NCBI RefSeq assembly: GCF_014467075.1
Contig: NZ_AP023027.1
Span: forward strand, 581,001 to 645,000
DNA from: Anaerostipes caccae L1-92
Lineage (GTDB): Bacteria; Bacillota; Clostridia; Lachnospirales; Lachnospiraceae
Direction: 5' to 3'
DNA: 64,000 nucleotides
Shown here: positions 1 to 64,000 of the stretch, piece by piece
How positions within the stretch are numbered: the stretch's first letter is position 1
How the letters are laid out: every line of letters starts with the position of its first letter
Program-made: the position numbers and the translations under genes
The notes under the pieces: generated by a model
What the model saw: the letters and a program-made list of their open reading frames with translations, nothing else
Database searches by the model: none
Told to the model about the DNA's origin: nothing

Positions 1-1
1 C

Positions 2-445
2 TGGAGGCTTGGCTATGCCGCTGCTCCGAAAATTATTATGGAGCAGATGGTGAAGATTCACCAGTACGGCATCATGGCTGCGCCGACCACGAGCCAGTAC
101 GCGGCGGTGGAGGCACTCCGCGCCTGCGATGACGAAGTGGAGGAGATGAAAAATTCCTATAACCAGAGGAGGCGGTATCTGCTTCACCGGTTCCGGGAAT
201 TGGGGCTTGAGTGTTTTGAGCCGGAGGGAGCTTTTTATGCATTTCCGTGTATTAAGGAATTTGGCATGAGCTCAGAGAAGTTTGCGGAAGAACTTTTGAA
301 AGAACAGAAGGTTGCGATCGTCCCGGGAACAGCTTTCGGCGCCTGCGGAGAGGGATATTTGAGAGTGTCCTATGCGTATTCCATCGACGAACTGAAAGAA
401 GCCCTCAGCAGGCTTGGCACATTTATTGAGAAACTAAGGAGATAA
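2..445 (+). CDS. Pyridoxal-phosphate class I aminotransferase, C-terminal part (5' end outside window)
   Basis: The reading frame is open from the window edge and begins with WRLGYAAAP, the segment that follows the PLP lysine region in class I/II aspartate-type aminotransferases (PatA/AspC-like). The C-terminal domain is complete, including GAFYAFP and the substrate-arginine region YLRVSYAYS. It would transfer an amino group between an amino acid and a 2-oxo acid in the cytoplasm; the substrate cannot be read from this fragment. The stop lies two bases before the trmL start, so the two genes are probably co-transcribed. The family call is sure, the specific reaction is not. Confidence 0.9.
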   Translation, partial: WRLGYAAAPKIIMEQMVKIHQYGIMAAPTTSQYAAVEALRACDDEVEEMKNSYNQRRRYLLHRFRELGLECFEPEGAFYAFPCIKEFGMSSEKFAEELLKEQKVAIVPGTAFGACGEGYLRVSYAYSIDELKEALSRLGTFIEKLRR

Positions 446-447
446 TC

Positions 448-948
448 ATGCTGCATATTGTTCTGCATGAGCCGGAGATGCCGGCCAATACCGGAAATAT
501 CGGAAGGACATGCGTTGCCTGCGGTGCGGTCCTGCATCTGATCGAACCGCTGGGATTTAAACTGAATGAGAAGATGATCAAAAGAGCAGGACTGGACTAC
601 TGGGAACACCTGGATGTGAGGACTTATGTGAATTTTGAGGATTTTCTTGAGAAAAATCATCATCCTAAGATTTACATGGCAACTACGAAATCCAGGCAGA
701 CCTATGCAGATGTCACTTATGGGGGCGCGGATGAAGACGTCTATCTGATGTTTGGCAAGGAGAGTGCCGGGATTCCGGAGGAAATTCTGCTTGACTACAA
801 GGAAACGGCAGTCAGGATTCCGATGCTTCCTGAGATCCGTTCCCTGAACTTGTCCAACTCTGTGGCGATTGTGGCCTATGAGGTGCTGAGACAGCAGGGA
901 TTTGACCATTTCCAGAGAGAAGGGCAGCTGCACCGCTACGAGTGGTAG
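448..948 (+). CDS. trmL: tRNA (cytidine(34)-2'-O)-methyltransferase TrmL
   Basis: This 166-residue SPOUT methyltransferase has the usual TrmL (YibK/CspR) length. The N-terminal EPEMPANTGNIGRTC and the C-terminal MLPEIRSLNLSNSVAI form the knotted S-adenosylmethionine site. It 2'-O-methylates the wobble nucleotide of leucine tRNAs. An AAGGAG ribosome-binding site sits just upstream of the ATG. It follows the aminotransferase directly and opens a cluster rich in translation genes (proS, cca). Confidence 0.93.
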   Translation: MLHIVLHEPEMPANTGNIGRTCVACGAVLHLIEPLGFKLNEKMIKRAGLDYWEHLDVRTYVNFEDFLEKNHHPKIYMATTKSRQTYADVTYGGADEDVYLMFGKESAGIPEEILLDYKETAVRIPMLPEIRSLNLSNSVAIVAYEVLRQQGFDHFQREGQLHRYEW

Positions 949-966
949 CAAATAAGGAGAGAGAAT

Positions 967-1689
967 ATGAGAGAGAGAATGAGGGCAAAGGATATAAGAG
1001 AATTTGCTAAAGAAAAACTAAAAGAAAATTTAAAGGTGCTAGTGCTGATTCAGATCATTATTGTACTTATCACCATTGGGATCACAGTATGGGGAAACAT
1101 GTTCCAGAGACTGATTGGTTCTATGATATTGAACTTTGTGATACAGATTGCAGAGATGTTTTTAGTCTATGCATTTTTTGCAGGAATTACTTTTGCATAT
1201 TTCATGTGTTCTGTTGGCCTGAAACCAAGAGTAGAAGATGTATTTTATGTGTTTTTAAAAAAGAAGAAATCGATTTTATGGGTGATTTTAAGAAAATGTA
1301 TTATGATTCAGGTGTACGCGGCAATATTTAGTTTCTTTGGTGGATTATTAGGCGCAATACTTTACGTTGACAGCAGTCCTTTCATTCTTACCTCCAGCGT
1401 ATTAGCTGTGGTCATAGTGGAACTTCGTTATTTTCCTGCAATATATTTGCTGATAGATGGGGAAGAAAAAGAAGCAAAGAAAGCAGTATGGCGGGGCACT
1501 GATTTGATGAAAGGGAATTATAAGAGGCTGATTTTCTTATATCTTTCTTTTATTCCGTGGATGCTGCTCGGTGTCCTGACCCTTGGAATTGGCTTGTTTG
1601 TGGTCGCTGCATGGCTGCAGATTTCTATGGCTGTATTTTATAAAGACTTGAAGGAACAAGAAAAGGCAAAGACAGGGACGGCGGCATAA
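967..1689 (+). CDS. DUF975-like integral membrane protein (paralogue 1)
   Basis: This is a 240-residue protein with about five or six hydrophobic segments. Its C-terminal half, with GNYKRLIFLYLSFIPWMLLG, LTLGIG and a closing FYKDL, resembles the DUF975 family of Firmicute membrane proteins, whose function is unknown. AAGGAG lies eight bases before the chosen ATG. Alignment with the next gene (MKFRDIWELAK versus MRAKDIREFAK) would instead favour the in-frame ATG at 979. The sequence is visibly more AT-rich than the flanking housekeeping genes. It is one of a tandem pair sharing VVELRYFPA.LLLDGEE and the closing region. Confidence 0.75.
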   Translation: MRERMRAKDIREFAKEKLKENLKVLVLIQIIIVLITIGITVWGNMFQRLIGSMILNFVIQIAEMFLVYAFFAGITFAYFMCSVGLKPRVEDVFYVFLKKKKSILWVILRKCIMIQVYAAIFSFFGGLLGAILYVDSSPFILTSSVLAVVIVELRYFPAIYLLIDGEEKEAKKAVWRGTDLMKGNYKRLIFLYLSFIPWMLLGVLTLGIGLFVVAAWLQISMAVFYKDLKEQEKAKTGTAA

Positions 1690-1695
1690 AAGAGA

Positions 1696-2433
1696 ATGAA
1701 ATTCAGGGATATTTGGGAATTAGCGAAGACAAGGGCCAAAGACAGCCTCTGCACTTTGGTTATAATTGAAGTCATTATTATAATGATCGTCATGGGTCTT
1801 CAAACATGGAAAATAGGCTTAGTGATGTTGTTCCCTTTTCTGGCGCCTGCATTGCTGATACAAATTTCAAAACAGCTGCTGATGTTTATTTTTTGGACAG
1901 GAAATATTTTTGCTTGTATGATGACAGCTATGGGTGTGGAAGCGAACGTAGAATATATCTTTTATGTATTTCAGAGTAAGTCAAAAGGAATTTTATGGCT
2001 GCTTCTGAGAAAAGTTTTAATGATGAATGTGTATTTACTTTTGTTTTCTTGTACTGCCGATATTTTAAACATAACACAATATCTGAAGCCTTCATATTGG
2101 TCATTAATTGAACTCATACTGGCTGTCATCGTCGTAGAGCTGCGTTATTTTCCCGCATTATATTTACTTCTGGACGGGGAAGAGCAGAAATGCGGCCCGG
2201 CAGTGCGGCGGGGAATCAGCATGATGCATGGTAATTACTTGAGATTAATCGCGTTTTGGCTGTTTTTTCTCCCGCGGCTGTTCATCGGTCTGCTGTTCCT
2301 GGGAGTGGGCATTCTGGTGGTCGCTCCATGGGTTCAGGTTTCTCTGGCCACATTTTATATGGAATTAAAGCAGCAGGAAAAGATAAGAATACGCAGTAAG
2401 ACGGAAGATGACATCAGACAAGGCAGTACATGA
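1696..2433 (+). CDS. DUF975-like integral membrane protein (paralogue 2)
   Basis: This 245-residue membrane protein is clearly a paralogue of the preceding gene. It has the same N-terminal amphipathic start, the same central VVELRYFPALYLLLDGEEQ motif, the same GNYLRLIAF segment and the same FYMELKQQEK end. It starts six bases after the upstream stop with only a weak ribosome-binding site, suggesting translational coupling. The C-terminus is a charged tail. The pair most likely arose by tandem duplication; no function is known for the family. Confidence 0.75.
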   Translation: MKFRDIWELAKTRAKDSLCTLVIIEVIIIMIVMGLQTWKIGLVMLFPFLAPALLIQISKQLLMFIFWTGNIFACMMTAMGVEANVEYIFYVFQSKSKGILWLLLRKVLMMNVYLLLFSCTADILNITQYLKPSYWSLIELILAVIVVELRYFPALYLLLDGEEQKCGPAVRRGISMMHGNYLRLIAFWLFFLPRLFIGLLFLGVGILVVAPWVQVSLATFYMELKQQEKIRIRSKTEDDIRQGST

Positions 2434-2485
2434 GAAATAAAAAGATATTTTAAATAAATTAAGAGATAAGAAGGAGATCAATCAC

Positions 2486-3922
2486 ATGGCAAAAGAAAAG
2501 AAGCTGGTAGAAGCCATCACTGCAATGGATGAAGACTTTGCACAGTGGTATACCGACGTTGTTAAAAAGGCAGAATTAATTGAATATTCCAGTGTAAAAG
2601 GATGCATGATCCTTCGCCCCAACGGATATGCCATTTGGGAAAATATTCAGAAAGTAATGGATGCTAAATTTAAAGAGACAGGTGTGGAAAATGTGGCAAT
2701 GCCGATGTTTATTCCGGAAAGCCTTTTGGAGAGAGAGAAAGACCACGTGGAAGGCTTTGCGCCGGAAGTTGCGTGGGTGACTCACGGAGGGAATAAGAAG
2801 CTCGAGGAGCGTCTCTGTGTAAGGCCGACTTCTGAAACTCTGTTCTGTGATTTTTACTCTAATATCATCCAGTCTTACAGGGATCTTCCGAAGTTATATA
2901 ATCAGTGGGTGTCCGTAGTCCGCTGGGAAAAGAGCACGAGACCGTTCCTGCGCACCTCTGAGTTTTACTGGCAGGAAGGCCATACGGCCCATGCGACAGC
3001 CGACGAGGCTGAGGAGCGCACGGTTCAGATGTTAAATATGTATGCGGACTTCTGCGAGCAGTACCTGGCAATTCCGGTTGTCAAAGGACAGAAGACGGAG
3101 AAAGAAAAGTTTGCAGGGGCCAATGCCACTTATACGATCGAAGCGCTGATGCATGACGGAAAGGCTCTTCAGTCAGGGACAAGCCATAACTTCGGAGATG
3201 GATTTGCTAAAGCGTTTGATATCCAGTATACCGATAAGAACAACAAACTGCAGTATGTCCATCAGACATCATGGGGCATGTCCACACGTATTATCGGGGC
3301 GATCATTATGGTCCACGGCGACGATTCAGGGCTCGTGCTGCCTCCGAAAATCGCACCGGTACAGACGATGATCGTGCCGATCATGCAGAAAAAAGAAGGA
3401 GTTCTCGAAAAAGCAGAAGAGATCAGAGAGTGCCTTTCTAAAAATTATAAAGTAAAAGTAGACGATTCCGACAAGAGTCCGGGATGGAAGTTCAGTGAAC
3501 AGGAAGTTCAGGGAATCCCAACCAGGATCGAGATCGGACCGAAAGATATCGAAAAGAACCAGGCAGTGATTGTGCGCCGCGATACGAGAGAAAAGATTTT
3601 TGTTTCTCTTGACGAGATCGAATCAAAGCTTTCCGAAGTGCTTGACCAGATGCAGAAAGACATGCTGGAACGGGCGAAAAAGCATTTAGAGGAGAATACT
3701 CACGAGGCAGGAAACTGGGATGAGTTTACGGAGATCATCGAAAAGCAGCAGGGCTTCGTAAAAGCTATGTGGTGCGGGGAAACCGAGTGTGAAGAAGCCA
3801 TCAAGGACGAGACAGGGGCTACCACCAGATGCATGCCTTTTGAACAGGAACATCTCGGGGATGTGTGCGTTCACTGCGGAAAGCCGGCCAAAAAGATGGT
3901 TCTTTTCGGAAAAGCATATTAA
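2486..3922 (+). CDS. proS: Prolyl-tRNA synthetase, archaeal/eukaryotic-type
   Basis: This 478-residue class II synthetase attaches proline to tRNA-Pro. Its length and its ending (zinc-binding-like [10 protein letters not shown], final FGKAY) match the short ProS type without the editing insertion that is common in clostridia. The class II motif 2 region [14 protein letters not shown] lies near residues 153-166, and the RPTSET substrate loop is upstream. AGAAGGAG precedes the ATG. The absence of an INS editing domain implies separate trans-editing of alanyl-tRNA-Pro elsewhere in the genome (inference). Confidence 0.96.
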
Positions 3923-3931
3923 AGGAAGTTT

Positions 3932-5281
3932 ATGTTTAAGATTGAGATACCTGAAAAAGCAAAACAGATCATAAATCAGCTGGAACAGGCCGGCTACGAA
4001 GCATATGTCGTAGGCGGCCCGGTCCGGGACTGCATTTTGGGGAAATGCCCTACGGACTGGGACATTACCACATCCGCATCTCCTTACCAAGTAAAGGAGA
4101 TTTTTTCATATACAATTGATACGGGAATCGCTCACGGTACGGTGACAGTGATGATGGGAAAAGAACCATTTGAAGTGACGACCTACCGGGTGGATGGAGA
4201 ATACAGAGACCACAGAAGGCCGGAGGAGGTCTGTTTTACCAAATCCCTGAAAGAAGATCTGCTGAGAAGAGATTTCACCATCAATGCCATGGCATACAAC
4301 GACAGGGATGGACTGACCGATTATTACGGAGGAGTGGAGGACCTTAAAAAGAAGACGATCCGCTGCGTGGGGGATGCCCGCAGGCGTTTTGACGAGGATG
4401 CGCTCAGAATTTTGAGAGCGCTGCGCTTTCAGGCACAGCTTGGCTTCGTGATAGAAGAAGAGACAAAGCAGGCCATACAAAAACAGGCAAAGTTCTTAAA
4501 GGATATCAGCGCAGAGAGGATTCAGACGGAGCTCACAAAACTTCTCCTGTCCGATCACCCGGAAACGATCCTTGACGCATATGATCTGGGCGTTACAAAA
4601 GTGGTGCTCCCGGAATTCGACCGGATGATGGAGACACCTCAGAATAACCCTCATCACTGCTATAACGTAGGAGTTCATACGGTGGAGGCTTTAAAAAATA
4701 CTGAGCCGGACCATATACTGCGGTGGACGATGCTGCTCCACGATGTGGGAAAGCCTGAAGCCAGAGTCGAAGGGAAAATAAAAGACAGTTTTCAGGGACA
4801 TAACACTATCGGAGAAGAGGTGTCCAGGAAGATTTTGAAAAGACTGAAATTTGACAACCAAACCATAAAGCAGGTGACCAGACTTGTATATTGGCATGAC
4901 GTACGGTTCGGTTCTTTGGATGAGGTCAGCAAAAAGACTGTGAGACGCTGGGCCAGCAGAATTTCGGTGCCGCTGTTTGAGAAACTTTTAAAAGTCCAGC
5001 AGGCAGATATTTCAGCCCAGAGCACTTTTATGCAGGAGGAAAAGCAGCAGATCCTTGACCGTACGAGACTGCTGTTTGAGGAAATCAAAGAGGAAGAGGA
5101 CTGTCTTCAGGTGAAAGATCTGGCTCTTGACGGAAAGGACCTGATCAGTCTGGGGATGAAACCCGGCAGAGAAATAGGAGAAATGCTGGCAGGACTTTTA
5201 GAACTTGTTTTAGAAGATCCGGCCAAAAATAAAAGGGAAGTATTGGAGCAGGCTGTCAGGAAGAAAAGAGGAGAGTTATGA
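3932..5281 (+). CDS. cca: CCA tRNA nucleotidyltransferase with HD domain
   Basis: The 449-residue protein is a class II CCA-adding enzyme of the poly(A) polymerase family. The nucleotidyltransferase head shows VVGGPVRDCILG and the catalytic DWD near residues 28-50, then RRDFTINAMAYN near residue 113. A C-terminal HD domain with LLHDVGKPEA lies near residue 268. It builds or repairs the 3' CCA end of tRNA. The usual GGAVRD is GGPVRD here. It follows proS by nine bases and overlaps the next gene by four (ATGA), so the three are probably one transcript. Confidence 0.94.
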   Translation: MFKIEIPEKAKQIINQLEQAGYEAYVVGGPVRDCILGKCPTDWDITTSASPYQVKEIFSYTIDTGIAHGTVTVMMGKEPFEVTTYRVDGEYRDHRRPEEVCFTKSLKEDLLRRDFTINAMAYNDRDGLTDYYGGVEDLKKKTIRCVGDARRRFDEDALRILRALRFQAQLGFVIEEETKQAIQKQAKFLKDISAERIQTELTKLLLSDHPETILDAYDLGVTKVVLPEFDRMMETPQNNPHHCYNVGVHTVEALKNTEPDHILRWTMLLHDVGKPEARVEGKIKDSFQGHNTIGEEVSRKILKRLKFDNQTIKQVTRLVYWHDVRFGSLDEVSKKTVRRWASRISVPLFEKLLKVQQADISAQSTFMQEEKQQILDRTRLLFEEIKEEEDCLQVKDLALDGKDLISLGMKPGREIGEMLAGLLELVLEDPAKNKREVLEQAVRKKRGEL

Positions 5282-6075
5282 TCATACTTGTGATTCCGTT
5301 TTGTATCTTTCTTTACCTGTATATGATCTATCCCGGGAAGCCAAGAAAACATCCGGTGCTGGAAACGAAATGTTTTGCTCACCGGGGGCTCCACGGCTTT
5401 CACGGGATACCGGAAAACTCTATGGAGGCTTTCAGGAATGCGGTTACCTACGGATATGGGATTGAACTGGATGTACAGCTTACAAAAGATGATGTGATGG
5501 TCGTCCATCATGATTACGATCTGAAGAGAACCTGCGGTGTCAACAAAACGATTCGTGATCTGACCTACCGGGAGCTTAAGAGATATTCTCTGATGGAGAC
5601 AAAAGAACGGATTCCCCGGTTTGCGGATGTGCTGGCTTTGGTAGACGGAAAGGTGCCGCTTCTGGTGGAACTGAAAATGGAGCACTGTGACCGGAAACTC
5701 TGCCGGCTGGCGGCGGAAGTGCTGGATCAATACCGGGGACTCTACTGTATGGAATCTTTTCATCCGTTTGCACTGTTCTGGTTCAGGCTAAACCGTCCGG
5801 AAGTCATACGCGGGCAGCTGTCCATGAATTTCAGAAAGGATCACCATAAGGGGAACCAGCTTGCCTACTGGGCGGAACAGAATCTTTTGACGAACTTTGC
5901 CACAAAACCGGATTTTATTGCATACAAATATATTTACTGGGAGGAGCCGTCCCTAAAGCTGTGCCGGAAGATTTCGGGAATCCCGGTCTATGGATGGACG
6001 TTCCGGAGCAGAGAGGAATATGAAAAGTACCGCAGAAAGTTTTATGGATTTATTTTTGAAAAGTTTATGATATAA
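5278..6075 (+). CDS. Membrane-anchored glycerophosphodiester phosphodiesterase
   Basis: This 265-residue protein has one N-terminal hydrophobic segment (residues 2-18) followed by a GDPD TIM-barrel. Catalytic signatures are AHRGLHG (about 35), the metal ligands in IELDVQLTKD (about 62), HHDYDL (about 79) and LLVELK (about 122). It would hydrolyse glycerophosphodiesters to glycerol 3-phosphate and an alcohol at or outside the membrane. Its ATG overlaps the cca stop by four bases, indicating translational coupling. The natural substrate is not evident. Confidence 0.88.
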   Translation: MIILVIPFCIFLYLYMIYPGKPRKHPVLETKCFAHRGLHGFHGIPENSMEAFRNAVTYGYGIELDVQLTKDDVMVVHHDYDLKRTCGVNKTIRDLTYRELKRYSLMETKERIPRFADVLALVDGKVPLLVELKMEHCDRKLCRLAAEVLDQYRGLYCMESFHPFALFWFRLNRPEVIRGQLSMNFRKDHHKGNQLAYWAEQNLLTNFATKPDFIAYKYIYWEEPSLKLCRKISGIPVYGWTFRSREEYEKYRRKFYGFIFEKFMI

Positions 6076-6133
6076 TGTACGCGAAGCGTGAATATGATAG
6101 CATTGCGCACTCGGAAGGAGATGTAAGTCAGAG

Positions 6134-7186
6134 ATGAAGAAAAATATCGCTGTGATCTTCGGGGGAAGATCCTCCGAACATGAAGTGTCCTGTGTTTCGG
6201 CTGCCACAGTCATACGAAGCCTGGATGAAGAAAAATATAATGTGATTTTAGTGGGGATAACAAAAGACGGCCGCTGGCTGCTTGTGGATAAATTAAAAGA
6301 GATTGAAGACGGAAGCTGGAGAGAATCCAGGGTGAATGCGATTATTTCTCCGGATACAGAAGATAAGGCATTGGTACTCCTCGCAGAGGGTACATACCGG
6401 CTGCAGCCTGTGGATGTAATCTTCCCGGTGCTTCACGGTTTAAACGGAGAAGACGGGACCATTCAGGGACTGTTTGAAATGGCTCAGATCCCGTATGTGG
6501 GATGCGGGGTACTGGCTTCCGCGGTATCGATGGATAAGGTTTATACAAAGATCATTGTGGAAGACCTTGGAATCCGGCAGGCACAGTTTGTCCATATCCG
6601 CAGGAGTGACTTAACTCAGATGGAGGACGCTCTTGACCGGGCAGAGGCAAAGCTTTCTTATCCGATGTTTGTGAAGCCTTCCCGGGCAGGGTCTTCCGTG
6701 GGAGTTTCCAAGGCGGAGGACAGGGAAGCACTTTCAAAAGCACTGTCAAAGGCTGCCGAACATGACCGCAATATTTTAGTGGAGGAGACCATCGTTGGAC
6801 GGGAAGTGGAATGCGCCGTCCTCGGAGGAAAAGAGATCAAGGCTTCCGGTGTGGGAGAAATTCTGGCCGCTGCCGATTTCTATGATTATGATGCCAAATA
6901 TAATAACCAGGAATCAAAGACCCTGATCGATCCTCCGATGCCGGAGGAGACGAGAGAGGAGATCCGGAAATCCGCAGCTGAGATTTTTAAGGCTGTTGAC
7001 GGATACGGTCTTTCCCGCGTAGACTTCTTTATTGCAGAGAATGGGGAGGTCGTGTTCAATGAGATCAATACACTTCCAGGATTTACGTCCATCAGCATGT
7101 ATCCGATGCTCTGGGCGGCCCAGGGAATCAAAACGCCGGCCCTTGCAGACGAGCTGATCCGTCTTGCGGAAGAAAGGTTTGAATAA
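6134..7186 (+). CDS. ddl: D-alanine--D-alanine ligase
   Basis: This 350-residue ATP-grasp enzyme joins two D-alanines for peptidoglycan synthesis. Visible signatures are FGGRSSEHEVS (about 9-19), LHGLNGEDGTIQGL (about 98-111), KPSRAGSSVGVSK and the metal-binding FNEINTLPGFT (about 311-321). AAGGAG stands upstream of the ATG. It is followed two bases later by glutamate racemase, so the cassette supplies two D-amino acid inputs to wall synthesis. Confidence 0.96.
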   Translation: MKKNIAVIFGGRSSEHEVSCVSAATVIRSLDEEKYNVILVGITKDGRWLLVDKLKEIEDGSWRESRVNAIISPDTEDKALVLLAEGTYRLQPVDVIFPVLHGLNGEDGTIQGLFEMAQIPYVGCGVLASAVSMDKVYTKIIVEDLGIRQAQFVHIRRSDLTQMEDALDRAEAKLSYPMFVKPSRAGSSVGVSKAEDREALSKALSKAAEHDRNILVEETIVGREVECAVLGGKEIKASGVGEILAAADFYDYDAKYNNQESKTLIDPPMPEETREEIRKSAAEIFKAVDGYGLSRVDFFIAENGEVVFNEINTLPGFTSISMYPMLWAAQGIKTPALADELIRLAEERFE

Positions 7187-7188
7187 AA

Positions 7189-8007
7189 ATGAGCAGTGTA
7201 CATGACAATGCACCCATCGGAGTATTTGACTCAGGGGTCGGGGGGCTTACCGTAGCCAGGGAGATCATGAGACAGCTTCCCGATGAGAGTCTGATTTATT
7301 TTGGAGATACGGCCAGGGTACCCTATGGTACGAAGTCGAAAGATACGGTCATCCGGTACTCCAGGCAGATCGTAAATTTCCTGTTGAGCAAAAATGTAAA
7401 GGCCATTGTGATAGCCTGCAATACGGCCAGCGCCCTTGCTATGCACAAGCTCCAGCAGGAATATATCGTTCCCATGATCGGCATGGTGCGTCCAGGGGCT
7501 ATTGCGGCCGCCAGGGCCACGAAGAATCACCATATCGGCATCATTGGAACCAATGCCACTGTAAAGAGCGGCCAGTATGGAAAGTATTTAAGGGAACTGA
7601 ACCCGGATGTAACCGTGGTGACAAAAGCCTGCCCTCTGTTTGTGCCCCTCGTGGAAGAGGGACTGATCGACGACAGGATCACAGAAGACATGGTATCCAG
7701 ATATTTGCGGGAGTTTGACCAGTATCAGATCGATTCCCTGATCCTTGGATGTACCCACTATCCTTTGCTGCAAAATCCCATCAAAAATTTTGTGGGTGAC
7801 AATGTAACCTTGATCAATCCCGCCTACGAGACGGCGAAATCTCTGAGGGAACTTCTGAAAGAAAGGGAGATGGAGGCGGAGAGCGGCCATACAGCTGAGT
7901 ATCATTATTATGTCAGCGATATGGAAGATCAGTTTCTGAGTTTTGCGGACCGGGTTCTGCCCTGTCATGTGGAAAAAGTACAGCCCATAGATATTGAAAG
8001 GTATTAG
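7189..8007 (+). CDS. murI: Glutamate racemase
   Basis: This 272-residue cofactor-independent racemase makes D-glutamate for peptidoglycan. The two catalytic cysteines are seen in IACNTASA (about residue 75) and LGCTHYPLL (about residue 185), and the N-terminal GVFDSGVGGLTV is canonical. It lies immediately downstream of ddl in the same direction and is very likely co-transcribed with it. Confidence 0.96.
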   Translation: MSSVHDNAPIGVFDSGVGGLTVAREIMRQLPDESLIYFGDTARVPYGTKSKDTVIRYSRQIVNFLLSKNVKAIVIACNTASALAMHKLQQEYIVPMIGMVRPGAIAAARATKNHHIGIIGTNATVKSGQYGKYLRELNPDVTVVTKACPLFVPLVEEGLIDDRITEDMVSRYLREFDQYQIDSLILGCTHYPLLQNPIKNFVGDNVTLINPAYETAKSLRELLKEREMEAESGHTAEYHYYVSDMEDQFLSFADRVLPCHVEKVQPIDIERY

Positions 8008-8016
8008 AGGAGACAA

Positions 8017-8469
8017 ATGAACAAAGAAGTGATTATCAATATTTCCGGTCTTCAGCTGGATGCCGGTACGGAAGAACCTATTGAGCTGATGACGACAGGG
8101 GATTACTATCTGAAAAACGGAAAGCACTATGTCATTTATGATGAGCTGACCGACGATTCCCAGGTCGTAAAAAACCGTCTTAAGATCAGCCCCAAGGTCG
8201 TGGAAGTAACAAAAAAGGGAGCCAGCAGCTCCCATATGGTATTTGAGCGGGGAAAAGAAAACCTCACTTATTATGACACTCCTTTCGGAAGTCTCTTGCT
8301 TGGGATCAACACAAGCAAGATCGACTTTGAGGAGAAAGAGGACAGCATGGCGCTGCACATCGACTACGGACTGTCCATTAACTCAGACCACGTTTCAGAC
8401 TGTTCCATCGACGTGTCCATTGCGTCGAAGCAGCAGGAACACAGTGACTGCACAGACAGTGCCCAGTAG
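8017..8469 (+). CDS. DUF1934-family protein
   Basis: The 150-residue protein matches DUF1934, a small beta-barrel (lipocalin/YwiB-like) family common in Firmicutes. Typical features are an N-terminal VIINISG, then YYLKNGKHYVIYDE and the C-terminal MALHIDYGLSINS region. Its function is unknown. A good AGAGGAG site precedes the ATG, ten bases after murI. Its last 75 bases are antisense to the 3' end of the convergent PAP2 phosphatase gene, where its C-terminal tail becomes low-complexity and unlike the family core. Confidence 0.8.
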   Translation: MNKEVIINISGLQLDAGTEEPIELMTTGDYYLKNGKHYVIYDELTDDSQVVKNRLKISPKVVEVTKKGASSSHMVFERGKENLTYYDTPFGSLLLGINTSKIDFEEKEDSMALHIDYGLSINSDHVSDCSIDVSIASKQQEHSDCTDSAQ

Positions 8470-8916
8470 GATCCCGCCGAGGACATCGGTTGGATAATGT
8501 ACATACAGATACAGCCTGCTGAACGCGATCAGTGCTGCCAGGACAAAAGCTGGGATTCCCAGCTTTTTGTCGTATAAAAACAAGGATACGGCGGCACAGA
8601 AAGAAGAAGCTGTATGACCGGACGGAAAAGAATACCGGCCCGGAGGAGGAATCAGAAGTTTGATATCCCGATAGGTAAAAGGTCTTGCCCGGCCCACCAA
8701 AGGTTTGATGATATGATCCCCCAGTATGTAAGTAACCAGCATGGCAATGAGCATGCCGACACCTGCTTTTCTGTATTTTTTTGTGAACAGAAGGATAACG
8801 GCGATCAGAATCCATATCGTGCCCGCGTCGCCTAAATGTGTGATCCTGGAGAAGAAATCATCCAGGAACGGGGTTCTTACATGTGTTTGGATAAAGTCGA
8901 GTATTTGAAAATCCAT
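8395..8916 (-). CDS. PAP2-family membrane phosphatase
   Basis: This 173-residue integral membrane protein carries the three acid phosphatase motifs: KPLVGRARP, PSGHT (the central catalytic histidine) and SRLYLYVHYPTDVLGG. It probably dephosphorylates a lipid pyrophosphate such as undecaprenyl pyrophosphate or phosphatidate at the outer membrane face; which one cannot be told. A GAGGAG site lies before the ATG on the minus strand. It runs convergent to the DUF1934 gene and overlaps it by 75 bases. Confidence 0.9.
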   Translation of the reverse strand: MDFQILDFIQTHVRTPFLDDFFSRITHLGDAGTIWILIAVILLFTKKYRKAGVGMLIAMLVTYILGDHIIKPLVGRARPFTYRDIKLLIPPPGRYSFPSGHTASSFCAAVSLFLYDKKLGIPAFVLAALIAFSRLYLYVHYPTDVLGGILLGTVCAVTVFLLLRRNGHVDGTV

Positions 8917-9009
8917 AAAGGCTCCTCACTTTTTTTATTAAATTATATCACAAAACCGGGCTTCGTGTTATAATATCAAAATGAATTACAACAGATAGAA
9001 GGAATGAAG

Positions 9010-9438
9010 ATGATTACACTAGTTGCAAATCACATCGGAGTGGATACCTACCTTTGGCTCCGGGAAGCCGTAGGCTTTAAAAAGCTCACCAGGACTCAGG
9101 CCGTGAAGGCGCTGAAAAACAGTCTTTATGTGGTGGCGGCCTATGCGGATGACAGGATCGTCGGCATGGGGCGGATCGTGGGGGACGGAGCGGTCATCTG
9201 TTATATCCAGGATCTCATGATACATCCGGACTACCAAAAGGCGGGTGTAGGAAGCAAAATAATTGAAAATCTGATTGCTTTCGTGGAGAGTATCCGGGAG
9301 GATGACACAGAGATGATGCTGGACCTGATGTGTGCAAAGGGAAGGGAAGCCTTTTATGAGGCCCATGGTTTTATTTCCAGGCCAAATGAGAGTCTGGGAC
9401 CCGGCATGATAAGATACCTAAAGGAAAGGAGAGCATAA
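9010..9438 (+). CDS. GNAT-family N-acetyltransferase
   Basis: This small acetyltransferase of about 142 residues has the acetyl-CoA-binding loop in YQKAGVGSKI and the preceding beta-strand DLMIHPDYQ. Two in-frame ATGs exist, at 9004 and 9010. AGAAGGA at 8997-9003 touches the first and sits six bases from the second, so 9010 is preferred. The acceptor substrate is unknown. It is divergent from the PAP2 gene and is followed six bases later by a DUF4190 gene. Confidence 0.87.
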   Translation: MITLVANHIGVDTYLWLREAVGFKKLTRTQAVKALKNSLYVVAAYADDRIVGMGRIVGDGAVICYIQDLMIHPDYQKAGVGSKIIENLIAFVESIREDDTEMMLDLMCAKGREAFYEAHGFISRPNESLGPGMIRYLKERRA

Positions 9439-9444
9439 AAATAT

Positions 9445-10068
9445 ATGGAAGAGAAGAGATATGACCCTTATACGGGAGAAGAGATCAAGGAACCGGTGCA
9501 GGAGTTTGAAAGTCAGGAAGAGAATGATATCCAGAGAGAGACTGAAGTTCAAAGCGAACCGGAAGCAGAGGAGGTGCAGTCTCAGACAGCTTCATCTGAT
9601 ACGATTGTAGTAGGTGAGAGCGGATATTATTATCAGCAGAATCAACAGGCGAATTACGGATATCAGGGAGGCCAGACCGGCGGACCGGCATATCAGAGTC
9701 AGGAAGAGCCCCCTCAGAACAATTATGCAACGGTCTCTCTTGTGCTGGGTGTCCTGGCGATCGCACTGGCCTGCTGCTGTTTTCCGGTATCATTTGTCCT
9801 TGGCATCGTTGCGATCGTATTATTCTGTATTTCCCCGAAATACATGGGAAAGAAAGACGGCAAGGCTGTGGCAGGTCTGATCTGCGGCATCTGCGGACTG
9901 GTCCTCTCCATCATGATCACTGTTTTCGTGGCTGTAAATCTTGCAGGCGGCGATTTTGAGAGCTACATTAATAATTATGATACTCATGACACCAAGCCTG
10001 ATAACGATGATTTTTGGGATGATACGGACGATGTAGACACAAGTGACAACTGGGACGAAGAAATCTAA
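9445..10068 (+). CDS. DUF4190-domain membrane protein
   Basis: This 207-residue protein has a long acidic, Gln/Tyr-rich N-terminal cytosolic or disordered stretch (residues 1-90, with YYYQQNQQANYGYQGGQ). Two adjacent hydrophobic segments form the DUF4190 module (about 92-165), followed by an Asp-rich tail. The central AGLICGICGLVLSI and the Cys-rich LACCCFPVSFVLG are typical. No enzymatic residues are seen. It abuts the next gene with no gap, so the two small membrane proteins are probably co-expressed. Confidence 0.78.
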   Translation: MEEKRYDPYTGEEIKEPVQEFESQEENDIQRETEVQSEPEAEEVQSQTASSDTIVVGESGYYYQQNQQANYGYQGGQTGGPAYQSQEEPPQNNYATVSLVLGVLAIALACCCFPVSFVLGIVAIVLFCISPKYMGKKDGKAVAGLICGICGLVLSIMITVFVAVNLAGGDFESYINNYDTHDTKPDNDDFWDDTDDVDTSDNWDEEI

Positions 10069-10416
10069 ATGATGCAGAAGATTCTAAAATTTATTCCGGC
10101 ATTTCCATGTGTATTTAAGCTGGTCACCAATCTTTACTGCCCCGCCTGCGGAGGGACCAGGGCGGCGCTGGCTTTTTTAAGGCTTGATTTTTTGACATCG
10201 CTGAAATGCAATCCAACGTTTGCCTATCTTGTATTGATTGCGGGGTGGCTTGGCATTGGAGCATTGGTCAGGAAAACAGGAAAGGGAACTGGGGAAATCT
10301 TTCGTTTCCGTATGTGGATGCTGTATGTGGGACTGGCAGTATTTTTTGGATTTGGTATACTGAGAGATATAAGATTATATTTTTATCATTATGATTATTT
10401 GGGAGATTTTTATTAA
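10069..10416 (+). CDS. DUF2752-family small membrane protein
   Basis: The 115-residue protein carries the DUF2752 hallmark CPACGGTRAALAFLRLDF after a first hydrophobic stretch, then two more membrane segments. The family is of unknown function and is often found beside DUF4190-type proteins, as here. The start ATG follows the stop of the upstream gene without a gap. Confidence 0.82.
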   Translation: MMQKILKFIPAFPCVFKLVTNLYCPACGGTRAALAFLRLDFLTSLKCNPTFAYLVLIAGWLGIGALVRKTGKGTGEIFRFRMWMLYVGLAVFFGFGILRDIRLYFYHYDYLGDFY

Positions 10417-10436
10417 TTAAATGCGTGTAACACAGA

Positions 10437-10473
10437 AAGCAGTGCGGAAACGAAAAAGGTTCCGGCACTGCTT
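10437..10473. terminator. Bidirectional terminator between DUF2752 and EAL genes
   Basis: AAGCAGTGCGGAA pairs with TTCCGGCACTGCTT (one bulged G) around a purine-rich loop. A/T-rich flanks lie on both sides, and it sits exactly between two convergent genes. Confidence 0.7.
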
Positions 10474-10475
10474 CA

Positions 10476-11852
10476 TTATTTGAATACTTTCTGCTTCTGC
10501 ATTGTATCCTTCCATTTTTCAAATTCATCGATTGTCAGGGGCTTGGAAAAATAATACCCCTGAACCATCTCACAATGGAACTGTTTTAAAAGTTCCATCT
10601 GTTCCTTTGTTTCTATTCCCTCCGCTACCAGATGGATACCTAACTTCTCTGAAATTTCAATAAATCCGGAGATGATTGTCTGGGCCTTTGGGTTTGTCAT
10701 ATCGACAAAGAACTGACGGTCCAGCTTTATTGTATCCACATCAAAATCCTTCAGCAGTGCAAGTGCAGAATACCCAACACCGAAATCATCCAAGGCACAA
10801 TGAAATCCCAGCCTGTGCATTTGTTTAATGCAGTTCTTCACCATCTCCCGCTGCTGCTTGTCTAAAAAACTGTATTCGGTTAATTCAAATTCAATCATAC
10901 CGTCGGGAATCCCATACTTGGCCTTTAATTCAGAAAACTTTCTGAGAAAATTCAGGTCCTTGAAATGCGCTCTGGATAAATTAACGGATATCGGAAACAG
11001 ATCCTTCTGCTGTTCTATCCGCTTATGAAGATAAGCGCAGACTGTCTCGTATACATACAGATCCAGTCTGCAAATTTTACCGTTCTCTTCAAACAGCGGT
11101 ATAAAGTCTGAAGGACAGATCATGCCTTTATCCGGATGAATCCATCTGACCAATGCCTCGGCTCCGCTGAGTGTCAGATCAGCCAATCTGACCTTGGGCT
11201 GGAGATAGATCTGAAAATCTCGTTTTTTTATGGAGTCTTCAAACATAGTGTTCAGTTCATACTCTAACTGCATCTGTTTTGCCATCTCCGGATGAAAGAA
11301 AGAACACGGATCTGTTCCGTGCCGCTGTCTGCAGGCTGTCCTGGCCCGGTCAAGTACGATCGTGACATCCAGTTTCGGGTCATCAACAAGATAAATGCCC
11401 TGCAGAATAGTAAACTGATATTCAATATCTGAAGATGCATTAAAAGAATTGATATCTGCAGTCATTTTCTGGAGCCGGTATCTGATTGCTTCTTTGCTGT
11501 GTTCTTTCAGACAAAGAAAAAAACAGTCTGAATTGTCCCGGGCAGCTATTTCTCCGGTGCAGATGTGCCGGATGAGCTTACTGTAGATATACTTTAATGT
11601 ATCATTTCCTGCAGCAGATCCAAAATATTCATTTATAAATTTAAAGCCTTTTATATTTAGAAAAACGACCGCATAAGTGGAAGGTTCCATCCGAGCCGCC
11701 AGTTTTTCATATGCTGCCCGAAATGCCGTATCATTCATTCCTCCTGTCAATGCATCTGTGAATGCGATCCTTTCAACCTGCTTTTGTCTTAGCCTGTAAA
11801 AAAGAATTACAGAAAGAAAAAGAAAACAAACTAAATAAGTCATTATTATCAC
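10476..11852 (-). CDS. Membrane-anchored c-di-GMP phosphodiesterase (degenerate GGDEF + EAL)
   Basis: This 458-residue protein has one N-terminal membrane segment (residues 3-20), a GGDEF-like domain (about 28-165) and an EAL domain (about 205-450). In the GGDEF-like domain the active motif has become ARDNSD, so synthesis is unlikely. The EAL domain keeps its catalytic residues: GAEALVRW, the Asn in VNLSRAHF, EFELTE, LDDFGVGYS, IKLDRQF and AEGIET. It should hydrolyse c-di-GMP. It could counterbalance the diguanylate cyclase at 19758-20867 (inference). Confidence 0.9.
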   Translation of the reverse strand: MIIMTYLVCFLFLSVILFYRLRQKQVERIAFTDALTGGMNDTAFRAAYEKLAARMEPSTYAVVFLNIKGFKFINEYFGSAAGNDTLKYIYSKLIRHICTGEIAARDNSDCFFLCLKEHSKEAIRYRLQKMTADINSFNASSDIEYQFTILQGIYLVDDPKLDVTIVLDRARTACRQRHGTDPCSFFHPEMAKQMQLEYELNTMFEDSIKKRDFQIYLQPKVRLADLTLSGAEALVRWIHPDKGMICPSDFIPLFEENGKICRLDLYVYETVCAYLHKRIEQQKDLFPISVNLSRAHFKDLNFLRKFSELKAKYGIPDGMIEFELTEYSFLDKQQREMVKNCIKQMHRLGFHCALDDFGVGYSALALLKDFDVDTIKLDRQFFVDMTNPKAQTIISGFIEISEKLGIHLVAEGIETKEQMELLKQFHCEMVQGYYFSKPLTIDEFEKWKDTMQKQKVFK

Positions 11853-11979
11853 CCCAATAATACTCCCTTAGAATAATACCACTGTCTCACAAATTCATCA
11901 ATCATAAATCTGTGTACATATACGCATAGCCTGCCAACAGTACAGTGTCAGTGTCTCAACAGTGAGGAGAGTATTTTCC

Positions 11980-12108
11980 ATGTTAAATAAGCTTGGATTT
12001 GCCCGGGCAATGAATGCAAAAGGAACCGGAGCTGTTTTTCAAAATGACGACGCAGCGGTTCTGGACTTTGACAAAATAGGAAGGAGTTACAGCAGCTTAG
12101 AAAACTGA
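11980..12108 (+). CDS. Possible 42-residue peptide upstream of metY
   Basis: A short open frame (MLNKLGFARAMNAKGT...) follows AGGAGA at nine bases, with codons resembling those of real genes. It may be a leader peptide, a remnant of a degraded gene, or chance. No family is recognised. It lies in the 377-base gap between the EAL gene and metY, in which no SAM riboswitch core or T-box is visible. Confidence 0.35.
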   Translation: MLNKLGFARAMNAKGTGAVFQNDDAAVLDFDKIGRSYSSLEN

Positions 12109-12146
12109 TAAATCCTGAGCACGAATGAAAATCAATAAAATTCCAA

Positions 12147-12216
12147 TTTCCTATTGACTTTATATGAAATGCTTTTTATAATACAACAAAACAATTCATA
12201 CCAGTCATATAGGAAA
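12147..12216 (+). promoter_or_regulatory. metY promoter flanked by an 8-bp inverted repeat
   Basis: TTGACT (12154-12159), a 17-base spacer and TATAAT (12177-12182) form a near-consensus sigma-A promoter. TTTCCTAT at 12147-12154 and ATAGGAAA at 12209-12216 are exact inverted copies bracketing it. They could be operator half-sites for a methionine or sulfur regulator. Confidence 0.65.
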
Positions 12217-12229
12217 TGGAGAGAAAGCC

Positions 12230-13543
12230 ATGTATCAGAAGAAATCCAGAGAAGAGAGAAATTTGAAATTTGAAACACTGCAGCTGCATGTGGGACAGGA
12301 GCAGGCTGATCCGGCTACTGACGCCAGGGCAGTTCCCATTTACCAGACATCTTCTTATGTCTTTCACGACAGTGAGCACGCAGCGGCCAGATTTGATTTA
12401 AGCGATGCCGGAAACATTTACGGCAGACTGACCAACCCGACTCAGGATGTATTTGAACAGCGCATAGCAGCTCTGGAAGGAGGAGCGGCGGCACTTGCCA
12501 CAGCGTCCGGCGCAGCAGCCATTACATATACGATCCAAAACCTTGCACAAAACGGAGATCATATTGTAGCAGCAAAAAATATTTATGGCGGAAGCTATAA
12601 TCTTCTGGCCCACACGCTGCCGGAATTCGGAGTGGAAACAACGTTTGTGGACATTTTTGAGGATGGAGCCGTGGAAGCAGCTGTCAAAGAAAACACAAAA
12701 GCAGTGTTTATTGAAACATTGGGCAATCCTCATTCGGATGTGGCGGATATAGAGAAGATGGCAGAGATTGCACACAGACACCGGATACCTCTTGTAATCG
12801 ACAATACATTCGGGACTCCTTATTTAATCCGTCCCATTGAGTATGGAGCGGATATCGTCGTACACTCTGCAACAAAATTTATCGGAGGTCATGGGACTGC
12901 CATTGGAGGGGTTATTGTAGACAGCGGAAATTTTGACTGGGAGGCATCAGGGAAATTTCCTTCCCTGACCGAGCCAAATGCAAGCTATCACGGCATCAGC
13001 TTTACGAAAGCAGCGGGCAGAGCAGCATTCGTCACAAAGATCCGCGCAATTCTGCTTAGAGATATGGGAGCAGCCCTTTCTCCATTTCACGCATTCCTAT
13101 TTCTCCAGGGATTGGAGACATTATCTTTAAGAGTGGAAAGGCATGTGGAAAATGCACTGAAAACGGTAGAATTTTTGAGCCAGCATCCCCAGGTGGAGGC
13201 GGTGCATCACCCTTCTGTGACCGCAGATGAAGAACAAAAGAAATTGTATGAAAAATATTTTCCAAACGGCGGCGGTTCGATCTTTACGTTTGAGATCAAG
13301 GGAGATGACAGGACGGCAAAAGAGTTCATTGACAATCTGGAGATCTTTTCGCTGCTGGCAAATGTAGCCGATGTGAAATCTCTCGTGATTCATCCGGCAT
13401 CTACGACTCATTCACAGCTGAATGAGGAAGAATTGAAAGAACAGGGGCTGAGAGCAAATACTATCAGACTTTCCATCGGAACAGAGAACATAGATGATAT
13501 TCTTGAAGATCTAAGTGAAGCTTTTAAGGCAGTTAAAAAATAG
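12230..13543 (+). CDS. metY: O-acetylhomoserine sulfhydrylase (aminocarboxypropyltransferase)
   Basis: This 437-residue PLP enzyme of the Cys/Met metabolism family makes homocysteine from O-acetylhomoserine and sulfide. Signatures include TLQLHVGQEQADPATDARAVPIYQTSSYVF, the YGRLTNPT cofactor phosphate loop, and the PLP lysine in VHSATKFIGGHGT (near residue 214). Its length fits MetY rather than the shorter MetB/MetC (about 380). It has its own promoter and a terminator directly after. Homocysteine would feed MetH encoded downstream. Confidence 0.94.
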   Translation: MYQKKSREERNLKFETLQLHVGQEQADPATDARAVPIYQTSSYVFHDSEHAAARFDLSDAGNIYGRLTNPTQDVFEQRIAALEGGAAALATASGAAAITYTIQNLAQNGDHIVAAKNIYGGSYNLLAHTLPEFGVETTFVDIFEDGAVEAAVKENTKAVFIETLGNPHSDVADIEKMAEIAHRHRIPLVIDNTFGTPYLIRPIEYGADIVVHSATKFIGGHGTAIGGVIVDSGNFDWEASGKFPSLTEPNASYHGISFTKAAGRAAFVTKIRAILLRDMGAALSPFHAFLFLQGLETLSLRVERHVENALKTVEFLSQHPQVEAVHHPSVTADEEQKKLYEKYFPNGGGSIFTFEIKGDDRTAKEFIDNLEIFSLLANVADVKSLVIHPASTTHSQLNEEELKEQGLRANTIRLSIGTENIDDILEDLSEAFKAVKK

Positions 13544-13559
13544 AAAGATTCGGATAAAA

Positions 13560-13605
13560 CGATGTCTGCTCAGGCTGAAAGAAGCCTGTCAGACATCGCT
13601 TTTTC
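13560..13605 (+). terminator. Rho-independent terminator of metY
   Basis: CGATGTCTG pairs with CAGACATCG, and an inner CAGGC/GCCTG extends the stem. It is followed by CTTTTTC. Confidence 0.88.
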
Positions 13606-13673
13606 TGTGTAGACAGAGAAAATCGAACATGATAAAATTGCTTTAATGTATTACAGGAATAAAGGAGAAGCAG

Positions 13674-14570
13674 ATGAAGATATCAGAATTACTAAAGGAA
13701 AAGGCCACCATTTCATTTGAAGTATTCCCGCCCAAGAACAAAGAAGGGGATATTTCTTCCATTTACTATACCATTGAGGAACTGGCAAAACTGGACCCGG
13801 ATTTTATCAGTGTTACATACGGAGCCGGCGGATCTTCCAAGGGAAAGACCGTGGAGATCGCATCGGCCATTAAAAATAAGTATCAGATCGAGTCCGTAGC
13901 CCATCTAAGCTGCATTACATCCACAAAAGAAGATATTCTCACAGAATGCAGGGCATTAAAGGAGCACAATGTCGATAATATTCTGTCACTGAGGGGAGAC
14001 TATCCTGCGGGAGAAGAAGAAAAATACCGGGGAATGGATCTGGAGTTTCACTATGCCAGCGAACTGAACGGATTTATCAGAGAAAATTTCGGGGATTCCT
14101 TCTGCCTTTCCGGGGCATGTTATCCCGAAGTCCATCAGGAGGCAGACTGTTTCCGGGATGATTTAGAAGCACTGAAAAAGAAGGTGGATGCGGGGGCAGA
14201 ATACCTGATCACCCAGATTTTCTTTGACAACAGCTATTACTACCGGCTGGTAAAAGAAGCGAGAAAAATAGGCATTGATGTTCCGATTCTTGCAGGGATC
14301 ATGCCGGTGACAAATGCAAAATCTCTTCTGCGCACGGCCAAATTGTGCGGCTGCTCCATTCCGTTCCAGCTTTCCACGATGATCGAGACATATTATAATT
14401 ATCCTGAGGCTATGAAAGAGATCGGGATTAACTATGCTGCCCACCAGATCATAGACCTGATCACAAACGGGGTGGACGGAATTCATATCTATACGATGAA
14501 TAAGCCGGAGATCGCGCAGAGGATCTTTGGAAATATTCCGACCGTGTTAAAAGAGCTGAATCATGATTAA
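13674..14570 (+). CDS. metF: 5,10-methylenetetrahydrofolate reductase
   Basis: The 298-residue TIM-barrel flavoprotein reduces methylene-THF to methyl-THF, the methyl donor for MetH. The N-terminal ISFEVFPPKNKEGD and FISVTYGAGGS are canonical, as is CYPEVHQEA in the middle. AGGAG precedes the ATG. Its end overlaps the next gene by eight bases, and with it and metH it forms a tight three-gene operon. Confidence 0.95.
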   Translation: MKISELLKEKATISFEVFPPKNKEGDISSIYYTIEELAKLDPDFISVTYGAGGSSKGKTVEIASAIKNKYQIESVAHLSCITSTKEDILTECRALKEHNVDNILSLRGDYPAGEEEKYRGMDLEFHYASELNGFIRENFGDSFCLSGACYPEVHQEADCFRDDLEALKKKVDAGAEYLITQIFFDNSYYYRLVKEARKIGIDVPILAGIMPVTNAKSLLRTAKLCGCSIPFQLSTMIETYYNYPEAMKEIGINYAAHQIIDLITNGVDGIHIYTMNKPEIAQRIFGNIPTVLKELNHD

Positions 14571-15189
14571 AGAAAATACACTGAAATACTTAGGGCATTC
14601 GGGGCAGCAGATCACGGATGAGATGGAAAGCCTGCTGGATGATTGTATCCGGGAGGTGAAACAGGCTTCCCAGCCCAAGGTTATCTCACGCAGATTTGAG
14701 CTGTCAGGGGAAACGCCCTATATAAAAGAACTGGGACTTCATCTCCCCGGGGATCAGATACAGGAGGCTTTCTTGCAGTGCAGCCACTGCCTTTTTATCG
14801 GAGCGACCCTCGGGGTCACCCTGGAGCGAAAGGTAAAGTACTACGAAAAATGCAATATGACAAAAGCAGCCGTTATGGATGCGGCGGGAAGCGCTTATCT
14901 GGAAGCTTACTGCGATGAGTATGAAGAAGGGCTGGGGTATCCAAACAGATCATACCGGCTCTGTCCGGGCTATGGTGATATTCCGCTGTCCTTCAACAGG
15001 GAGATCGCAAGAGTGCTCGATGTTGGGAAAACTCTCGGGGTCACACTTACGCCGGATCATCTGATGATACCTCAGAAATCCATGCTGGGTTTCATAGGTA
15101 TCGGCACGCCTGAGAGGAAAAAACAGTGCGGACAGTGTGTAATGAAAGAAGACTGTGCATTTAGAAAGAGAGGCCAGAGATGTTACTAG
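14563..15189 (+). CDS. Stand-alone methionine synthase reactivation-domain protein
   Basis: This 208-residue protein corresponds to the AdoMet-binding activation domain that in enterobacterial MetH is the C-terminal module. Recognisable parts are the helical N-terminus, DAAGSAYLEAYCDEYE and RLCPGYGDIPLS, the conserved AdoMet-binding RxxPGYG-type motif. The C-terminus is Cys-rich (CGQCVMKEDC). It would reductively remethylate oxidised cob(II)alamin on MetH in trans. It overlaps metF by 8 and metH by 10 bases, so the three proteins are made together. Confidence 0.9.
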   Translation: MIKENTLKYLGHSGQQITDEMESLLDDCIREVKQASQPKVISRRFELSGETPYIKELGLHLPGDQIQEAFLQCSHCLFIGATLGVTLERKVKYYEKCNMTKAAVMDAAGSAYLEAYCDEYEEGLGYPNRSYRLCPGYGDIPLSFNREIARVLDVGKTLGVTLTPDHLMIPQKSMLGFIGIGTPERKKQCGQCVMKEDCAFRKRGQRCY

Positions 15190-17534
15190 ACAGAATCGGA
15201 AAAGAATTACTCATATTTGACGGGGCCATGGGGACCCAGCTTCAGGAGGCAGGACTCCGCGCCGGAGATATCCCCGAAGAATTAAATATTGACAGACCGG
15301 AGCTGATCGTATCGATTCATGAAAAATATCTTGGGGCAGGAGCAGACTTTATCACGACCAACACATTCGGATGCAATGAACTGAAAATGCAGGAGTCAAA
15401 ATACGAATACCGGGATATGCTGCGCGCCGCGGTTTCCAATGCAAATGAGGCAAGAAAAAATGCAGGGCGTGAACAGGATGCCTATATCGTACTCGACATC
15501 GGTCCCATCGGACAGCTTTTAGAACCCATGGGTACCCTTACGTTCGATGAAGCCTATGACATCATCCTTTCACAGGTGGAAACGGTGAAACATGATGTGG
15601 ATGCGGTGCTGTTTGAGACGATGAGCGATCTGTATGAGGTGAAAGCCGGTATCCTGGCAGTAAAAGAAAACACATCTCTGCCGGTGTTTGTGACTATGAC
15701 ATTTGAACAGAACGGGCGGACTCTGTCCGGAAATGATCCGGTCACCTTTGTAAATACAGTGCAGGGTCTGGGAGCGGATATGCTGGGCGTCAACTGTTCT
15801 TTAGGACCGGCAGAGCTGGGGCCGATCATTGAAGAAATTTTAAGCGTATCTTCTGTGCCTGTGATGATCCAGCCAAATGCAGGACTTCCGTGCCTGGAAC
15901 ACGGGGAGACCCATTATCATGTGACCAGCGATGAATATGCTGAGCTTATGCAGGGATATTTGAAAGACGGCATCTCCGCCGCAGGAGGGTGCTGCGGAAC
16001 GACTCCGGAATTTATCCGGAAGTTAAAAGCCGCGTCTCCGAAAAAAGCGGCACCGAGAAAGATTGAAAAAAAGACGAGGGTGTCCAGCCAGACAAAAACC
16101 GTTACATTCGGAGACCGGGTCATCGTCTGCGGGGAACGGCTTAATCCAACCGGAAAGAAGAAACTGAAGCTGGCCCTGAAAGAGGAGCGGTATGATGAGC
16201 TGGTATCGGAGGCAATCAAACAGGATGAGGCGGGAGCCGATGTGCTGGATGTAAATGTGGGTCTGCCGGGTATCGATGAACCGGAGACGATGAAACATGT
16301 GGTAAAACTCCTCCAGGAAGTGATTACCCTGCCGCTTCAGATCGACAGTTCCAATGCCCGGGCCATTGAGCTGGCATGCCGGTATTACAACGGAAAGCCG
16401 CTGATCAACTCTGTCAACGGAAAAGACGAAGTCATGGAAGCCATTTTTCCGATCGTGAAAAAATATGGCGGCGTTGTAATCGGCCTGACGTTAGATGAGG
16501 GAATACCTCTGAAAGCAGAAGAGAGATTTGAAATCGCACAAAAAATCATTGCGAAGGCGGCGGAATACGGCATTGGGAAAGAAGACATTATCATCGACTG
16601 TCTGACCCTGACGGCTTCTGCACAGCAAAAGGAAGTAAAGGAAACGCTAAAAGCGATAGAGATGGTAAAGAAACTGGGAGTGCATACTGTTTTGGGCGTC
16701 TCCAACGTCTCCTTCGGCCTTCCGAACCGTCCGCTCTTAAACCGGACATTTCTCGCACTTGCCATGCAGGCCGGGCTGGATCTGCCGATCATCAATCCTC
16801 TGGATAAGGAGCTGATGGGCACCATCGATGCGTTTCATGTCTTGTTTTATAAAGATATCGACAGTGAAAGCTACATCAGGAATCAGTCAAATGCGGCAGA
16901 GACGAAAGCAGCAGTTCAGACAGAGTTCTCTCTCCACGACATCATTCTCCACGGACTGAAGGATGAAGTGGAGGCAAAGACGAGAGAAGAACTGGAAAAG
17001 AAAGAACCGCTGGTACTGATCAATGAGGTGATTATTCCGGCTCTTAATGTGGTTGGAAAAGACTATGAGACGGGGAAGATCTTTCTCCCTCAGCTGATCC
17101 AGTCGGCAGAGACGACAAAAAAAGCCTTTGAGGTTGTGAAGCAGTGTTTCACCGCAGATGCAGGCGAGGAAAAAGGACCGGTGGTGATGGCCACTGTGGA
17201 GGGTGATATCCATGATATCGGGAAAAACATCGTCAAAGTCGTCCTGGAAAGCTATGGCTACCGGATTATCGACCTCGGCAAAGATGTGAAGATAGAAAAG
17301 GTAGTAGAGGCATGGAAGAAGTATCAGCCGAAGGCAATCGGCCTGAGCGCACTGATGACGACTACGGTCATATCGATGGAAAAAACCATTCAAAGACTCC
17401 GGGAGGAGGACTGCAGCTGTCCGATCTGGGTAGGAGGAGCGGTGCTCACAGAAGATATTGCAAATAGTATCGGAGCCGACTACTATGCGGAGGATGCCAT
17501 GGCATCTGTGGCCCTCCTGGAAAAGCTTATTTAA
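15180..17534 (+). CDS. metH: Cobalamin-dependent methionine synthase without activation domain
   Basis: The 784-residue enzyme transfers the methyl group of methyl-THF to homocysteine through B12. Domains in order are the homocysteine/zinc barrel (about 1-300; zinc cysteines in GVNCSLGP and GGCCGTTP), the pterin-binding barrel (about 320-580; GERLNPTG) and the B12 cap and Rossmann domain (about 590-784; cobalt-ligand histidine in DIHDIG). The reactivation domain is missing and is supplied by the preceding gene. Length and split architecture are usual for clostridia. Confidence 0.95.
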   Translation: MLLDRIGKELLIFDGAMGTQLQEAGLRAGDIPEELNIDRPELIVSIHEKYLGAGADFITTNTFGCNELKMQESKYEYRDMLRAAVSNANEARKNAGREQDAYIVLDIGPIGQLLEPMGTLTFDEAYDIILSQVETVKHDVDAVLFETMSDLYEVKAGILAVKENTSLPVFVTMTFEQNGRTLSGNDPVTFVNTVQGLGADMLGVNCSLGPAELGPIIEEILSVSSVPVMIQPNAGLPCLEHGETHYHVTSDEYAELMQGYLKDGISAAGGCCGTTPEFIRKLKAASPKKAAPRKIEKKTRVSSQTKTVTFGDRVIVCGERLNPTGKKKLKLALKEERYDELVSEAIKQDEAGADVLDVNVGLPGIDEPETMKHVVKLLQEVITLPLQIDSSNARAIELACRYYNGKPLINSVNGKDEVMEAIFPIVKKYGGVVIGLTLDEGIPLKAEERFEIAQKIIAKAAEYGIGKEDIIIDCLTLTASAQQKEVKETLKAIEMVKKLGVHTVLGVSNVSFGLPNRPLLNRTFLALAMQAGLDLPIINPLDKELMGTIDAFHVLFYKDIDSESYIRNQSNAAETKAAVQTEFSLHDIILHGLKDEVEAKTREELEKKEPLVLINEVIIPALNVVGKDYETGKIFLPQLIQSAETTKKAFEVVKQCFTADAGEEKGPVVMATVEGDIHDIGKNIVKVVLESYGYRIIDLGKDVKIEKVVEAWKKYQPKAIGLSALMTTTVISMEKTIQRLREEDCSCPIWVGGAVLTEDIANSIGADYYAEDAMASVALLEKLI

Positions 17535-17554
17535 TGCCTGGAGGGTTAGAAACA

Positions 17555-18259
17555 GTGAGAAATACGAAAGAACATTTCAAATATGCAGTTACAAAATCCA
17601 TACCGGTTTTCTTTGGATATATATTTCTGGGAATTGCGTTCGGCATCCTTATGTCAAAGGCAGGATACGGGCCGTTCTGGACACTGGCTGCAAGCCTGTT
17701 CATATATGCCGGTTCTATGCAGTTTGTCTTAGTGTCTTTTCTCGCAGCAGGAGCGCCATTGGGCCTTGTGGCGCTCACAACACTGTTTATCAACGGCAGG
17801 CATATGTTTTACGGTCTCTCCTTCGTGGAGCGTTTCAGGAAAATGGGCAGATATTACCCTTATATGGTATTCTCTCTGACAGATGAGACGTATTCGGTCC
17901 TCTGCTCCATTCCGGATGAGAAAACAGAGGCGGAACCCAGGATCATGTTCTGGATCTCAGCTCTGGATCAGGCTTATTGGGCAGCTGGTTCCCTGATCGG
18001 GGCACTGGCAGGAGGTCTGCTTCCATTTGATTTTAAGGGTATCGAGTTCTCCATGACAGCACTGTTTCTGGTGATTTTTCTGGACCAGTGGAAAAATTCC
18101 AAAAAACACGGCGCAGCGGCAGCAGGACTTGCTGTTTCCGTTTTCTTCTTGATTCTGTTGGGACCGGACCGGTTTTTACTGCCCTCACTGCTTATACTTG
18201 CGGCAGTCATGTGCCTTGGTTTTATAAGAGAGGAGCAAAAGGGGGAATGTAAGGAATGA
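17555..18259 (+). CDS. azlC: Branched-chain amino acid exporter large subunit AzlC
   Basis: This membrane protein of about 234 residues has the AzlC core (IPVFFGYIFLGIAFGILMSKAGYG and FINGRHMFYGLS). With AzlD it would export branched-chain amino acids or their analogues. An ATG overlaps the metH stop at 17534, but GGAGG at 17540-17544 lies inside that frame ten bases before an in-frame GTG at 17555. I take that GTG, giving MRNTKEHFKYAV, as the start. Confidence 0.88.
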   Translation: MRNTKEHFKYAVTKSIPVFFGYIFLGIAFGILMSKAGYGPFWTLAASLFIYAGSMQFVLVSFLAAGAPLGLVALTTLFINGRHMFYGLSFVERFRKMGRYYPYMVFSLTDETYSVLCSIPDEKTEAEPRIMFWISALDQAYWAAGSLIGALAGGLLPFDFKGIEFSMTALFLVIFLDQWKNSKKHGAAAAGLAVSVFFLILLGPDRFLLPSLLILAAVMCLGFIREEQKGECKE

Positions 18260-18570
18260 TGAAGGCGGTTTCTATTATGGCAGTGGTAGCATTTGTCACA
18301 CTTTTTACGAGAGTACTTCCGTTTGTATTATTTGGAGGAAAGAAAGGCATGCCTAAAATGATCGGCTATCTGGGAAAGGTACTTCCGGCGGCTATCATCG
18401 CGGCACTTGTGGTGTATTGTTTTAAAGAACTGACAATTCAGCCTGCTCTTCAGAAACTGTGGAGCCTGGCGGCAGGGGCGGCAGTCATTCTGCTTCACCT
18501 TTGGAAGAGGAACACCCTGCTCAGCATTGCAGGCGGAACAGTGCTGTATATGCTGCTCATACGGATATAA
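18256..18570 (+). CDS. azlD: Branched-chain amino acid exporter small subunit AzlD
   Basis: This 104-residue protein with three to four hydrophobic segments starts inside the azlC stop (ATGA overlap). It shows the AzlD features TLFTRVLPFVLFG and GYLGKVLPAAIIAALVVY. It is the obligate partner of AzlC. The coupling to metH-type genes suggests amino acid efflux balance, but no direct link is shown. Confidence 0.88.
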   Translation: MMKAVSIMAVVAFVTLFTRVLPFVLFGGKKGMPKMIGYLGKVLPAAIIAALVVYCFKELTIQPALQKLWSLAAGAAVILLHLWKRNTLLSIAGGTVLYMLLIRI

Positions 18571-18641
18571 GAGCAGGAACGGCTGGAATAAATGCAGTAA
18601 GTTTTCTCTGTTAGTCCCGGCTTTTTTGGGAACCCTGTGAC

Positions 18642-18670
18642 TTGCGCAACTTGGCCAAATAGGATATAAT
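18642..18670 (+). promoter_or_regulatory. Promoter of fructose-bisphosphate aldolase
   Basis: TTGCGC (18642-18647), a 17-base spacer and TATAAT (18665-18670) lie 53 bases before the fba start codon. Confidence 0.65.
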
Positions 18671-18723
18671 AAGTTTGATGTGAAAAAAATAACAATTCAT
18701 TAAAGAATTATGGAGGATTTATC

Positions 18724-19593
18724 ATGTTAGTATCAGCAAAAGAGATGTTGAATAAGGCAAAAGCCGGACACTACGCTGTAGGACAGTTTAACATCAATAA
18801 TCTGGAGTGGACAAAGGCAATCTTATTGGCAGCAGAAGAGACAAGATCACCGGTGATCTTAGGTGTTTCTGAAGGTGCCGGAAAATATATGACAGGATAC
18901 AAGACAGTGGTTGGAATGGTAAACGGAATGTTAGAAGGATTAAACATTTCTGTACCGGTTGCCCTTCACTTAGACCATGGTTCTTATGAAGGATGCAATG
19001 CTTGTATCGAAGCAGGTTTTTCTTCTGTTATGTTCGACGGATCACACTACCCGATCGAAGAGAATATTGAAAAAACCAAGGAATTGGTTCAGGTAACAAG
19101 AGGAAAAGGAATGTCCATCGAAGCTGAAGTAGGTTCCATCGGCGGAGAAGAAGACGGAGTCATCGGAAAAGGTGAATGTGCAGATCCTGAAGAGTGTAAG
19201 GCAGTCGCTGACTTAGGTGTTACGATGCTTGCAGCGGGAATCGGAAACATCCACGGAAAATATCCTGAAAACTGGGAAGGATTAAGCTTCGAGACACTGG
19301 ATGCGATCCAGAAGCTGACAGGAGACATGCCGTTAGTACTGCACGGCGGTACAGGAATCCCTGATGACATGATCAAAAAAGCAATCACTCTCGGAGTCGC
19401 AAAGATCAACGTAAACACAGAGTGCCAGATTGCATTTGCCGAGGCTACACGCGGATACATTGAAGCAGGCAAAGACAGAGAAGGAAAAGGATTTGACCCG
19501 CGTAAATTACTTGCTCCTGGTACAGATGCGATCAAAGACATGGTGATCACAAAGATCAAGTTATTCGGATCTGAGGGAAAAGCAGACGAGTAA
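18724..19593 (+). CDS. fba: Class II fructose-1,6-bisphosphate aldolase
   Basis: The 289-residue zinc aldolase splits or forms fructose 1,6-bisphosphate in glycolysis. Metal ligands and motifs are visible: HLDHGS (about 80), EAEVGSIGGEEDG (about 134), the histidine in GNIHGKYP, LHGGTGIP (about 209) and INVNTECQ. Codon use is strongly biased and the gene stands alone between its own promoter and terminator, as expected of a highly expressed housekeeping gene. It is distinct from the GatY-like aldolase at 40523-41380. Confidence 0.94.
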   Translation: MLVSAKEMLNKAKAGHYAVGQFNINNLEWTKAILLAAEETRSPVILGVSEGAGKYMTGYKTVVGMVNGMLEGLNISVPVALHLDHGSYEGCNACIEAGFSSVMFDGSHYPIEENIEKTKELVQVTRGKGMSIEAEVGSIGGEEDGVIGKGECADPEECKAVADLGVTMLAAGIGNIHGKYPENWEGLSFETLDAIQKLTGDMPLVLHGGTGIPDDMIKKAITLGVAKINVNTECQIAFAEATRGYIEAGKDREGKGFDPRKLLAPGTDAIKDMVITKIKLFGSEGKADE

Positions 19594-19610
19594 AATAATA
19601 TATGAAGGAA

Positions 19611-19639
19611 AGCGCATCTCCAGATGGGATGCGCTTTTT
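19611..19639 (+). terminator. Rho-independent terminator of fba
   Basis: AGCGCATC pairs with GATGCGCT around a 9-base loop and is followed directly by a T-run. Confidence 0.88.
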
Positions 19640-19757
19640 GTGTGAAAAATTTTAAGTGAAAGTTTCCGGCAGTATTTTTATGAATGTCTGTGATTTTTTC
19701 AGCAGTATTTAGTATAATAAAAAAAGGCTGAAAATCAGTGGGAAAGGACTGACAGAT

Positions 19758-20867
19758 ATGAATATACTGGTGAATCTCCTTGTGGCTCTGGAAATGCTGA
19801 CCGTCAATATGAACGTAGTAAATCTGTGCTGCACGAGAAAGTATTCTCTGATAAAGACAGTTTTTGTCATCGCAGTATTTTCTTTGTTTTTGGTTACTGT
19901 ATCATATGCAGTCCTGTCCAGAGGAAAGAATTTCGGAAACGGAAATGGGATGTTTGCTCTGATAGGAGCCATGTATGTGTTTCCTCTGAAATATCTGTAT
20001 GCGGAACCATGGAAAAGGATCATCAGCATTGCCTGTTCATCCTGGATCTATACGATGCTCATTTTCTCTGTCTCAGTCCATGCCGTGAAGATATTTCAGA
20101 CAGAAAATTTTGCCGGTACGGTCCTTGCAGTCCAGACCCTCCTTTATTTTATTACGTCAGTATTCTTTGTCTCATGGATCAGAGAGAAGCTGGTAAGAGC
20201 ACTGAAGTTCATGGAAGACGGAACAAAGAATATTTTCCTGATCTTCAGTCTCAGCTGGTTTTTAACTATGGTATTGTTTAATGTACAATTTACTTATCCC
20301 CAAAACCGTATTCTGAAAGTCATATGTCTGCTTGTGCTGGCGCTGAATGTCACCTTGAATTTTATTATTATATATTATCTGGTAGTAAATTATAAAAATA
20401 TAAATGATTTAAAAGAGATCGCCTATATGGACAGCCTGACAGGATTAAAAAACCGCAACAGCCTGTTCCATGACGCGCAGGAATTGATTCGGAAGAATCA
20501 GAGATTTTATCTGATTTTTATCGATCTGGACTGCTTTAAACAGGTGAACGATCTGTACGGGCATCTGGCCGGAGATGAGTATCTCTGTGTATTTGCAGGG
20601 AAGACAGAAAAGTTTTTGAAAAATCAGGGTATGCTGTACCGTATGTCGGGCGATGAGTTTATCTGTCTGTTTATGGAAAAAGACCCGGAAGAATTTTTAG
20701 AAAAGCTTTCACACCTCAGCTTCAGTGTGACTGACTGTTATATACCGTTTAAGGGATGCAGCGCAGGGAGCGCTGTGTTTCCGGATGACTGCCTGTCGCT
20801 GGACAAGCTGATTTCTTTGGCGGATAAAAAGATGTACCGTAAGAAAAATAAGAAGCACAGCTGCTGA
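19758..20867 (+). CDS. Integral membrane diguanylate cyclase
   Basis: The 369-residue protein has about seven hydrophobic segments in residues 1-215 and a C-terminal GGDEF domain (about 225-366). The metal/nucleotide motif FIDLDCFKQVND and the signature SGDEF (a tolerated variant of GGDEF) are intact, so it should make c-di-GMP. The RxxD inhibitory site normally found upstream of the signature is not present (KNQG there), so product inhibition may be missing. The membrane part probably senses an unknown signal. Confidence 0.88.
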   Translation: MNILVNLLVALEMLTVNMNVVNLCCTRKYSLIKTVFVIAVFSLFLVTVSYAVLSRGKNFGNGNGMFALIGAMYVFPLKYLYAEPWKRIISIACSSWIYTMLIFSVSVHAVKIFQTENFAGTVLAVQTLLYFITSVFFVSWIREKLVRALKFMEDGTKNIFLIFSLSWFLTMVLFNVQFTYPQNRILKVICLLVLALNVTLNFIIIYYLVVNYKNINDLKEIAYMDSLTGLKNRNSLFHDAQELIRKNQRFYLIFIDLDCFKQVNDLYGHLAGDEYLCVFAGKTEKFLKNQGMLYRMSGDEFICLFMEKDPEEFLEKLSHLSFSVTDCYIPFKGCSAGSAVFPDDCLSLDKLISLADKKMYRKKNKKHSC

Positions 20868-20892
20868 ATGATCATTTTTTTATTATCGTTTA

Positions 20893-20936
20893 TTGACAAA
20901 AAAATGTCGCCGTATTATAGTATTCCTATAAAGGAA
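20893..20936 (+). promoter_or_regulatory. Promoter and palindrome before the TrmB-type regulator
   Basis: TTGACA (20893-20898), 17 bases, then TATAGT (20916-20921). Immediately downstream is TTCCTATAAAGGAA (20923-20936), with inverted TTCCT/AGGAA arms. It lies at the expected transcription start, a good place for an autoregulatory operator. Confidence 0.6.
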
Positions 20937-20954
20937 CACGAATGGAGGCGCAGA

Positions 20955-21653
20955 ATGGAAAATGTTGAATGTCTGATGAATTTCGGGCTGACCAGGCAGG
21001 AAGCGAATCTCTATGTTCTTCTGGTCTTGGAGGGAGAACTGAATGGATATGAGGCAGCGAAAAAAAGCGGCATCTCCAGGTCCAACACCTACAATGCGCT
21101 GGCAGGACTTGTGGAAAAAGGGGCCGCCTATATGTCCGAGGAAGACACTGTGAAATATCAGGCAGTGCCTGTGGAGGAGTTCTGTGACAATAAGATCCGG
21201 GACTTGAAAAAAAGCAAAAAAGAGCTTGCTGCAAAACTTCCGAAACAGAGGATTAATAAGGGGGCATATCTGACCATTAAAGGGGAAAGACAGATCCTTG
21301 ACAAGTTTACGAATATGCTGAGGGAGACAAAAGAACGGGTCTATGTGTCTGCTTCCAACGAAAAGCTGAACATGTTCCGGGAGTATTTTACCGATTTAGC
21401 CGGCCGCGGCATCAAAGTAGTGATCATTACCAATGAGCCTTTTGAGCTTAAAGGGGCCATCATCTATCTGACGGAGCATAAGAAAGAACAGATCCGCCTG
21501 ATCACAGACTCTACCTATGTGCTCACGGGCGATCTTGTGGACCGGTATAATGCAGCCTGTCTGTATTCCAGCAATCATAATCTGGCAGAGGTATTCAAAG
21601 ACGCTCTCGCCAATGAGATAAAACTATTAGAAATCAAGAAAGGGAATCAATAA
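20955..21653 (+). CDS. TrmB-family transcriptional regulator
   Basis: This regulator of about 232 residues has an N-terminal TrmB winged helix (about 1-75; FGLTRQEANLYVLLVLEGELNGYEAAKKSGISRSNTYN region). The C-terminal phospholipase-D-like ligand domain (about 100-225) includes RVYVSASNEKL. The frame stays open upstream to 20868, but GGAGG at 20944-20948 fixes the ATG at 20955, and a promoter lies inside the upstream extension. It ends one base before lysA, so it may control lysine synthesis; its ligand is unknown. Confidence 0.85.
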   Translation: MENVECLMNFGLTRQEANLYVLLVLEGELNGYEAAKKSGISRSNTYNALAGLVEKGAAYMSEEDTVKYQAVPVEEFCDNKIRDLKKSKKELAAKLPKQRINKGAYLTIKGERQILDKFTNMLRETKERVYVSASNEKLNMFREYFTDLAGRGIKVVIITNEPFELKGAIIYLTEHKKEQIRLITDSTYVLTGDLVDRYNAACLYSSNHNLAEVFKDALANEIKLLEIKKGNQ

Positions 21654-21654
21654 A

Positions 21655-22905
21655 ATGGCAAAAAAACCGTTTGTAACAAAAGAACAATTAGACGAAATCG
21701 TAAAGAAGTATCCGACTCCGTTTCATTTATATGATGAAAAAGGAATCCGGGAGACTGCAAGGAATTTAAATAAGGCATTTTCCTGGAACAAAGGATTTAA
21801 AGAATATTTTGCCGTGAAAGCGACACCGAACCCTACGATCTTAAAGATTTTAAAAGAAGAGGGATGCGGAACCGACTGTTCTTCACTGACAGAACTTATG
21901 ATGTCTGACCGCTGCGGATTTGATGGAAGTGAGATCATGTTTTCTTCCAACGACACACCGGCTGAAGAATTTGTGCTTGCGAAAAAACTGGGAGCCACGA
22001 TCAATCTGGATGACATCACACATATTGACTTTCTGAAAGAAGCAGCAGGCATTCCGGAAGTCATTTCCTGCCGGTACAATCCGGGCGGTGTGTTCTCTCT
22101 CGGAACAGATATCATGGATAACCCCGGAGACGCTAAGTACGGCATGACGAGGGCTCAGATGACAGAGGCGTTTTTAAAACTGAAAGAACTGGGTGTCAAA
22201 GAATTCGGAATTCATTCTTTCCTGGCCAGCAACACAGTGACTAATGAGTATTATCCGACCCTTGCAAAACAGCTGTTTGAACTGGCAGTGGAACTCCAGA
22301 AAGAGACCGGTGTGCACATCGGATTTATCAATCTCTCAGGCGGCGTTGGTGTCCCTTATCTTCCGGATCAGGAGGGCAATGACATCGCAGTGATCGGTGA
22401 AGGGGTACACAAGGCTTTTGATGAAGTACTTGTCCCTGCGGGTATGGGAGATGTGAAAATCTTTACGGAACTGGGCCGCTATATGCTGGCGCCGAACGGT
22501 CATCTGGTGACAAAGGCGATCCATGAAAAGCACACCCACAAAGAATATATCGGCGTGGATGCCTGTGCGGTCAACCTGATGCGTCCGGCGATGTACGGAG
22601 CTTACCACCATATTACTGTGGTGGGAAAAGAAAATGAGCCGTGTGACCACATGTATGACATCACCGGATCTCTCTGTGAAAATAACGATAAATTCGCCAT
22701 CGACAGAAAGCTTCCCGAGATTGAGAACGGAGATCTGCTGGTGATCCATGATACCGGAGCACATGGTTTTGCCATGGGATATAACTACAACGGAAAATTA
22801 AAATCAGCGGAGATTTTATTGAAAGAGGACGGAAGCACGGAGATGATCAGAAGGGCTGAGACGCCGGAAGATTATTTTGCTACGATTGAAGGGTTTAACT
22901 TCTAA
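21655..22905 (+). CDS. lysA: Diaminopimelate decarboxylase
   Basis: The 416-residue PLP enzyme of the group IV decarboxylase family converts meso-diaminopimelate to lysine. The PLP lysine lies in YFAVKATPNP (near residue 53), the glycine-rich phosphate loop in NLSGGVGVPY, and the cofactor residues in TELGRYMLAP and DITGSLCENND. A biosynthetic arginine decarboxylase of the same fold is less likely, given the DapDC-like CENND motif and the length. It is translated right after the TrmB-type regulator. Confidence 0.9.
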   Translation: MAKKPFVTKEQLDEIVKKYPTPFHLYDEKGIRETARNLNKAFSWNKGFKEYFAVKATPNPTILKILKEEGCGTDCSSLTELMMSDRCGFDGSEIMFSSNDTPAEEFVLAKKLGATINLDDITHIDFLKEAAGIPEVISCRYNPGGVFSLGTDIMDNPGDAKYGMTRAQMTEAFLKLKELGVKEFGIHSFLASNTVTNEYYPTLAKQLFELAVELQKETGVHIGFINLSGGVGVPYLPDQEGNDIAVIGEGVHKAFDEVLVPAGMGDVKIFTELGRYMLAPNGHLVTKAIHEKHTHKEYIGVDACAVNLMRPAMYGAYHHITVVGKENEPCDHMYDITGSLCENNDKFAIDRKLPEIENGDLLVIHDTGAHGFAMGYNYNGKLKSAEILLKEDGSTEMIRRAETPEDYFATIEGFNF

Positions 22906-22926
22906 AGAATACGATAATGAAAGAAG

Positions 22927-22961
22927 GCAGGTTCTGTATGCAGACAGGATCTGTCTTTTTA
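22927..22961 (+). terminator. Rho-independent terminator of lysA
   Basis: GGCAGGTTCTGT pairs with ACAGGATCTGTC (with G-U pairs) around a 6-base loop and is followed by five T. Confidence 0.75.
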
Positions 22962-22985
22962 TGTGGCGTAATTTTTTGAAATAGT

Positions 22986-23013
22986 TTGCGGCAAAATAGT
23001 CTTATGATATAAT
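22986..23013 (+). promoter_or_regulatory. Promoter of the lipoprotein cluster
   Basis: TTGCGG (22986-22991), a 16-base spacer and TATAAT (23008-23013) lie 63 bases before the chosen ATG of the lipoprotein gene. Confidence 0.55.
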
Positions 23014-23076
23014 GATTGTAATGATAGTTTTGATTATTGAATTAGTTAATAATGACTGCCGTTGGAGGATTGCAGG

Positions 23077-24108
23077 ATGCAGAAATTTATGAAGGAGATA
23101 GAAGTAATAACATTATTATCGCTGATGTTTTTGTTGACGGGCTGCCAGAAACATGAGTCTTTACAAACGAATCCGGAAGATCAGCTTGCGATCTCTATTA
23201 TGACAACCAGGAACGGACAAAAGGCAGGTACATTTGAGAGTGATATTTATCTGTTTGACATGAAAACTGCGAAAACAAAAAAGATAGCAACGGTTCCGTA
23301 TACTTCTCAATATCCGCTTTCTGTATATGATCCTCAGAAAAAGCTGCTCTATTATTCATCCAGGTTAAAAGGGACACATGAGGATGAAGTCTTTGTATAT
23401 GACTGCAGGACAAAGGAAACAAGGCAGCTGACCGACTGGTGTGATGTCCTGAATTATATGTTTATCAAAGAAGATAAGCTGTATCTTGCTGCAATGGATA
23501 CGAAAAAAACAATCATTACATCATACTGGTGTGACAGAGAGACAGGAAAGCCAACAGATTTAACATGGGATCACGATCTCTTTGTGGATTACGTGACATA
23601 CAATCCTTTGACAAAGGGTTTGTACTGTAATCTTTATTCCGACAGAGAATCATATAAAAGGCTTAATGAACCTGAAAATGGGATCAGACAAAGATTCTAT
23701 CAAATCAAACCGGATGGATCTTTCAGACTGATCACAGAAGAGAAAAGGAAGATCATCGGTTCTCTTGTGGCAAACAGCCGAAAGATGCTCTACATAAGGA
23801 AAAATACAAGCGTGCCCAATGTTCCCGAAATGAAAGGCTTAAAAGAACAGATCATAGAAGTGGTATCCTATGATTTTCAGTCAAAAAAGAAAACGGTTTT
23901 ATCAGAGAAAGATAAATCATTATACCAAATGGGTTTTATCTACCTGGACAGGAAGGGAACGACTCTCTATGGGCTGAAAAAGGGGCAGGGACTGGGAGAT
24001 CCCGATAAACTGGTATCCTATGACCTGAAAACTCACAAAGAAAAAATTTTGTTTCGATATCCCGGAACAGAAGGTGCCATCAACAATGCATGTGTTGTAA
24101 AAAAATAA
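23077..24108 (+). CDS. Secreted lipoprotein, beta-propeller-like, function unknown
   Basis: This protein of 343 residues starts at the ATG eight bases after GGAGG (23064-23068). Residues 1-25 form a lipoprotein signal ending in the lipobox LLTGC. The rest is a series of repeats of the kind YLFDMKTAKTKKIA, VFVYDCRTKETRQLTDW and VSYDLKTHKEKILF. These resemble TolB/WD-like propeller blades, so it is probably a surface binding protein. No catalytic residues are recognised. It opens an AT-richer cluster with two further unassigned genes. Confidence 0.75.
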   Translation: MQKFMKEIEVITLLSLMFLLTGCQKHESLQTNPEDQLAISIMTTRNGQKAGTFESDIYLFDMKTAKTKKIATVPYTSQYPLSVYDPQKKLLYYSSRLKGTHEDEVFVYDCRTKETRQLTDWCDVLNYMFIKEDKLYLAAMDTKKTIITSYWCDRETGKPTDLTWDHDLFVDYVTYNPLTKGLYCNLYSDRESYKRLNEPENGIRQRFYQIKPDGSFRLITEEKRKIIGSLVANSRKMLYIRKNTSVPNVPEMKGLKEQIIEVVSYDFQSKKKTVLSEKDKSLYQMGFIYLDRKGTTLYGLKKGQGLGDPDKLVSYDLKTHKEKILFRYPGTEGAINNACVVKK

Positions 24109-24130
24109 AAGGCTTGCAGGAGGTGTATGA

Positions 24131-24583
24131 ATGTTAAAGAGAAAATTATTATGGTGTTTCGTAATCTCCTGTTTTCTTCTGCTGATGTTTGGCACCGGCA
24201 GTCAGGCAAGGGGACGAGAACAAATAATAGAATCAACCGAGATACCTGAACCAATGCAGCCGGGCAGTGAGATTGTGTTTGTAGACAGCAGTCATTATAA
24301 AATTTTAAAAGGGGGACTTCCGCACAAAAAACTGAGAGAAGAAGATAAAAATCTTTCAAAAAACTCGGAGTTAGAAGAAGGACTTGTGATCAGAGAAGAA
24401 TATCCGGTTCCAAAAAAGGGGGTAAAAGTAACTTATGCAGATGACGGATACATTAATCGGATTTTATATCATGGAGAGGACTACGAAGGTTCCGATCATG
24501 TAGAAATAAACAATGTTGATATAGGAGAGATATTTTCAAAATGGACTGCTCCTGTTCTTTTGTTTTTCTTTGAGAAGGTATAG
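24131..24583 (+). CDS. Exported protein of unknown function
   Basis: The 150-residue protein has an N-terminal signal peptide (LLWCFVISCFLLLMFGTGSQA) and then a polar, charged body with no recognised motif. It ends in a short hydrophobic stretch (APVLLFFFEKV). It follows the lipoprotein by 22 bases with GGAGG upstream, so the two are probably one operon. No homologous family is recognised. Confidence 0.6.
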   Translation: MLKRKLLWCFVISCFLLLMFGTGSQARGREQIIESTEIPEPMQPGSEIVFVDSSHYKILKGGLPHKKLREEDKNLSKNSELEEGLVIREEYPVPKKGVKVTYADDGYINRILYHGEDYEGSDHVEINNVDIGEIFSKWTAPVLLFFFEKV

Positions 24584-24639
24584 TCATCGGCCGTTATTCA
24601 CTCTGTCAGAACAGTTAATCACTGGAAAAGCATTTACAT

Positions 24640-24710
24640 CATAAAAACCTCCTGTTATATTTGCGTCATAAAAGAAACCGGATGAAAAGCAAAGACAGGA
24701 GGTTTTTATG
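24640..24710 (+). promoter_or_regulatory. Perfect 16-bp hairpin covering the ribosome-binding site and start codon of the next gene
   Basis: CATAAAAACCTCCTGT (24640-24655) and ACAGGAGGTTTTTATG (24695-24710) are exact reverse complements separated by 39 bases. The right arm contains AGGAGG and ends in the ATG of the gene at 24708. An RNA made from upstream would hide both. No T-run follows, so it is not an ordinary terminator. Confidence 0.75.
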
Positions 24711-25511
24711 GGTACATATCGAAGATTTGCATTTAAAGATGGAGTTTATATTAATAAAAATGCAGGGCGGGAATTTGATGAGGGAATCAAAGATTTGTTT
24801 CCGGATGTGTCGGCAGTGTGTCATAATTTTAGCTTTTCTCAGATAGAGAAAACAATTTTTTATACACTGTCAAACTTTTCTGATAATCCGGAAGCCGCAG
24901 CAGCGAATCTGCATAACCTTTCTCTTGCAGTTGCACATTTAGATCAAAACTCGGAAGCCTATCTAAATTCAATAGAATTGATAAAAATTATTGCAGTTAA
25001 CCTTGAGCCTCAAAGTCCGGAACAGGCGGAGAGCCTATGTGACTGTTTGAATAAGCTTCTATATATCTTAAACAGTGCTCCTGAAAATCTCAGGTATGGA
25101 AACAGCAGGTGGAATTCTTCCATCGGAGAGGAGTTTGACCCGCAGTTCTGGTGTTATGTGAATAATGAGGGTAATCTTCTTTCTTCAGATACCGGAATAC
25201 AGAATTCAGAGGATATTCAATTACCGGATGATCCCATAGAGGAAGGATTTTATCTCTATGATGAGGAAGAAGGATCGGTATTAGATTATATTATTGAGCA
25301 AGTAAAACCTGAGTCCCAGATCAGTATTTATACTGCATTAAATGAACTGTATGATAAACCGTTTATTTATTCTTCTTCTAATCTGGGAGGAGAGTTTTAT
25401 CCGTCAACACATTCTAAGATCAAGCCATCTGACAAGCCGATCTATCACTGGGGAGTGACAAAACGTGATTCCCAAGGGACAGAATTAGAATGGGGATGGA
25501 AAAAGCTGTAA
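24708..25511 (+). CDS. Uncharacterised 267-residue cytosolic protein
   Basis: No family is recognised. There is no signal peptide or membrane segment. The N-terminal MGTYRRFAFKDGVYINK is followed by an alpha-helical acidic middle (residues 40-130), a low-complexity acidic stretch near 165-190 (PDDPIEEGFYLYDEEEG) and a basic Trp-rich end (WGVTKRDSQGTELEWGWKK). The start is fixed by AGGAGG five bases upstream, which lies in a strong hairpin. Codon use is AT-richer than in the neighbouring metabolic genes, so transfer is possible. Confidence 0.65.
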   Translation: MGTYRRFAFKDGVYINKNAGREFDEGIKDLFPDVSAVCHNFSFSQIEKTIFYTLSNFSDNPEAAAANLHNLSLAVAHLDQNSEAYLNSIELIKIIAVNLEPQSPEQAESLCDCLNKLLYILNSAPENLRYGNSRWNSSIGEEFDPQFWCYVNNEGNLLSSDTGIQNSEDIQLPDDPIEEGFYLYDEEEGSVLDYIIEQVKPESQISIYTALNELYDKPFIYSSSNLGGEFYPSTHSKIKPSDKPIYHWGVTKRDSQGTELEWGWKKL

Positions 25512-25545
25512 TGTATGAATTAAAAATTTGGTGATGCGGAACTCA

Positions 25546-25574
25546 TTGACAATACTGGACTCCATGTGTAAGAT
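25546..25574 (+). promoter_or_regulatory. Promoter of the AraC-type regulator
   Basis: TTGACA (25546-25551), exactly 17 bases, TAAGAT (25569-25574). It lies 47 bases upstream of the start codon at 25622. Confidence 0.6.
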
Positions 25575-25621
25575 TAACTCGTTACAGAGAAAGAAGTATT
25601 TTTGTAAAAAGAGAGGTCATC

Positions 25622-26521
25622 ATGGGTAATATTCCTGTCTACGGAATGGAACATACATTTTTGGATGAAAAAACCGGGCTCCTGTATCGGAATTCCCGGT
25701 TTCGGCAGACGGCGTCCATCCATACCCACACCTTTTATGAATTTTTTATCGTCGCAGAAGGAAGTGCCCTGCACCTTGTCAATGATTCCATCCAGACGAT
25801 CACACAGGGGGATCTTGTCTTTATACGGCCGAAAGATACCCACAGCTATCAGTTCTACTATTCGGATGACTTCCGTATTATAAATATCGGATTCAGTGAA
25901 CAGCTGCTGCAGAATATACGGTTATTTCTGGATCACACGGCCATGCTCCGGACGCTGACGGAGTCGGAGCTGCCGCCGTGTGTCCGCTTAGATAAATCCG
26001 GCAGGGAGGAAATCAGTGTACGGTTTGAGGAGATCGGCGCCCTCATGGACACACCAAAGATTCAAAAAACCGTATTTTATGCCAAATGCTGTCTTGCAGA
26101 CGTATTTACAAGGTATTTCTTTTCCTATGACACGGAGGAGTTTCCCACAGCCAGCTGTCCTTCCTGGTTTCAGCCCATGCTGAACGAGATGCAGAAATTT
26201 GATAACCTGAGGATCGGGTTTCCGAAAATGATCGAATTGTCCTCATGTTCTTCCAATCATCTGTGCAGGGTATTTAAGTCTGTGATGTCCGTGACTCCAA
26301 CTGAGTATATCAACAGTAAGCGTCTGGAATATTCGGTTTATCTTCTCACACAGACCTCTAAAGAGATCATAGAGATCAGCATGCTGTGCGGCTTTTCTTC
26401 CCTGAGTCATTTTTATCATCTGTTTAAAAAGAAATACCAGTGTCCGCCGTCCAGGTTCCGGAAGATGAATGGAAATTACATTCAGGATTCCAGCCCTAAA
26501 ACAACAGGAACGGATTTGTAG
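25622..26521 (+). CDS. AraC-family transcriptional regulator with cupin sensor
   Basis: The 299-residue regulator has an N-terminal cupin domain (about 20-130; HTHTFYEFFIVAEGSALHLV). The C-terminal double helix-turn-helix (about 190-290) contains SSNHLCRVFKSVMSVTPTEYINSKRLEYSVYLL and the CGFSSLSHFYHLFKKKY signature. It probably senses a sugar, but its target is not shown. It runs convergent to deoC and overlaps its 3' end by 40 bases. Confidence 0.88.
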   Translation: MGNIPVYGMEHTFLDEKTGLLYRNSRFRQTASIHTHTFYEFFIVAEGSALHLVNDSIQTITQGDLVFIRPKDTHSYQFYYSDDFRIINIGFSEQLLQNIRLFLDHTAMLRTLTESELPPCVRLDKSGREEISVRFEEIGALMDTPKIQKTVFYAKCCLADVFTRYFFSYDTEEFPTASCPSWFQPMLNEMQKFDNLRIGFPKMIELSSCSSNHLCRVFKSVMSVTPTEYINSKRLEYSVYLLTQTSKEIIEISMLCGFSSLSHFYHLFKKKYQCPPSRFRKMNGNYIQDSSPKTTGTDL

Positions 26522-27195
26522 CCGACACCCATTCTGTCGATTCCCATATCGATCAGCTGTAAGAAATGTTCTCTCGTGCGGATGCATCCGCTTCCCTTGA
26601 TCTTACACTTCTCACCTACTTCGTCCATCATGAGCTGTATGACATCCGGCGCCGCTCCCCGCAGTTCATATCCGGTGAGGAAACCTGTACTTGTCTTCAC
26701 AAAATCTGCACCTGCCTCCATACAGCAGCGGCAGGTTTTTTTAATCTGTTCTTCTGTGAGAGCATCAGTCTCAAAGATCACTTTTAATTCCTTGCCGTAT
26801 TTGTGTGCAGTATCGGCACAGGCTTTCAGGTCCGCAGTGACCTTTTCATATTCTCCTGAGCGGATCAGGCCAAAGTTTGCCACAACATCGATCTCCGTCA
26901 CGGTATCGTATCCGGCTGCGATCTCGACCTGTGCGGTTTTGGATTCGGTAGAGCTGGTTCCGAAAGGAAAATCCGTGACCGGACAGAGGCCCGTTTCAGT
27001 GCCTTCCACATACGGGGTACAAAGCTCAATATAACCCGGATTGATGCAGATGGTGGCACATCCTAATTTCACTCCGTCTTTTGTCAGTTCTATGATCTGT
27101 TCTTCTGTAAACTCCGGTTTCAGAACGGAATAGTCGATATAAGAAGCCAGTTCTTTTACCGTCATTTCTTCAGCCTTTTTTGATATCTTTTTCAT
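26482..27195 (-). CDS. deoC: Deoxyribose-phosphate aldolase
   Basis: The 237-residue class I aldolase cleaves 2-deoxyribose 5-phosphate to glyceraldehyde 3-phosphate and acetaldehyde. The Schiff-base lysine lies in GADFVKTSTGF, and TEIDVVANFGLIRSGEYE and KIKGSGCIRT are typical. AGGAGG stands six bases before the ATG on the minus strand. It is a single gene without the usual deoA/pdp neighbours, divergent from the large PTS operon. A DeoC-like aldolase for another phosphorylated sugar is possible. Confidence 0.88.
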   Translation of the reverse strand: MKKISKKAEEMTVKELASYIDYSVLKPEFTEEQIIELTKDGVKLGCATICINPGYIELCTPYVEGTETGLCPVTDFPFGTSSTESKTAQVEIAAGYDTVTEIDVVANFGLIRSGEYEKVTADLKACADTAHKYGKELKVIFETDALTEEQIKKTCRCCMEAGADFVKTSTGFLTGYELRGAAPDVIQLMMDEVGEKCKIKGSGCIRTREHFLQLIDMGIDRMGVGYKSVPVVLGLES

Positions 27196-27427
27196 AGTAT
27201 ACCTCCTGTATTTTCATTGTTTATCACTGTAATTGCAATATATCATCATTTCAGCTGCATTTCTTGTCTTATAAAATCATTATTTTGTACTATATTGATA
27301 TGAAGAGGCGGTTTCTCGTTTTGGAACATCTTAAGAACTTCTGCATATGTGGAAAGCTTTTGGCATAGCTTTCAGGCTTTCAAATGTGCTACAATTTTGA
27401 TAAACCCCAGTAGAAGGAGAGAGGACA

Positions 27428-29359
27428 TTGTTGACGGAAAGACAGTTGCAATTAGTAAAATACCTGCAGGAATGTGATGGTTATACGACGGCGGGAAAAC
27501 TGGCAGAGGTGTTTCATGTCAGCAGCAGATCGATCCGCAACGATCTGGATGCAGTCCAATATTATTTGAAAGAACTGCCGGTGGAAATCGAACGCACACC
27601 AAGACTCGGTGTCCGTCTCATTGTCAAAAAGGGATTCGATATCACAAGCCTTTATTCCAGCAATGAGATCAAAGTCCATTCCAGGGAAGAGAGAGTTATC
27701 ATTATTACTGTTCTGCTGATGATCTCAGAGAAAGTGACCATCGAGCAGCTGGCTGAGAAGCTTCAGGTCAGCAAGAATACGGTTGTACAGGATTTGAGGC
27801 CGGCGGAAGAATTTTTAAAGAAGCATGAGGTACGGCTCATAAAAAAGTCCTATTACGGCATGTCCCTGAAAGGCGAGGAAGAACAAATACGGAATACACT
27901 GTTTAATTTATATATAAAGACGGCCAGCGAAGGCTCCCTGAACATACTGCACATTTTGAAAGATCATGCAGAAGTGGACCCGGAAGCAGGAAGGAACATG
28001 ATCCGGAGAGTGGAGGCGGCCATGGGCATCCGGTTTGCGGATGAATCCATCGGGGAACTGGAAAGCATGATTCTTGCATCACTGTGCCGAATCCGGTGCG
28101 GGTTTCATGTCAGGGGCCGCACTTTGGACGACGCGGACGGCGTTTGCAGAGAAGCGATTCTTTCAGGCCTCCCCGGTTTTCAGGTGACAAAAGGGGATCT
28201 GAGCTATTTTGTCATGCTGTTCCAGAGCACGAAGCGGATGGACGGGGAGAGTCTTGAAAATTGGGATGAGGACGGCAGGGTGATGCAGGCTACAGAGCAG
28301 CTGATCCGGAAGTTTTGCAGTGATTTAAAGATCAGCAGTGAGATTGACCCGGAGATTCAAAGACAGATCATGATGCATTTAAAAGTGGCGGTGTTCCGGC
28401 TGAAAAATAAAATAAAGATCAAGAATCCCCTGATGGAGGATATCAAGTACTCCCATTCCTTTATGTATGAGCTGACGGAACGGCTGCTTAAAGGGCAGGA
28501 AGAAATGCTGGGCGTGGTATTTCCCGACGCTGAGATTGCCTATACGACCATGTATTTTGAAGTGCTGTTTCAGGAAAACTTCAGCCTGAATCTGTCACCG
28601 GAGGTCGTGCTTGTCTGCGGGGGAGGCACGGCGACAGCAGTGCTTTTAAAACAGCGGATTTCAGAATACTTTCCGGAACTTCGGGTCAGAAAAATCTGCA
28701 GGGTCAGTGATGTGGAGGAGGAAACTGAAAGAAACCGGCCCGACTTTATCATCAGCACAGTTCCGCTGAGTCTTAGAAATCAGCAGGTCATTCACGTAAA
28801 TCCGCTCTTGAATTCTCCGGATATCGACCGGGTGAAAAATATTATTTCCGTCCTCGCATACAACAGAAAGAACCAGTATCTGGTTCACAGAATCCACCAG
28901 ACGATGCAGAGGGGCATCGGGGACCTTTTAAAAGAAGAATACTGCCGGTTTGATGCAGAAACAGATGACTGGAAGGAGGCCATTGCCATGGCCTGTGAGC
29001 CGCTGATCAAAAATGGACTTGTGAAGCCGGAGTATGTGGAAGAGATGATCCACATTGTGCAGAATCTGGGGAACTATATGGTGTTTATTCCGGAGATTGC
29101 TTTCGTTCACGGGAGGAAAGACAATGTTCGGGAAAACTGCATCAGCCTGATGAAGCTAAAACATCCCATTGATTTTGGGAGCAAGGCAAAGGTAGATGTG
29201 AAAGTCATCATTGTCCTCGGAAATATTACCGAGAACGAGAATCTGGCAGATTTGGTCCGGATTCTGGCGTGGGAGAACAACATGGAAAGAATTAAGCATA
29301 TCAGTTCTTATGAGGAACTTCTTTCTCTTAGATCTGAAGAGGGAGGCGGCAGCCTATGA
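27428..29359 (+). CDS. PRD-containing BglG/MtlR-type PTS regulator
   Basis: This 643-residue activator is built as an HTH_11 (1-65), an Mga-like helix-turn-helix (about 85-160) and two PTS regulation domains (about 180-385). A PTS EIIB-like domain follows (from VVLVCGGGTATAV near 390, where the usual phospho-cysteine position reads CGGGTAT), then a C-terminal EIIA domain (about 500-640) with a histidine in IAFVHGR. PTS phosphorylation of these sites tunes activity. TTG is taken as start, eight bases after AAGGAG. It overlaps the EIIA gene by four bases. Confidence 0.9.
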   Translation: MLTERQLQLVKYLQECDGYTTAGKLAEVFHVSSRSIRNDLDAVQYYLKELPVEIERTPRLGVRLIVKKGFDITSLYSSNEIKVHSREERVIIITVLLMISEKVTIEQLAEKLQVSKNTVVQDLRPAEEFLKKHEVRLIKKSYYGMSLKGEEEQIRNTLFNLYIKTASEGSLNILHILKDHAEVDPEAGRNMIRRVEAAMGIRFADESIGELESMILASLCRIRCGFHVRGRTLDDADGVCREAILSGLPGFQVTKGDLSYFVMLFQSTKRMDGESLENWDEDGRVMQATEQLIRKFCSDLKISSEIDPEIQRQIMMHLKVAVFRLKNKIKIKNPLMEDIKYSHSFMYELTERLLKGQEEMLGVVFPDAEIAYTTMYFEVLFQENFSLNLSPEVVLVCGGGTATAVLLKQRISEYFPELRVRKICRVSDVEEETERNRPDFIISTVPLSLRNQQVIHVNPLLNSPDIDRVKNIISVLAYNRKNQYLVHRIHQTMQRGIGDLLKEEYCRFDAETDDWKEAIAMACEPLIKNGLVKPEYVEEMIHIVQNLGNYMVFIPEIAFVHGRKDNVRENCISLMKLKHPIDFGSKAKVDVKVIIVLGNITENENLADLVRILAWENNMERIKHISSYEELLSLRSEEGGGSL

Positions 29360-29772
29360 TCTGTGCCGAAATCTTGGAGGAAGTCAGTGAATATACACAG
29401 GCTATCAGAAAAAGCTGTGAGATACTCGAGCGGTATGGGATGGTGACCGGGGAATATTACCGGGGGATCATTGACAATATCGGAGAATACGGTGGATATT
29501 TCTATCTGGGAGAAGGGGTATGCATGCCCCATGCGAAACCGGAGACGGGTGTTTTGTCCACGGGACTGTGCATCATAAAACTAAACACACCGGTGGATTT
29601 TGAAGGAAAAAAAGTGCGCATATTTTTTACGCTGGCGGCCAGGGATGAGGCGGCTCATTTTGTGCTGATGAAGCAGATAGCGGAAATCTGTTCGAAAAAG
29701 CAGAGCCTGAAAAAGATGCTGGAATGCAGAAGCAGTGAGGAGATGCTTATGATGATGGAGGAAGAACAATGA
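29356..29772 (+). CDS. PTS EIIA component, ascorbate/mannitol-type
   Basis: The 138-residue protein belongs to the PTS_EIIA_2 fold. The phosphorylated histidine is His59 in GVCMPHAKPE. The sequence FEGKKVRIFFTLAARDEAAHFVLMKQIAEI resembles UlaC-type subunits. It receives phosphate from HPr and passes it to the EIIB encoded next. ATGA overlaps occur at both ends with its neighbours, so the regulator, EIIA and EIIB are tightly coupled. Confidence 0.9.
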   Translation: MICAEILEEVSEYTQAIRKSCEILERYGMVTGEYYRGIIDNIGEYGGYFYLGEGVCMPHAKPETGVLSTGLCIIKLNTPVDFEGKKVRIFFTLAARDEAAHFVLMKQIAEICSKKQSLKKMLECRSSEEMLMMMEEEQ

Positions 29773-30041
29773 AAAGAATCATGACAGTCTGCGGCACCGG
29801 CCTCGGATCAAGCTTCCTGGTGGAAATGAATATACAGAAGATCCTGAGAGAGCTCGGGAGAGAGCAGGAGTTTGAGACATGCCATTCCTCAGTATATGAA
29901 ATGAGTGCCATGGACGCAGACTATTTTATCGTTGCAAACGATTTAAAGGACAGTATTCCGCCTGTGGAACATCTGATCGTACTGGAATCCCTGATTGACG
30001 AAGAGGAATTGAGAGAGAAACTGACAACGTTCTTGTCTTAA
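29769..30041 (+). CDS. PTS EIIB component, ascorbate-family (UlaB-like)
   Basis: The 90-residue protein shows the EIIB phosphocysteine loop TVCGTGLGSSF (Cys8), the arrangement of the lactose/ascorbate EIIB superfamily, and the length typical of UlaB/SgaB. It hands phosphate to sugar entering through the EIIC encoded downstream. It starts within the EIIA stop. Confidence 0.9.
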   Translation: MKRIMTVCGTGLGSSFLVEMNIQKILRELGREQEFETCHSSVYEMSAMDADYFIVANDLKDSIPPVEHLIVLESLIDEEELREKLTTFLS

Positions 30042-30060
30042 AGATAAAAGAGGGATATAT

Positions 30061-31470
30061 ATGTTAAAAATGCTGAGAGACCTGGTACTGGAACCGTCCA
30101 TCGTGGTCGGAGGCATCGTCTTTTTAGGCTTGGTGCTGCAGAGAAAGAGCCTGGAGACCACGGTAAAGGGGACTCTTAAATCGGTCATAGGGTTTATGGT
30201 CATCCGGATCGGGGGAAATATCATCACAGAGAGTGTGGAACCTTTCGGAAGGATGTTTCAGTACGGATTTCACGTATCCGGCGTGATCCTGAGTGTGGAA
30301 GGAGCCGCGGGAATTGCAGTGGGCAGGTTTGGGATGGAGATTTCCGTCGTCATGCTGCTTGGGATGGCGGTCAATCTGATTTTGGCCAGGATCACCAGAT
30401 TCCGCTATGTGTTCGTGACCGGCCATCAGACGTTATTCATGGCAGGCATGATCGTCGTATGCATGAAAGGCGCGGGAATCAGCGGATGGATCTTTTATGC
30501 CATCGGGGCCCTGGCTCTTGGGATTCTGATGGTATTTTCTCCTGCCATTCTGCAGAAATATACGAGGCAGATCTGTAAAAATGACTCGGTGGCTTTGGGA
30601 CATTTCGGCGGGAGTGCTTACTTTCTGGCTGCATGGCTGGGAGGAATCTACGGAGAAAACTCTAAGTCCACGGAGGAAATGCGTCTTCCGAAAAAACTTG
30701 CATTTTTGCGGGATTCTTCTGTTACCGTTTCCATTACGATGATTGTCATGTATGTGGTGGTTGCTCTTGCCTGCGGCAGTGAATTTGTAGAACAGAATCT
30801 GTCAGAAGGAAAAGATTATCTGGTCTATGCCATCGTCCAGGGGCTGACCTTTGCCGTGGGATTTACTGTGGTCATCACAGGAGTGCGCTGGTTTATCAAT
30901 GAGATCGTGCCCGCAGTGAAGGGGATTGCGGATAACTGGATTCCCAATGCCAAACCGGCAGTGGACAGCCCCGTCGTCTTTCCGTATGCGCCCAATGCCC
31001 TGATCGTGGGGTTTATCTCGTCATTTTTGGGAGGGCTTCTTTCTCTCGGTATCATGATCGCATGTAATCTCACCGTGATTCTTCCGGGAGTTGTTCCGCA
31101 TTTTTTCTGCGGAGCCACGGCAGGAGTCTATGGAAATTCTACGGGAGGAAGAAGGGGAGCTATTCTGGGCGGCTTCCTGAACGGAGTGCTGATTTCGTTT
31201 CTTCCGGTGATTTTTCTGCCGTACTTGGGGGAACTGGCAAACGCCTCTGTCACATTTCCGGATGCGGATATGGGATTTGCGGGAGCATTTCTGGGAGACT
31301 GGCTGAACCGGATCGGAAGCTACGGGACTCTGACCATTCTGATCGGCATTGTGATCATCATGATCCTGATCCCGGAAATGATGGATGACATGGAAGAAAA
31401 CCAGGACGAATGGTTTTCATTTGACACCGATGAGATCTTAAAAGAATCAAAAATGGCGAATAAGAAATAA
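30061..31470 (+). CDS. PTS EIIC permease, ascorbate family (UlaA/SgaT-like)
   Basis: The 469-residue permease with about ten to eleven membrane segments matches the UlaA (SgaT) family: VKGTLKSVIGFMVIRIG, VTGHQTLFMAGMIVV and HFFCGATAGVYGNSTGGRRGA. Family members carry L-ascorbate and other, less defined sugars. None of the ulaD/E/F ascorbate catabolic genes is present here, so another substrate is plausible. GAGGG lies seven bases before the ATG. A very strong hairpin follows the gene. Confidence 0.9.
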   Translation: MLKMLRDLVLEPSIVVGGIVFLGLVLQRKSLETTVKGTLKSVIGFMVIRIGGNIITESVEPFGRMFQYGFHVSGVILSVEGAAGIAVGRFGMEISVVMLLGMAVNLILARITRFRYVFVTGHQTLFMAGMIVVCMKGAGISGWIFYAIGALALGILMVFSPAILQKYTRQICKNDSVALGHFGGSAYFLAAWLGGIYGENSKSTEEMRLPKKLAFLRDSSVTVSITMIVMYVVVALACGSEFVEQNLSEGKDYLVYAIVQGLTFAVGFTVVITGVRWFINEIVPAVKGIADNWIPNAKPAVDSPVVFPYAPNALIVGFISSFLGGLLSLGIMIACNLTVILPGVVPHFFCGATAGVYGNSTGGRRGAILGGFLNGVLISFLPVIFLPYLGELANASVTFPDADMGFAGAFLGDWLNRIGSYGTLTILIGIVIIMILIPEMMDDMEENQDEWFSFDTDEILKESKMANKK

Positions 31471-31474
31471 CAGG

Positions 31475-31514
31475 GGAAAGCGGGGATCTGCGCCGGGGCA
31501 GATCCCCGCTTTCC
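31475..31514 (+). promoter_or_regulatory. 17-bp perfect hairpin between the two PTS modules
   Basis: GGAAAGCGGGGATCTGC and GCAGATCCCCGCTTTCC pair fully around a 6-base loop. There is no T-run after it (GCATTTCAGG follows). It may be a weak terminator, an RNA-processing or stabilising element that sets different levels for the upstream and downstream PTS genes. Confidence 0.75.
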
Positions 31515-31601
31515 GCATTTCAGGAAATTAATTGGTATGGCGGCAGTTTTCTTATGCCGGTAGACTATACATATCAGATAACAGAAAAGGAGGAAAGTAT
31601 T

Positions 31602-33212
31602 ATGTTAATTTCAGCAATCTTAGTCGCGCTGATCGCCATTGGAAGCCAGTGGTGGTTCAGCCACGCAATCACCCGTACATGGCTGTATCCGATCTGGGCA
31701 GGTTTCCTTGTGGCGGTAGCTATGGGAGAACCGGTCCTTGGCATGAAGGCCGCAGCCTATATCCAGCTTACATACCTTGGATGGATCACAGCCGGAGGAA
31801 CCATGCCGGGCAACCTGATGGTAGCCGGAGTGTTCGGAACGGCGCTGACCATCATTTCCGGGGCATCTCCGAACCTGGCGCCGACCTTTGCGGTGCCGTT
31901 CAGTCTGCTGGGAATCCTGATCAACCAGGCCTATATGACTATCAACAGTTTTTGGGTACATAAGGCAGACCAGTACTTGGAGAAAGGCAACATCCGCGGA
32001 TTAAGGCTTATGAACTACCTGCCGTCCGGAATCACTGCCACAGTCCTCTACGGAATTCCGGCATTTGCCCTCGTATATTTCGGAGGAGATTTTGCAACCA
32101 ACGCCTTAAAGGCAATACCGGAGCCGATGATCGCAGCGTTAAATGTGGTTGGGGCACTGATGCCGGCACTTGGAATCGCAATGTTGTTAAGCTTTCTCGG
32201 CAAAAAGAAAATCGTGGCATTTTTCTTTATCGGTTACTTCCTGACCATCTACGCGAAAGTTGATACCATGGCGGTGACTGTATTTGCAGCGGCTGTAGCA
32301 GTCCTGATCTATCTCTTTACAGGAAAATCAGAACAGGCCGCTGAGGCGGAACAAATCGAAACAGCTTCTCCTGAGGAGGCCGATGTGCAGACCGGCGGCA
32401 AAAAACTTTTGAAAAAAGATCTGGTCAAACATTTTCTTCTCGGATACTCCAGCGAGACCTGTTATAACTATGAGCGTCTCCAGGCACTGGGTACAACCAA
32501 TGCCATGGTACCGATCGTGAGAAGGCTCTATGAGACAAAAGAACAGCAGGCAAAAGCATTAAAGAAGTATATGGTATTTTTCAACACGGAGCCTTCATGG
32601 ATTGGAACTGTGATTCATGGAGTCGCCGCATCTATGGAAGAACAGTCTGCCAACGGAGCGGACATTGACGCGGAAGACATCAATGCGGTTCGTACAGGAT
32701 TAATGGGACCGATGGCGGGAATCGGGGACACAGTTTCCCAGGGTATCGCTTATCCGATCTTAGCCGGAATCGCCTGCAGCCTGGCATTGGCCGGAAATGT
32801 AGCCGGACCGATCCTGTTTGAGGTTGCGTACAAAGTTCTGATGATCGGTATGGGATATGCCATGTATATGATGGGATATAAACAGGGAAAAAGTGCCATC
32901 GTAAAAATCTTAAGTGCAGGAACTTTAAACAGAATCACCGAAGCATTCAGTATCGTGGGACTGATGGTTGTCGGAAATATGGCGGCTACAAGGGTTAATA
33001 TCAAGACTCCGATCGCATTTAAAGTCGGGGAAGTAGGAATCAATCTTCAAAATATCTTAAATTCTCTGCTTCCTGGAATGCTGCCTTTGATCGCGACGCT
33101 GCTCGTGTGGAAGCTTCTGAGCAAGAAGGTGAAGCCGACCTATATCATCGTTATTATCTTTGTGGTAGGTGTTATCACATCCCTGATCGGCCTGCTGGCT
33201 GTGGCATCATAA
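31602..33212 (+). CDS. Fused EIIC-EIID permease, mannose/fructose/sorbose PTS family
   Basis: The 536-residue protein joins two subunits that are usually separate. An EIIC domain (about 1-245; MLISAILVALIAIGSQWWFSHAITRTW) is joined by an Ala/Glu-rich linker (about 255-285) to an EIID domain (about 290-536; HFLLGYSSETCYNYERLQALG and GLMGPMAGIGDTVSQG). The frame is open upstream to 31554, but AAGGAGG at 31587-31593 sets the ATG at 31602. Matching EIIA and EIIB genes lie downstream, separated by metabolic genes. Confidence 0.9.
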   Translation: MLISAILVALIAIGSQWWFSHAITRTWLYPIWAGFLVAVAMGEPVLGMKAAAYIQLTYLGWITAGGTMPGNLMVAGVFGTALTIISGASPNLAPTFAVPFSLLGILINQAYMTINSFWVHKADQYLEKGNIRGLRLMNYLPSGITATVLYGIPAFALVYFGGDFATNALKAIPEPMIAALNVVGALMPALGIAMLLSFLGKKKIVAFFFIGYFLTIYAKVDTMAVTVFAAAVAVLIYLFTGKSEQAAEAEQIETASPEEADVQTGGKKLLKKDLVKHFLLGYSSETCYNYERLQALGTTNAMVPIVRRLYETKEQQAKALKKYMVFFNTEPSWIGTVIHGVAASMEEQSANGADIDAEDINAVRTGLMGPMAGIGDTVSQGIAYPILAGIACSLALAGNVAGPILFEVAYKVLMIGMGYAMYMMGYKQGKSAIVKILSAGTLNRITEAFSIVGLMVVGNMAATRVNIKTPIAFKVGEVGINLQNILNSLLPGMLPLIATLLVWKLLSKKVKPTYIIVIIFVVGVITSLIGLLAVAS

Positions 33213-33228
33213 GACGGAGGAATGAGAC

Positions 33229-33636
33229 ATGGTTGGAGTTTTATTAATCAGTCACGGACTGCTCTGCCAGGGACTTGCTGACAGCGTCTCCATGGTAGCA
33301 GGAAACATAGAGCAGTCAGAATGTATATCTCTGAAACCGGGCCAGGACCCCGGGGAGTTTAAGGAAAAGGTAAGACAGGCAGTGGAAGAGCTGGACACCG
33401 GCATGGGAGTCCTTGTGCTGACGGATCTTTTAGGAGGGACACCGTTTAACAGCATTGCCATGCTGTGCCAGGAATATCCGGCAGCGGTCATCACCGGAGC
33501 CAATATGGCTATGGGGATCGCCGCGGCGCTTCAGAGGGAGGAGGACACGACACTCTCAGAACTTGCGGAGATCTGTGAACAGGCGGGACATGACGGTATA
33601 AAGAGGCTCGACATTCAGGAGAAAGGAACGGCGTGA
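33229..33636 (+). CDS. PTS EIIA component, mannose family
   Basis: The 135-residue protein has the mannose-family EIIA fold with the phosphohistidine His9 in LLISHGLLCQG, then TDLLGGTPFNSIAML. It serves the EIICD fusion encoded just upstream and the EIIB at 35968-36438. It overlaps or abuts the dehydrogenase gene that follows. Confidence 0.92.
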   Translation: MVGVLLISHGLLCQGLADSVSMVAGNIEQSECISLKPGQDPGEFKEKVRQAVEELDTGMGVLVLTDLLGGTPFNSIAMLCQEYPAAVITGANMAMGIAAALQREEDTTLSELAEICEQAGHDGIKRLDIQEKGTA

Positions 33637-33638
33637 AG

Positions 33639-34688
33639 ATGAAAGCAGTGAGACTAAACAAAATCGGAGATTTCCGGATGGAAGAAGTGCCCCTTCCGGA
33701 GGTAAAGGGAGAAGAACTTCTCGTGAAGGTGGAGGCCTGCGGGATCTGCGGATCCGATCTTCCCAGAGTATTTGAGCTGGGAGCACATGTTCACCCTATT
33801 ACCATAGGACATGAGTTCGCGGGGACGATCGTAAAAGCAGCAAGGGAAGAGGACCAGGAACTGGTGGGGAAGACGGCAGCCGTCTTCCCGCTCATCCCAT
33901 GCGGAGAGTGTGAATTTTGTAAAACCGGGCACTACGCCCAGTGTTCGAATTATAACTACCTGGGGTCCAGGTGTGACGGCGGTTTTGCGGAGTACTGTGT
34001 CATCCCTTCCCGTTGGAATCTGGTATTTTCAGAAAATCCGGAAGTGACAAAGGAAGAACTGAGTCTGGTGGAACCGGCCACAGTGGCACAGCATGCGGTG
34101 AGAAGATCAGGGATCAAAGCCGGGCAGACCATTGCCATTTTTGGCGCAGGACCCATAGGAATCATGGCGGCCCGCTGGGCAGAAATTTTCGGCGCCGGGA
34201 AAGTGGTCTTGTTTGACATCAGCGAAGAAAAAATTGCATTTGCAAAAGAGCGGGGACTGACGATTTTAAATTCCATGGAAGAAGATCCAAAAGACGGCCT
34301 CCTGAGAGTGATGGGAACGGATCATGTGGATGCAGTCATCGAGGGAACCGGAACTTCCGCAGCACTTAATCAGGCGGTGGAAATCGTAAGAACCTTCGGA
34401 CGGATCGCCATGCTCGGAAATCCCCACAGGGACACTTCCTTAAAACTTGCAAATCACAGCAGCATTCTGAGAAAAGAAGTCGATATCGCGGGAGTATGGA
34501 ATTCTTATTACGCACAGATGCCTCTCAATGAATGGCAGTATACGGCGGATATGATCGATGCGGGCAGGCTTAAAGTGAATGATCTGATCACCCATACGTC
34601 CGATCTGGAACATTTGAGTGAGCTGTTTGAGCAGATTTATCAGAAAGAAATCACGATCTGCAAGGCAATTTACAGCTCTAAGGCTTGA
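33639..34688 (+). CDS. Zinc-dependent polyol-phosphate dehydrogenase, GatD-like (1)
   Basis: This medium-chain dehydrogenase of about 349 residues resembles galactitol-1-phosphate 5-dehydrogenase. It has the catalytic zinc ligands in ACGICGSDLPRVFELG and GHEFAG, the structural zinc cysteines in PCGECEFCKTGHYAQC, and the Rossmann motif FGAGPIGIMA. It would oxidise a hexitol phosphate to a ketose phosphate with NAD. A GTG at 33633 overlaps the previous stop, but the family's MKAVRL start at 33639 is preferred. It is a paralogue of the gene at 36455. Confidence 0.88.
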   Translation: MKAVRLNKIGDFRMEEVPLPEVKGEELLVKVEACGICGSDLPRVFELGAHVHPITIGHEFAGTIVKAAREEDQELVGKTAAVFPLIPCGECEFCKTGHYAQCSNYNYLGSRCDGGFAEYCVIPSRWNLVFSENPEVTKEELSLVEPATVAQHAVRRSGIKAGQTIAIFGAGPIGIMAARWAEIFGAGKVVLFDISEEKIAFAKERGLTILNSMEEDPKDGLLRVMGTDHVDAVIEGTGTSAALNQAVEIVRTFGRIAMLGNPHRDTSLKLANHSSILRKEVDIAGVWNSYYAQMPLNEWQYTADMIDAGRLKVNDLITHTSDLEHLSELFEQIYQKEITICKAIYSSKA

Positions 34689-34706
34689 GAGAAAGGAGAC
34701 GATTTT

Positions 34707-35381
34707 ATGAAAGAGAAGTTTGCTGTCTCCCTGATGTGTATGGATTTTCTGAAAGTCGGGGAACAGCTTAACATATTAAATGACTGGGTGGGAATGTACC
34801 ATGTGGACATCATGGACGGTCATTACTGTAAAAACATCACCCTGTCACCGGACCTGGTGAAAAGTTTTAAAAAGGTCTCCAAACTTCCGCTGGATGTACA
34901 TCTGATGACGACAAATCCGGAAGACTGGATTGACCCGGTGGCAGAGGCAGGTGCGGATATCATATCACTGCATGCTGAGACCATCAACGGTCAGGCATTC
35001 CGCCTGTACAACAGGATTGAGGAACTGGGATTAAAAGCAGGGCTTGTTTTAAACCCGGCAACTCCCCTGTCTGAGGCCGCCCATTACCTGAACCGGATCG
35101 ACCTGCTGACTATCATGACCGTGGATGTGGGTTTTGCCGGGCAGCCGTTTATCGAAGAAATGCTCGATAAGATCCGGGAGGCAAAGCGGATAAGGGAAGA
35201 AAAGGGATACCACTACCAGATACAGATCGACGGGTCCTGTAAAGCTTCAACATTTAAAAAACTCACCGAGGCAGGTGCGGACATTTTAATCCTCGGAAGC
35301 TCCGGGCTGTTCGGGCTGGACAAAGACCTGAAAACAGCCTGTGCGAAAATGACGGAAAGTTATAAAGCAGCGCTGGGGTGA
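34707..35381 (+). CDS. Ribulose-phosphate 3-epimerase family protein, AlsE-like
   Basis: The 224-residue TIM barrel keeps the epimerase metal/acid residues in YHVDIMDGHY, LDVHLMTTNPEDW, SLHAET, TVDVGFAGQPFI and IQIDGSCK. The MCMDFLKVGEQLNIL start and the MDGHYCKNITLSPDLV segment look more like D-allulose-6-phosphate 3-epimerase (AlsE) than housekeeping Rpe. It would invert C3 of a ketohexose or ketopentose phosphate, linking the hexitol-derived ketose phosphate to fructose 6-phosphate. Confidence 0.85.
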   Translation: MKEKFAVSLMCMDFLKVGEQLNILNDWVGMYHVDIMDGHYCKNITLSPDLVKSFKKVSKLPLDVHLMTTNPEDWIDPVAEAGADIISLHAETINGQAFRLYNRIEELGLKAGLVLNPATPLSEAAHYLNRIDLLTIMTVDVGFAGQPFIEEMLDKIREAKRIREEKGYHYQIQIDGSCKASTFKKLTEAGADILILGSSGLFGLDKDLKTACAKMTESYKAALG

Positions 35382-35394
35382 CAGGGAGGTTAAC

Positions 35395-35955
35395 GTGGAA
35401 TATAAAGATTTTAAAGAATTGATTATGGGAGAACTGGACCAGTCACTGGCGGCGGTAGACGGACAGGAGGTCCGGGCGCTGACGGAGATGGTGCTTCATT
35501 CGGAAAAGATATTTGTCACAGGCGTCGGGAGAGTCTTTATGATGATGGAGGCTTTTGCTAAAAGGCTGAATCATCTGGGTATCGATGCATTTTGTGTGGG
35601 AGATGTGAATGAGCCCGCGATCACCGAGAAAGACGTGTTAATTGCCGGTTCCGGCTCAGGGGAGAGTCTGATTCCCCTGGGGCTTGTGAAAAAGGCAAAA
35701 CAGTTCGGTGCGTCGGTGATCCATATCGGTTCCAATGCGGATAGCTCCATGGCTCCCTATGAGGATCTGTTCGTGAGGATTCCGTGCAGGACAAAGCTTG
35801 CCCTGCCGGACGAGATCGAGTCCGCACAGATCATGAGCAGCCTGTTTGAGCAGAGTCTTCTTCTGCTCTTGGATGCGGCGGCGCTGATGATTATGCAGGA
35901 AAAGGAAATTGACGACGTGGATTCTCTGTGGGAGAAGCACGCAAACCTGGAATAG
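35395..35955 (+). CDS. SIS-domain sugar-phosphate isomerase, 6-phospho-3-hexuloisomerase-like
   Basis: The 186-residue SIS protein fits the 6-phospho-3-hexuloisomerase (HxlB/PHI) family by length and motifs: KIFVTGVGRVFMMMEAFAKRLNHLG, IAGSGSGESL and a closing DEIESAQIMSSLFEQSLL. PHI interconverts 3-hexulose 6-phosphate and fructose 6-phosphate. No hexulose-phosphate synthase is present, so a formaldehyde-fixing role is unlikely. The GTG start lies five bases after GGGAGG. Confidence 0.85.
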   Translation: MEYKDFKELIMGELDQSLAAVDGQEVRALTEMVLHSEKIFVTGVGRVFMMMEAFAKRLNHLGIDAFCVGDVNEPAITEKDVLIAGSGSGESLIPLGLVKKAKQFGASVIHIGSNADSSMAPYEDLFVRIPCRTKLALPDEIESAQIMSSLFEQSLLLLLDAAALMIMQEKEIDDVDSLWEKHANLE

Positions 35956-35967
35956 GAGGAAACAAAA

Positions 35968-36438
35968 ATGGAACAATTATTGCTTGCGAGGGTAGACGAC
36001 CGGCTGATCCACGGACAGGTGATGACCGCGTGGATGAAGCTTCTGCCTGCAAAAGAAATATTGATTGCAGATGATAAAGTGGCAAAAGACCCATTTATGA
36101 CACAGGTGCTGACTATGGCGGCTCCGGCCGGGGTAAAGGTGAAAGTTTACTCCGTAGAAGAGGCGGCAAAAGCGCTGAAAGACGGCCTGAAAGTCCCGTC
36201 CATTATGCTGGCAAAAACACCGCTTACCTATGAAAAAATTGTAGACCTGGGAGCTCACATCCCTGCAATTAACATCGGAGGCATGGGGATCAGCGGCGAA
36301 CGAAAGACTTTGTATAAAAATATCGCAGCCGACCCTCAGGAACGGGATGCGATCAGAAAATTTCTGGATCAGGGAATCCAGGTGAAGATCCAGGTAATAC
36401 CTGCCGACAAGGTTGTGGATGTTGCCGGGCTCTTATAG
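35968..36438 (+). CDS. PTS EIIB component, mannose family
   Basis: The 156-residue protein shows the EIIB active site ARVDDRLIHGQV with phosphohistidine His15, and NIGGMGIS further on, typical of ManX/SorB-type EIIB. It completes the mannose-family PTS whose EIICD and EIIA lie 2.5-4 kb upstream. AGGAGG precedes the ATG. Confidence 0.93.
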   Translation: MEQLLLARVDDRLIHGQVMTAWMKLLPAKEILIADDKVAKDPFMTQVLTMAAPAGVKVKVYSVEEAAKALKDGLKVPSIMLAKTPLTYEKIVDLGAHIPAINIGGMGISGERKTLYKNIAADPQERDAIRKFLDQGIQVKIQVIPADKVVDVAGLL

Positions 36439-36454
36439 AATGGGGGATACATTA

Positions 36455-37495
36455 ATGAAAGCGATGAGACTTCATGAGATAGGGAAATTTACATTGGACG
36501 AAGTGGAAGTTCCAGAGCCGCAGGGACGGGAGATTCTCGTGAAAGTGGACGCCTGCGGGATCTGCGGCTCCGACATTCCGAGAGTCTATGAGCTGGGAAC
36601 AAAGGTTTATCCGGTAACCCTCGGACATGAATACGTGGGCACGGTTGTGAGTGTCGGAAACGATGAGGATCAGGAACTGATTGGTAAAACCGGGGCTGTC
36701 TATCCGGTAGTTCCGTGTATGGAATGTCCCAGCTGCCGGATCGGCCAGTATGCTCAGTGTGAGAGCTACAAAAACCTGGGTTCCAGAACAGACGGCGGCT
36801 TTGCCGAGTACTGTCTGCTTCCATCTCGGAAACACCTTGTATTTCCTGAAAATACAGGGGTTTCCCCAGAACAGCTGGCACTTGTGGAGCCTGCCTGTGT
36901 GGCTCTCCATGCGATCCGCAAGGGGGAGATCAAAGGCGGGGATACGGCAGTGATTTTCGGGGCAGGCCCCATCGGGATCCTGACGGCCCGCTGGTGCGGA
37001 ATGTTCGGCATTCGGGCCGTATTGGTGGAGATCAGTGAGGAAAAAACAGAGTTTGCCAGGGAAAAAGGGCTGGAAGTCATAAGTCCTGCAGACGGAGAGA
37101 TACCGGAACAGATCCGGACGATGACCGGAGGACATATGGCGGATGCGGTCATCGAAGGGACTGGAAGTTCTCCGGCATGGAATCAGGCCGTGGAATGTTT
37201 AAAGCCTTTTGGTATGCTGGTGCTCCTTGGAAATCCTCATCAGGACACGGTGCTCAAACTTGACAGCCACAGCCAGATACTGAGAAAAGAATTACGGCTT
37301 ACCGGAGTCTGGAACAATTATTATAATGACCTTCCGTTTAACGAATGGCAGTACACTGCGGACAGGATCGCCGATCAAAGTCTGAAAGTAGACGACCTGA
37401 TCACCCACAGTGCAGATCTTGAACACTTGAAGGAATTGTTTGACCAGATATATAACAGAGAAATCACTATATGCAAGGCTGTCTGCCGGCCTTAA
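36455..37495 (+). CDS. Zinc-dependent polyol-phosphate dehydrogenase, GatD-like (2)
   Basis: This 346-residue paralogue of the enzyme at 33639 has the same zinc and cofactor motifs (CGICGSDIPRVYELG, GHEYVG, PCMECPSCRIGQYAQC, FGAGPIGIL) and an almost identical end (FDQIYNREITICKA). The ATG at 36455 is seven bases after GGGGGA; the frame is open further upstream within the EIIB gene. Two divergent copies in one operon suggest two related hexitol phosphates or two oxidation positions. A terminator follows. Confidence 0.87.
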   Translation: MKAMRLHEIGKFTLDEVEVPEPQGREILVKVDACGICGSDIPRVYELGTKVYPVTLGHEYVGTVVSVGNDEDQELIGKTGAVYPVVPCMECPSCRIGQYAQCESYKNLGSRTDGGFAEYCLLPSRKHLVFPENTGVSPEQLALVEPACVALHAIRKGEIKGGDTAVIFGAGPIGILTARWCGMFGIRAVLVEISEEKTEFAREKGLEVISPADGEIPEQIRTMTGGHMADAVIEGTGSSPAWNQAVECLKPFGMLVLLGNPHQDTVLKLDSHSQILRKELRLTGVWNNYYNDLPFNEWQYTADRIADQSLKVDDLITHSADLEHLKELFDQIYNREITICKAVCRP

Positions 37496-37500
37496 TAAGA

Positions 37501-37550
37501 AAAGTCTGTATCATGCCCTGAGCGATGAAGGGAGAGATACAGACTTTTTT
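37501..37550 (+). terminator. Terminator ending the hexitol PTS operon
   Basis: AAAGTCTGTATC pairs with GATACAGACTTT, with an inner CCCT/AGGG stem, followed by a T-run. Confidence 0.85.
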
Positions 37551-37558
37551 CAGATGCT

Positions 37559-38359
37559 TTATATTTTAGGGGATGCATATTTGGGGTTGGCTGTCCGTAT
37601 ATTTTCAGAATAGATATCCTTTAATTCTACAAAGGCGTTTTGGACCGTGTCAGGGATGTCTACTTCTGCGATATAGTTACAGCCTTTTGGTCCATATCCA
37701 TTTGTATCGTTGGACAATCGGGGGATTTCTCCCATAAGGAGTGTTATGTACTGTTCCATGCTCCACATTCCCCATAGAGATTTGTCGCAAAATTCCAGCT
37801 TTTCATTCTCTACGATAACTTTATTGCGGTATGCGGCAAAATTAACGGCGGTGATGTCTGGTGTATGTTTGGCAAAACCTGCCCACATCCGGCGCTGCAT
37901 TGCGGCATCCTGCATAAGGATTACATTTTTTGTTTCAACGCGGCTGTTTTTAAGAACTTCCAGTGCGTTCGTGATATTATTGCCGCAGTTTGTGGAGGTC
38001 CGTTCGATCAGAATATTCTGAATTCCATATTTTTGTGAAATATATTCCTCCATGATGTCGGCTTCCATTCTTCCGTTCGTCTCAATTTCAGGGCATTGAT
38101 CGTGAATGTTTTGGCGCAGAAACTCTGTCGTATGTCCTTCTCCGCCGACGATCATCAGTCTGCGGGCAGCACCATTCAAATAGCCTGCTGCGGCCGTGTC
38201 ACAGCCCGCTGGAATACTCCCGCCGAATAAAATGAGAACATCCGCTTTTTCAAATCCATATTTTTCTTTCAGTGCGTTTTGCCTCAGTTCCTCAATGTCT
38301 CTTACTCCGCAGAAGTCGGCAAGGATATTTATATTTTCAGCTGTTTTTTTCAAATCCAT
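37559..38359 (-). CDS. YdcF-like DUF218 protein
   Basis: The 266-residue soluble protein has the DUF218/YdcF layout: ADVLILFGGSIP (about 37-48), a regular MEADIMEEYISQKYG region, and ERTSTNCGNNITNALEVLK with the conserved Thr-x-x-Asn. A helical C-terminal extension follows. YdcF of E. coli binds S-adenosylmethionine; other DUF218 proteins act in envelope biogenesis, so the role is open. It is convergent with the PTS operon and divergent from the sda leader. Confidence 0.8.
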   Translation of the reverse strand: MDLKKTAENINILADFCGVRDIEELRQNALKEKYGFEKADVLILFGGSIPAGCDTAAAGYLNGAARRLMIVGGEGHTTEFLRQNIHDQCPEIETNGRMEADIMEEYISQKYGIQNILIERTSTNCGNNITNALEVLKNSRVETKNVILMQDAAMQRRMWAGFAKHTPDITAVNFAAYRNKVIVENEKLEFCDKSLWGMWSMEQYITLLMGEIPRLSNDTNGYGPKGCNYIAEVDIPDTVQNAFVELKDIYSENIRTANPKYASPKI

Positions 38360-38522
38360 TTGGTATCATCTCCGGTTTTTGATTTCAATTTCAGATTATA
38401 AAGTCTTTCTTCTTTTATTCTACACGAGAGACTCAATTCGTCCAGCATATTTTACTGTGTTCAAAGCCGAATGATTCATAAAATCGGAAAAACGAAACAT
38501 ACTGATGAAAAGTAAAAAACAG

Positions 38523-38905
38523 ACAATGGAGAAAAACTCATGACATTTTCCACATGATTTCCGTTCGGCTCTTAGAATGCCTCACTCCAATCATGTGGAA
38601 AATGGACGTAATGTCTGTTGGAGAAGGGCCTCTGTCAAAAAAGGTGCCACTTTTCGAAAGTTATTTACCGCTATTGTAGGAGCGCATTTCAAAAGCGCGA
38701 CGGAAATAGTGGTAAATAACTTATGACATTTTCTACATGATTTCCGTTCGGCTCTTAGAATGCCTTACTCCAATCATGTGGAAAATGGACGTAATAACTG
38801 CTGGAGCAGGCTGCTTAAAGACAAAAGGCACCATCTGCGATAGTTTTTCTCCATTGTCGGAAGGAAGCCTTTCCAGAGTTGACTGGAGATAATGGAGAAA
38901 AACTT
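38523..38905 (+). repeat. Two tandem 183-nt structured leader units upstream of sdaAB
   Basis: This lies in the 546-base gap before sdaAB. Unit 1 starts at 38540, unit 2 at 38723 and the sdaAB ATG is at 38906: exact steps of 183. Each unit starts with a 71-nt core holding a palindrome (unit 1: CATTTTCCACATGAT at 38544-38558 pairing with 38590-38604; unit 2: 38727-38741 with 38773-38787). Each ends in a long hairpin (unit 1: 38658-38675 with 38705-38722; unit 2: 38842-38855 with 38891-38904). The hairpin arms differ between units but stay complementary. The last arm contains the sdaAB GGAG site. The 38360-38520 part shows nothing clear. Confidence 0.8.
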
Positions 38906-39568
38906 ATGAATTTATATGATATTATGGGGCCGGTTATGGTAGGCCCGTCCAGTTCCCATACGGCAGGAGCTGTCAGAATCGGCTTGATTTCGAGAAAGCT
39001 TTTGGGCGAGCAGGTCCAGAAAGCTGAGATCTTATTTCACGGTTCCTTTTTGGCCACAGGTACCGGACACGGCACAGACCGGGCAGTCATCGCGGGACTT
39101 TTGGGAATGGCACAGGATGACCTGAGGATTCCGAAAAGTTTTGAGCTGGCCAGGAAACAGGGAATGGAGTGGACATTTGGGAGAGCATATCTGAAAGATG
39201 TTCATCCAAACAGTGTAAAGCTGCGCCTGACAGGGGAAAGCGGAAGAAACCTTGAAATTGTGGCCAGCTCTCCCGGGGGCGGAAGAGTGGAGATCTGTCA
39301 GATGGATGGCCTTTCCACGACTTTTTCCGGGGATATCCCTGTACTGATCGTTCACAACGAAGACAGCCCCGGACATGTGGCCGCTGCTGCCTCTCTGCTT
39401 GCGGATGCAGGAATAAATATTGCGTCCATGCGGCTTTCCAGGGACCAGAGAAACGGCAGTGCGGTCATGGTGCTGGAGTGTGACCAGGAGATACCGGAAG
39501 AAACGGTGAGAATGATTGAGAACATGAAAGGAATTCAAAAAGCCGCCAGTCTGGCGGGTATGGATTGA
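38906..39568 (+). CDS. sdaAB: L-serine dehydratase, iron-sulfur dependent, beta subunit
   Basis: The 220-residue subunit has the typical N-terminal MNLYDIMGPVMVGPSSSHTAGAVRIG and a C-terminal ACT domain (about 148-218; VLIVHNEDSPGHVAAAASLLADAGINIASMRL). With the alpha subunit it deaminates serine to pyruvate and ammonia. A TTG at 38879 is in frame, but the ATG at 38906 matches the family start and has GGAG eight bases upstream. That site lies in the right arm of a hairpin, suggesting control of translation. Confidence 0.93.
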   Translation: MNLYDIMGPVMVGPSSSHTAGAVRIGLISRKLLGEQVQKAEILFHGSFLATGTGHGTDRAVIAGLLGMAQDDLRIPKSFELARKQGMEWTFGRAYLKDVHPNSVKLRLTGESGRNLEIVASSPGGGRVEICQMDGLSTTFSGDIPVLIVHNEDSPGHVAAAASLLADAGINIASMRLSRDQRNGSAVMVLECDQEIPEETVRMIENMKGIQKAASLAGMD

Positions 39569-39579
39569 GGTGAAGAAAT

Positions 39580-40470
39580 ATGGGCTTTGAATCAATGGCA
39601 GATATGGAAAAGGCAGCAGCCGCGGGGAAGATTCCTCTTTGGAAAGCGGTCATGGAGGAAGATATGAAAGAGCGCAGTGTTTCCATGAAAGAGACAATGG
39701 ATAAGATGAGGGAGCGCTATCAAGCCATGAAACAGGCGGATACAGACTATGAGGAAAATTTAAAATCTTTCAGCGGCCTGTCCGGCGGTGACGGAGCAAA
39801 CATGCAACGTTTGGTCCGGGAAGGAGAAGCCGTTTCCGGCGGCTTCATGGGGATGGTCGTCACAAGAGCATTGAAGATGGGAGAATCCAACGCCTGCATG
39901 AAACGGATCGTAGCCGCACCCACGGCAGGAGCCTGCGGCGTGGTGCCGGCAGTCTTTCTGACATATGAACAGTTTTATGGGATACCGGAGAGAACGATGA
40001 CCGAGGGGCTGTTCATGGCCGCCGGGACCGGTCAGGTCATAGCCCGCAGAGCCAGTATCTCCGGTGCACAGGGAGGCTGTCAGGCGGAGGTCGGGACTGC
40101 GTCTGCGATGTGTGCGGCGGCACTGACCTCCATCCGGGGAGGGAGTAATGAACAGATTTTATCGGCAGGAGCATTTGCCATGAAGAGTCTGCTTGGACTG
40201 GTCTGTGATCCTCTGGGAGGACTGGTGGAAATACCGTGTATCAGAAGAAATGTAACGGGAGCCGTCAGCGCAGTGGCCTGTTCAGATATGGCGATGGCCG
40301 GAATTCTTACGAGAGTGCCCTTTGACGAGGTAATTGATGCCATGGGAGAAATCGGGGAAATGATGCCTGGAGGACTCAAAGAGACAAGTCAGGCGGGACT
40401 TGCCGTCACAGAGACTGGGAAAAGGGTCGCTCTCGATCTGGCCAAGAGGAATCAGACGCCCCAATGTTAA
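39580..40470 (+). CDS. sdaAA: L-serine dehydratase, iron-sulfur dependent, alpha subunit
   Basis: The 296-residue catalytic subunit binds a [4Fe-4S] cluster through cysteines seen in NACMKRIVAAPTAGACG, GLVCDPLGG and EIPCIRRN. MGFESMADMEKAA is a typical start. It lies eleven bases after sdaAB, with GAGGTG upstream. The oxygen-sensitive two-subunit form is usual in anaerobic Firmicutes. A bidirectional terminator separates it from the convergent aldolase gene. Confidence 0.94.
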   Translation: MGFESMADMEKAAAAGKIPLWKAVMEEDMKERSVSMKETMDKMRERYQAMKQADTDYEENLKSFSGLSGGDGANMQRLVREGEAVSGGFMGMVVTRALKMGESNACMKRIVAAPTAGACGVVPAVFLTYEQFYGIPERTMTEGLFMAAGTGQVIARRASISGAQGGCQAEVGTASAMCAAALTSIRGGSNEQILSAGAFAMKSLLGLVCDPLGGLVEIPCIRRNVTGAVSAVACSDMAMAGILTRVPFDEVIDAMGEIGEMMPGGLKETSQAGLAVTETGKRVALDLAKRNQTPQC

Positions 40471-40503
40471 AAAAACCCGGCCTGTAAATGATAAGGCCGG
40501 GTA
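40471..40503. terminator. Bidirectional terminator between sdaAA and the aldolase gene
   Basis: ACCCGGCCT and AGGCCGGGT pair around a 10-base loop, with an A-run on the left that gives the minus strand its T-run. Confidence 0.85.
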
Positions 40504-40522
40504 TCAATATCTTTATTTCAAT

Positions 40523-41413
<891 letters not shown>

Positions 41414-41430
41414 TTAGTTTAACCATTTAC

Positions 41431-41463
41431 ATTATAAAAAAATCAGCTGTGAAAATCTTTTCA
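41431..41463 (-). promoter_or_regulatory. Aldolase promoter with RpiR-like palindrome
   Basis: The palindrome TGAAAAGATTTTCA (minus strand, 41463-41450) lies 13 bases upstream of a minus-strand TATAAT (41436-41431), covering the -35 position. No better -35 is seen. The same palindrome and spacing recur before the kinase gene. Further half-site-like TGAAAA copies lie at about 41469-41485, towards the regulator gene. Confidence 0.75.
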
Positions 41464-41530
41464 AGTTATGAAAACGGATGAAAATCATGTATAATAAAAA
41501 AGATCTTTCACACAGACAGGAGGACGAGTT

Positions 41531-42283
41531 ATGATTATTGAGATAAACAGCAAGATTGCCGAAAATCTTTCCAAGACCGAATTGGGAGTTGTCAATTATA
41601 TTAATGACAATGAAGACAAGCTCTCAGAACTGTCCATCGTAGATATTGCATTTGAAACATTTTCTTCCCCGGCAACTGTGTCCAGAGCCATCCGTAAATG
41701 CGGGATCAATGGGTTTAACGAGCTTCGGTATAAATTAACGGCGAAGACGGAAAATACAGAAGTGAAAGACTTGAATGAAATCATGAACAAGTCTCTGATT
41801 GAGGCGACTTCCGTGATTGAGCACATGTCTATTCCAAATGTGCTGAATATTCTGCACACCATGAAGGATGCAAAGAGGGTCCTGATATTCTCCAGGGGAC
41901 CGACACACCTGGTGGCACAGGAACTGAGCATGAAGCTTCAGGTACTGGACTTTTTTGTGGTGGATGTGGAAGACCCGCAGATTATGAGAATTATGTCGAA
42001 GAATCTTCAGGAAGACGAAGTCGTAATCATTTTATCTCTGAACGGAGAGACGAAGGAATTGATCGAGTCGGCGAGAAATGCAAAGCTTCGGGGCTGCAAA
42101 GTGATCACTCTGTGCTGCAGCAGCTCCAGTGAATTGTTTGAGTATTCGGACTATACATGGCTTGGGTATAAACATTCCCATATTGCGATCAGAAACTATG
42201 AGGTGACATCCAGGCTTCCGCTGTATATCATGTGCAGAATTTTGGTGGATTTCCTGGTAGAAAATATTGAACACAGGGATTAG
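41531..42283 (+). CDS. RpiR/MurR-family sugar-phosphate-responsive regulator
   Basis: The 250-residue regulator has an N-terminal RpiR helix-turn-helix (about 1-77; SIVDIAFETFSSPATVSRAIRKCG) and a C-terminal SIS domain (about 100-235; RVLIFSRGPTHLVAQELSMKL, IILSLNGETKELIESARNAKLRGCKVITL). Such regulators bind a sugar phosphate. It stands between, and divergent from, the aldolase gene and upstream of the kinase/PTS operon. Both of those carry the same palindrome at their promoters, so it is the natural candidate for binding there. Confidence 0.9.
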   Translation: MIIEINSKIAENLSKTELGVVNYINDNEDKLSELSIVDIAFETFSSPATVSRAIRKCGINGFNELRYKLTAKTENTEVKDLNEIMNKSLIEATSVIEHMSIPNVLNILHTMKDAKRVLIFSRGPTHLVAQELSMKLQVLDFFVVDVEDPQIMRIMSKNLQEDEVVIILSLNGETKELIESARNAKLRGCKVITLCCSSSSELFEYSDYTWLGYKHSHIAIRNYEVTSRLPLYIMCRILVDFLVENIEHRD

Positions 42284-42285
42284 AA

Positions 42286-42335
42286 AATATAGAGGGAACA
42301 GAGAAAACGATAAATTTCTCTGTTCCCTCTATATT
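42286..42335. terminator. 21-bp perfect hairpin, probable bidirectional terminator
   Basis: The arms 42286-42306 and 42315-42335 are exact complements around an 8-base loop; the core is AGAGGGAACAGAGAAA. A/T-rich ends lie on both sides, right after the rpiR-type gene and at the end of the small minus-strand frame. Confidence 0.75.
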
Positions 42336-42339
42336 ATTC

Positions 42340-42474
42340 TTATTTTGACTTTAATATTTTATAAATTTTAAAAAGCAGGACAGTTGTCGCTATGAGAGCT
42401 GTACATAAAATAGCTTTGATTAAAAAAGAAATTATGAAAATTGCTGTTGGCAGTAAATTGTAAAGTATATCCAT
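42340..42474 (-). CDS. Possible small membrane peptide (44 residues)
   Basis: The frame MDILYNLLPTAIFIISFLIK... has one or two hydrophobic segments and a basic tail (KIYKILKSK), the layout of small membrane peptides including some type I toxins. The ribosome-binding site is weak (AAGAGA), and a longer TTG-started version to 42525 is possible. It ends five bases from the shared hairpin. It fills part of the 377-base gap before the kinase gene. Confidence 0.35.
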   Translation of the reverse strand: MDILYNLLPTAIFIISFLIKAILCTALIATTVLLFKIYKILKSK

Positions 42475-42587
42475 GGATGTCTCTTTTCTTTTTTGATATT
42501 GAGAGTTTCTTCTATATTTTACCAATAAAAAGTAACTATTGTAAATTTTATTTCCAAAACAGTAATTTAAAGTTTATTTTCAGGATA

Positions 42588-42620
42588 TGAAAAGATTTTC
42601 ATGGAATACTTGTCTATAAT
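42588..42620 (+). promoter_or_regulatory. Kinase/PTS operon promoter with RpiR-like palindrome
   Basis: TGAAAAGATTTTCA (42588-42601) lies 13 bases before TATAAT (42615-42620), exactly the arrangement at the divergent aldolase promoter. The palindrome extends by one more pair (A/T) on each side here. It replaces a normal -35 box. Confidence 0.75.
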
Positions 42621-42660
42621 GAAAACTGTAAAAAGAAATTGTATTCTATGGAGGAGCAGT

Positions 42661-43584
42661 ATGATTTATACCTTAACTACAAATCCTGCCATCGATATGA
42701 ACATATCCACAAAAGGAATGGAACGTGCCAAGGTAAACCGTACATTCGATACGGTTTACACACCCAATGGAAAAGGTGTCAATGTGACTCTTACATTGAA
42801 ACATTATGGGGTGGATTCCACGGTAACCGGATTTTTTGGAGGATTTTCGGGAAAATATATTGTAGAGGAACTGGAAAAGAGACAGGTTCCGGTGAAACCG
42901 GTCTGGGTTGATGACACGACAAGGATCAATATATTTTTGAATGATGGAGAGGGAGAATTCAAATTTGTCAACAGCGGGTCCTTCGTGGGGAGAGATCAGC
43001 AGGACGAGATGCTGCATCTGTTTGAGACGGCCGAAGATTTGAGCTGTCTGGTGATCAGCGGCAGTCTTCCGCCCGGAATCGAACCGAGTTTTTATGAAAG
43101 CATTTTATCCATATGCAAAAAGAGGGGCGTCGATGTTGTACTCGACATCAGTTCTCCGAAACTAAAAGACTTATTGAAATACGAACCTTTGCTGATCAAA
43201 CCCAATGACGAAGAGATCGAAGAAATCTTCGGAATTAAAATTAAGAACGAGGAAGATATCCTTCATGTTCTTACCTTCCTGAAAGAACAGGGAGCAAGAA
43301 ATGTACTGCTGACGCTCGGAAGCAAGGGAGCATATTTCAGCAACGGAGAAGATGTTTACTATTCATCTTCCCAGCCGGTTAAGTTATTAAGCTCGGCGTG
43401 TGCGGGAGATGCCGCACTGGCAAGCTTTTTAAGCCTTTGGCTTGGTCATCCGGAAAATGTTGAGGATGCATTGAAGCGTTCTGCTGCCACAGGGGCAAAC
43501 GTGGCGGAGAGCAACGCGCTCGGTGATTTTGCCAAAGTAGATACTTACTTTCACAACATCAAAATAAGAAAGGTGGAGAAATGA
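42661..43584 (+). CDS. PfkB-family 1-phosphofructokinase / tagatose-phosphate kinase
   Basis: This 307-residue sugar kinase has the 1-phosphofructokinase signature: MIYTLTTNPAIDMNI, NGKGVNVTLTLKHYG, VISGSLPPGI, KPNDEEIEEIFG and the catalytic CAGDAALASF loop. It phosphorylates a ketose 1-phosphate, or tagatose 6-phosphate, to a ketose 1,6-bisphosphate. GGAGGAG is seven bases before the ATG; an upstream in-frame ATG at 42601 lies in the promoter and is not used. Co-regulation with a GatY-like aldolase suggests tagatose 1-phosphate as substrate. Confidence 0.9.
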   Translation: MIYTLTTNPAIDMNISTKGMERAKVNRTFDTVYTPNGKGVNVTLTLKHYGVDSTVTGFFGGFSGKYIVEELEKRQVPVKPVWVDDTTRINIFLNDGEGEFKFVNSGSFVGRDQQDEMLHLFETAEDLSCLVISGSLPPGIEPSFYESILSICKKRGVDVVLDISSPKLKDLLKYEPLLIKPNDEEIEEIFGIKIKNEEDILHVLTFLKEQGARNVLLTLGSKGAYFSNGEDVYYSSSQPVKLLSSACAGDAALASFLSLWLGHPENVEDALKRSAATGANVAESNALGDFAKVDTYFHNIKIRKVEK

Positions 43585-43585
43585 T

Positions 43586-44971
43586 ATGAAAAAACTATTA
43601 GGTGTTACAGGATGCCCAACCGGGATCGCCCACACTTACATGGCTGAGGAAGCTTTGAAAGAAGCTGCCGAAAAGCTGGGTGCCGAAATGAAGGTTGAGA
43701 CAAACGGAGCTGTCGGTGTGGAGAATGAACTGACTGCTGAAGACATTGCAGAATGTGACGGAATTATCGTAGCTTGTGATAAAAATGTAGATATGGACCG
43801 TTTTAACGGTAAACCGGTCATCGAAGTGCCGGTTGCAGACGGAATCAGCAAGGCAGAAGAATTAGTACAGAAAATGCTTAATGGAAATGTTGCCGTAAGA
43901 GGCGGACAGGTAAAAGCAGAGGGTACAGAAACAAAAGCAGAAGAAGGAAAAGATTCCATCGGACATCAGATTTATAAGCACCTGATGAATGGTGTATCCC
44001 ATATGCTTCCGTTTGTTGTAGCCGGCGGTGTCCTGACAGCAATCTCTTTCTTATGGGGTATTTATTCTTTCGATCCGAGCTCAGATCAGTACAATGTAAT
44101 CGCTGCGACGATCAAGACAGTCGGCGGTACTTCTATGGGAATGATGGTTCCTGTGCTGGCGGCATTTATCGCTCAGTCCATCGGTGACCGCCCTGGTATG
44201 ATCGCAGGTTTTGTAGGCGGTATGATCGCCAATAATACCGGTTCAGGATTTATCGGAGCCATTATCGCAGGTTTCGTTGCAGGATATTTTTGTAAATTTG
44301 TTGTAAATGCATTAAAAGGACTGCCTAGACAGTTTGAAGGTTTAAAATCTATTTTCTTTATACCAATCATTACAGTGGCGGTTGTAGGTATTCTGATGCA
44401 GGTTACTGCTGGGCCGGTTTCAGGCATCAACAAGGGAATGATGGACTTCCTGGCAGGACTCCAGAACTCAAGCCCAATCATCTTAGGACTCGCTGTTGGA
44501 TGTATGTCTGCATTTGACATGGGTGGTCCGGTAAATAAAGCTGCATATGTAACAGGAACAACACTTTTAGCTCAGGGTAACTTCTACTTTATGGCAGGTG
44601 TATCTGCGGCATGTATCACACCTCCGCTCATCATCGCACTTGCAGCTACTTTCGCACCGAAGAAATTTACTAAGGCTGACCGTGCGGCAGGACTTGTAAA
44701 CTATGTATTGGGATGTACCCACATCACAGAAGGTGCGATTCCATTTGCGGCAAAAGACCCTGTGAGAGTACTGCCGATTCTGATGGTAGGTTCCTCTATC
44801 TCAGCGATTCTTTCCTACGTGATGAAAGTTCAGGTTCCTGCACCTCATGGCGGATTTTTAATCCTTCCGTTAGTACATCCGGCTGTAACATGGGTATTAT
44901 GTATCTTGGCAGGTTCTGTAGTAGGAGCAGTACTTTATGTTCTCACTGCAAAGGATGTAGAGCAGAAATAA
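43586..44971 (+). CDS. PTS fructose-family EIIBC
   Basis: The 461-residue transporter has an EIIB domain (1-100; phosphocysteine Cys10 in LLGVTGCPTGIAHTYMA), a Glu/Lys-rich linker (about 105-130) and a fructose-family EIIC (about 132-460; MNGVSHMLPFVVAGGVLTA, GGMIANNTGSGFIG, GCTHITEGAIPFA). It imports a ketohexose and phosphorylates it at C1. It starts one base after the kinase stop and is part of the same operon. Confidence 0.93.
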   Translation: MKKLLGVTGCPTGIAHTYMAEEALKEAAEKLGAEMKVETNGAVGVENELTAEDIAECDGIIVACDKNVDMDRFNGKPVIEVPVADGISKAEELVQKMLNGNVAVRGGQVKAEGTETKAEEGKDSIGHQIYKHLMNGVSHMLPFVVAGGVLTAISFLWGIYSFDPSSDQYNVIAATIKTVGGTSMGMMVPVLAAFIAQSIGDRPGMIAGFVGGMIANNTGSGFIGAIIAGFVAGYFCKFVVNALKGLPRQFEGLKSIFFIPIITVAVVGILMQVTAGPVSGINKGMMDFLAGLQNSSPIILGLAVGCMSAFDMGGPVNKAAYVTGTTLLAQGNFYFMAGVSAACITPPLIIALAATFAPKKFTKADRAAGLVNYVLGCTHITEGAIPFAAKDPVRVLPILMVGSSISAILSYVMKVQVPAPHGGFLILPLVHPAVTWVLCILAGSVVGAVLYVLTAKDVEQK

Positions 44972-44983
44972 TAGATTACCCTA

Positions 44984-45031
44984 AAGGGCATCCCGTATTT
45001 TATGCCCTTGGGGCTTGGCGTGCTTCGCACG
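44984..45031 (+). promoter_or_regulatory. Two small hairpins between EIIBC and EIIA
   Basis: AAGGGCAT (44984-44991) pairs with ATGCCCTT (45002-45009), and CGTGC pairs with GCACG (45019-45031) around a TTC loop. With no T-run they are more likely to affect mRNA stability or processing than to stop transcription. Confidence 0.5.
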
Positions 45032-45060
45032 ATAATGTATAAGAAAGGTTGGTAACTTTT

Positions 45061-45510
45061 ATGGAAATTATGGAATTATTTGATGAATCAACAATGAATC
45101 TTGACTTACAGGGTGAGACAAAAGATCAGATTATTGAGGAAATGGTAACCCTTTTGGACGAAGGCGGAGTGCTCGCCGACAAAGAAGCTTATAAAAAAGC
45201 GATCTATGCAAGAGAAGAGCAGTCCTCCACAGGACTCGGATTTGACATCGCGATCCCGCATGCCAAGACCGCAGCAGTAAAAACTGCACGGGTGGCCTTC
45301 GGAAAGTCTGACAAAGGATTTGATTTCGGAGCCGAAGACGGGACAAAAGCACACCTGATTTTCATGATAGCGGCCACCGATACAGACAGCAACCTGCACC
45401 TGCAGGCGCTGGCAACACTCTCAAGAAATCTGATCAAAGCAGATTTCAGGAAAAAACTGCTGGAAGCAAAGACAGCGGGAGAAGTCATCGAAGTGTTAAA
45501 AACTTTATAA
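45061..45510 (+). CDS. PTS fructose-family EIIA
   Basis: The 149-residue EIIA_2 protein has phosphohistidine His67 in IAIPHAKT and the fructose-type ARVAFGKSDKGFDFGAEDGTKAHLIFMIA. It phosphorylates the EIIBC encoded upstream. The start is the ATG at 45061; an in-frame TTG at 45049 is possible. A terminator follows, closing the operon. Confidence 0.92.
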   Translation: MEIMELFDESTMNLDLQGETKDQIIEEMVTLLDEGGVLADKEAYKKAIYAREEQSSTGLGFDIAIPHAKTAAVKTARVAFGKSDKGFDFGAEDGTKAHLIFMIAATDTDSNLHLQALATLSRNLIKADFRKKLLEAKTAGEVIEVLKTL

Positions 45511-45520
45511 ATAATAGCAG

Positions 45521-45556
45521 ACCGGCAGCGGAATTAATTTTCTGGTGCCGGTTTTT
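45521..45556 (+). terminator. Terminator of the kinase/PTS operon
   Basis: ACCGGCA (45521-45527) pairs with TGCCGGT (45546-45552), followed by TTTTC. Confidence 0.82.
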
Positions 45557-45591
45557 CTGAGATGAGACAGAACTCCTCCTCCGGTAAATAG

Positions 45592-45662
45592 GATATCTAT
45601 TTTTTACATGATTAGAGTGAAGCATTCTAAGAGCCGAACGGAAATCATGTGGAAAATGTCAT
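45592..45662 (-). repeat. Third copy of the sda-leader core palindrome
   Basis: Read on the minus strand, this repeats the 71-nt core found twice before sdaAB: it begins ATGACATTTTCCACATGATT and keeps the central TTCCGTTCGGCTCTTAGAAT. The first 15 bases of the hairpin are identical, but the far arm has decayed (ATCATGTAAAAAAT). It overlaps the stop codon of the DeoR gene. Confidence 0.8.
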
Positions 45663-46420
45663 ACCAGGATAACTTCCGTTAATTCGCTCAGTGTCTTATA
45701 AGTGGCGGACGGCAAATCTTTATCGGTTATAAAGTAGTCGATATCTTTCCAGTTGGCATACTGTACCAGAGAACAGATATGTGCCTTGGAACTGTCGGAG
45801 ATGACAACAATGATCTTGGACTGGGGAATGATCGCCTGCTTGATCTGGGCGTCCGTAAATTCAGAGACCGCAGGACCGTTGTGCTGTTCAAAGCCGCTGG
45901 TGCCTAAAAATGCGATATCCACCTTGATTGTGTTGATAAAATTGGTCGTCTGAAATCCTTCTGTGGACATATTGTTGGGATTGAGCTGGCCTCCGGTGAG
46001 AATCGTCACATTGTTTCCGTTATTCAGATGATAGGTTGTATTGATGGAATTTGTGACGATAGTATAGCCTGACTTTTGGCTCAGGAGCTTTGCCATGCAC
46101 TGCATGGTGCTTCCGGCATCCAGATAGATGACGCCCTGTTCCGGAATCAGTTCCAGGCCTTTTTCACAGAGAGCATATTTGACGGCGCTGTTTTCGCTGA
46201 TCCGTGTCTCTATAGGAATGGGACGGAAACTGGAGATCAGTGTAGCCCCGCCGTGGCTGCGCTCGATGGCTCCGATCTCCTGAAGATGGGTCAGGTCCCT
46301 CCGGATCGTCTCTTTTGTCACCTCAAACTTGTCCGCGAGCTCCCCGATCTTTGCACTTCCCGTGCTGTTGATATATTCAATGATTTCCTTCTGCCGTTCT
46401 TTTGCGAGAAGTTTTCCCAT
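45659..46420 (-). CDS. DeoR-family sugar-metabolism repressor
   Basis: This 253-residue regulator has an N-terminal DeoR helix-turn-helix (about 1-57; KERQKEIIEYINSTGSAKIGELADKFEVTKETIRRDL) and a C-terminal sugar-phosphate-binding DeoRC domain (YLDAGSTMQCMAKLL, TNSINTTYHL, DIAFLGTSGF). The frame is open far upstream, but AAGGAGG before the ATG at 46420 sets the start. It is divergent from the kinase/dehydrogenase pair and likely represses it. Its stop codon lies within a repeated palindrome. Confidence 0.9.
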   Translation of the reverse strand: MGKLLAKERQKEIIEYINSTGSAKIGELADKFEVTKETIRRDLTHLQEIGAIERSHGGATLISSFRPIPIETRISENSAVKYALCEKGLELIPEQGVIYLDAGSTMQCMAKLLSQKSGYTIVTNSINTTYHLNNGNNVTILTGGQLNPNNMSTEGFQTTNFINTIKVDIAFLGTSGFEQHNGPAVSEFTDAQIKQAIIPQSKIIVVISDSSKAHICSLVQYANWKDIDYFITDKDLPSATYKTLSELTEVILV

Positions 46421-46490
46421 GTCGGTTCCTCCTTTTCTGCTGTTATATTTATCATAACAGATTCTCAGATTCATTTCAAATTGAAATCCA

Positions 46491-46616
46491 CATAAACAAA
46501 AACAAAACAACAGAAACAAACATAATTTAGGGCAAAGTATTGACATGACAATGAAGAAATCATATAATTTACCCATAAAACAAAAATAAACGGACATAAA
46601 ACAACGTAAACAAAAT
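46491..46616 (+). promoter_or_regulatory. Kinase promoter with DeoR-type direct repeats
   Basis: TTGACA (46540-46545), 17 bases, TATAAT (46563-46568): a consensus promoter. CATAAAACAA occurs at 46574-46583 and 46595-46604 (21-base period, two helical turns). Related ACATAAACAAAAACAAAAC sequence lies upstream at 46490-46508. Such AT-rich direct repeats on both sides of a promoter are typical DeoR-family operators. Confidence 0.7.
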
Positions 46617-46631
46617 TTAATGAGGTAGATC

Positions 46632-47378
46632 ATGAAAAATTGGAAAGAGTATGTGTTTGATGTCAACGGATTTCAGATCAATACGGTTTACAGCGGGGAA
46701 GCCATAGAAACCATTTTTCTGCCCATGCTGAGAAAGCTCACCGGGATGCAGAAAAAACTGGGCCGGAGACTGATCGTATTTCTGGCGGCGCCGCCGGCAG
46801 TGGGAAAGACGACATTGTCCAAGTTTCTGGAATATCTGGCTTTGCAGCATGAAGATCTGACAGAGATACAGGCTATAGGCCTGGACGGTTTCCACTACCA
46901 TTCAGATTACATCAATTCCCACAATGCGGTCGTGATGGGAAAAGAAGTGCCGATGAAGAAAGTCAAGGGATGCCCGGAAACATACGATACTAAAAAACTG
47001 GAAGACAAGCTGAAAAAGATTAAAGAAGAGGACATTCTGTGGCCCATATATGACAGAAACATCCACGATGTGGTGGAAGATGTAGAAAAGATCACGAAGG
47101 ACATTGTGCTGATCGAAGGCAACTGGCTGCTTCTTGACGAGGAGCCGTGGAAGACATTAAAGGATACCGCAGATTATACAATAATGATCCGCTCAGAAGA
47201 AGAGACGTTAAAGGAACGGCTGATCGGAAGAAAGATGAAGGGCGGACTTACGAGAGAAGAGGCAGAGGACTGGTACATAAACAGCGACAGCGTGAATGTG
47301 AGAAGGGTTTTGGAGACTTCTCTGGACGGGGATCTGATGTTAAAAGTAGAAGCAGACGGAGATTATATAGGAGGATAA
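46632..47378 (+). CDS. Uridine-kinase-like sugar kinase, YggC-like
   Basis: The 248-residue P-loop kinase has Walker A in AAPPAVGKTTLSKF (about 57-70), the substrate aspartate region in GLDGFHYH and IEGNWLLLDEEPW near the Walker B position. A lid segment RLIGRKMKGGLT completes it. It belongs to the nucleoside/nucleotide kinase group that includes E. coli YggC. Next to a YggP-like dehydrogenase and a DeoR regulator, it probably phosphorylates a carbohydrate rather than a nucleoside (inference). Confidence 0.82.
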   Translation: MKNWKEYVFDVNGFQINTVYSGEAIETIFLPMLRKLTGMQKKLGRRLIVFLAAPPAVGKTTLSKFLEYLALQHEDLTEIQAIGLDGFHYHSDYINSHNAVVMGKEVPMKKVKGCPETYDTKKLEDKLKKIKEEDILWPIYDRNIHDVVEDVEKITKDIVLIEGNWLLLDEEPWKTLKDTADYTIMIRSEEETLKERLIGRKMKGGLTREEAEDWYINSDSVNVRRVLETSLDGDLMLKVEADGDYIGG

Positions 47379-47381
47379 AGG

Positions 47382-48647
47382 ATGAAATCAACAGCAGCAG
47401 TTCTGGCAGGGAAAAATCAGGTATATGTAAAAGAAGTGGAGCTTCCGGAAATCGGGGAAGAAGAACTTTTGGTAAAGGTTGTGTCAAACAGCATCTGCCT
47501 TTCAACTTATAAGGCGGCACTGAGAGGCGGGGAGCACAAGAGAGTGCCGGATGATCTGAGTCCGGAGCACCCGACGATTACCGGCCATGAGTTTGGCGGA
47601 TACATCGTAGAAGTGGGAGAAAAGCTGAAAGACCGCTTCAAGCCGGGAGAGAAATTCGTACTTCAGCCGGCTATGGGACTTCCGAGCGGATATTCTGCCG
47701 GATACAGCTACGAATACTATGGAGGAAATGCAACTTACTGCATCATTCCGAAGGTTTCCATCGACATTGGATGCGTACTTCCATATGACGGTGATTATTT
47801 TGCAAATGCGTCTCTGGCAGAGCCGATGTCATGTATCATCGGGGCATTTCACGCTACCTACCACACAACACCATATGTGTATGAGCACAGAATGGGATTA
47901 AAGGACGGTGGAAGTGTTGCGCTGTTAGGATGTGCTGGCCCGATGGGAATCGGAGCCATTGATTATGCATTAAATGGACCGTACAATTCAAAGCGCATCG
48001 TTGTAACAGATATCAATGAAGAAAGGCTTGAGAGGGCAAAATCCCTGATCACTCCGGAGGATGCGGCATCTAAGGGCGTGGAACTCATCTATGTGAACAC
48101 CGCAGGAAAAGAAAATGCGGTAGAAGAACTGAAAGAATTAAACGGCGGAAAGGGATACGATGAGGTGTTCGTATTCGCACCGGTAGAATCCCTCATCGAG
48201 ATGGGAGACGACCTTTTAGGAAACGACGGCTGCCTGAATTTCTTTGCAGGTCCTACGGACAACAACTTCAAGGCAAAGTATAATTTCTACAATGTCCACT
48301 ATGAAGGAACCCATATCTGCGGAACTTCAGGGGGAGCGCCTGCGGATATGATCGAGTCTCTGGAACTGTCTGCGGCTGGAAAGATCAATCCGTCTTACAT
48401 GGTCACACACATTGGAGGCATTGACGCGGCACCGGATACGATCCTGAATCTGCCGAAGCTTCCGGGAGGCAAAAAGCTGATTTACCCTCATATCAAGATG
48501 GAGTTGACTGCCATCGAAGATTTTGAGAAACTGGGAAAAGAAAACGAAATGTTTGCACATCTGGCGGAGATCTGCAAGGCAAACAACAATGTGTGGTGCA
48601 AAGAGGCAGAAGAATATCTTCTCGATACTTTAGCGCCGGAAAAATAA
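47382..48647 (+). CDS. Zinc-type dehydrogenase, YggP / sorbose-1-phosphate reductase-like
   Basis: The 421-residue enzyme is a long medium-chain dehydrogenase. It has KSTAAVLAGKNQVYVKEVELPEIGEEELLVKV at the start, a proton-relay/zinc region with NSICLSTYKAAL and GHEFGGY, and a Rossmann motif GCAGPMGIGA. The first zinc cysteine motif is ICLST rather than CGSD. Length and pattern fit the SorE/YggP group, which acts on ketose or alditol phosphates. It starts four bases after the kinase and ends at a terminator. Confidence 0.8.
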   Translation: MKSTAAVLAGKNQVYVKEVELPEIGEEELLVKVVSNSICLSTYKAALRGGEHKRVPDDLSPEHPTITGHEFGGYIVEVGEKLKDRFKPGEKFVLQPAMGLPSGYSAGYSYEYYGGNATYCIIPKVSIDIGCVLPYDGDYFANASLAEPMSCIIGAFHATYHTTPYVYEHRMGLKDGGSVALLGCAGPMGIGAIDYALNGPYNSKRIVVTDINEERLERAKSLITPEDAASKGVELIYVNTAGKENAVEELKELNGGKGYDEVFVFAPVESLIEMGDDLLGNDGCLNFFAGPTDNNFKAKYNFYNVHYEGTHICGTSGGAPADMIESLELSAAGKINPSYMVTHIGGIDAAPDTILNLPKLPGGKKLIYPHIKMELTAIEDFEKLGKENEMFAHLAEICKANNNVWCKEAEEYLLDTLAPEK

Positions 48648-48663
48648 GAGAGAATGATGCAGA

Positions 48664-48696
48664 AGGAGTCCTGATTAGTTTCAGGGCTCCTTTTTT
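48664..48696 (+). terminator. Terminator of the kinase/dehydrogenase pair
   Basis: AGGAGTCCTGA pairs with TCAGGGCTCCT (one G-U) around a 6-base loop, followed by TTTTTT. Confidence 0.87.
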
Positions 48697-48705
48697 CGGA
48701 AATTG

Positions 48706-48736
48706 TTGACTTTGAGTGAGCTCCAAGTGCTATGAT
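48706..48736 (+). promoter_or_regulatory. MerR-type promoter of the aldo/keto reductase gene
   Basis: TTGACT (48706-48711), a 19-base spacer, TATGAT (48731-48736). The spacer region holds the imperfect dyad ACTTTGAGTGAGCTCCAAGT. An over-long spacer with a central dyad is the hallmark of MerR-family activated promoters. It matches the element before larB. Confidence 0.8.
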
Positions 48737-48778
48737 AGAGAAAACCATTGAAATGAAGAAAGGTCAGGGACAAATAAT

Positions 48779-49927
48779 ATGAGATATCGTATGCTTGGGA
48801 ATACAGGGCTTGAGATCAGTGAGATCGGGCTTGGATGTGAGGGATTTGTAGGAAAAGACGAACATGAAACAGAAGAACTCTTAAATCTGGCACAGAAAAA
48901 AGGAATAAATTATTTAGACCTATATACGCCTGATTCGGATCTCAGAGATCGAATCGGAAAGATGCTGAAAGGAAGGAGAGAAGAGTTTTTCCTTCAGGGG
49001 CATCTCTGTACGATTTGGAGGGACGGACAATATAAGCGCACCAGACAGATTGATGAAGTCAGGGAAGGATTCGAAGATATGCTTCAAAGACTATGTACCG
49101 ATTCTTTGGAAGTAGGGATGATACACTATGTAGATTCCTTAAAAGACTGGAAGGAAGTATACGAGGGCCCGGTCATGCAGTATGCCAGAGAACTGAAGGC
49201 TCAGGGAAAGATTCGCCATATCGGGCTGAGCAGCCACAATCCGGAGGCTGCCATGGAAGCTGTAAAGAGCAGAGAGATCGAGGTTCTTATGTTCAGCATC
49301 AATCCTTGCTATGATCTGCAGCCCGCCGGGGAAAACTGTGAGGCATTATGGGATGACAAAAATTATAAAGGGGATCTTGTGAATATGGACCCGGCCAGGG
49401 AGGAGCTGTATGAAATGTGCAGTAAACAGGGTGTGGGCATTACCGTCATGAAAGCTTTCGGAGGAGGGGATCTGCTGAGTGAGGAATTATCACCCGCAGG
49501 CAGAGCGCTGACACCGAGTCAATGCATTCACTATGCACTTACCAGGCCTGCCGCAGCATCTGTCCTGGCTGGGGCTCACACTGCCGAAGAACTTTCAGAC
49601 AGTCTGAGGTATGAAGAGGCAGGCGAAGATGAGAAGGATTACGCCCGTGCCCTGGCTGAGTTTCCGAATATCAGCTGGAAAGGCCACTGTATGTACTGCG
49701 GCCACTGCGCGCCTTGTCCGAAGGGAATTGAGGTGGCCTCTGTCACTAAGTTTTTAAATCTGGCAAAGGCTCAGGATGATGTTCCTGAAACAGTGAGAGA
49801 ACACTATGCGGTTCTGGAACATAAGGCATCAGAGTGCATTGGATGCGGTATTTGTGAGAATCGGTGTCCGTTTGAAGTGTCCATCATTGAAAACATGAAA
49901 AAAGCCGCTGAAATATTCGCACAATAA
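48779..49927 (+). CDS. Aldo/keto reductase with C-terminal 4Fe-4S domain
   Basis: The 382-residue protein has an aldo/keto reductase barrel (1-270; RYRMLGNTGLEISEIGLGCEGF, LDLYTPDSDLRDRIGKML) and a C-terminal ferredoxin-like domain. The latter has two cysteine clusters, CMYCGHCAPCPKG (about 304) and CIGCGICENRCPF (about 360). At the place of the usual catalytic lysine the sequence reads FFLQGHL, so Gln replaces Lys; IHYVDS keeps the histidine. It is probably an anaerobic electron-transfer reductase. Its promoter is of the MerR-controlled type. Confidence 0.88.
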   Translation: MRYRMLGNTGLEISEIGLGCEGFVGKDEHETEELLNLAQKKGINYLDLYTPDSDLRDRIGKMLKGRREEFFLQGHLCTIWRDGQYKRTRQIDEVREGFEDMLQRLCTDSLEVGMIHYVDSLKDWKEVYEGPVMQYARELKAQGKIRHIGLSSHNPEAAMEAVKSREIEVLMFSINPCYDLQPAGENCEALWDDKNYKGDLVNMDPAREELYEMCSKQGVGITVMKAFGGGDLLSEELSPAGRALTPSQCIHYALTRPAAASVLAGAHTAEELSDSLRYEEAGEDEKDYARALAEFPNISWKGHCMYCGHCAPCPKGIEVASVTKFLNLAKAQDDVPETVREHYAVLEHKASECIGCGICENRCPFEVSIIENMKKAAEIFAQ

Positions 49928-49945
49928 GCCAAAGGAGAATTCGCA

Positions 49946-51049
49946 TTGTACTTATTATTTTTTATACTGCCGATCCTGATTCTCATACCGGCAGGGATTT
50001 ATTTATATATTTTCTTCCGCAGGATTTTAAGCCTTTTCTTAAAAAGAGACGTACGCATGGTGAAAGTGCTGAGTGCGGTTTTGGCACTGGCTTGTGTGTT
50101 TTCAGCATGGCCGGCCTATGGATGGGGAGGAGTGGCGGTCCTGCATCTTGTGGGAGTCTCTCTGGTCCTTGAGCTGATCAATCTTCTCTTAAAAAGAACG
50201 CCGTTTGTTTTCAAGAAATGGGATCTGATTTACAGAAGCGGGATACTGTCTTTTCTCATCATTGCGGTTGTCTTTTCCTACGGATATATTAATATGCAGC
50301 AGATTAAGAAGACCAGTTACAGGATCGGGACTCCTAAGATACAGCAGGAGGAAACGCTCAGAATAGCTCTCATGTCAGACATCCATCTGGGTGTTACGAT
50401 GAGTGCCAAAGATCTGGAGAATTGGTGCGGCAAAATACAGAGTCAGGAGCCGGATCTGGTTCTTTTGACTGGAGATATCTTCGATGAGGATACAAAGAGA
50501 GAAGAGATGGAACGGGCGGCCAAAGCTTTGGGATATATGAAGAGTACTTATGGAAGTTTTTATGTATATGGGAATCATGATTCCAATCAGTACAGGGAAA
50601 AGCCGGAGTACACTTCTGGTTATCTCAGGAATACGTTAGAAAAAGCCGGAGTCCGTGTGCTGGAGGATGAGGTGTTTAAGACAGGGAAGGATATCTGTAT
50701 CATCGGGAGAAAGGATGCCGGTGACCGGGACCGGAAGAGTCTGAAAGAGATCATGAAAGATGCACCGGAAAAAAGTTTCAGAATCCTGATGGATCACCAG
50801 CCCGGAGATCTGAAGGAAAATAACAGGCAGGGCATCGATCTTCAGGTGTCCGGACATACCCATGCCGGGCAGATCTGGCCGACCGGGCAGCTGATGCAGC
50901 TTCTTGGAATCAATGAGATCAACTATGGTTACCGGAAGACCGGGAACCTCCAGACCGTGGTGACATCCGGCATGGCGGGATGGGGGTATCCGATCCGCAC
51001 GGGAGGCCACTGTGAATACGTGATCATAGATGTGGTGTTAAAGAAATGA
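49946..51049 (+). CDS. Membrane-anchored metallophosphoesterase
   Basis: The 367-residue protein has three or four hydrophobic segments in residues 1-115 and an extracytoplasmic or cytosolic calcineurin-like phosphoesterase domain (about 130-365). Metal ligands are visible in MSDIHLG, LTGDIFDED, YGNHDS, DHQPGD and SGHTHAGQIW. The TTG start lies nine bases after AAGGAG. The pattern resembles YkoQ/YaeI-type enzymes. Its last 12 bases overlap the convergent HxlR gene. Confidence 0.87.
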   Translation: MYLLFFILPILILIPAGIYLYIFFRRILSLFLKRDVRMVKVLSAVLALACVFSAWPAYGWGGVAVLHLVGVSLVLELINLLLKRTPFVFKKWDLIYRSGILSFLIIAVVFSYGYINMQQIKKTSYRIGTPKIQQEETLRIALMSDIHLGVTMSAKDLENWCGKIQSQEPDLVLLTGDIFDEDTKREEMERAAKALGYMKSTYGSFYVYGNHDSNQYREKPEYTSGYLRNTLEKAGVRVLEDEVFKTGKDICIIGRKDAGDRDRKSLKEIMKDAPEKSFRILMDHQPGDLKENNRQGIDLQVSGHTHAGQIWPTGQLMQLLGINEINYGYRKTGNLQTVVTSGMAGWGYPIRTGGHCEYVIIDVVLKK

Positions 51050-51385
51050 GGTCTCACTGCGGTGCATTTTGTCTCTGTATTCGGTTCCCCACTGCACCAT
51101 GGAGTCCAGGATCGGTTTTAAGCTCAGGCCGGTTTCAGTGAGAGAATATTCTACTTTCGGAGGGACCTGAGGGTAGACTTTCCGGTTTACCAGTCCGTCG
51201 GCTTCCATAGAGCGCAGATTGCTGGTCAGGACTTTCTGCGTGATTCCGGTCACGGAGCGCATCAGTTCGCTGAACCGTTTCGTTCCGGTCAAAAGATCAC
51301 GTATGATTAAGACCTTCCATTTGTCACCGATCAGCTGCAGTGTCATTTCCACAGGACATTCCGGGATGTTTCGTTTTTTTGACAT
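51038..51385 (-). CDS. HxlR-family transcriptional regulator
   Basis: This winged-helix regulator of about 115 residues has the HxlR pattern: CPVEMTLQLIGDKWKVLIIRDLLTGTKRFSEL, GITQKVLTSNLRSMEADGLV and KVEYSLTETGLSLKPIL. AAGGAGG on the minus strand selects the ATG at 51385 rather than an upstream in-frame one at 51427. Such regulators often sense redox or electrophile stress. Its target is not shown here. Confidence 0.9.
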   Translation of the reverse strand: MSKKRNIPECPVEMTLQLIGDKWKVLIIRDLLTGTKRFSELMRSVTGITQKVLTSNLRSMEADGLVNRKVYPQVPPKVEYSLTETGLSLKPILDSMVQWGTEYRDKMHRSETSFL

Positions 51386-51565
51386 TGTGTACTTCCTCCT
51401 TGCTATGTTTATTTTATATCTTCCCATTTAGAAATACAATAAGTAACCTGGCGGCGGCATAGTATCTTTTGGATACCATGCCACCTTTTTGTGCGTGGTT
51501 TACGGAGTATGGAAGACCGATTAGAATAAAAGAAGAGAATGAAAGGTGCAAAAGGGGGATGAAAT

Positions 51566-52471
51566 ATGGGGACAGAAAATCAAAGGGTGTTAAAACAAAA
51601 GCTTTCGCAGGCAGAAGCCATTGTAATTGGCGCAGGCGCAGGGATGTCGGCGGCAGCCGGACTGCTGTATTCCGGAGAACGGTTTGAGAAGAATTTTAAG
51701 GACTTCATAGAGCGGTACGGACTCAGAGATATGTATTCCGCAGGTTTTTATCCGTTTCCTTCCCCGGAAGAAAAGTGGGCTTACTGGAGCAGGCATATTT
51801 ATTTAAACCGATATGATATGCCCTCAGGAAAAGCATATACAGATCTGTTTCAGGCAGTGAGAGATAAAAATTATTTCGTGCTGACAACCAACGTAGATCA
51901 TCAGTTTTGGCTGTCCGGATTTGAGGATCGGAGAATTTTTGCCGTCCAGGGAGATTACGGCCTGTTTCAGTGTAAAAAAGCGTGCCATCCGAAGCTCTAC
52001 GATAATGAGACTCAGGTGAGGGCCATGGTACGGAAGCAGAGGAACTGCAGGATACCAAAGTCCCTGATACCAAAATGTCCGGTCTGCGGCGGAGAAATGG
52101 AAGTAAACATTAGGAAAGATGAATATTTCATAGAAGATGAGAAGTGGCATGAGGCGGCCGGACGTTATAAAAGATTTCTCAGTGAGAACAGAGACAAAAG
52201 AATCCTGTTTTTGGAACTTGGCGTCGGAATGAATACACCGGGGATTATAAAGTACCCTTTCTGGCAGCTGACTGCGGAGAATCCAAAGGCAGTCTATGTC
52301 TGCGTCAATTCCGGGGAAGCGTACTCTCCGAGGGAAATAGAAGCGCAGTCGATTTGTATTGACGGGGATATTGGGAAACTTATAGATATTTGTGTTTCGA
52401 GTCAGAAAATTGATTTGATTGACGAAAAAAGAATTCTTGCAATTAAGAAGTGGATATGGGGGTTACACTGA
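51566..52471 (+). CDS. Class M sirtuin (SirTM), probable protein ADP-ribosyltransferase
   Basis: This 301-residue Sir2-fold protein has NAD-binding GAGAGMSAAAG (about 22-32), TTNVDHQF (about 109-116) and a four-cysteine zinc site (FQCKKAC and CPVCGG). At the position of the catalytic histidine of deacetylating sirtuins it reads VQGDYG, with Gln in place of His, as in class M sirtuins. Members of this class studied in Streptococcus pyogenes and Staphylococcus aureus ADP-ribosylate lipoylated GcvH-L. It precedes a zinc-type macrodomain gene that would reverse the modification. Confidence 0.88.
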   Translation: MGTENQRVLKQKLSQAEAIVIGAGAGMSAAAGLLYSGERFEKNFKDFIERYGLRDMYSAGFYPFPSPEEKWAYWSRHIYLNRYDMPSGKAYTDLFQAVRDKNYFVLTTNVDHQFWLSGFEDRRIFAVQGDYGLFQCKKACHPKLYDNETQVRAMVRKQRNCRIPKSLIPKCPVCGGEMEVNIRKDEYFIEDEKWHEAAGRYKRFLSENRDKRILFLELGVGMNTPGIIKYPFWQLTAENPKAVYVCVNSGEAYSPREIEAQSICIDGDIGKLIDICVSSQKIDLIDEKRILAIKKWIWGLH

Positions 52472-52508
52472 TGGGGTAAAAAAAACATCAGGAAGGGAGA
52501 AAGAAAAA

Positions 52509-53297
52509 ATGACACATGACGAGCAAAGAAAATATCTGATTCAGAAACTTCTTGATGAGGATATTCAGTATAAAGATGTGGTTATTCCAGCAGATGTGCA
52601 GCAGCAAAAATTACTGCTGCGCAGTTTAATGAATGTTAGACCGCCAAAGGCTGTCAGCCGGGAATTTATGGAAGTGCAGGATAACTACTTGTCCAATGAA
52701 CGTGATGCAGCAGGAGTTGTTGATGCGGCATCCCTTCCCGTGGTTCCTCAATATCCGCGTCTTGTATTATGGCAGGGTGATATTACCGTGTTAAACTGTG
52801 ATGCGATTGTAAATGCAGCGAATAGTCAGATGTGTGGATGTTTCCGGGCTTTGCACTCCTGTATCGATAATATCGTGCATACAAAAGCCGGTATTGCCCT
52901 GCGTCTGAAATGCAATGAGATTATGCAGAAACAAGGCCGCGAAGAACCTGCCGGGCAGGCGAAGATTACACCAGCATACAATTTGCCGTGCAAATATATA
53001 CTTCACACCGTTGGCCCAATCATCGAAACGGGATATCCAAGTGAGCAGCAGAAAGAGCAGCTCGCGTCCTGCTATCGTTCCTGTTTACAGCTTGCATCTG
53101 AATACGGGTGCAAGAGCATTGCTTTTTGCTGTATCTCAACCGGCGTTTTTATGTTTCCAAACCGGGAGGCAGCCGAGATTGCGATTAAGACAGTCAAAGA
53201 TGTTCTCGCTGTGGATACAAGGATTGAGAGAGTTATCTTTAATGTATACAAAGACTTAGATAAAGAAATCTACGAAAAATTACTTGCGGTAAATTGA
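52509..53297 (+). CDS. Zinc-type macrodomain protein-ADP-ribose hydrolase
   Basis: The 262-residue protein has a helical N-terminal extension (1-80) and a macrodomain (about 82-255): LVLWQGDITVLNCDAIVNAANSQM, the Cys/His segment GCFRALHSCIDNIVH characteristic of SirTM-linked zinc macrodomains, ILHTVGP and FCCISTGVFMFPN. It removes ADP-ribose from proteins. An in-frame TTG at 52419 overlaps the sirtuin gene, but the ATG at 52509, following GGGAGAAAG, is the better start. Confidence 0.92.
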   Translation: MTHDEQRKYLIQKLLDEDIQYKDVVIPADVQQQKLLLRSLMNVRPPKAVSREFMEVQDNYLSNERDAAGVVDAASLPVVPQYPRLVLWQGDITVLNCDAIVNAANSQMCGCFRALHSCIDNIVHTKAGIALRLKCNEIMQKQGREEPAGQAKITPAYNLPCKYILHTVGPIIETGYPSEQQKEQLASCYRSCLQLASEYGCKSIAFCCISTGVFMFPNREAAEIAIKTVKDVLAVDTRIERVIFNVYKDLDKEIYEKLLAVN

Positions 53298-53394
53298 GCG
53301 TATCATCACATAGAATTTTTACATCTGGTATGGTATGATTTTGAAAGTGAGAAAACATTACAAATGGGAATTATTAAAATGACAGGAGATAAAA

Positions 53395-53580
53395 ATGGAT
53401 AAAAAAATCATTTGCAAATTACTGACAATAGCAAGTGTAGGTTTGTTACTATCCGCTGCAATATTTATTTGTTTATGCCTTTTTTCAGCTGAAAGAAACA
53501 ACATATATTTAGGTATTGCATTAGGCAGCCTTATATTATCAAGCTTATTCAATATAATTAAGAGACAAAATTCAAAGTAG
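53395..53580 (+). CDS. Small membrane protein (61 residues)
   Basis: The frame has AGGAG six bases before the ATG and encodes two hydrophobic helices (TIASVGLLLSAAIFICLCLF and YLGIALGSLILSSLF) with a charged start and end. It is AT-rich like many real small genes. No family is recognised. Confidence 0.6.
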   Translation: MDKKIICKLLTIASVGLLLSAAIFICLCLFSAERNNIYLGIALGSLILSSLFNIIKRQNSK

Positions 53581-53648
53581 TCACAAATTCCAGTTTGTAT
53601 AAAACATAAAACAACGTGATAATCGCTGCTTTCACAGTAGTACTAATG

Positions 53649-53679
53649 AGCAGGAGATCCGAAAGGACTTCCTGCTTTT
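53649..53679 (+). terminator. Terminator after the small membrane protein gene
   Basis: AGCAGGA pairs with TCCTGCT around a 14-base loop, followed by TTTC. Confidence 0.6.
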
Positions 53680-53773
53680 CTGTCATGAAAAAGGAGGGAA
53701 ACCGAAGAAGAACATGGACAGCGCCCTCAACAAACTTCTGGATTTCTTGAACCCTGCCGAACTGGCAGTCCTT

Positions 53774-54865
53774 TTAAAGCTCCTTCAGCAATGCTTCTTT
53801 CCCAGCATCCAGAAGCCTGAAAAAAGTGCGGTGGAGCATGCGGCGGTTTTCCGGAGAAACATCCAGCAGACGTTTGGAAACCTTACGAAAATTTTTGATC
53901 CAGCAGACCGGCAGGTCCTGAAGTGTCTCCGCATCTGTGGCTGAGAAAATCTGATAAAGGCTGTTGAAAAAATCTTTTCGTTCGGAGCTGCTGAGGCCGG
54001 ATAGCCAGTTTTTTAATGTGCGGTCAATAAATTCGGAGGAGGTGCTGACTGACTTTACCCGGATAAACTCAGGTCCCATGACCTCCCAGGAATATGGATC
54101 GTGCTGTAAAAGTCCGGTCTGTGTGCTGTGAATGACAGTATAATCGTCTTCATGGTCCAGAAGCATGCCTACGACCGAAGACTGGGGAAGGAAGGTATGG
54201 ATGCGGTCTGATACAGAAAGATAGCCTTCGCTTTTTAACATTTCTTTTTCAAAGCCCGGACCGTCATGATTGTAGACTGTCTGTATGCGCCTCTGCATGG
54301 CTTTTGGGCAGGCAGACGTCGCGAAGACAGCCAGATTTCCTCCTTTTGAGTGTCCTCCGCATAAAAGTGGACCGCCGGTCTGCTCTGCTCCCCGGATCAA
54401 ATACTCCAAGGCTTCCTTCTGGGCGGGAATCACAGGCATAAATGCCATGTTAAAGTCTTCTTTCCAACCGACAAGTGTGCTGTCTGCCCCGCGAAATGCA
54501 AAAAAGGCGCTGTGATCCTCAAACAGAATCGTAACGGCGGAAAACTGTTTTTCCTGTTCCCGGCTTAAACGGTCGGCATAACGTGAAAGTCTCAGCGGCC
54601 CAAAGCGTCTGCTCTCTCCGAGCATTCTAAGCAGTCTTTCATCTTCTTTCGTTCTGGTACGGCGGTTTTCTCTGTCCTGAGAGAAAAATGCATCGGATGC
54701 CTCCTTGATTGTCACCGAGCCGGATTCCGAGATACCGGGGACAATGCCAGGGAAGCGGATGTAGGAAAGACAGGACAGGATCAGGCTGTCAACCTCATTG
54801 ATCCTACATTCCTGAAAACTTAAATCTCCCCTCCAGGCCAGATAATCAAAAATATTTGTGGACAT
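53774..54865 (-). CDS. Mbeg1-like (DUF2974) serine hydrolase
   Basis: This alpha/beta-hydrolase of about 363 residues matches the DUF2974/Mbeg1-like family: NIFDYLAWRGDLSFQE at the start, SRYADRLSREQEKQFSAVTILFEDHSAFFAFRGAD, the nucleophile elbow in GGHSKGGNLAVFA (Ser) and a C-terminal helical region. Substrate is unknown; lipase-like activity is assumed from the fold. AAAGGAG on the minus strand fixes the ATG at 54865, 15 codons inside the longest frame. Confidence 0.86.
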   Translation of the reverse strand: MSTNIFDYLAWRGDLSFQECRINEVDSLILSCLSYIRFPGIVPGISESGSVTIKEASDAFFSQDRENRRTRTKEDERLLRMLGESRRFGPLRLSRYADRLSREQEKQFSAVTILFEDHSAFFAFRGADSTLVGWKEDFNMAFMPVIPAQKEALEYLIRGAEQTGGPLLCGGHSKGGNLAVFATSACPKAMQRRIQTVYNHDGPGFEKEMLKSEGYLSVSDRIHTFLPQSSVVGMLLDHEDDYTVIHSTQTGLLQHDPYSWEVMGPEFIRVKSVSTSSEFIDRTLKNWLSGLSSSERKDFFNSLYQIFSATDAETLQDLPVCWIKNFRKVSKRLLDVSPENRRMLHRTFFRLLDAGKEALLKEL

Positions 54866-54991
54866 AGGCGAGCTCCTTTGCGTGCTGAGACAATATCCTT
54901 CTATCTTCATTATACTGTAAAAACAGATTCCTCAAAACACTGTTTTATATTATAATAAACTGAACTACAAAAGAAAGGATTTAAGAAACCT

Positions 54992-55882
54992 ATGAACCAA
55001 AATACAAAAGGTGTAATCTTTACGATGCTGGGCGGAATCTTCTGGGGGATTTCCGGGATTATCGGGAAATATCTGTTTGACGAAAAGCAGCTCACGGCCG
55101 TCTGGCTTGTGACGCTGAGGCTTTTGTCAGCAGGACTGCTTATGCTTATGCTGGCGGCAGTCCAGAAGAAGGGGGATATATTCCGTGTCTGGAAAAAGAA
55201 ACGGACGGCAGTCAGCCAGCTGGTATTTTGTCTGTTTGGGATGACAGCCTGCCAGATGTCTTATTTTCTTGCAATCCAGTATTCTAACCCGGGGACAGCC
55301 ACGGTGCTCCAGTACATTGCCCCGGCGCTGATCATGCTGTTCTGTCTGGCAGTGGAAAAGAGAAAGCCGAAGCGCCTGGAAGTGATTGTTTTAGTCTGCG
55401 TTATAGCCGGTGTTTTCCTGCTGGCGACTCACGGAGATCCGGGCAGCCTGGCTGTCACAGGCAGGGCTTTGTTCTGGGGACTTGCGGCTGCCGTGGCTCT
55501 GGCTGTCTATAACATTCAGCCGGAAAAGCTCCTCAATGAGTTTGGGTCCATGGAGACCGTGGGATGGGGGATGTTTATAGGGGGACTTCTTATGATACCT
55601 GTGACGGGATTTTTTCATGTACCCGGTATATGGGATATGACAACGGTCCTTTTGGCACTGGCCGTTATCATCTTCGGAACGGTGATTCCGTTTGGATGTT
55701 ATCTGGAAGGCGTCTGTCTGCTGGGACCCGTGAGAGCCAGTATGTTTGCGTGTGTGGAACCGCTGGTGGCGGCAGTCATGTCCGCGCTGCTGCTGGGAGA
55801 GGTCTTTGTCGGTGTGGATGTTCTGGGATTCGCCCTGATCATAGGAGGGGTAACATCCCTGGCAGTGTTTGACCGGTCGTAA
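54992..55882 (+). CDS. EamA/DMT-superfamily transporter
   Basis: The 296-residue membrane protein has ten hydrophobic segments in two EamA repeats (GGIFWGISGIIGKYLF in the first, GTVIPFGCYLEGVCLLGPVRASMFACVEPLVAAVMSALLLGE in the second). Such proteins move amino acids, nucleosides or other metabolites across the membrane; the substrate is not predictable. It is a single gene divergent from the DUF2974 hydrolase. Confidence 0.9.
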   Translation: MNQNTKGVIFTMLGGIFWGISGIIGKYLFDEKQLTAVWLVTLRLLSAGLLMLMLAAVQKKGDIFRVWKKKRTAVSQLVFCLFGMTACQMSYFLAIQYSNPGTATVLQYIAPALIMLFCLAVEKRKPKRLEVIVLVCVIAGVFLLATHGDPGSLAVTGRALFWGLAAAVALAVYNIQPEKLLNEFGSMETVGWGMFIGGLLMIPVTGFFHVPGIWDMTTVLLALAVIIFGTVIPFGCYLEGVCLLGPVRASMFACVEPLVAAVMSALLLGEVFVGVDVLGFALIIGGVTSLAVFDRS

Positions 55883-55949
55883 TCTAATGAAGAGGATTTG
55901 TCTGTGTCCTTCTGCATGGATGAAAAGTTTATAAATAATTGCTGTTCTG

Positions 55950-55978
55950 TTGGATATATTTGTGCAATATGCTATAAT
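55950..55978 (+). promoter_or_regulatory. Promoter of glpK
   Basis: TTGGAT (55950-55955), 17 bases, TATAAT (55973-55978), with 56 bases to the ATG. Confidence 0.65.
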
Positions 55979-56025
55979 AAATCAGACATAACGTGTGGGA
56001 GCACAGAGAATTAACGGAGATCTAG

Positions 56026-57531
<1,506 letters not shown>

Positions 57532-57540
57532 GAGAGTTGA

Positions 57541-57572
57541 TTTTTTCACCAGTCTTCCCACTGGTGAAAAAA
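57541..57572. terminator. Symmetrical hairpin after glpK
   Basis: TTTTTTCACCAGT pairs with ACTGGTGAAAAAA around a 6-base loop. The T-run lies on the 5' side of each strand, so it is an atypical terminator for glpK and may instead be a structural or protective 3' end. Confidence 0.55.
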
Positions 57573-57580
57573 TATGATAA

Positions 57581-57597
57581 AATTGGTTGGACCAATT
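57581..57597. promoter_or_regulatory. PdhR/LldR-like operator upstream of the lar operon
   Basis: AATTGGTTGGACCAATT is a perfect 7+7 palindrome with a 3-base centre. It fits the AATTGGT-NNN-ACCAATT pattern of FadR-subfamily GntR regulators such as PdhR and LldR. It lies 20 bases upstream of the larB -35 box. No GntR gene is in the window. Confidence 0.6.
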
Positions 57598-57617
57598 AAG
57601 GAAGATTGTAAAAAATA

Positions 57618-57648
57618 TTGACTTGGAGTGAGCTCCAGGTGATATAGT
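57618..57648 (+). promoter_or_regulatory. MerR-type promoter of the lar-nik operon
   Basis: TTGACT (57618-57623), a 19-base spacer and TATAGT (57643-57648), with the dyad ACTTGGAGTGAGCTCCAGGT in between. It has the same -35, spacer length and half-sites as the element at 48706-48736. The last gene of this operon encodes a MerR regulator. Confidence 0.82.
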
Positions 57649-57721
57649 AAATTCAGGAGCACACAGTGGCCGGCAGGAAGATGCCGCGGCCTTCAAATAA
57701 AAAAGTAAGGAGTGCGCAGAG

Positions 57722-58468
57722 ATGGAAGCACATGAAGTATTAGAAAAAGTCAGCCGGGGAGAAATGTCCGTTGGGGAGGCAGAAGCATTTTTCCGCAGGG
57801 AGCCCTTTGAGGATATGGGGTATGCCAAACTGGATACCCACAGAAAATTAAGGAACGGAGCTGCCGAGGTTGTCTTTTGCAGCGGTAAAGCTGATGACCA
57901 TCTGGTCAGTATTTTTCAGAGATTATGGGAACAGAACGGGGAAGTATTCGGAACGAGAGCTTCCCGGGCACAGTATGAACTTGTCCGGCAGGAACTTCCG
58001 GAACTTACATACGATGCAGTATCCCGCATTATGAAGATTGAAAAGCCCGGGAAAAAGAAGATTGGAAAGATTGCCGTATGCACAGGAGGCACGGCGGATA
58101 TTTCTGTGGCCGAGGAGGCGGCCCAGACAGCGGAGTTCTTCGGCAATCACGTGGACCGCATCTATGATGTGGGAGTCAGCGGCCTTCACCGGCTCTTGTC
58201 CCGGCTGGATGTGATTCAGAGTGCCAACTGTGTCGTTGCGGCGGCAGGAATGGAGGGCGCTCTGGCAAGTGTCATCGGTGGACTTGTTGACAAGCCGGTG
58301 ATCGCGGTGCCTACCTCTGTGGGCTACGGGGCCAGTCTGAACGGCATTTCGGCTCTGCTCACGATGATTAACTCATGTGCCAACGGCATTGCGGTTGTAA
58401 ATATTGACAATGGATACGGTGCCGGCTACATGGCATCACAGATCAACAGACTGGGGGAACGATCATGA
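57722..58468 (+). CDS. larB: LarB, pyridinium biscarboxylate synthase for the nickel-pincer cofactor
   Basis: The 248-residue protein carboxylates and hydrolyses nicotinic acid adenine dinucleotide, the first step to the Ni-pincer nucleotide. The C-terminal half is the PurE-like domain (about 120-248: CTGGTADISVAEEAA, YDVGVSGLHRLL, AAAGMEGALASVIGGL, VPTSVGYGASLNGI). It overlaps larC by four bases, at the head of a larB-larC-larE-nikMNQO-merR operon. Confidence 0.94.
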   Translation: MEAHEVLEKVSRGEMSVGEAEAFFRREPFEDMGYAKLDTHRKLRNGAAEVVFCSGKADDHLVSIFQRLWEQNGEVFGTRASRAQYELVRQELPELTYDAVSRIMKIEKPGKKKIGKIAVCTGGTADISVAEEAAQTAEFFGNHVDRIYDVGVSGLHRLLSRLDVIQSANCVVAAAGMEGALASVIGGLVDKPVIAVPTSVGYGASLNGISALLTMINSCANGIAVVNIDNGYGAGYMASQINRLGERS

Positions 58469-59727
58469 ATCAGACACTTTATTTAGAATGCTATTCCGGG
58501 ATCAGCGGCGACATGATGACAGCGGCTCTGCTGGATCTCGGGGCCGATGAAAAGGTCCTTTCAGAGGCTCTTGAAAGTCTTCCTATAAAGGGATTTCGGA
58601 CAGAGGTGACAAGAGTATCTAAGGCAGGACTGGACGCGTGTGACTTTCACGTGATCCTGGATCGCCAACATGAAAACCACGACCACGATATGGAATATCT
58701 TCACGGACACAGCCACGACCATTCTCACGGAGATCACGGACATCATTCTCATGACCACGAACACAGGGGGCTCGCAGAAATTCTTGAGATCCTTTGCAGG
58801 GCACAGATCACGGACGGTGCAAGAGAGAAGGCGGTGAGAATTTTTGAGATACTCGCAGAGGCGGAGGCCAAGGCTCACGGGACCAGTATAGAAAAGGTCC
58901 ATTTTCATGAGGTGGGAGCCGTGGACTCTATCGTGGATATTACGGCAGCAGCTGTCTGCCTCGACAACCTTCAGATTGACAAGGTCATTATTCCTGTGCT
59001 CTGTGAGGGAAGCGGGTCTGTGCGCTGCCAGCACGGTGTGATCCCGGTCCCGGTTCCGGCAGTTACCGCCGTCACGTCTAAATACTCCATTCCCCTGCAC
59101 ATGACGGATGTGCAGGGAGAACTGGTCACTCCGACCGGCGCCGCTATCGCAGCGGCCATCCGGACTTCCGCCCGGCTGCCGGAGCGGTTTGTGATCGAGA
59201 AAACCGGGATCGGGGCCGGAAAGAGAGAGTATGAACGGCCGAGCCTGCTGCGGGCCATGCTGATCCGGGAAACAGAAAACGCAAGCGCCGGCGATTATAT
59301 ATACAAGCTGGAGAGCAATATTGACGACTGTACCGGGGAAGCGCTGGGATACGTGATGGAACGGCTGATGAAGGCAGGGGCAAGAGATGTCCACTATACA
59401 CCCGTATTTATGAAGAAGAACAGACCGGCCTATCAGCTCAATGTCATCTGCAAGGAGGAAGACATAGAGAAACTTGAGGGGATCATTTTCCGGGAGACGA
59501 CGACCATCGGCATCCGCAGACAGAAGATGGAACGAAGTGTACTGAAACGGCAGGTGAAAACAGTGAAGACTTCTCTGGGGGAAGCCCGGATCAAGGTGTG
59601 TTTTATGGAAAACGGAATGAGAGCCTATCCGGAGTATGAGAGTGTCAGGGAACTGTGCAGAAAGAACGGGCTTTCTTTCCAGGAAACCTACCAAAGGATC
59701 GCAGAGGAATGCTATGGACAGATATGA
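58465..59727 (+). CDS. larC: LarC, nickel insertase for the pincer cofactor
   Basis: The 420-residue CTP-dependent cyclometallase inserts nickel into the pincer precursor. ECYSGISGDMMTAALLDLG opens it, a His-rich stretch of about 20 histidines or acidic residues (about 68-100) probably binds nickel, and EKVHFHEVGAVDSIVDI and VTPTGAAI are family motifs. It is one uninterrupted frame, unlike the frameshifted larC1/larC2 of Lactiplantibacillus plantarum. Its end overlaps larE by 14 bases. Confidence 0.94.
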   Translation: MNQTLYLECYSGISGDMMTAALLDLGADEKVLSEALESLPIKGFRTEVTRVSKAGLDACDFHVILDRQHENHDHDMEYLHGHSHDHSHGDHGHHSHDHEHRGLAEILEILCRAQITDGAREKAVRIFEILAEAEAKAHGTSIEKVHFHEVGAVDSIVDITAAAVCLDNLQIDKVIIPVLCEGSGSVRCQHGVIPVPVPAVTAVTSKYSIPLHMTDVQGELVTPTGAAIAAAIRTSARLPERFVIEKTGIGAGKREYERPSLLRAMLIRETENASAGDYIYKLESNIDDCTGEALGYVMERLMKAGARDVHYTPVFMKKNRPAYQLNVICKEEDIEKLEGIIFRETTTIGIRRQKMERSVLKRQVKTVKTSLGEARIKVCFMENGMRAYPEYESVRELCRKNGLSFQETYQRIAEECYGQI

Positions 59728-60547
59728 GGAACACTGCGCAAATTTAAAAGAGGCAGTCAGAGGCTTTGTAAAGGAAGATGTGGCGCTTGCTTTTTCCGGA
59801 GGAGTGGACAGCAGCCTGCTCTTAAAGCTTCTGTGCCTTGCGGCAGAGAAAACCGGGAAAAAGGTGGCGGCATTTACGATGGTGACAAAACTTCACCCGT
59901 CTGGGGATGCCAAAATTGCGGAGAGAGTTGCCGGGGAAGCGGGAGCCGTTCACCGTGTCATTCATGTGGATGAACTTTCCCATGCGGGGATCATGGACAA
60001 TCCGGAAAACAGGTGTTATCTGTGCAAGAGATATCTGTATACAGAACTGCTGAAATCGGCGAAAGCGTTGGGGATACAGACGGTACTGGAAGGAACCAAT
60101 GCGGATGACCTGAACGCCTACCGTCCGGGAATCCGGGCAGTAAAAGAGCTGGGAATTCTCAGTCCTCTTGTGCAGGCCGGGATGACCAAAGCCGATATCC
60201 GCAGGATGGCATCGGAATATGGGATTTCTGTGGCAGAGCGGCCGGCAAGTCCCTGTCTTGCCACGAGATTTCCCTATGGGACCAGACTGTCTTGGGAGAA
60301 AATGAAGATGGCAGAGGAAGGGGAGAAGTTTCTGAGAACATTGGGCTTTTACAATGTTCGTGTCCGTATTCACGGAGATACGGCGAGGATCGAAGTGGAC
60401 GAGAAAGATCTTCCCGGTCTGGTCAAAAACAGAGCGGCTGCGGTAAAGCGGCTGAAAGAAATAGGCTTTACATACATTACGGTGGATCTGGAGGGATTCA
60501 GGTCCGGCAGCATGGACACTCACTTGAAACAGGGAAAGGAGAAATAG
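59714..60547 (+). CDS. larE: LarE, sulfur transferase for the pincer cofactor
   Basis: This PP-loop enzyme of about 277 residues converts the two carboxylates of the precursor to thiocarboxylates. The ATP-binding loop is ALAFSGGVDSSLLLKL. Cysteines lie in NRCYLCKRYLY and in ERPASPCLATRFPYG, the latter at the site of the sacrificial cysteine of L. plantarum LarE. The start at 59714 is inside larC and in phase with GAGGAATG upstream. Whether it uses a sacrificial cysteine or an iron-sulfur cluster cannot be settled by eye. Confidence 0.93.
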   Translation: MDRYEEHCANLKEAVRGFVKEDVALAFSGGVDSSLLLKLLCLAAEKTGKKVAAFTMVTKLHPSGDAKIAERVAGEAGAVHRVIHVDELSHAGIMDNPENRCYLCKRYLYTELLKSAKALGIQTVLEGTNADDLNAYRPGIRAVKELGILSPLVQAGMTKADIRRMASEYGISVAERPASPCLATRFPYGTRLSWEKMKMAEEGEKFLRTLGFYNVRVRIHGDTARIEVDEKDLPGLVKNRAAAVKRLKEIGFTYITVDLEGFRSGSMDTHLKQGKEK

Positions 60548-60550
60548 GAT

Positions 60551-61573
60551 ATGCATATGGCAGATGCGCTTGTGGCCCCTGCGGTGGCAGGCACCATGTA
60601 TGCCTGTTCTGCGGCGGCAGCAGGATGGGCGGTAAAAAAAGTACAGGAGGAAGATGACCCGAAAAAAGTTCCGCTGATGGGGGTCATGGGAGCCTTTGTG
60701 TTCGCAGGACAGATGATCAATTTTACGATCCCGGGCACAGGTTCTTCCGGGCACCTGTGCGGAGGAATGCTCGTGTCGGCAGTACTGGGACCATTTGCGG
60801 GATTCCTGACCATGATCGGGGTACTGCTGATCCAGTGCCTTCTTTTTGCGGACGGAGGGCTTCTCGCACTTGGATGCAACATTTGGAACATGGCGTTTTA
60901 CGGCTGTTTTATAGGAGCCGGGCTTCTCTGGAGGCGGTTCATGAAAAACGGACCGGATAAAAGGAAAATTACATATGCATCCGTTATCGGATGTATCCTT
61001 ACCTTACAGCTGGGAGCACTTTCCGTGACAGCAGAGACACTTGCTTCGGGCATTACAGAGCTGCCTTTTGGAGTGTTTGCAGCTGCTATGCAGCCGATCC
61101 ATCTGGCCATCGGACTGGTGGAAGGACTGATCACTGCTGCGGTGCTCTGTTTCCTGTACGAGGCCAGGCCGGAGCTTATCTGGACCGGAGACTCCGGGAA
61201 ATCTGTGGCAGGCGCAAAGAAGCCGAAGCTCTCTTTCCGAAAAGTGCTGCTTGCACTTGCAGGCGCATTTGTACTGATCGGAGGCGCATTATCCCTGGCT
61301 GCATCCTCAAATCCGGACGGGCTTGAATGGTCTATACAAAAAATCACAGGATCCGCGGAGCTTGCGGCTTCCGGTCCGATTCACGCTGCGGCCGAAAGGA
61401 TTCAGGGCCTGACCTCCCTCCTGCCGGATTATTCTATCCCGGATCGGGAGACGATGCTTGGAACTTCTCTGTCAGGCATCTTCGGAGGAATCGCGGTGAT
61501 CGTGTTATGCACAGCCGTCTGTTACCTGTTCGGCCTGTTTAGGAAGAAAGGGAAACATGAGCAGAATCAATGA
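60551..61573 (+). CDS. nikMN: ECF nickel transporter substrate-binding component, NikM-NikN fusion
   Basis: The 340-residue membrane protein begins MHMADALVAP, the metal-binding N-terminus of the CbiM/NikM family. It has about seven hydrophobic segments with GQMINFTIPGTGSSGHLCGGML. After about residue 225 there is a PDGLE-domain tail (SNPDGLEWSIQKI), the NikN part. Position directly behind larE indicates nickel rather than cobalt. Its end overlaps nikQ by 17 bases. Confidence 0.9.
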   Translation: MHMADALVAPAVAGTMYACSAAAAGWAVKKVQEEDDPKKVPLMGVMGAFVFAGQMINFTIPGTGSSGHLCGGMLVSAVLGPFAGFLTMIGVLLIQCLLFADGGLLALGCNIWNMAFYGCFIGAGLLWRRFMKNGPDKRKITYASVIGCILTLQLGALSVTAETLASGITELPFGVFAAAMQPIHLAIGLVEGLITAAVLCFLYEARPELIWTGDSGKSVAGAKKPKLSFRKVLLALAGAFVLIGGALSLAASSNPDGLEWSIQKITGSAELAASGPIHAAAERIQGLTSLLPDYSIPDRETMLGTSLSGIFGGIAVIVLCTAVCYLFGLFRKKGKHEQNQ

Positions 61574-62357
61574 GGCAGTACATGAAATACACCATCTGGA
61601 TGCCATGGCCCAAAGAGAGGGGCAAATCAACAGGATTCATCCTCTGAGCAAGCTTCTCGTGACGGTCTGGTATATCGCTTTTACCATGTCATTTCCGGCC
61701 TGTGACCTGAGCGGAACCTTTTGTATGATCCTGTATCCCGCAGTAATCATGCGGGCAGGAAACATTTCTGTGGTCAGAAGCATAAGAAAATTAGGTCCGG
61801 TTCTTCTGCTCGTCTGTGCGGTGGGGATCGCGAATCCGTTTTTTGACCGGGGCGTACTCTTCCGGGCCGGACCTATACCGGTAACCGGCGGCATGATCTC
61901 CATGGCGACACTGATGCTCAAAGGAGTTTTTGCGGTGCTGGCGTCTTACCTGCTGATCCTGACAACGTCCATGGAGAGCATCTGTTATGCTCTGCGTCTC
62001 CTGCATGTGCCGAAGATCCTGGTGACCATGGTGCTTCTGATCTATCGGTATGTGATCGTGCTGCTGAAAGAAGCCGAACGGATCTCCCAGGCGTACTCAT
62101 TGAGAGCACCGGCTCAGAAGGGAATCCATTACCGGGCATGGGGGACCCTGCTGGGACAGCTGATGTTAAGAAGCATCGACCGGGCCCAGACGGTCTATGA
62201 GAGCATGCTGCTCCGGGGCTTTGACGGAAGTTTTCATCTGTCAAAGAAACAGAAAATGGACCCGGGCAGTGCCGTTTATCTGGCAGGCTGGCTGGGTATC
62301 GTTGTCTTGCTGCGGTATGTTTCTGTTTTTAAACTTGCCGGAAGCCTGCTAAAATAA
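61557..62357 (+). CDS. nikQ: ECF nickel transporter transmembrane component (NikQ/CbiQ)
   Basis: The 266-residue T-component has five or six membrane segments and the coupling-helix motif near LRAPAQKGIHYRAWG plus a second Ala-Arg-Gly-like motif near SMLLRGFDG. It couples NikMN to the ATPase. MSRINEAVHEIHHLDAMAQREGQINRIHPLSKL is a normal CbiQ start. Confidence 0.9.
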   Translation: MSRINEAVHEIHHLDAMAQREGQINRIHPLSKLLVTVWYIAFTMSFPACDLSGTFCMILYPAVIMRAGNISVVRSIRKLGPVLLLVCAVGIANPFFDRGVLFRAGPIPVTGGMISMATLMLKGVFAVLASYLLILTTSMESICYALRLLHVPKILVTMVLLIYRYVIVLLKEAERISQAYSLRAPAQKGIHYRAWGTLLGQLMLRSIDRAQTVYESMLLRGFDGSFHLSKKQKMDPGSAVYLAGWLGIVVLLRYVSVFKLAGSLLK

Positions 62358-62371
62358 AATACGGAGGAAGT

Positions 62372-63121
62372 ATGAACAAAATAGAAGTAAACGGTCTCAC
62401 TTTTTCTTATGAAAAAAGAGCCTCATCAGGCAGAAAAAATGTGCTTTCCGATTTAAGCTTTACGGCAGCGGAGGGAGAGCGCATCGGCCTGATCGGGGCT
62501 AACGGAGCAGGGAAGTCTACACTGCTCAAACTCATGGTAGGGCTTCTGACAGATTATGAAGGAGATATGAGAATCGGCGGGGTCAGTGTGGAGAAAGATT
62601 CTCTGGCGGATATCCGAAGAAGGACGGGATATGTATTTCAGGACTCGGAAAGCCAGCTTTTTATGTCTACGGTATACGAGGATGTGGCTTTTGCGCCACG
62701 CAATTACGGGCTCTCTGAGGAGGAAACAAGAGAGAGGACGATGAGAGCACTGGAGAGTGTCCATATGGAGCAGATGAAAGACAGGCATATCTACCGGCTG
62801 TCCGGAGGAGAGAAAAAAAGGGCATCCATCGCATCAATCCTGTCCATGGAGCCGGAGGTGATCCTTATGGATGAGCCGTCGGCGGCTCTGGACCCGAAAA
62901 ACAGGCGCAGCCTGATTCATCTCCTGAACGGACTTTCCGGGACGAAAATCATTGCGTCCCATGACCTGGATTTCATCTATGATACGTGTGAGAGGACTAT
63001 CCTGATCGCAGACGGAAGACTTGCAGCAGACGGACCTACGGGAGAAATATTAAGGGATCAAACACTTTTGGAAGACAATGGGATGGAACTGCCGCTGTCA
63101 TTTTCCAGGACTTTGAATTGA
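62372..63121 (+). CDS. nikO: ECF nickel transporter ATPase (NikO/CbiO)
   Basis: The 249-residue ABC ATPase has Walker A GANGAGKSTLLKL, the Q-loop in YVFQDSESQLF, signature LSGGEKKRASIA, Walker B VILMDEPSAALDP and the switch histidine in IIASHDLDF. It powers nickel uptake for the Lar cofactor enzymes. It ends exactly where the first possible MerR start codon begins. Confidence 0.93.
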   Translation: MNKIEVNGLTFSYEKRASSGRKNVLSDLSFTAAEGERIGLIGANGAGKSTLLKLMVGLLTDYEGDMRIGGVSVEKDSLADIRRRTGYVFQDSESQLFMSTVYEDVAFAPRNYGLSEEETRERTMRALESVHMEQMKDRHIYRLSGGEKKRASIASILSMEPEVILMDEPSAALDPKNRRSLIHLLNGLSGTKIIASHDLDFIYDTCERTILIADGRLAADGPTGEILRDQTLLEDNGMELPLSFSRTLN

Positions 63122-63136
63122 ATGGAGGAATGTATT

Positions 63137-63529
63137 TTGACGATCGCAGAAGTGAGTAAGAAGTATGACATAACCGCAGATACGCTGAGATATTATGAAA
63201 GGATTGGGCTGATACCCGCTGTCCCGAGGAAGCCGAACGGCATCCGGGACTATGACCAGGCATCCTGCCAGTGGGTGGAACTGATGAAGTGCATGCGGAA
63301 AGCCGGGGTGCAGATCGAGGCACTGATCGAATACGTAGCGCTGTTTCGTCAGGGTGACGAAACGATGGATGCCCGGAAAACGATTCTCATTGAACAGAGA
63401 AAACGTCTGGTACAGAAAATGCAGGATATGCAGGAAACACTGGAACGCCTGGATTATAAAATAGAGATGTATGAGCAGGGGAAAATGACAAGTGACTATC
63501 AGCTGCATATCAAAGACTGCCAAAAATGA
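63137..63529 (+). CDS. MerR-family transcriptional regulator (AdhR-like)
   Basis: This regulator of about 130 residues has an N-terminal MerR helix-turn-helix (TIAEVSKKYDITADTLRYYERIGLIPAVPRK) and a C-terminal coiled coil (about 80-120). GGAGG at 63124-63128 is eight bases from a TTG at 63137, giving MTIAEVSKKY, a normal MerR start; an ATG at 63122 would lack a site. No metal-binding cysteine pattern is obvious. Its operon promoter and that of the aldo/keto reductase are of MerR type, so autoregulation is likely. Confidence 0.88.
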   Translation: MTIAEVSKKYDITADTLRYYERIGLIPAVPRKPNGIRDYDQASCQWVELMKCMRKAGVQIEALIEYVALFRQGDETMDARKTILIEQRKRLVQKMQDMQETLERLDYKIEMYEQGKMTSDYQLHIKDCQK

Positions 63530-63548
63530 TTCTGTTTCACATTTAATT

Positions 63549-63574
63549 GAGCTGCCGGTCCCGGCAGCTCTTTT
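63549..63574 (+). terminator. Terminator of the lar-nik-merR operon
   Basis: GAGCTGCCGG and CCGGCAGCTC are a perfect 10-bp stem with a 2-base centre, followed by TTTT. Confidence 0.87.
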
Positions 63575-63580
63575 GGATGA

Positions 63581-64000
63581 TCATAAAGATTCTGTTTTTC
63601 TGCAGATGCACATGTAAGAAAAACTGTCTGTACTTCCGTTAATCGGGCTGGCCTCCAGTGATATAGCGAATGATTCTTTCTGAGGAAAATGTATGTTGAC
63701 AGAAGCCTTAAATTCTGAATTTTTTTTCATGGCTTTTAAAAGGTCCTGTCTTATCTGTCTTAGATTTTCAGGATGCACGGTATCGTTGTAAAAACGGGTT
63801 CTGACATACTGGTCCAATGATTCTGCTGTATAGCCATATTCCGCAAAAAAGCCCTCAGAGAGCAGCCTGAATTCAATTCTGCCTTCTCTTATTCGAAGCA
63901 GGAAAATACTTTCCGGAAGATGGACAAACAGATGGCTCATTCGGTTTCGGAGATTGACAGTCTCTGTAATGTCCGTGATGATCCCCTGTAAAAACTGCCG
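63581..64000 (-). CDS. PAS-domain signalling protein, C-terminal part (5' end outside window)
   Basis: The minus-strand frame is open from the window edge to the stop at 63581, giving 139 residues. It opens with LQGIITDITETVNLRNRM, the end of one PAS/PAC module, and continues with RIREGRIEFRLLSEGFFAEYGYT...LDQYVRTRFYNDTVHPENL, a second PAS-like module that ends the protein. The output domain, if any, must lie upstream beyond the window. It could be a sensor of the c-di-GMP or histidine kinase type. Confidence 0.7.
   Translation of the reverse strand, partial: RQFLQGIITDITETVNLRNRMSHLFVHLPESIFLLRIREGRIEFRLLSEGFFAEYGYTAESLDQYVRTRFYNDTVHPENLRQIRQDLLKAMKKNSEFKASVNIHFPQKESFAISLEASPINGSTDSFSYMCICRKTESL

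Follow-up and report, generated by a model that had tools for sequence, protein, structure and literature searches.

The region upstream of sdaAB in Anaerostipes caccae L1-92 most probably consists of two head-to-tail copies of a short, non-autonomous mobile element (about 183 bp, TGA...TCA) with foldable ends, any effect on sdaAB being a by-product or a recent domestication; we give this reading a probability of about 0.86. Sequence comparisons revealed that the element is dispersed, that its hairpin ends carry compensated changes, that it is joined to its flanks without duplication at A|T-like junctions and that its TGA takes the exact place of host stop codons; movement of the element is inferred from these comparisons. 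The first-pass annotation of the window, the whole stretch of 64,000 nucleotides that was analysed, had interpreted the same region as a tandem structured leader acting as a cis-regulatory RNA of L-serine dehydratase.

Repeat detection in the window identified a tandem array at 38521-38913 with a period of 183, and the ATGAC motifs at 38540 and 38723 and the sdaAB ATG at 38906 showed the spacing of 183 that had been claimed. The two element copies, with tips placed by profile, occupy 38541-38723 and 38724-38906 of the plus strand (183 bp each; copy 1 reads TGAC...AACTTA and is abutted by copy 2), and the last A of copy 2 is the A of the sdaAB ATG. Folding and end alignment indicated that each unit opens with a 65-nt left-end hairpin of type LA (38541-38605 and 38724-38788, plus strand), which had not been described, and closes with a right-end hairpin, of type RB1/RB3 in copy 1 (38658-38723, minus strand, homologous to LA and inverted) and of type RB2 in copy 2 (38841-38906, minus strand, -29.0 kcal/mol). 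Both units folded far more stably than their dinucleotide shuffles (z -7.48 and -5.96, with 0 of 200 shuffles as stable as the native sequence for each unit), in agreement with the hairpins first proposed. The three left-arm substitutions between units (TTATTTACC to TTTTTCTCC) are every one compensated in the right arm of the last hairpin, and the last right arm contains GGAG, as the annotation had stated, here located at 38894-38897, 8 nt upstream of the sdaAB ATG; a loss of three bases in both arms was not recovered, the two units aligning without gaps over 208 columns. This GGAG, in the outer arm of the copy 2 right-end hairpin, is presumed to be the ribosome-binding site of sdaAB (38906-39568, plus strand; L-serine ammonia-lyase beta subunit, TIGR00719, 190.3 bits against a cut-off of 161.2), which is followed by sdaAA coding for the alpha subunit (39580-40470, plus strand; TIGR00718, 259.1 bits against a cut-off of 243.2).

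Unit 1 is preceded by a previously unnoted 16-nt stretch (38525-38540, plus strand; AATGGAGAAAAACTCA, with GGAG at 38528-38531), which is identical to the right tip of the family (16/16 matches to the RB2 right-tip consensus) and is possibly the remnant of an older right tip. AATGGAGAAA was also present at the corresponding place in G001, a genome without the element, and a stretch similar to 38525-38540 precedes the sdaAB ATG of G004. Two short open reading frames were identified on the plus strand: ATGACATTTTCCACATGA (MTFST*) at 38540-38557, created by the junction A|TGACATT and probably incidental, and a second MTFST* with TCT for TCC at 38723-38740, created where copy 1 meets copy 2. Leader-peptide control through MTFST* was left without support, as these frames come from the element's own A|TGACATTTTCC junctions. 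A further copy in the window, matching the element with its left end only, is located at 45566-45661 on the minus strand, and a minus-strand open frame of 337 codons terminates on its TGA.

The unit recurs throughout the genome, a feature that had likewise escaped the annotation. A 398-nt query covering the tandem region matched places across the 3.59 Mb of the own genome, G000 (best 40 of 98 candidates), the matches being merged by hand to 40 places, with 35 stretches fetched outside the window and 5 added later. The left hairpin alone indicated at least 44 left-end places in G000 (best 40 of 73 candidates), and profile searches of the window and the fetched G000 stretches gave 51 left-end and 34 right-end hits. 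Copies were found at full length, as halves and as mosaics with exchanged inner parts, and directly abutting tandem pairs occurred at four of the fetched G000 places (L009, L010, L011 and the window) and four times in G009. Relative to the neighbouring genes, 50 hits were distributed among 15 with both neighbours along the direction of the element, 15 with both against it, 13 in which only the 5' neighbour runs along it, and 7 in which only the 3' neighbour does.

A search with one unit identified three carriers among 41 genomes, all of them Anaerostipes (11 genomes of the genus were searched); the other two carriers are G004 and G009. Exact pattern matches in the named collection all belonged to Anaerostipes hominis BG01 (9/9), and covariance model R1, used with strict filters, matched one of 299 sampled family genomes (298 genera, G004 and G009 lying outside the sample), which was the own genome. 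A full element copy was observed at L188:6980-7161 in the viral-classed contig IMGVR_UViG_2835226800_000003 (49,669 bp), perhaps a prophage of an Anaerostipes isolate. Among open papers, the search terms used brought up no account of this repeat, nor of any bacterial repeat that exchanges stop codons.

The element has the layout TGAC...AACTYA and is apparently non-coding; 47 of 48 left-right pairs measured 181-185 bp and one measured 199 bp, with 183 bp the most frequent length among the 48 listed paired copies. An open frame of about 44 codons was observed in the left half. The left end and the right-end types, each read from its tip inward, share homology over about 65 nt in inverted orientation, and the ends fold into an outer stem of 16 bp and a short inner stem (3 bp) separated by a conserved internal loop. 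An alternative left module, LA2 (CTCTTCGAATGCAAGGCCTCCAAACTGGTCAAAATGGACG), was observed on the same core at L016:3845-3960, L033, L039, L040 and L042; LA2-type ends were excluded from every end count. In their sequences the elements look like mosaics recombined around GGACRTAATRTCTGCTGGA.

Covariation was analysed in a sequence-only alignment (A2) of 52 ends chosen by hand from 116 distinct ends, the tested stem pairs being the 16-bp outer and 3-bp inner stems as we had named them. Stem cells were paired in 92.4% of cases against 72.9% after shuffling of partners and 37.6-50.3% when slid, cells changed on both sides numbered 183 against 62.4 in shuffles, and the covariation score was 0.464 against 0.153. 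Two of the five measures did not clearly beat the shuffles, namely the pairs changed on both sides (13 of 19 against 11.0, with 33 of 500 shuffles reaching 13) and the further pair types (26 against 25.8, with 292 of 500 shuffles reaching 26). The strength of the covariation is in which letters co-occur, much of that between end types, and compensated changes recur inside the left-end type too. RNAalifold recovered 12 outer pairs from the same alignment and did not recover the inner stem. Selection on hairpin shape, which the annotation had deduced from the two tandem copies, is supported, though not for a leader specific to sda, the unit with its covarying hairpins also adjoining unrelated genes in both orientations.

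When stem pairs other than Watson-Crick were read from the tip inward, A.C outnumbered G.T by 106 to 19 in 115 ends, and the excess had the same sign at left and right ends; the left end of L036, with fewer than 10 Watson-Crick pairs, was dropped from these counts. An A.C pair read inward corresponds to G.T on the opposite strand, which has its 3' end at the tip, so a wobble is tolerated on that strand at both ends. Among variants present in four or more copies, A.C outnumbered G.T by 9 to 0. Since the sequences are related, and the excess is weak once collapsed to distinct classes (24 A.C versus 12 G.T), this strand asymmetry is only a suggestive hint that folded single-stranded DNA ends would fit better than one transcript.

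Analysis of the insertion sites indicated that NA predominated in the left flank and TN in the right flank, forming A|T-like junctions, with TA on both flanks in 13 of the 48 paired copies. No target-site duplication was identified where the joined flanks crossed an empty junction without a gap, at L016 (G004), L018 (G004 and G009) and L026 (G004 and G009); at L018 the alignment of that piece reached only 8 nt to the left of the junction, and at L016 the G009 relative was shorter than the joined flanks. TA target duplication, first considered for the frequent TA flanks, was dropped after these gapless empty sites. The right copy of L015 differed by 4 nt from G004 at the junction and was for this reason not used as an empty site; the G004 site may hold a right-tip footprint. 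Comparison of L020 with L105 of G004 suggested that the right-tip remnant alone has been kept at the same site, and the host gene at L105 appears to end at a TAG that lies within the arm of the remnant (GAATAGTGGTAAAAAACTCAT).

In G000, 20 of 75 tips outside the tandems receive an open frame (at least 90 codons running in) in frame 0, that is, ending on the stop of the tip, and none does so in frames 1 and 2; the gene calls are heuristic and a few of the 75 are not true tips (e.g. L030 2965 and L036). Removal of the L011 and L023 right ends, where the frames run through repeat DNA, reduced the 20 tips to 18. If insertion into non-coding DNA were random, about 2-3% stop junctions would be expected, a rough value based on heuristic gene calls (the window and 35 stretches together hold 211 to 323 stop junctions, compared with 9,219 intergenic sites). 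An element-free relative was available for comparison at ten of the 18 tips, and at eight of these (L009, L015 twice, L019, L034, L037, L041 and L043) the relative has its stop at the same codon; at L013 the host stop is one codon off and at L038 the host gene is about 8 codons shorter. The other eight tips were shared with G004 or not compared. On the minus strand at L015:4458 a putatively cas2-like host gene of 96 codons stops on the element TGA, and the G004 relative has TGA at the same codon. L012 is not claimed as a second gene start made by the element, its true start being unclear. The stop-codon pattern was not seen in G009 (2 frame-0 and 2 frame-1 cases among 44 tips), and the 6 frame-0 cases among 18 tips of G004 appear to be orthologous to G000 copies, so that the stop-codon evidence rests on one lineage.

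The odds are even that this pattern reflects survival bias, in which other genic insertions were lost and a TGA tip is harmless at the last codon. The A.T-rich target flanks make R|TAA a natural site, and insertion there leaves the protein unchanged; against this, no frame-2 fusions were found in G000 though that frame adds only about 5 residues before a stop, and 18 of 75 is far above the share of stop junctions expected among non-coding sites from the heuristic gene calls. If stop-codon exchange were a true target preference, it would confer an elegant harmlessness on a mobile element in a gene-dense genome, and the sdaAB locus would then be a natural test of insertions turning regulatory.

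No autonomous version of the element was seen and no partner insertion sequence was found in the searches for a mobiliser. Y1 transposases (PF01797) were absent from G000 and G004 and numbered three in G009, these three without element ends; none of 24 Y1 loci from 7 of the 11 genus genomes carries element ends. DDE_3 (PF13358) was found in none of the three carrier genomes. Y2 (PF04986, IS91-like) was absent from G000 and present in G004 and G009, and the six of seven Y2 places that were fetched from G004 and G009 (L236-L241) lacked element ends, the best end match having E 0.94; the shared ends expected of an IS91-like (Y2 HUH) derivative were thus not found among them. An autonomous parent among the Y1, DDE_3 and Y2 families was rejected, as no ends are shared. 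The mobiliser may have been lost, may be unrecognised, or may belong to a family outside these three.

It is rather unlikely that the element is a classical MITE with a TA target, moved by a double-strand (DDE) transposase, its hairpins being mere foldback ends. The TA flanks described above, the terminal inversion TGA..TCA and a general resemblance to bacterial MITEs, as treated in parts of PMC2229807, would fit this explanation; compensated stems at both ends are unneeded for duplex recognition, and the target duplication of a TA-duplicating (IS630/mariner type) MITE was absent from the three empty sites L016, L018 and L026, as was PF13358, the only DDE family searched, from the three carriers.

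For a mobile element with foldable ends, the reading preferred here, an enzyme acting in trans would recognise the ends as folded single strands (REP/IS200-like logic), a tentative proposal that we place a little short of even odds; otherwise an ordinary double-strand transposase or recombinase would be the mobiliser. Ends recognised when folded would leave the stems free to drift while paired, which would explain the covariation. Covariation between tandem copies, usually a hallmark of regulatory RNA, can hence arise from a mobile element with ends that must fold.

Among known systems, the element works most like a REPIN, and it is most likely a hairpin-ended miniature mobile DNA, REPIN/MITE-like. 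In integron attC sites the stem sequence is free under a conserved fold, and pneumococcal BOX repeats are modular in make-up and have effects on nearby genes. REPINs, according to PMC3116915, have two inverted hairpin-forming ends and a spacer and are extragenic, dispersed and found in tandem clusters with compensatory changes; the Anaerostipes element likewise has two inverted hairpin ends, dispersal, tandem clusters and compensatory changes, its homologous and inverted LA and RB ends forming 48 left-right pairs of one dispersed extragenic element. REP systems, as outlined in part of PMC8266576, recognise single-stranded hairpins in a strand-specific way with unpaired stem positions, and a similar single-strand logic is proposed for the Anaerostipes element. 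The ends differ from REPs in their length (about 65 nt against the 20-40 given in a portion of PMC3733652), and the tips are mostly TGAC or TGAG, with a TGA tip and no GTAG/CGTC tag at the hairpin foot. Since this tag is not present and the Y1 transposase (RAYT) is absent in two of the three carriers, the element was not classed as a REPIN. Bacterial MITEs such as RUP, Correia/NEMIS, CIR and YPAL are, in the parts of PMC2229807 concerned, similarly non-coding, shorter than 200 bp, terminally inverted and flanked by TA-rich DNA, and some form stem-loops at the RNA level; the Anaerostipes element differs in its empty sites without target duplication, its covarying stem-loop ends and its exact stop-codon exchange. 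It is a small dispersed repeat like BOX (PMC3049150, in part), from which family name and host set it apart. Integron attC sites are acted on as one folded strand (PMC8266576, in part), whereas the Anaerostipes repeats are dispersed whole elements with two folded ends, and no array was seen.

The region upstream of sdaAB was compared in the 10 genomes of the genus with an sdaAB match, 16 other genomes with a match lying outside this comparison. Only G000 had full copies; G009 had the last hairpin, G004 a remnant at most, and seven genomes had none, and profile searches gave a concordant picture. G004 (93% protein identity) has an element-free sdaAB start with a free GGAG, G009 (80% protein identity) has the last hairpin alone directly before the sdaAB ATG, and the other seven relatives have neither the element nor the last hairpin. 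The annotation had held that absence of the arms in relatives would speak against a conserved sda leader, and the arms were absent before sdaAB in eight of the nine genus relatives read. Judged from this comparison, the insertion at sdaAB is lineage-specific, being absent in the nearest relative, G004, and represented in G009 by the last hairpin only.

In the simplest order of events, the right half would have been at sdaAB in the common ancestor and mostly lost in the G000/G004 line, and two copies would later have entered G000 between the GGAG and the TG of the start codon, with A|TG restored at each insertion junction. Such a gain would create the two MTFST* frames and enclose the GGAG of sdaAB within a hairpin (about -29 kcal/mol), with the A of the start codon at the hairpin tip, so that the ribosome-binding site is predicted to be buried. 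Its predicted mean unpaired probability was 0.00-0.02 in G000 (four window sizes) and 0.00-0.01 in G009, against 0.24-0.72 in the eight hairpin-less relatives; the site is thus predicted to be nearly completely paired in the two hairpin carriers and partly paired in the eight others. Burial at sdaAB would be a by-product or a recent domestication and not the reason why the structure exists. The cis-regulatory claim of the annotation gains from the predicted burial and loses its dedicated leader, surviving only as a possible local domestication.

At the base of the G009 sdaAB hairpin two compensated pairs were changed (A-T to T-A and G-C to A-T), and both changes were absent from 13 other distinct RB2 ends; these flips could be compatible with constraint at the RNA level and also with template switching. 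Secondary domestication of the mobile repeat in G000 and G009, where it would serve sdaAB as a translational brake or switch, is unlikely. The burial predicted in both species, the retention in G009 of just the hairpin adjoining the start codon, in which two flips keep the pairing, and the possible right-tip remnant in G004, which would make the association old, are in line with it; weighing against it, the comparison comprises one genome per species, the flips may stem from quasi-palindrome template switching or a variant source copy, and the G004 remnant resembles an ordinary A-rich SD, also found in G001.

We hold it to be distinctly unlikely, going further, that the element represents a family processed as single strands with hairpin ends that target gene ends, the tips serving as stop codons and host stops being exchanged without change of the protein; one right-end type would also contain, besides a ribosome-binding site, the A of a start codon, fitting between stop and start without breaking either gene, and the sdaAB case would be a translational brake retained in two species.

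A dedicated sdaAB cis-regulatory RNA responding to a ligand, protein or temperature, duplicated in tandem for a steeper response, is very improbable, as the hidden GGAG (0.00 unpaired in G000), the two compensated pairs specific to the G009 copy and the two MTFST* frames with GGAG or GGTAA ahead of them are set against a unit that adjoins unrelated genes, of which most of the relatives read have nothing, or no more than a short SD-like stretch, upstream of sdaAB, and that had no match in the Rfam check suggested by the annotation (0 of 4227 families at gathering score in the window, with sub-threshold, chance-like hits only).

All three carrier species also have another dispersed hairpin repeat, about 60 bp long (TACCTTATCGCGC...CCTGTGGGTA), with 21 hits in G000, 23 in G009 and 6 in G004 in the fetched sequence. 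It was found at L014, L023, L132 and other places, with a weak match in the window at 44980-45038 (22.1 bits), and it often adjoins the first element or forms small tandem runs (L023).
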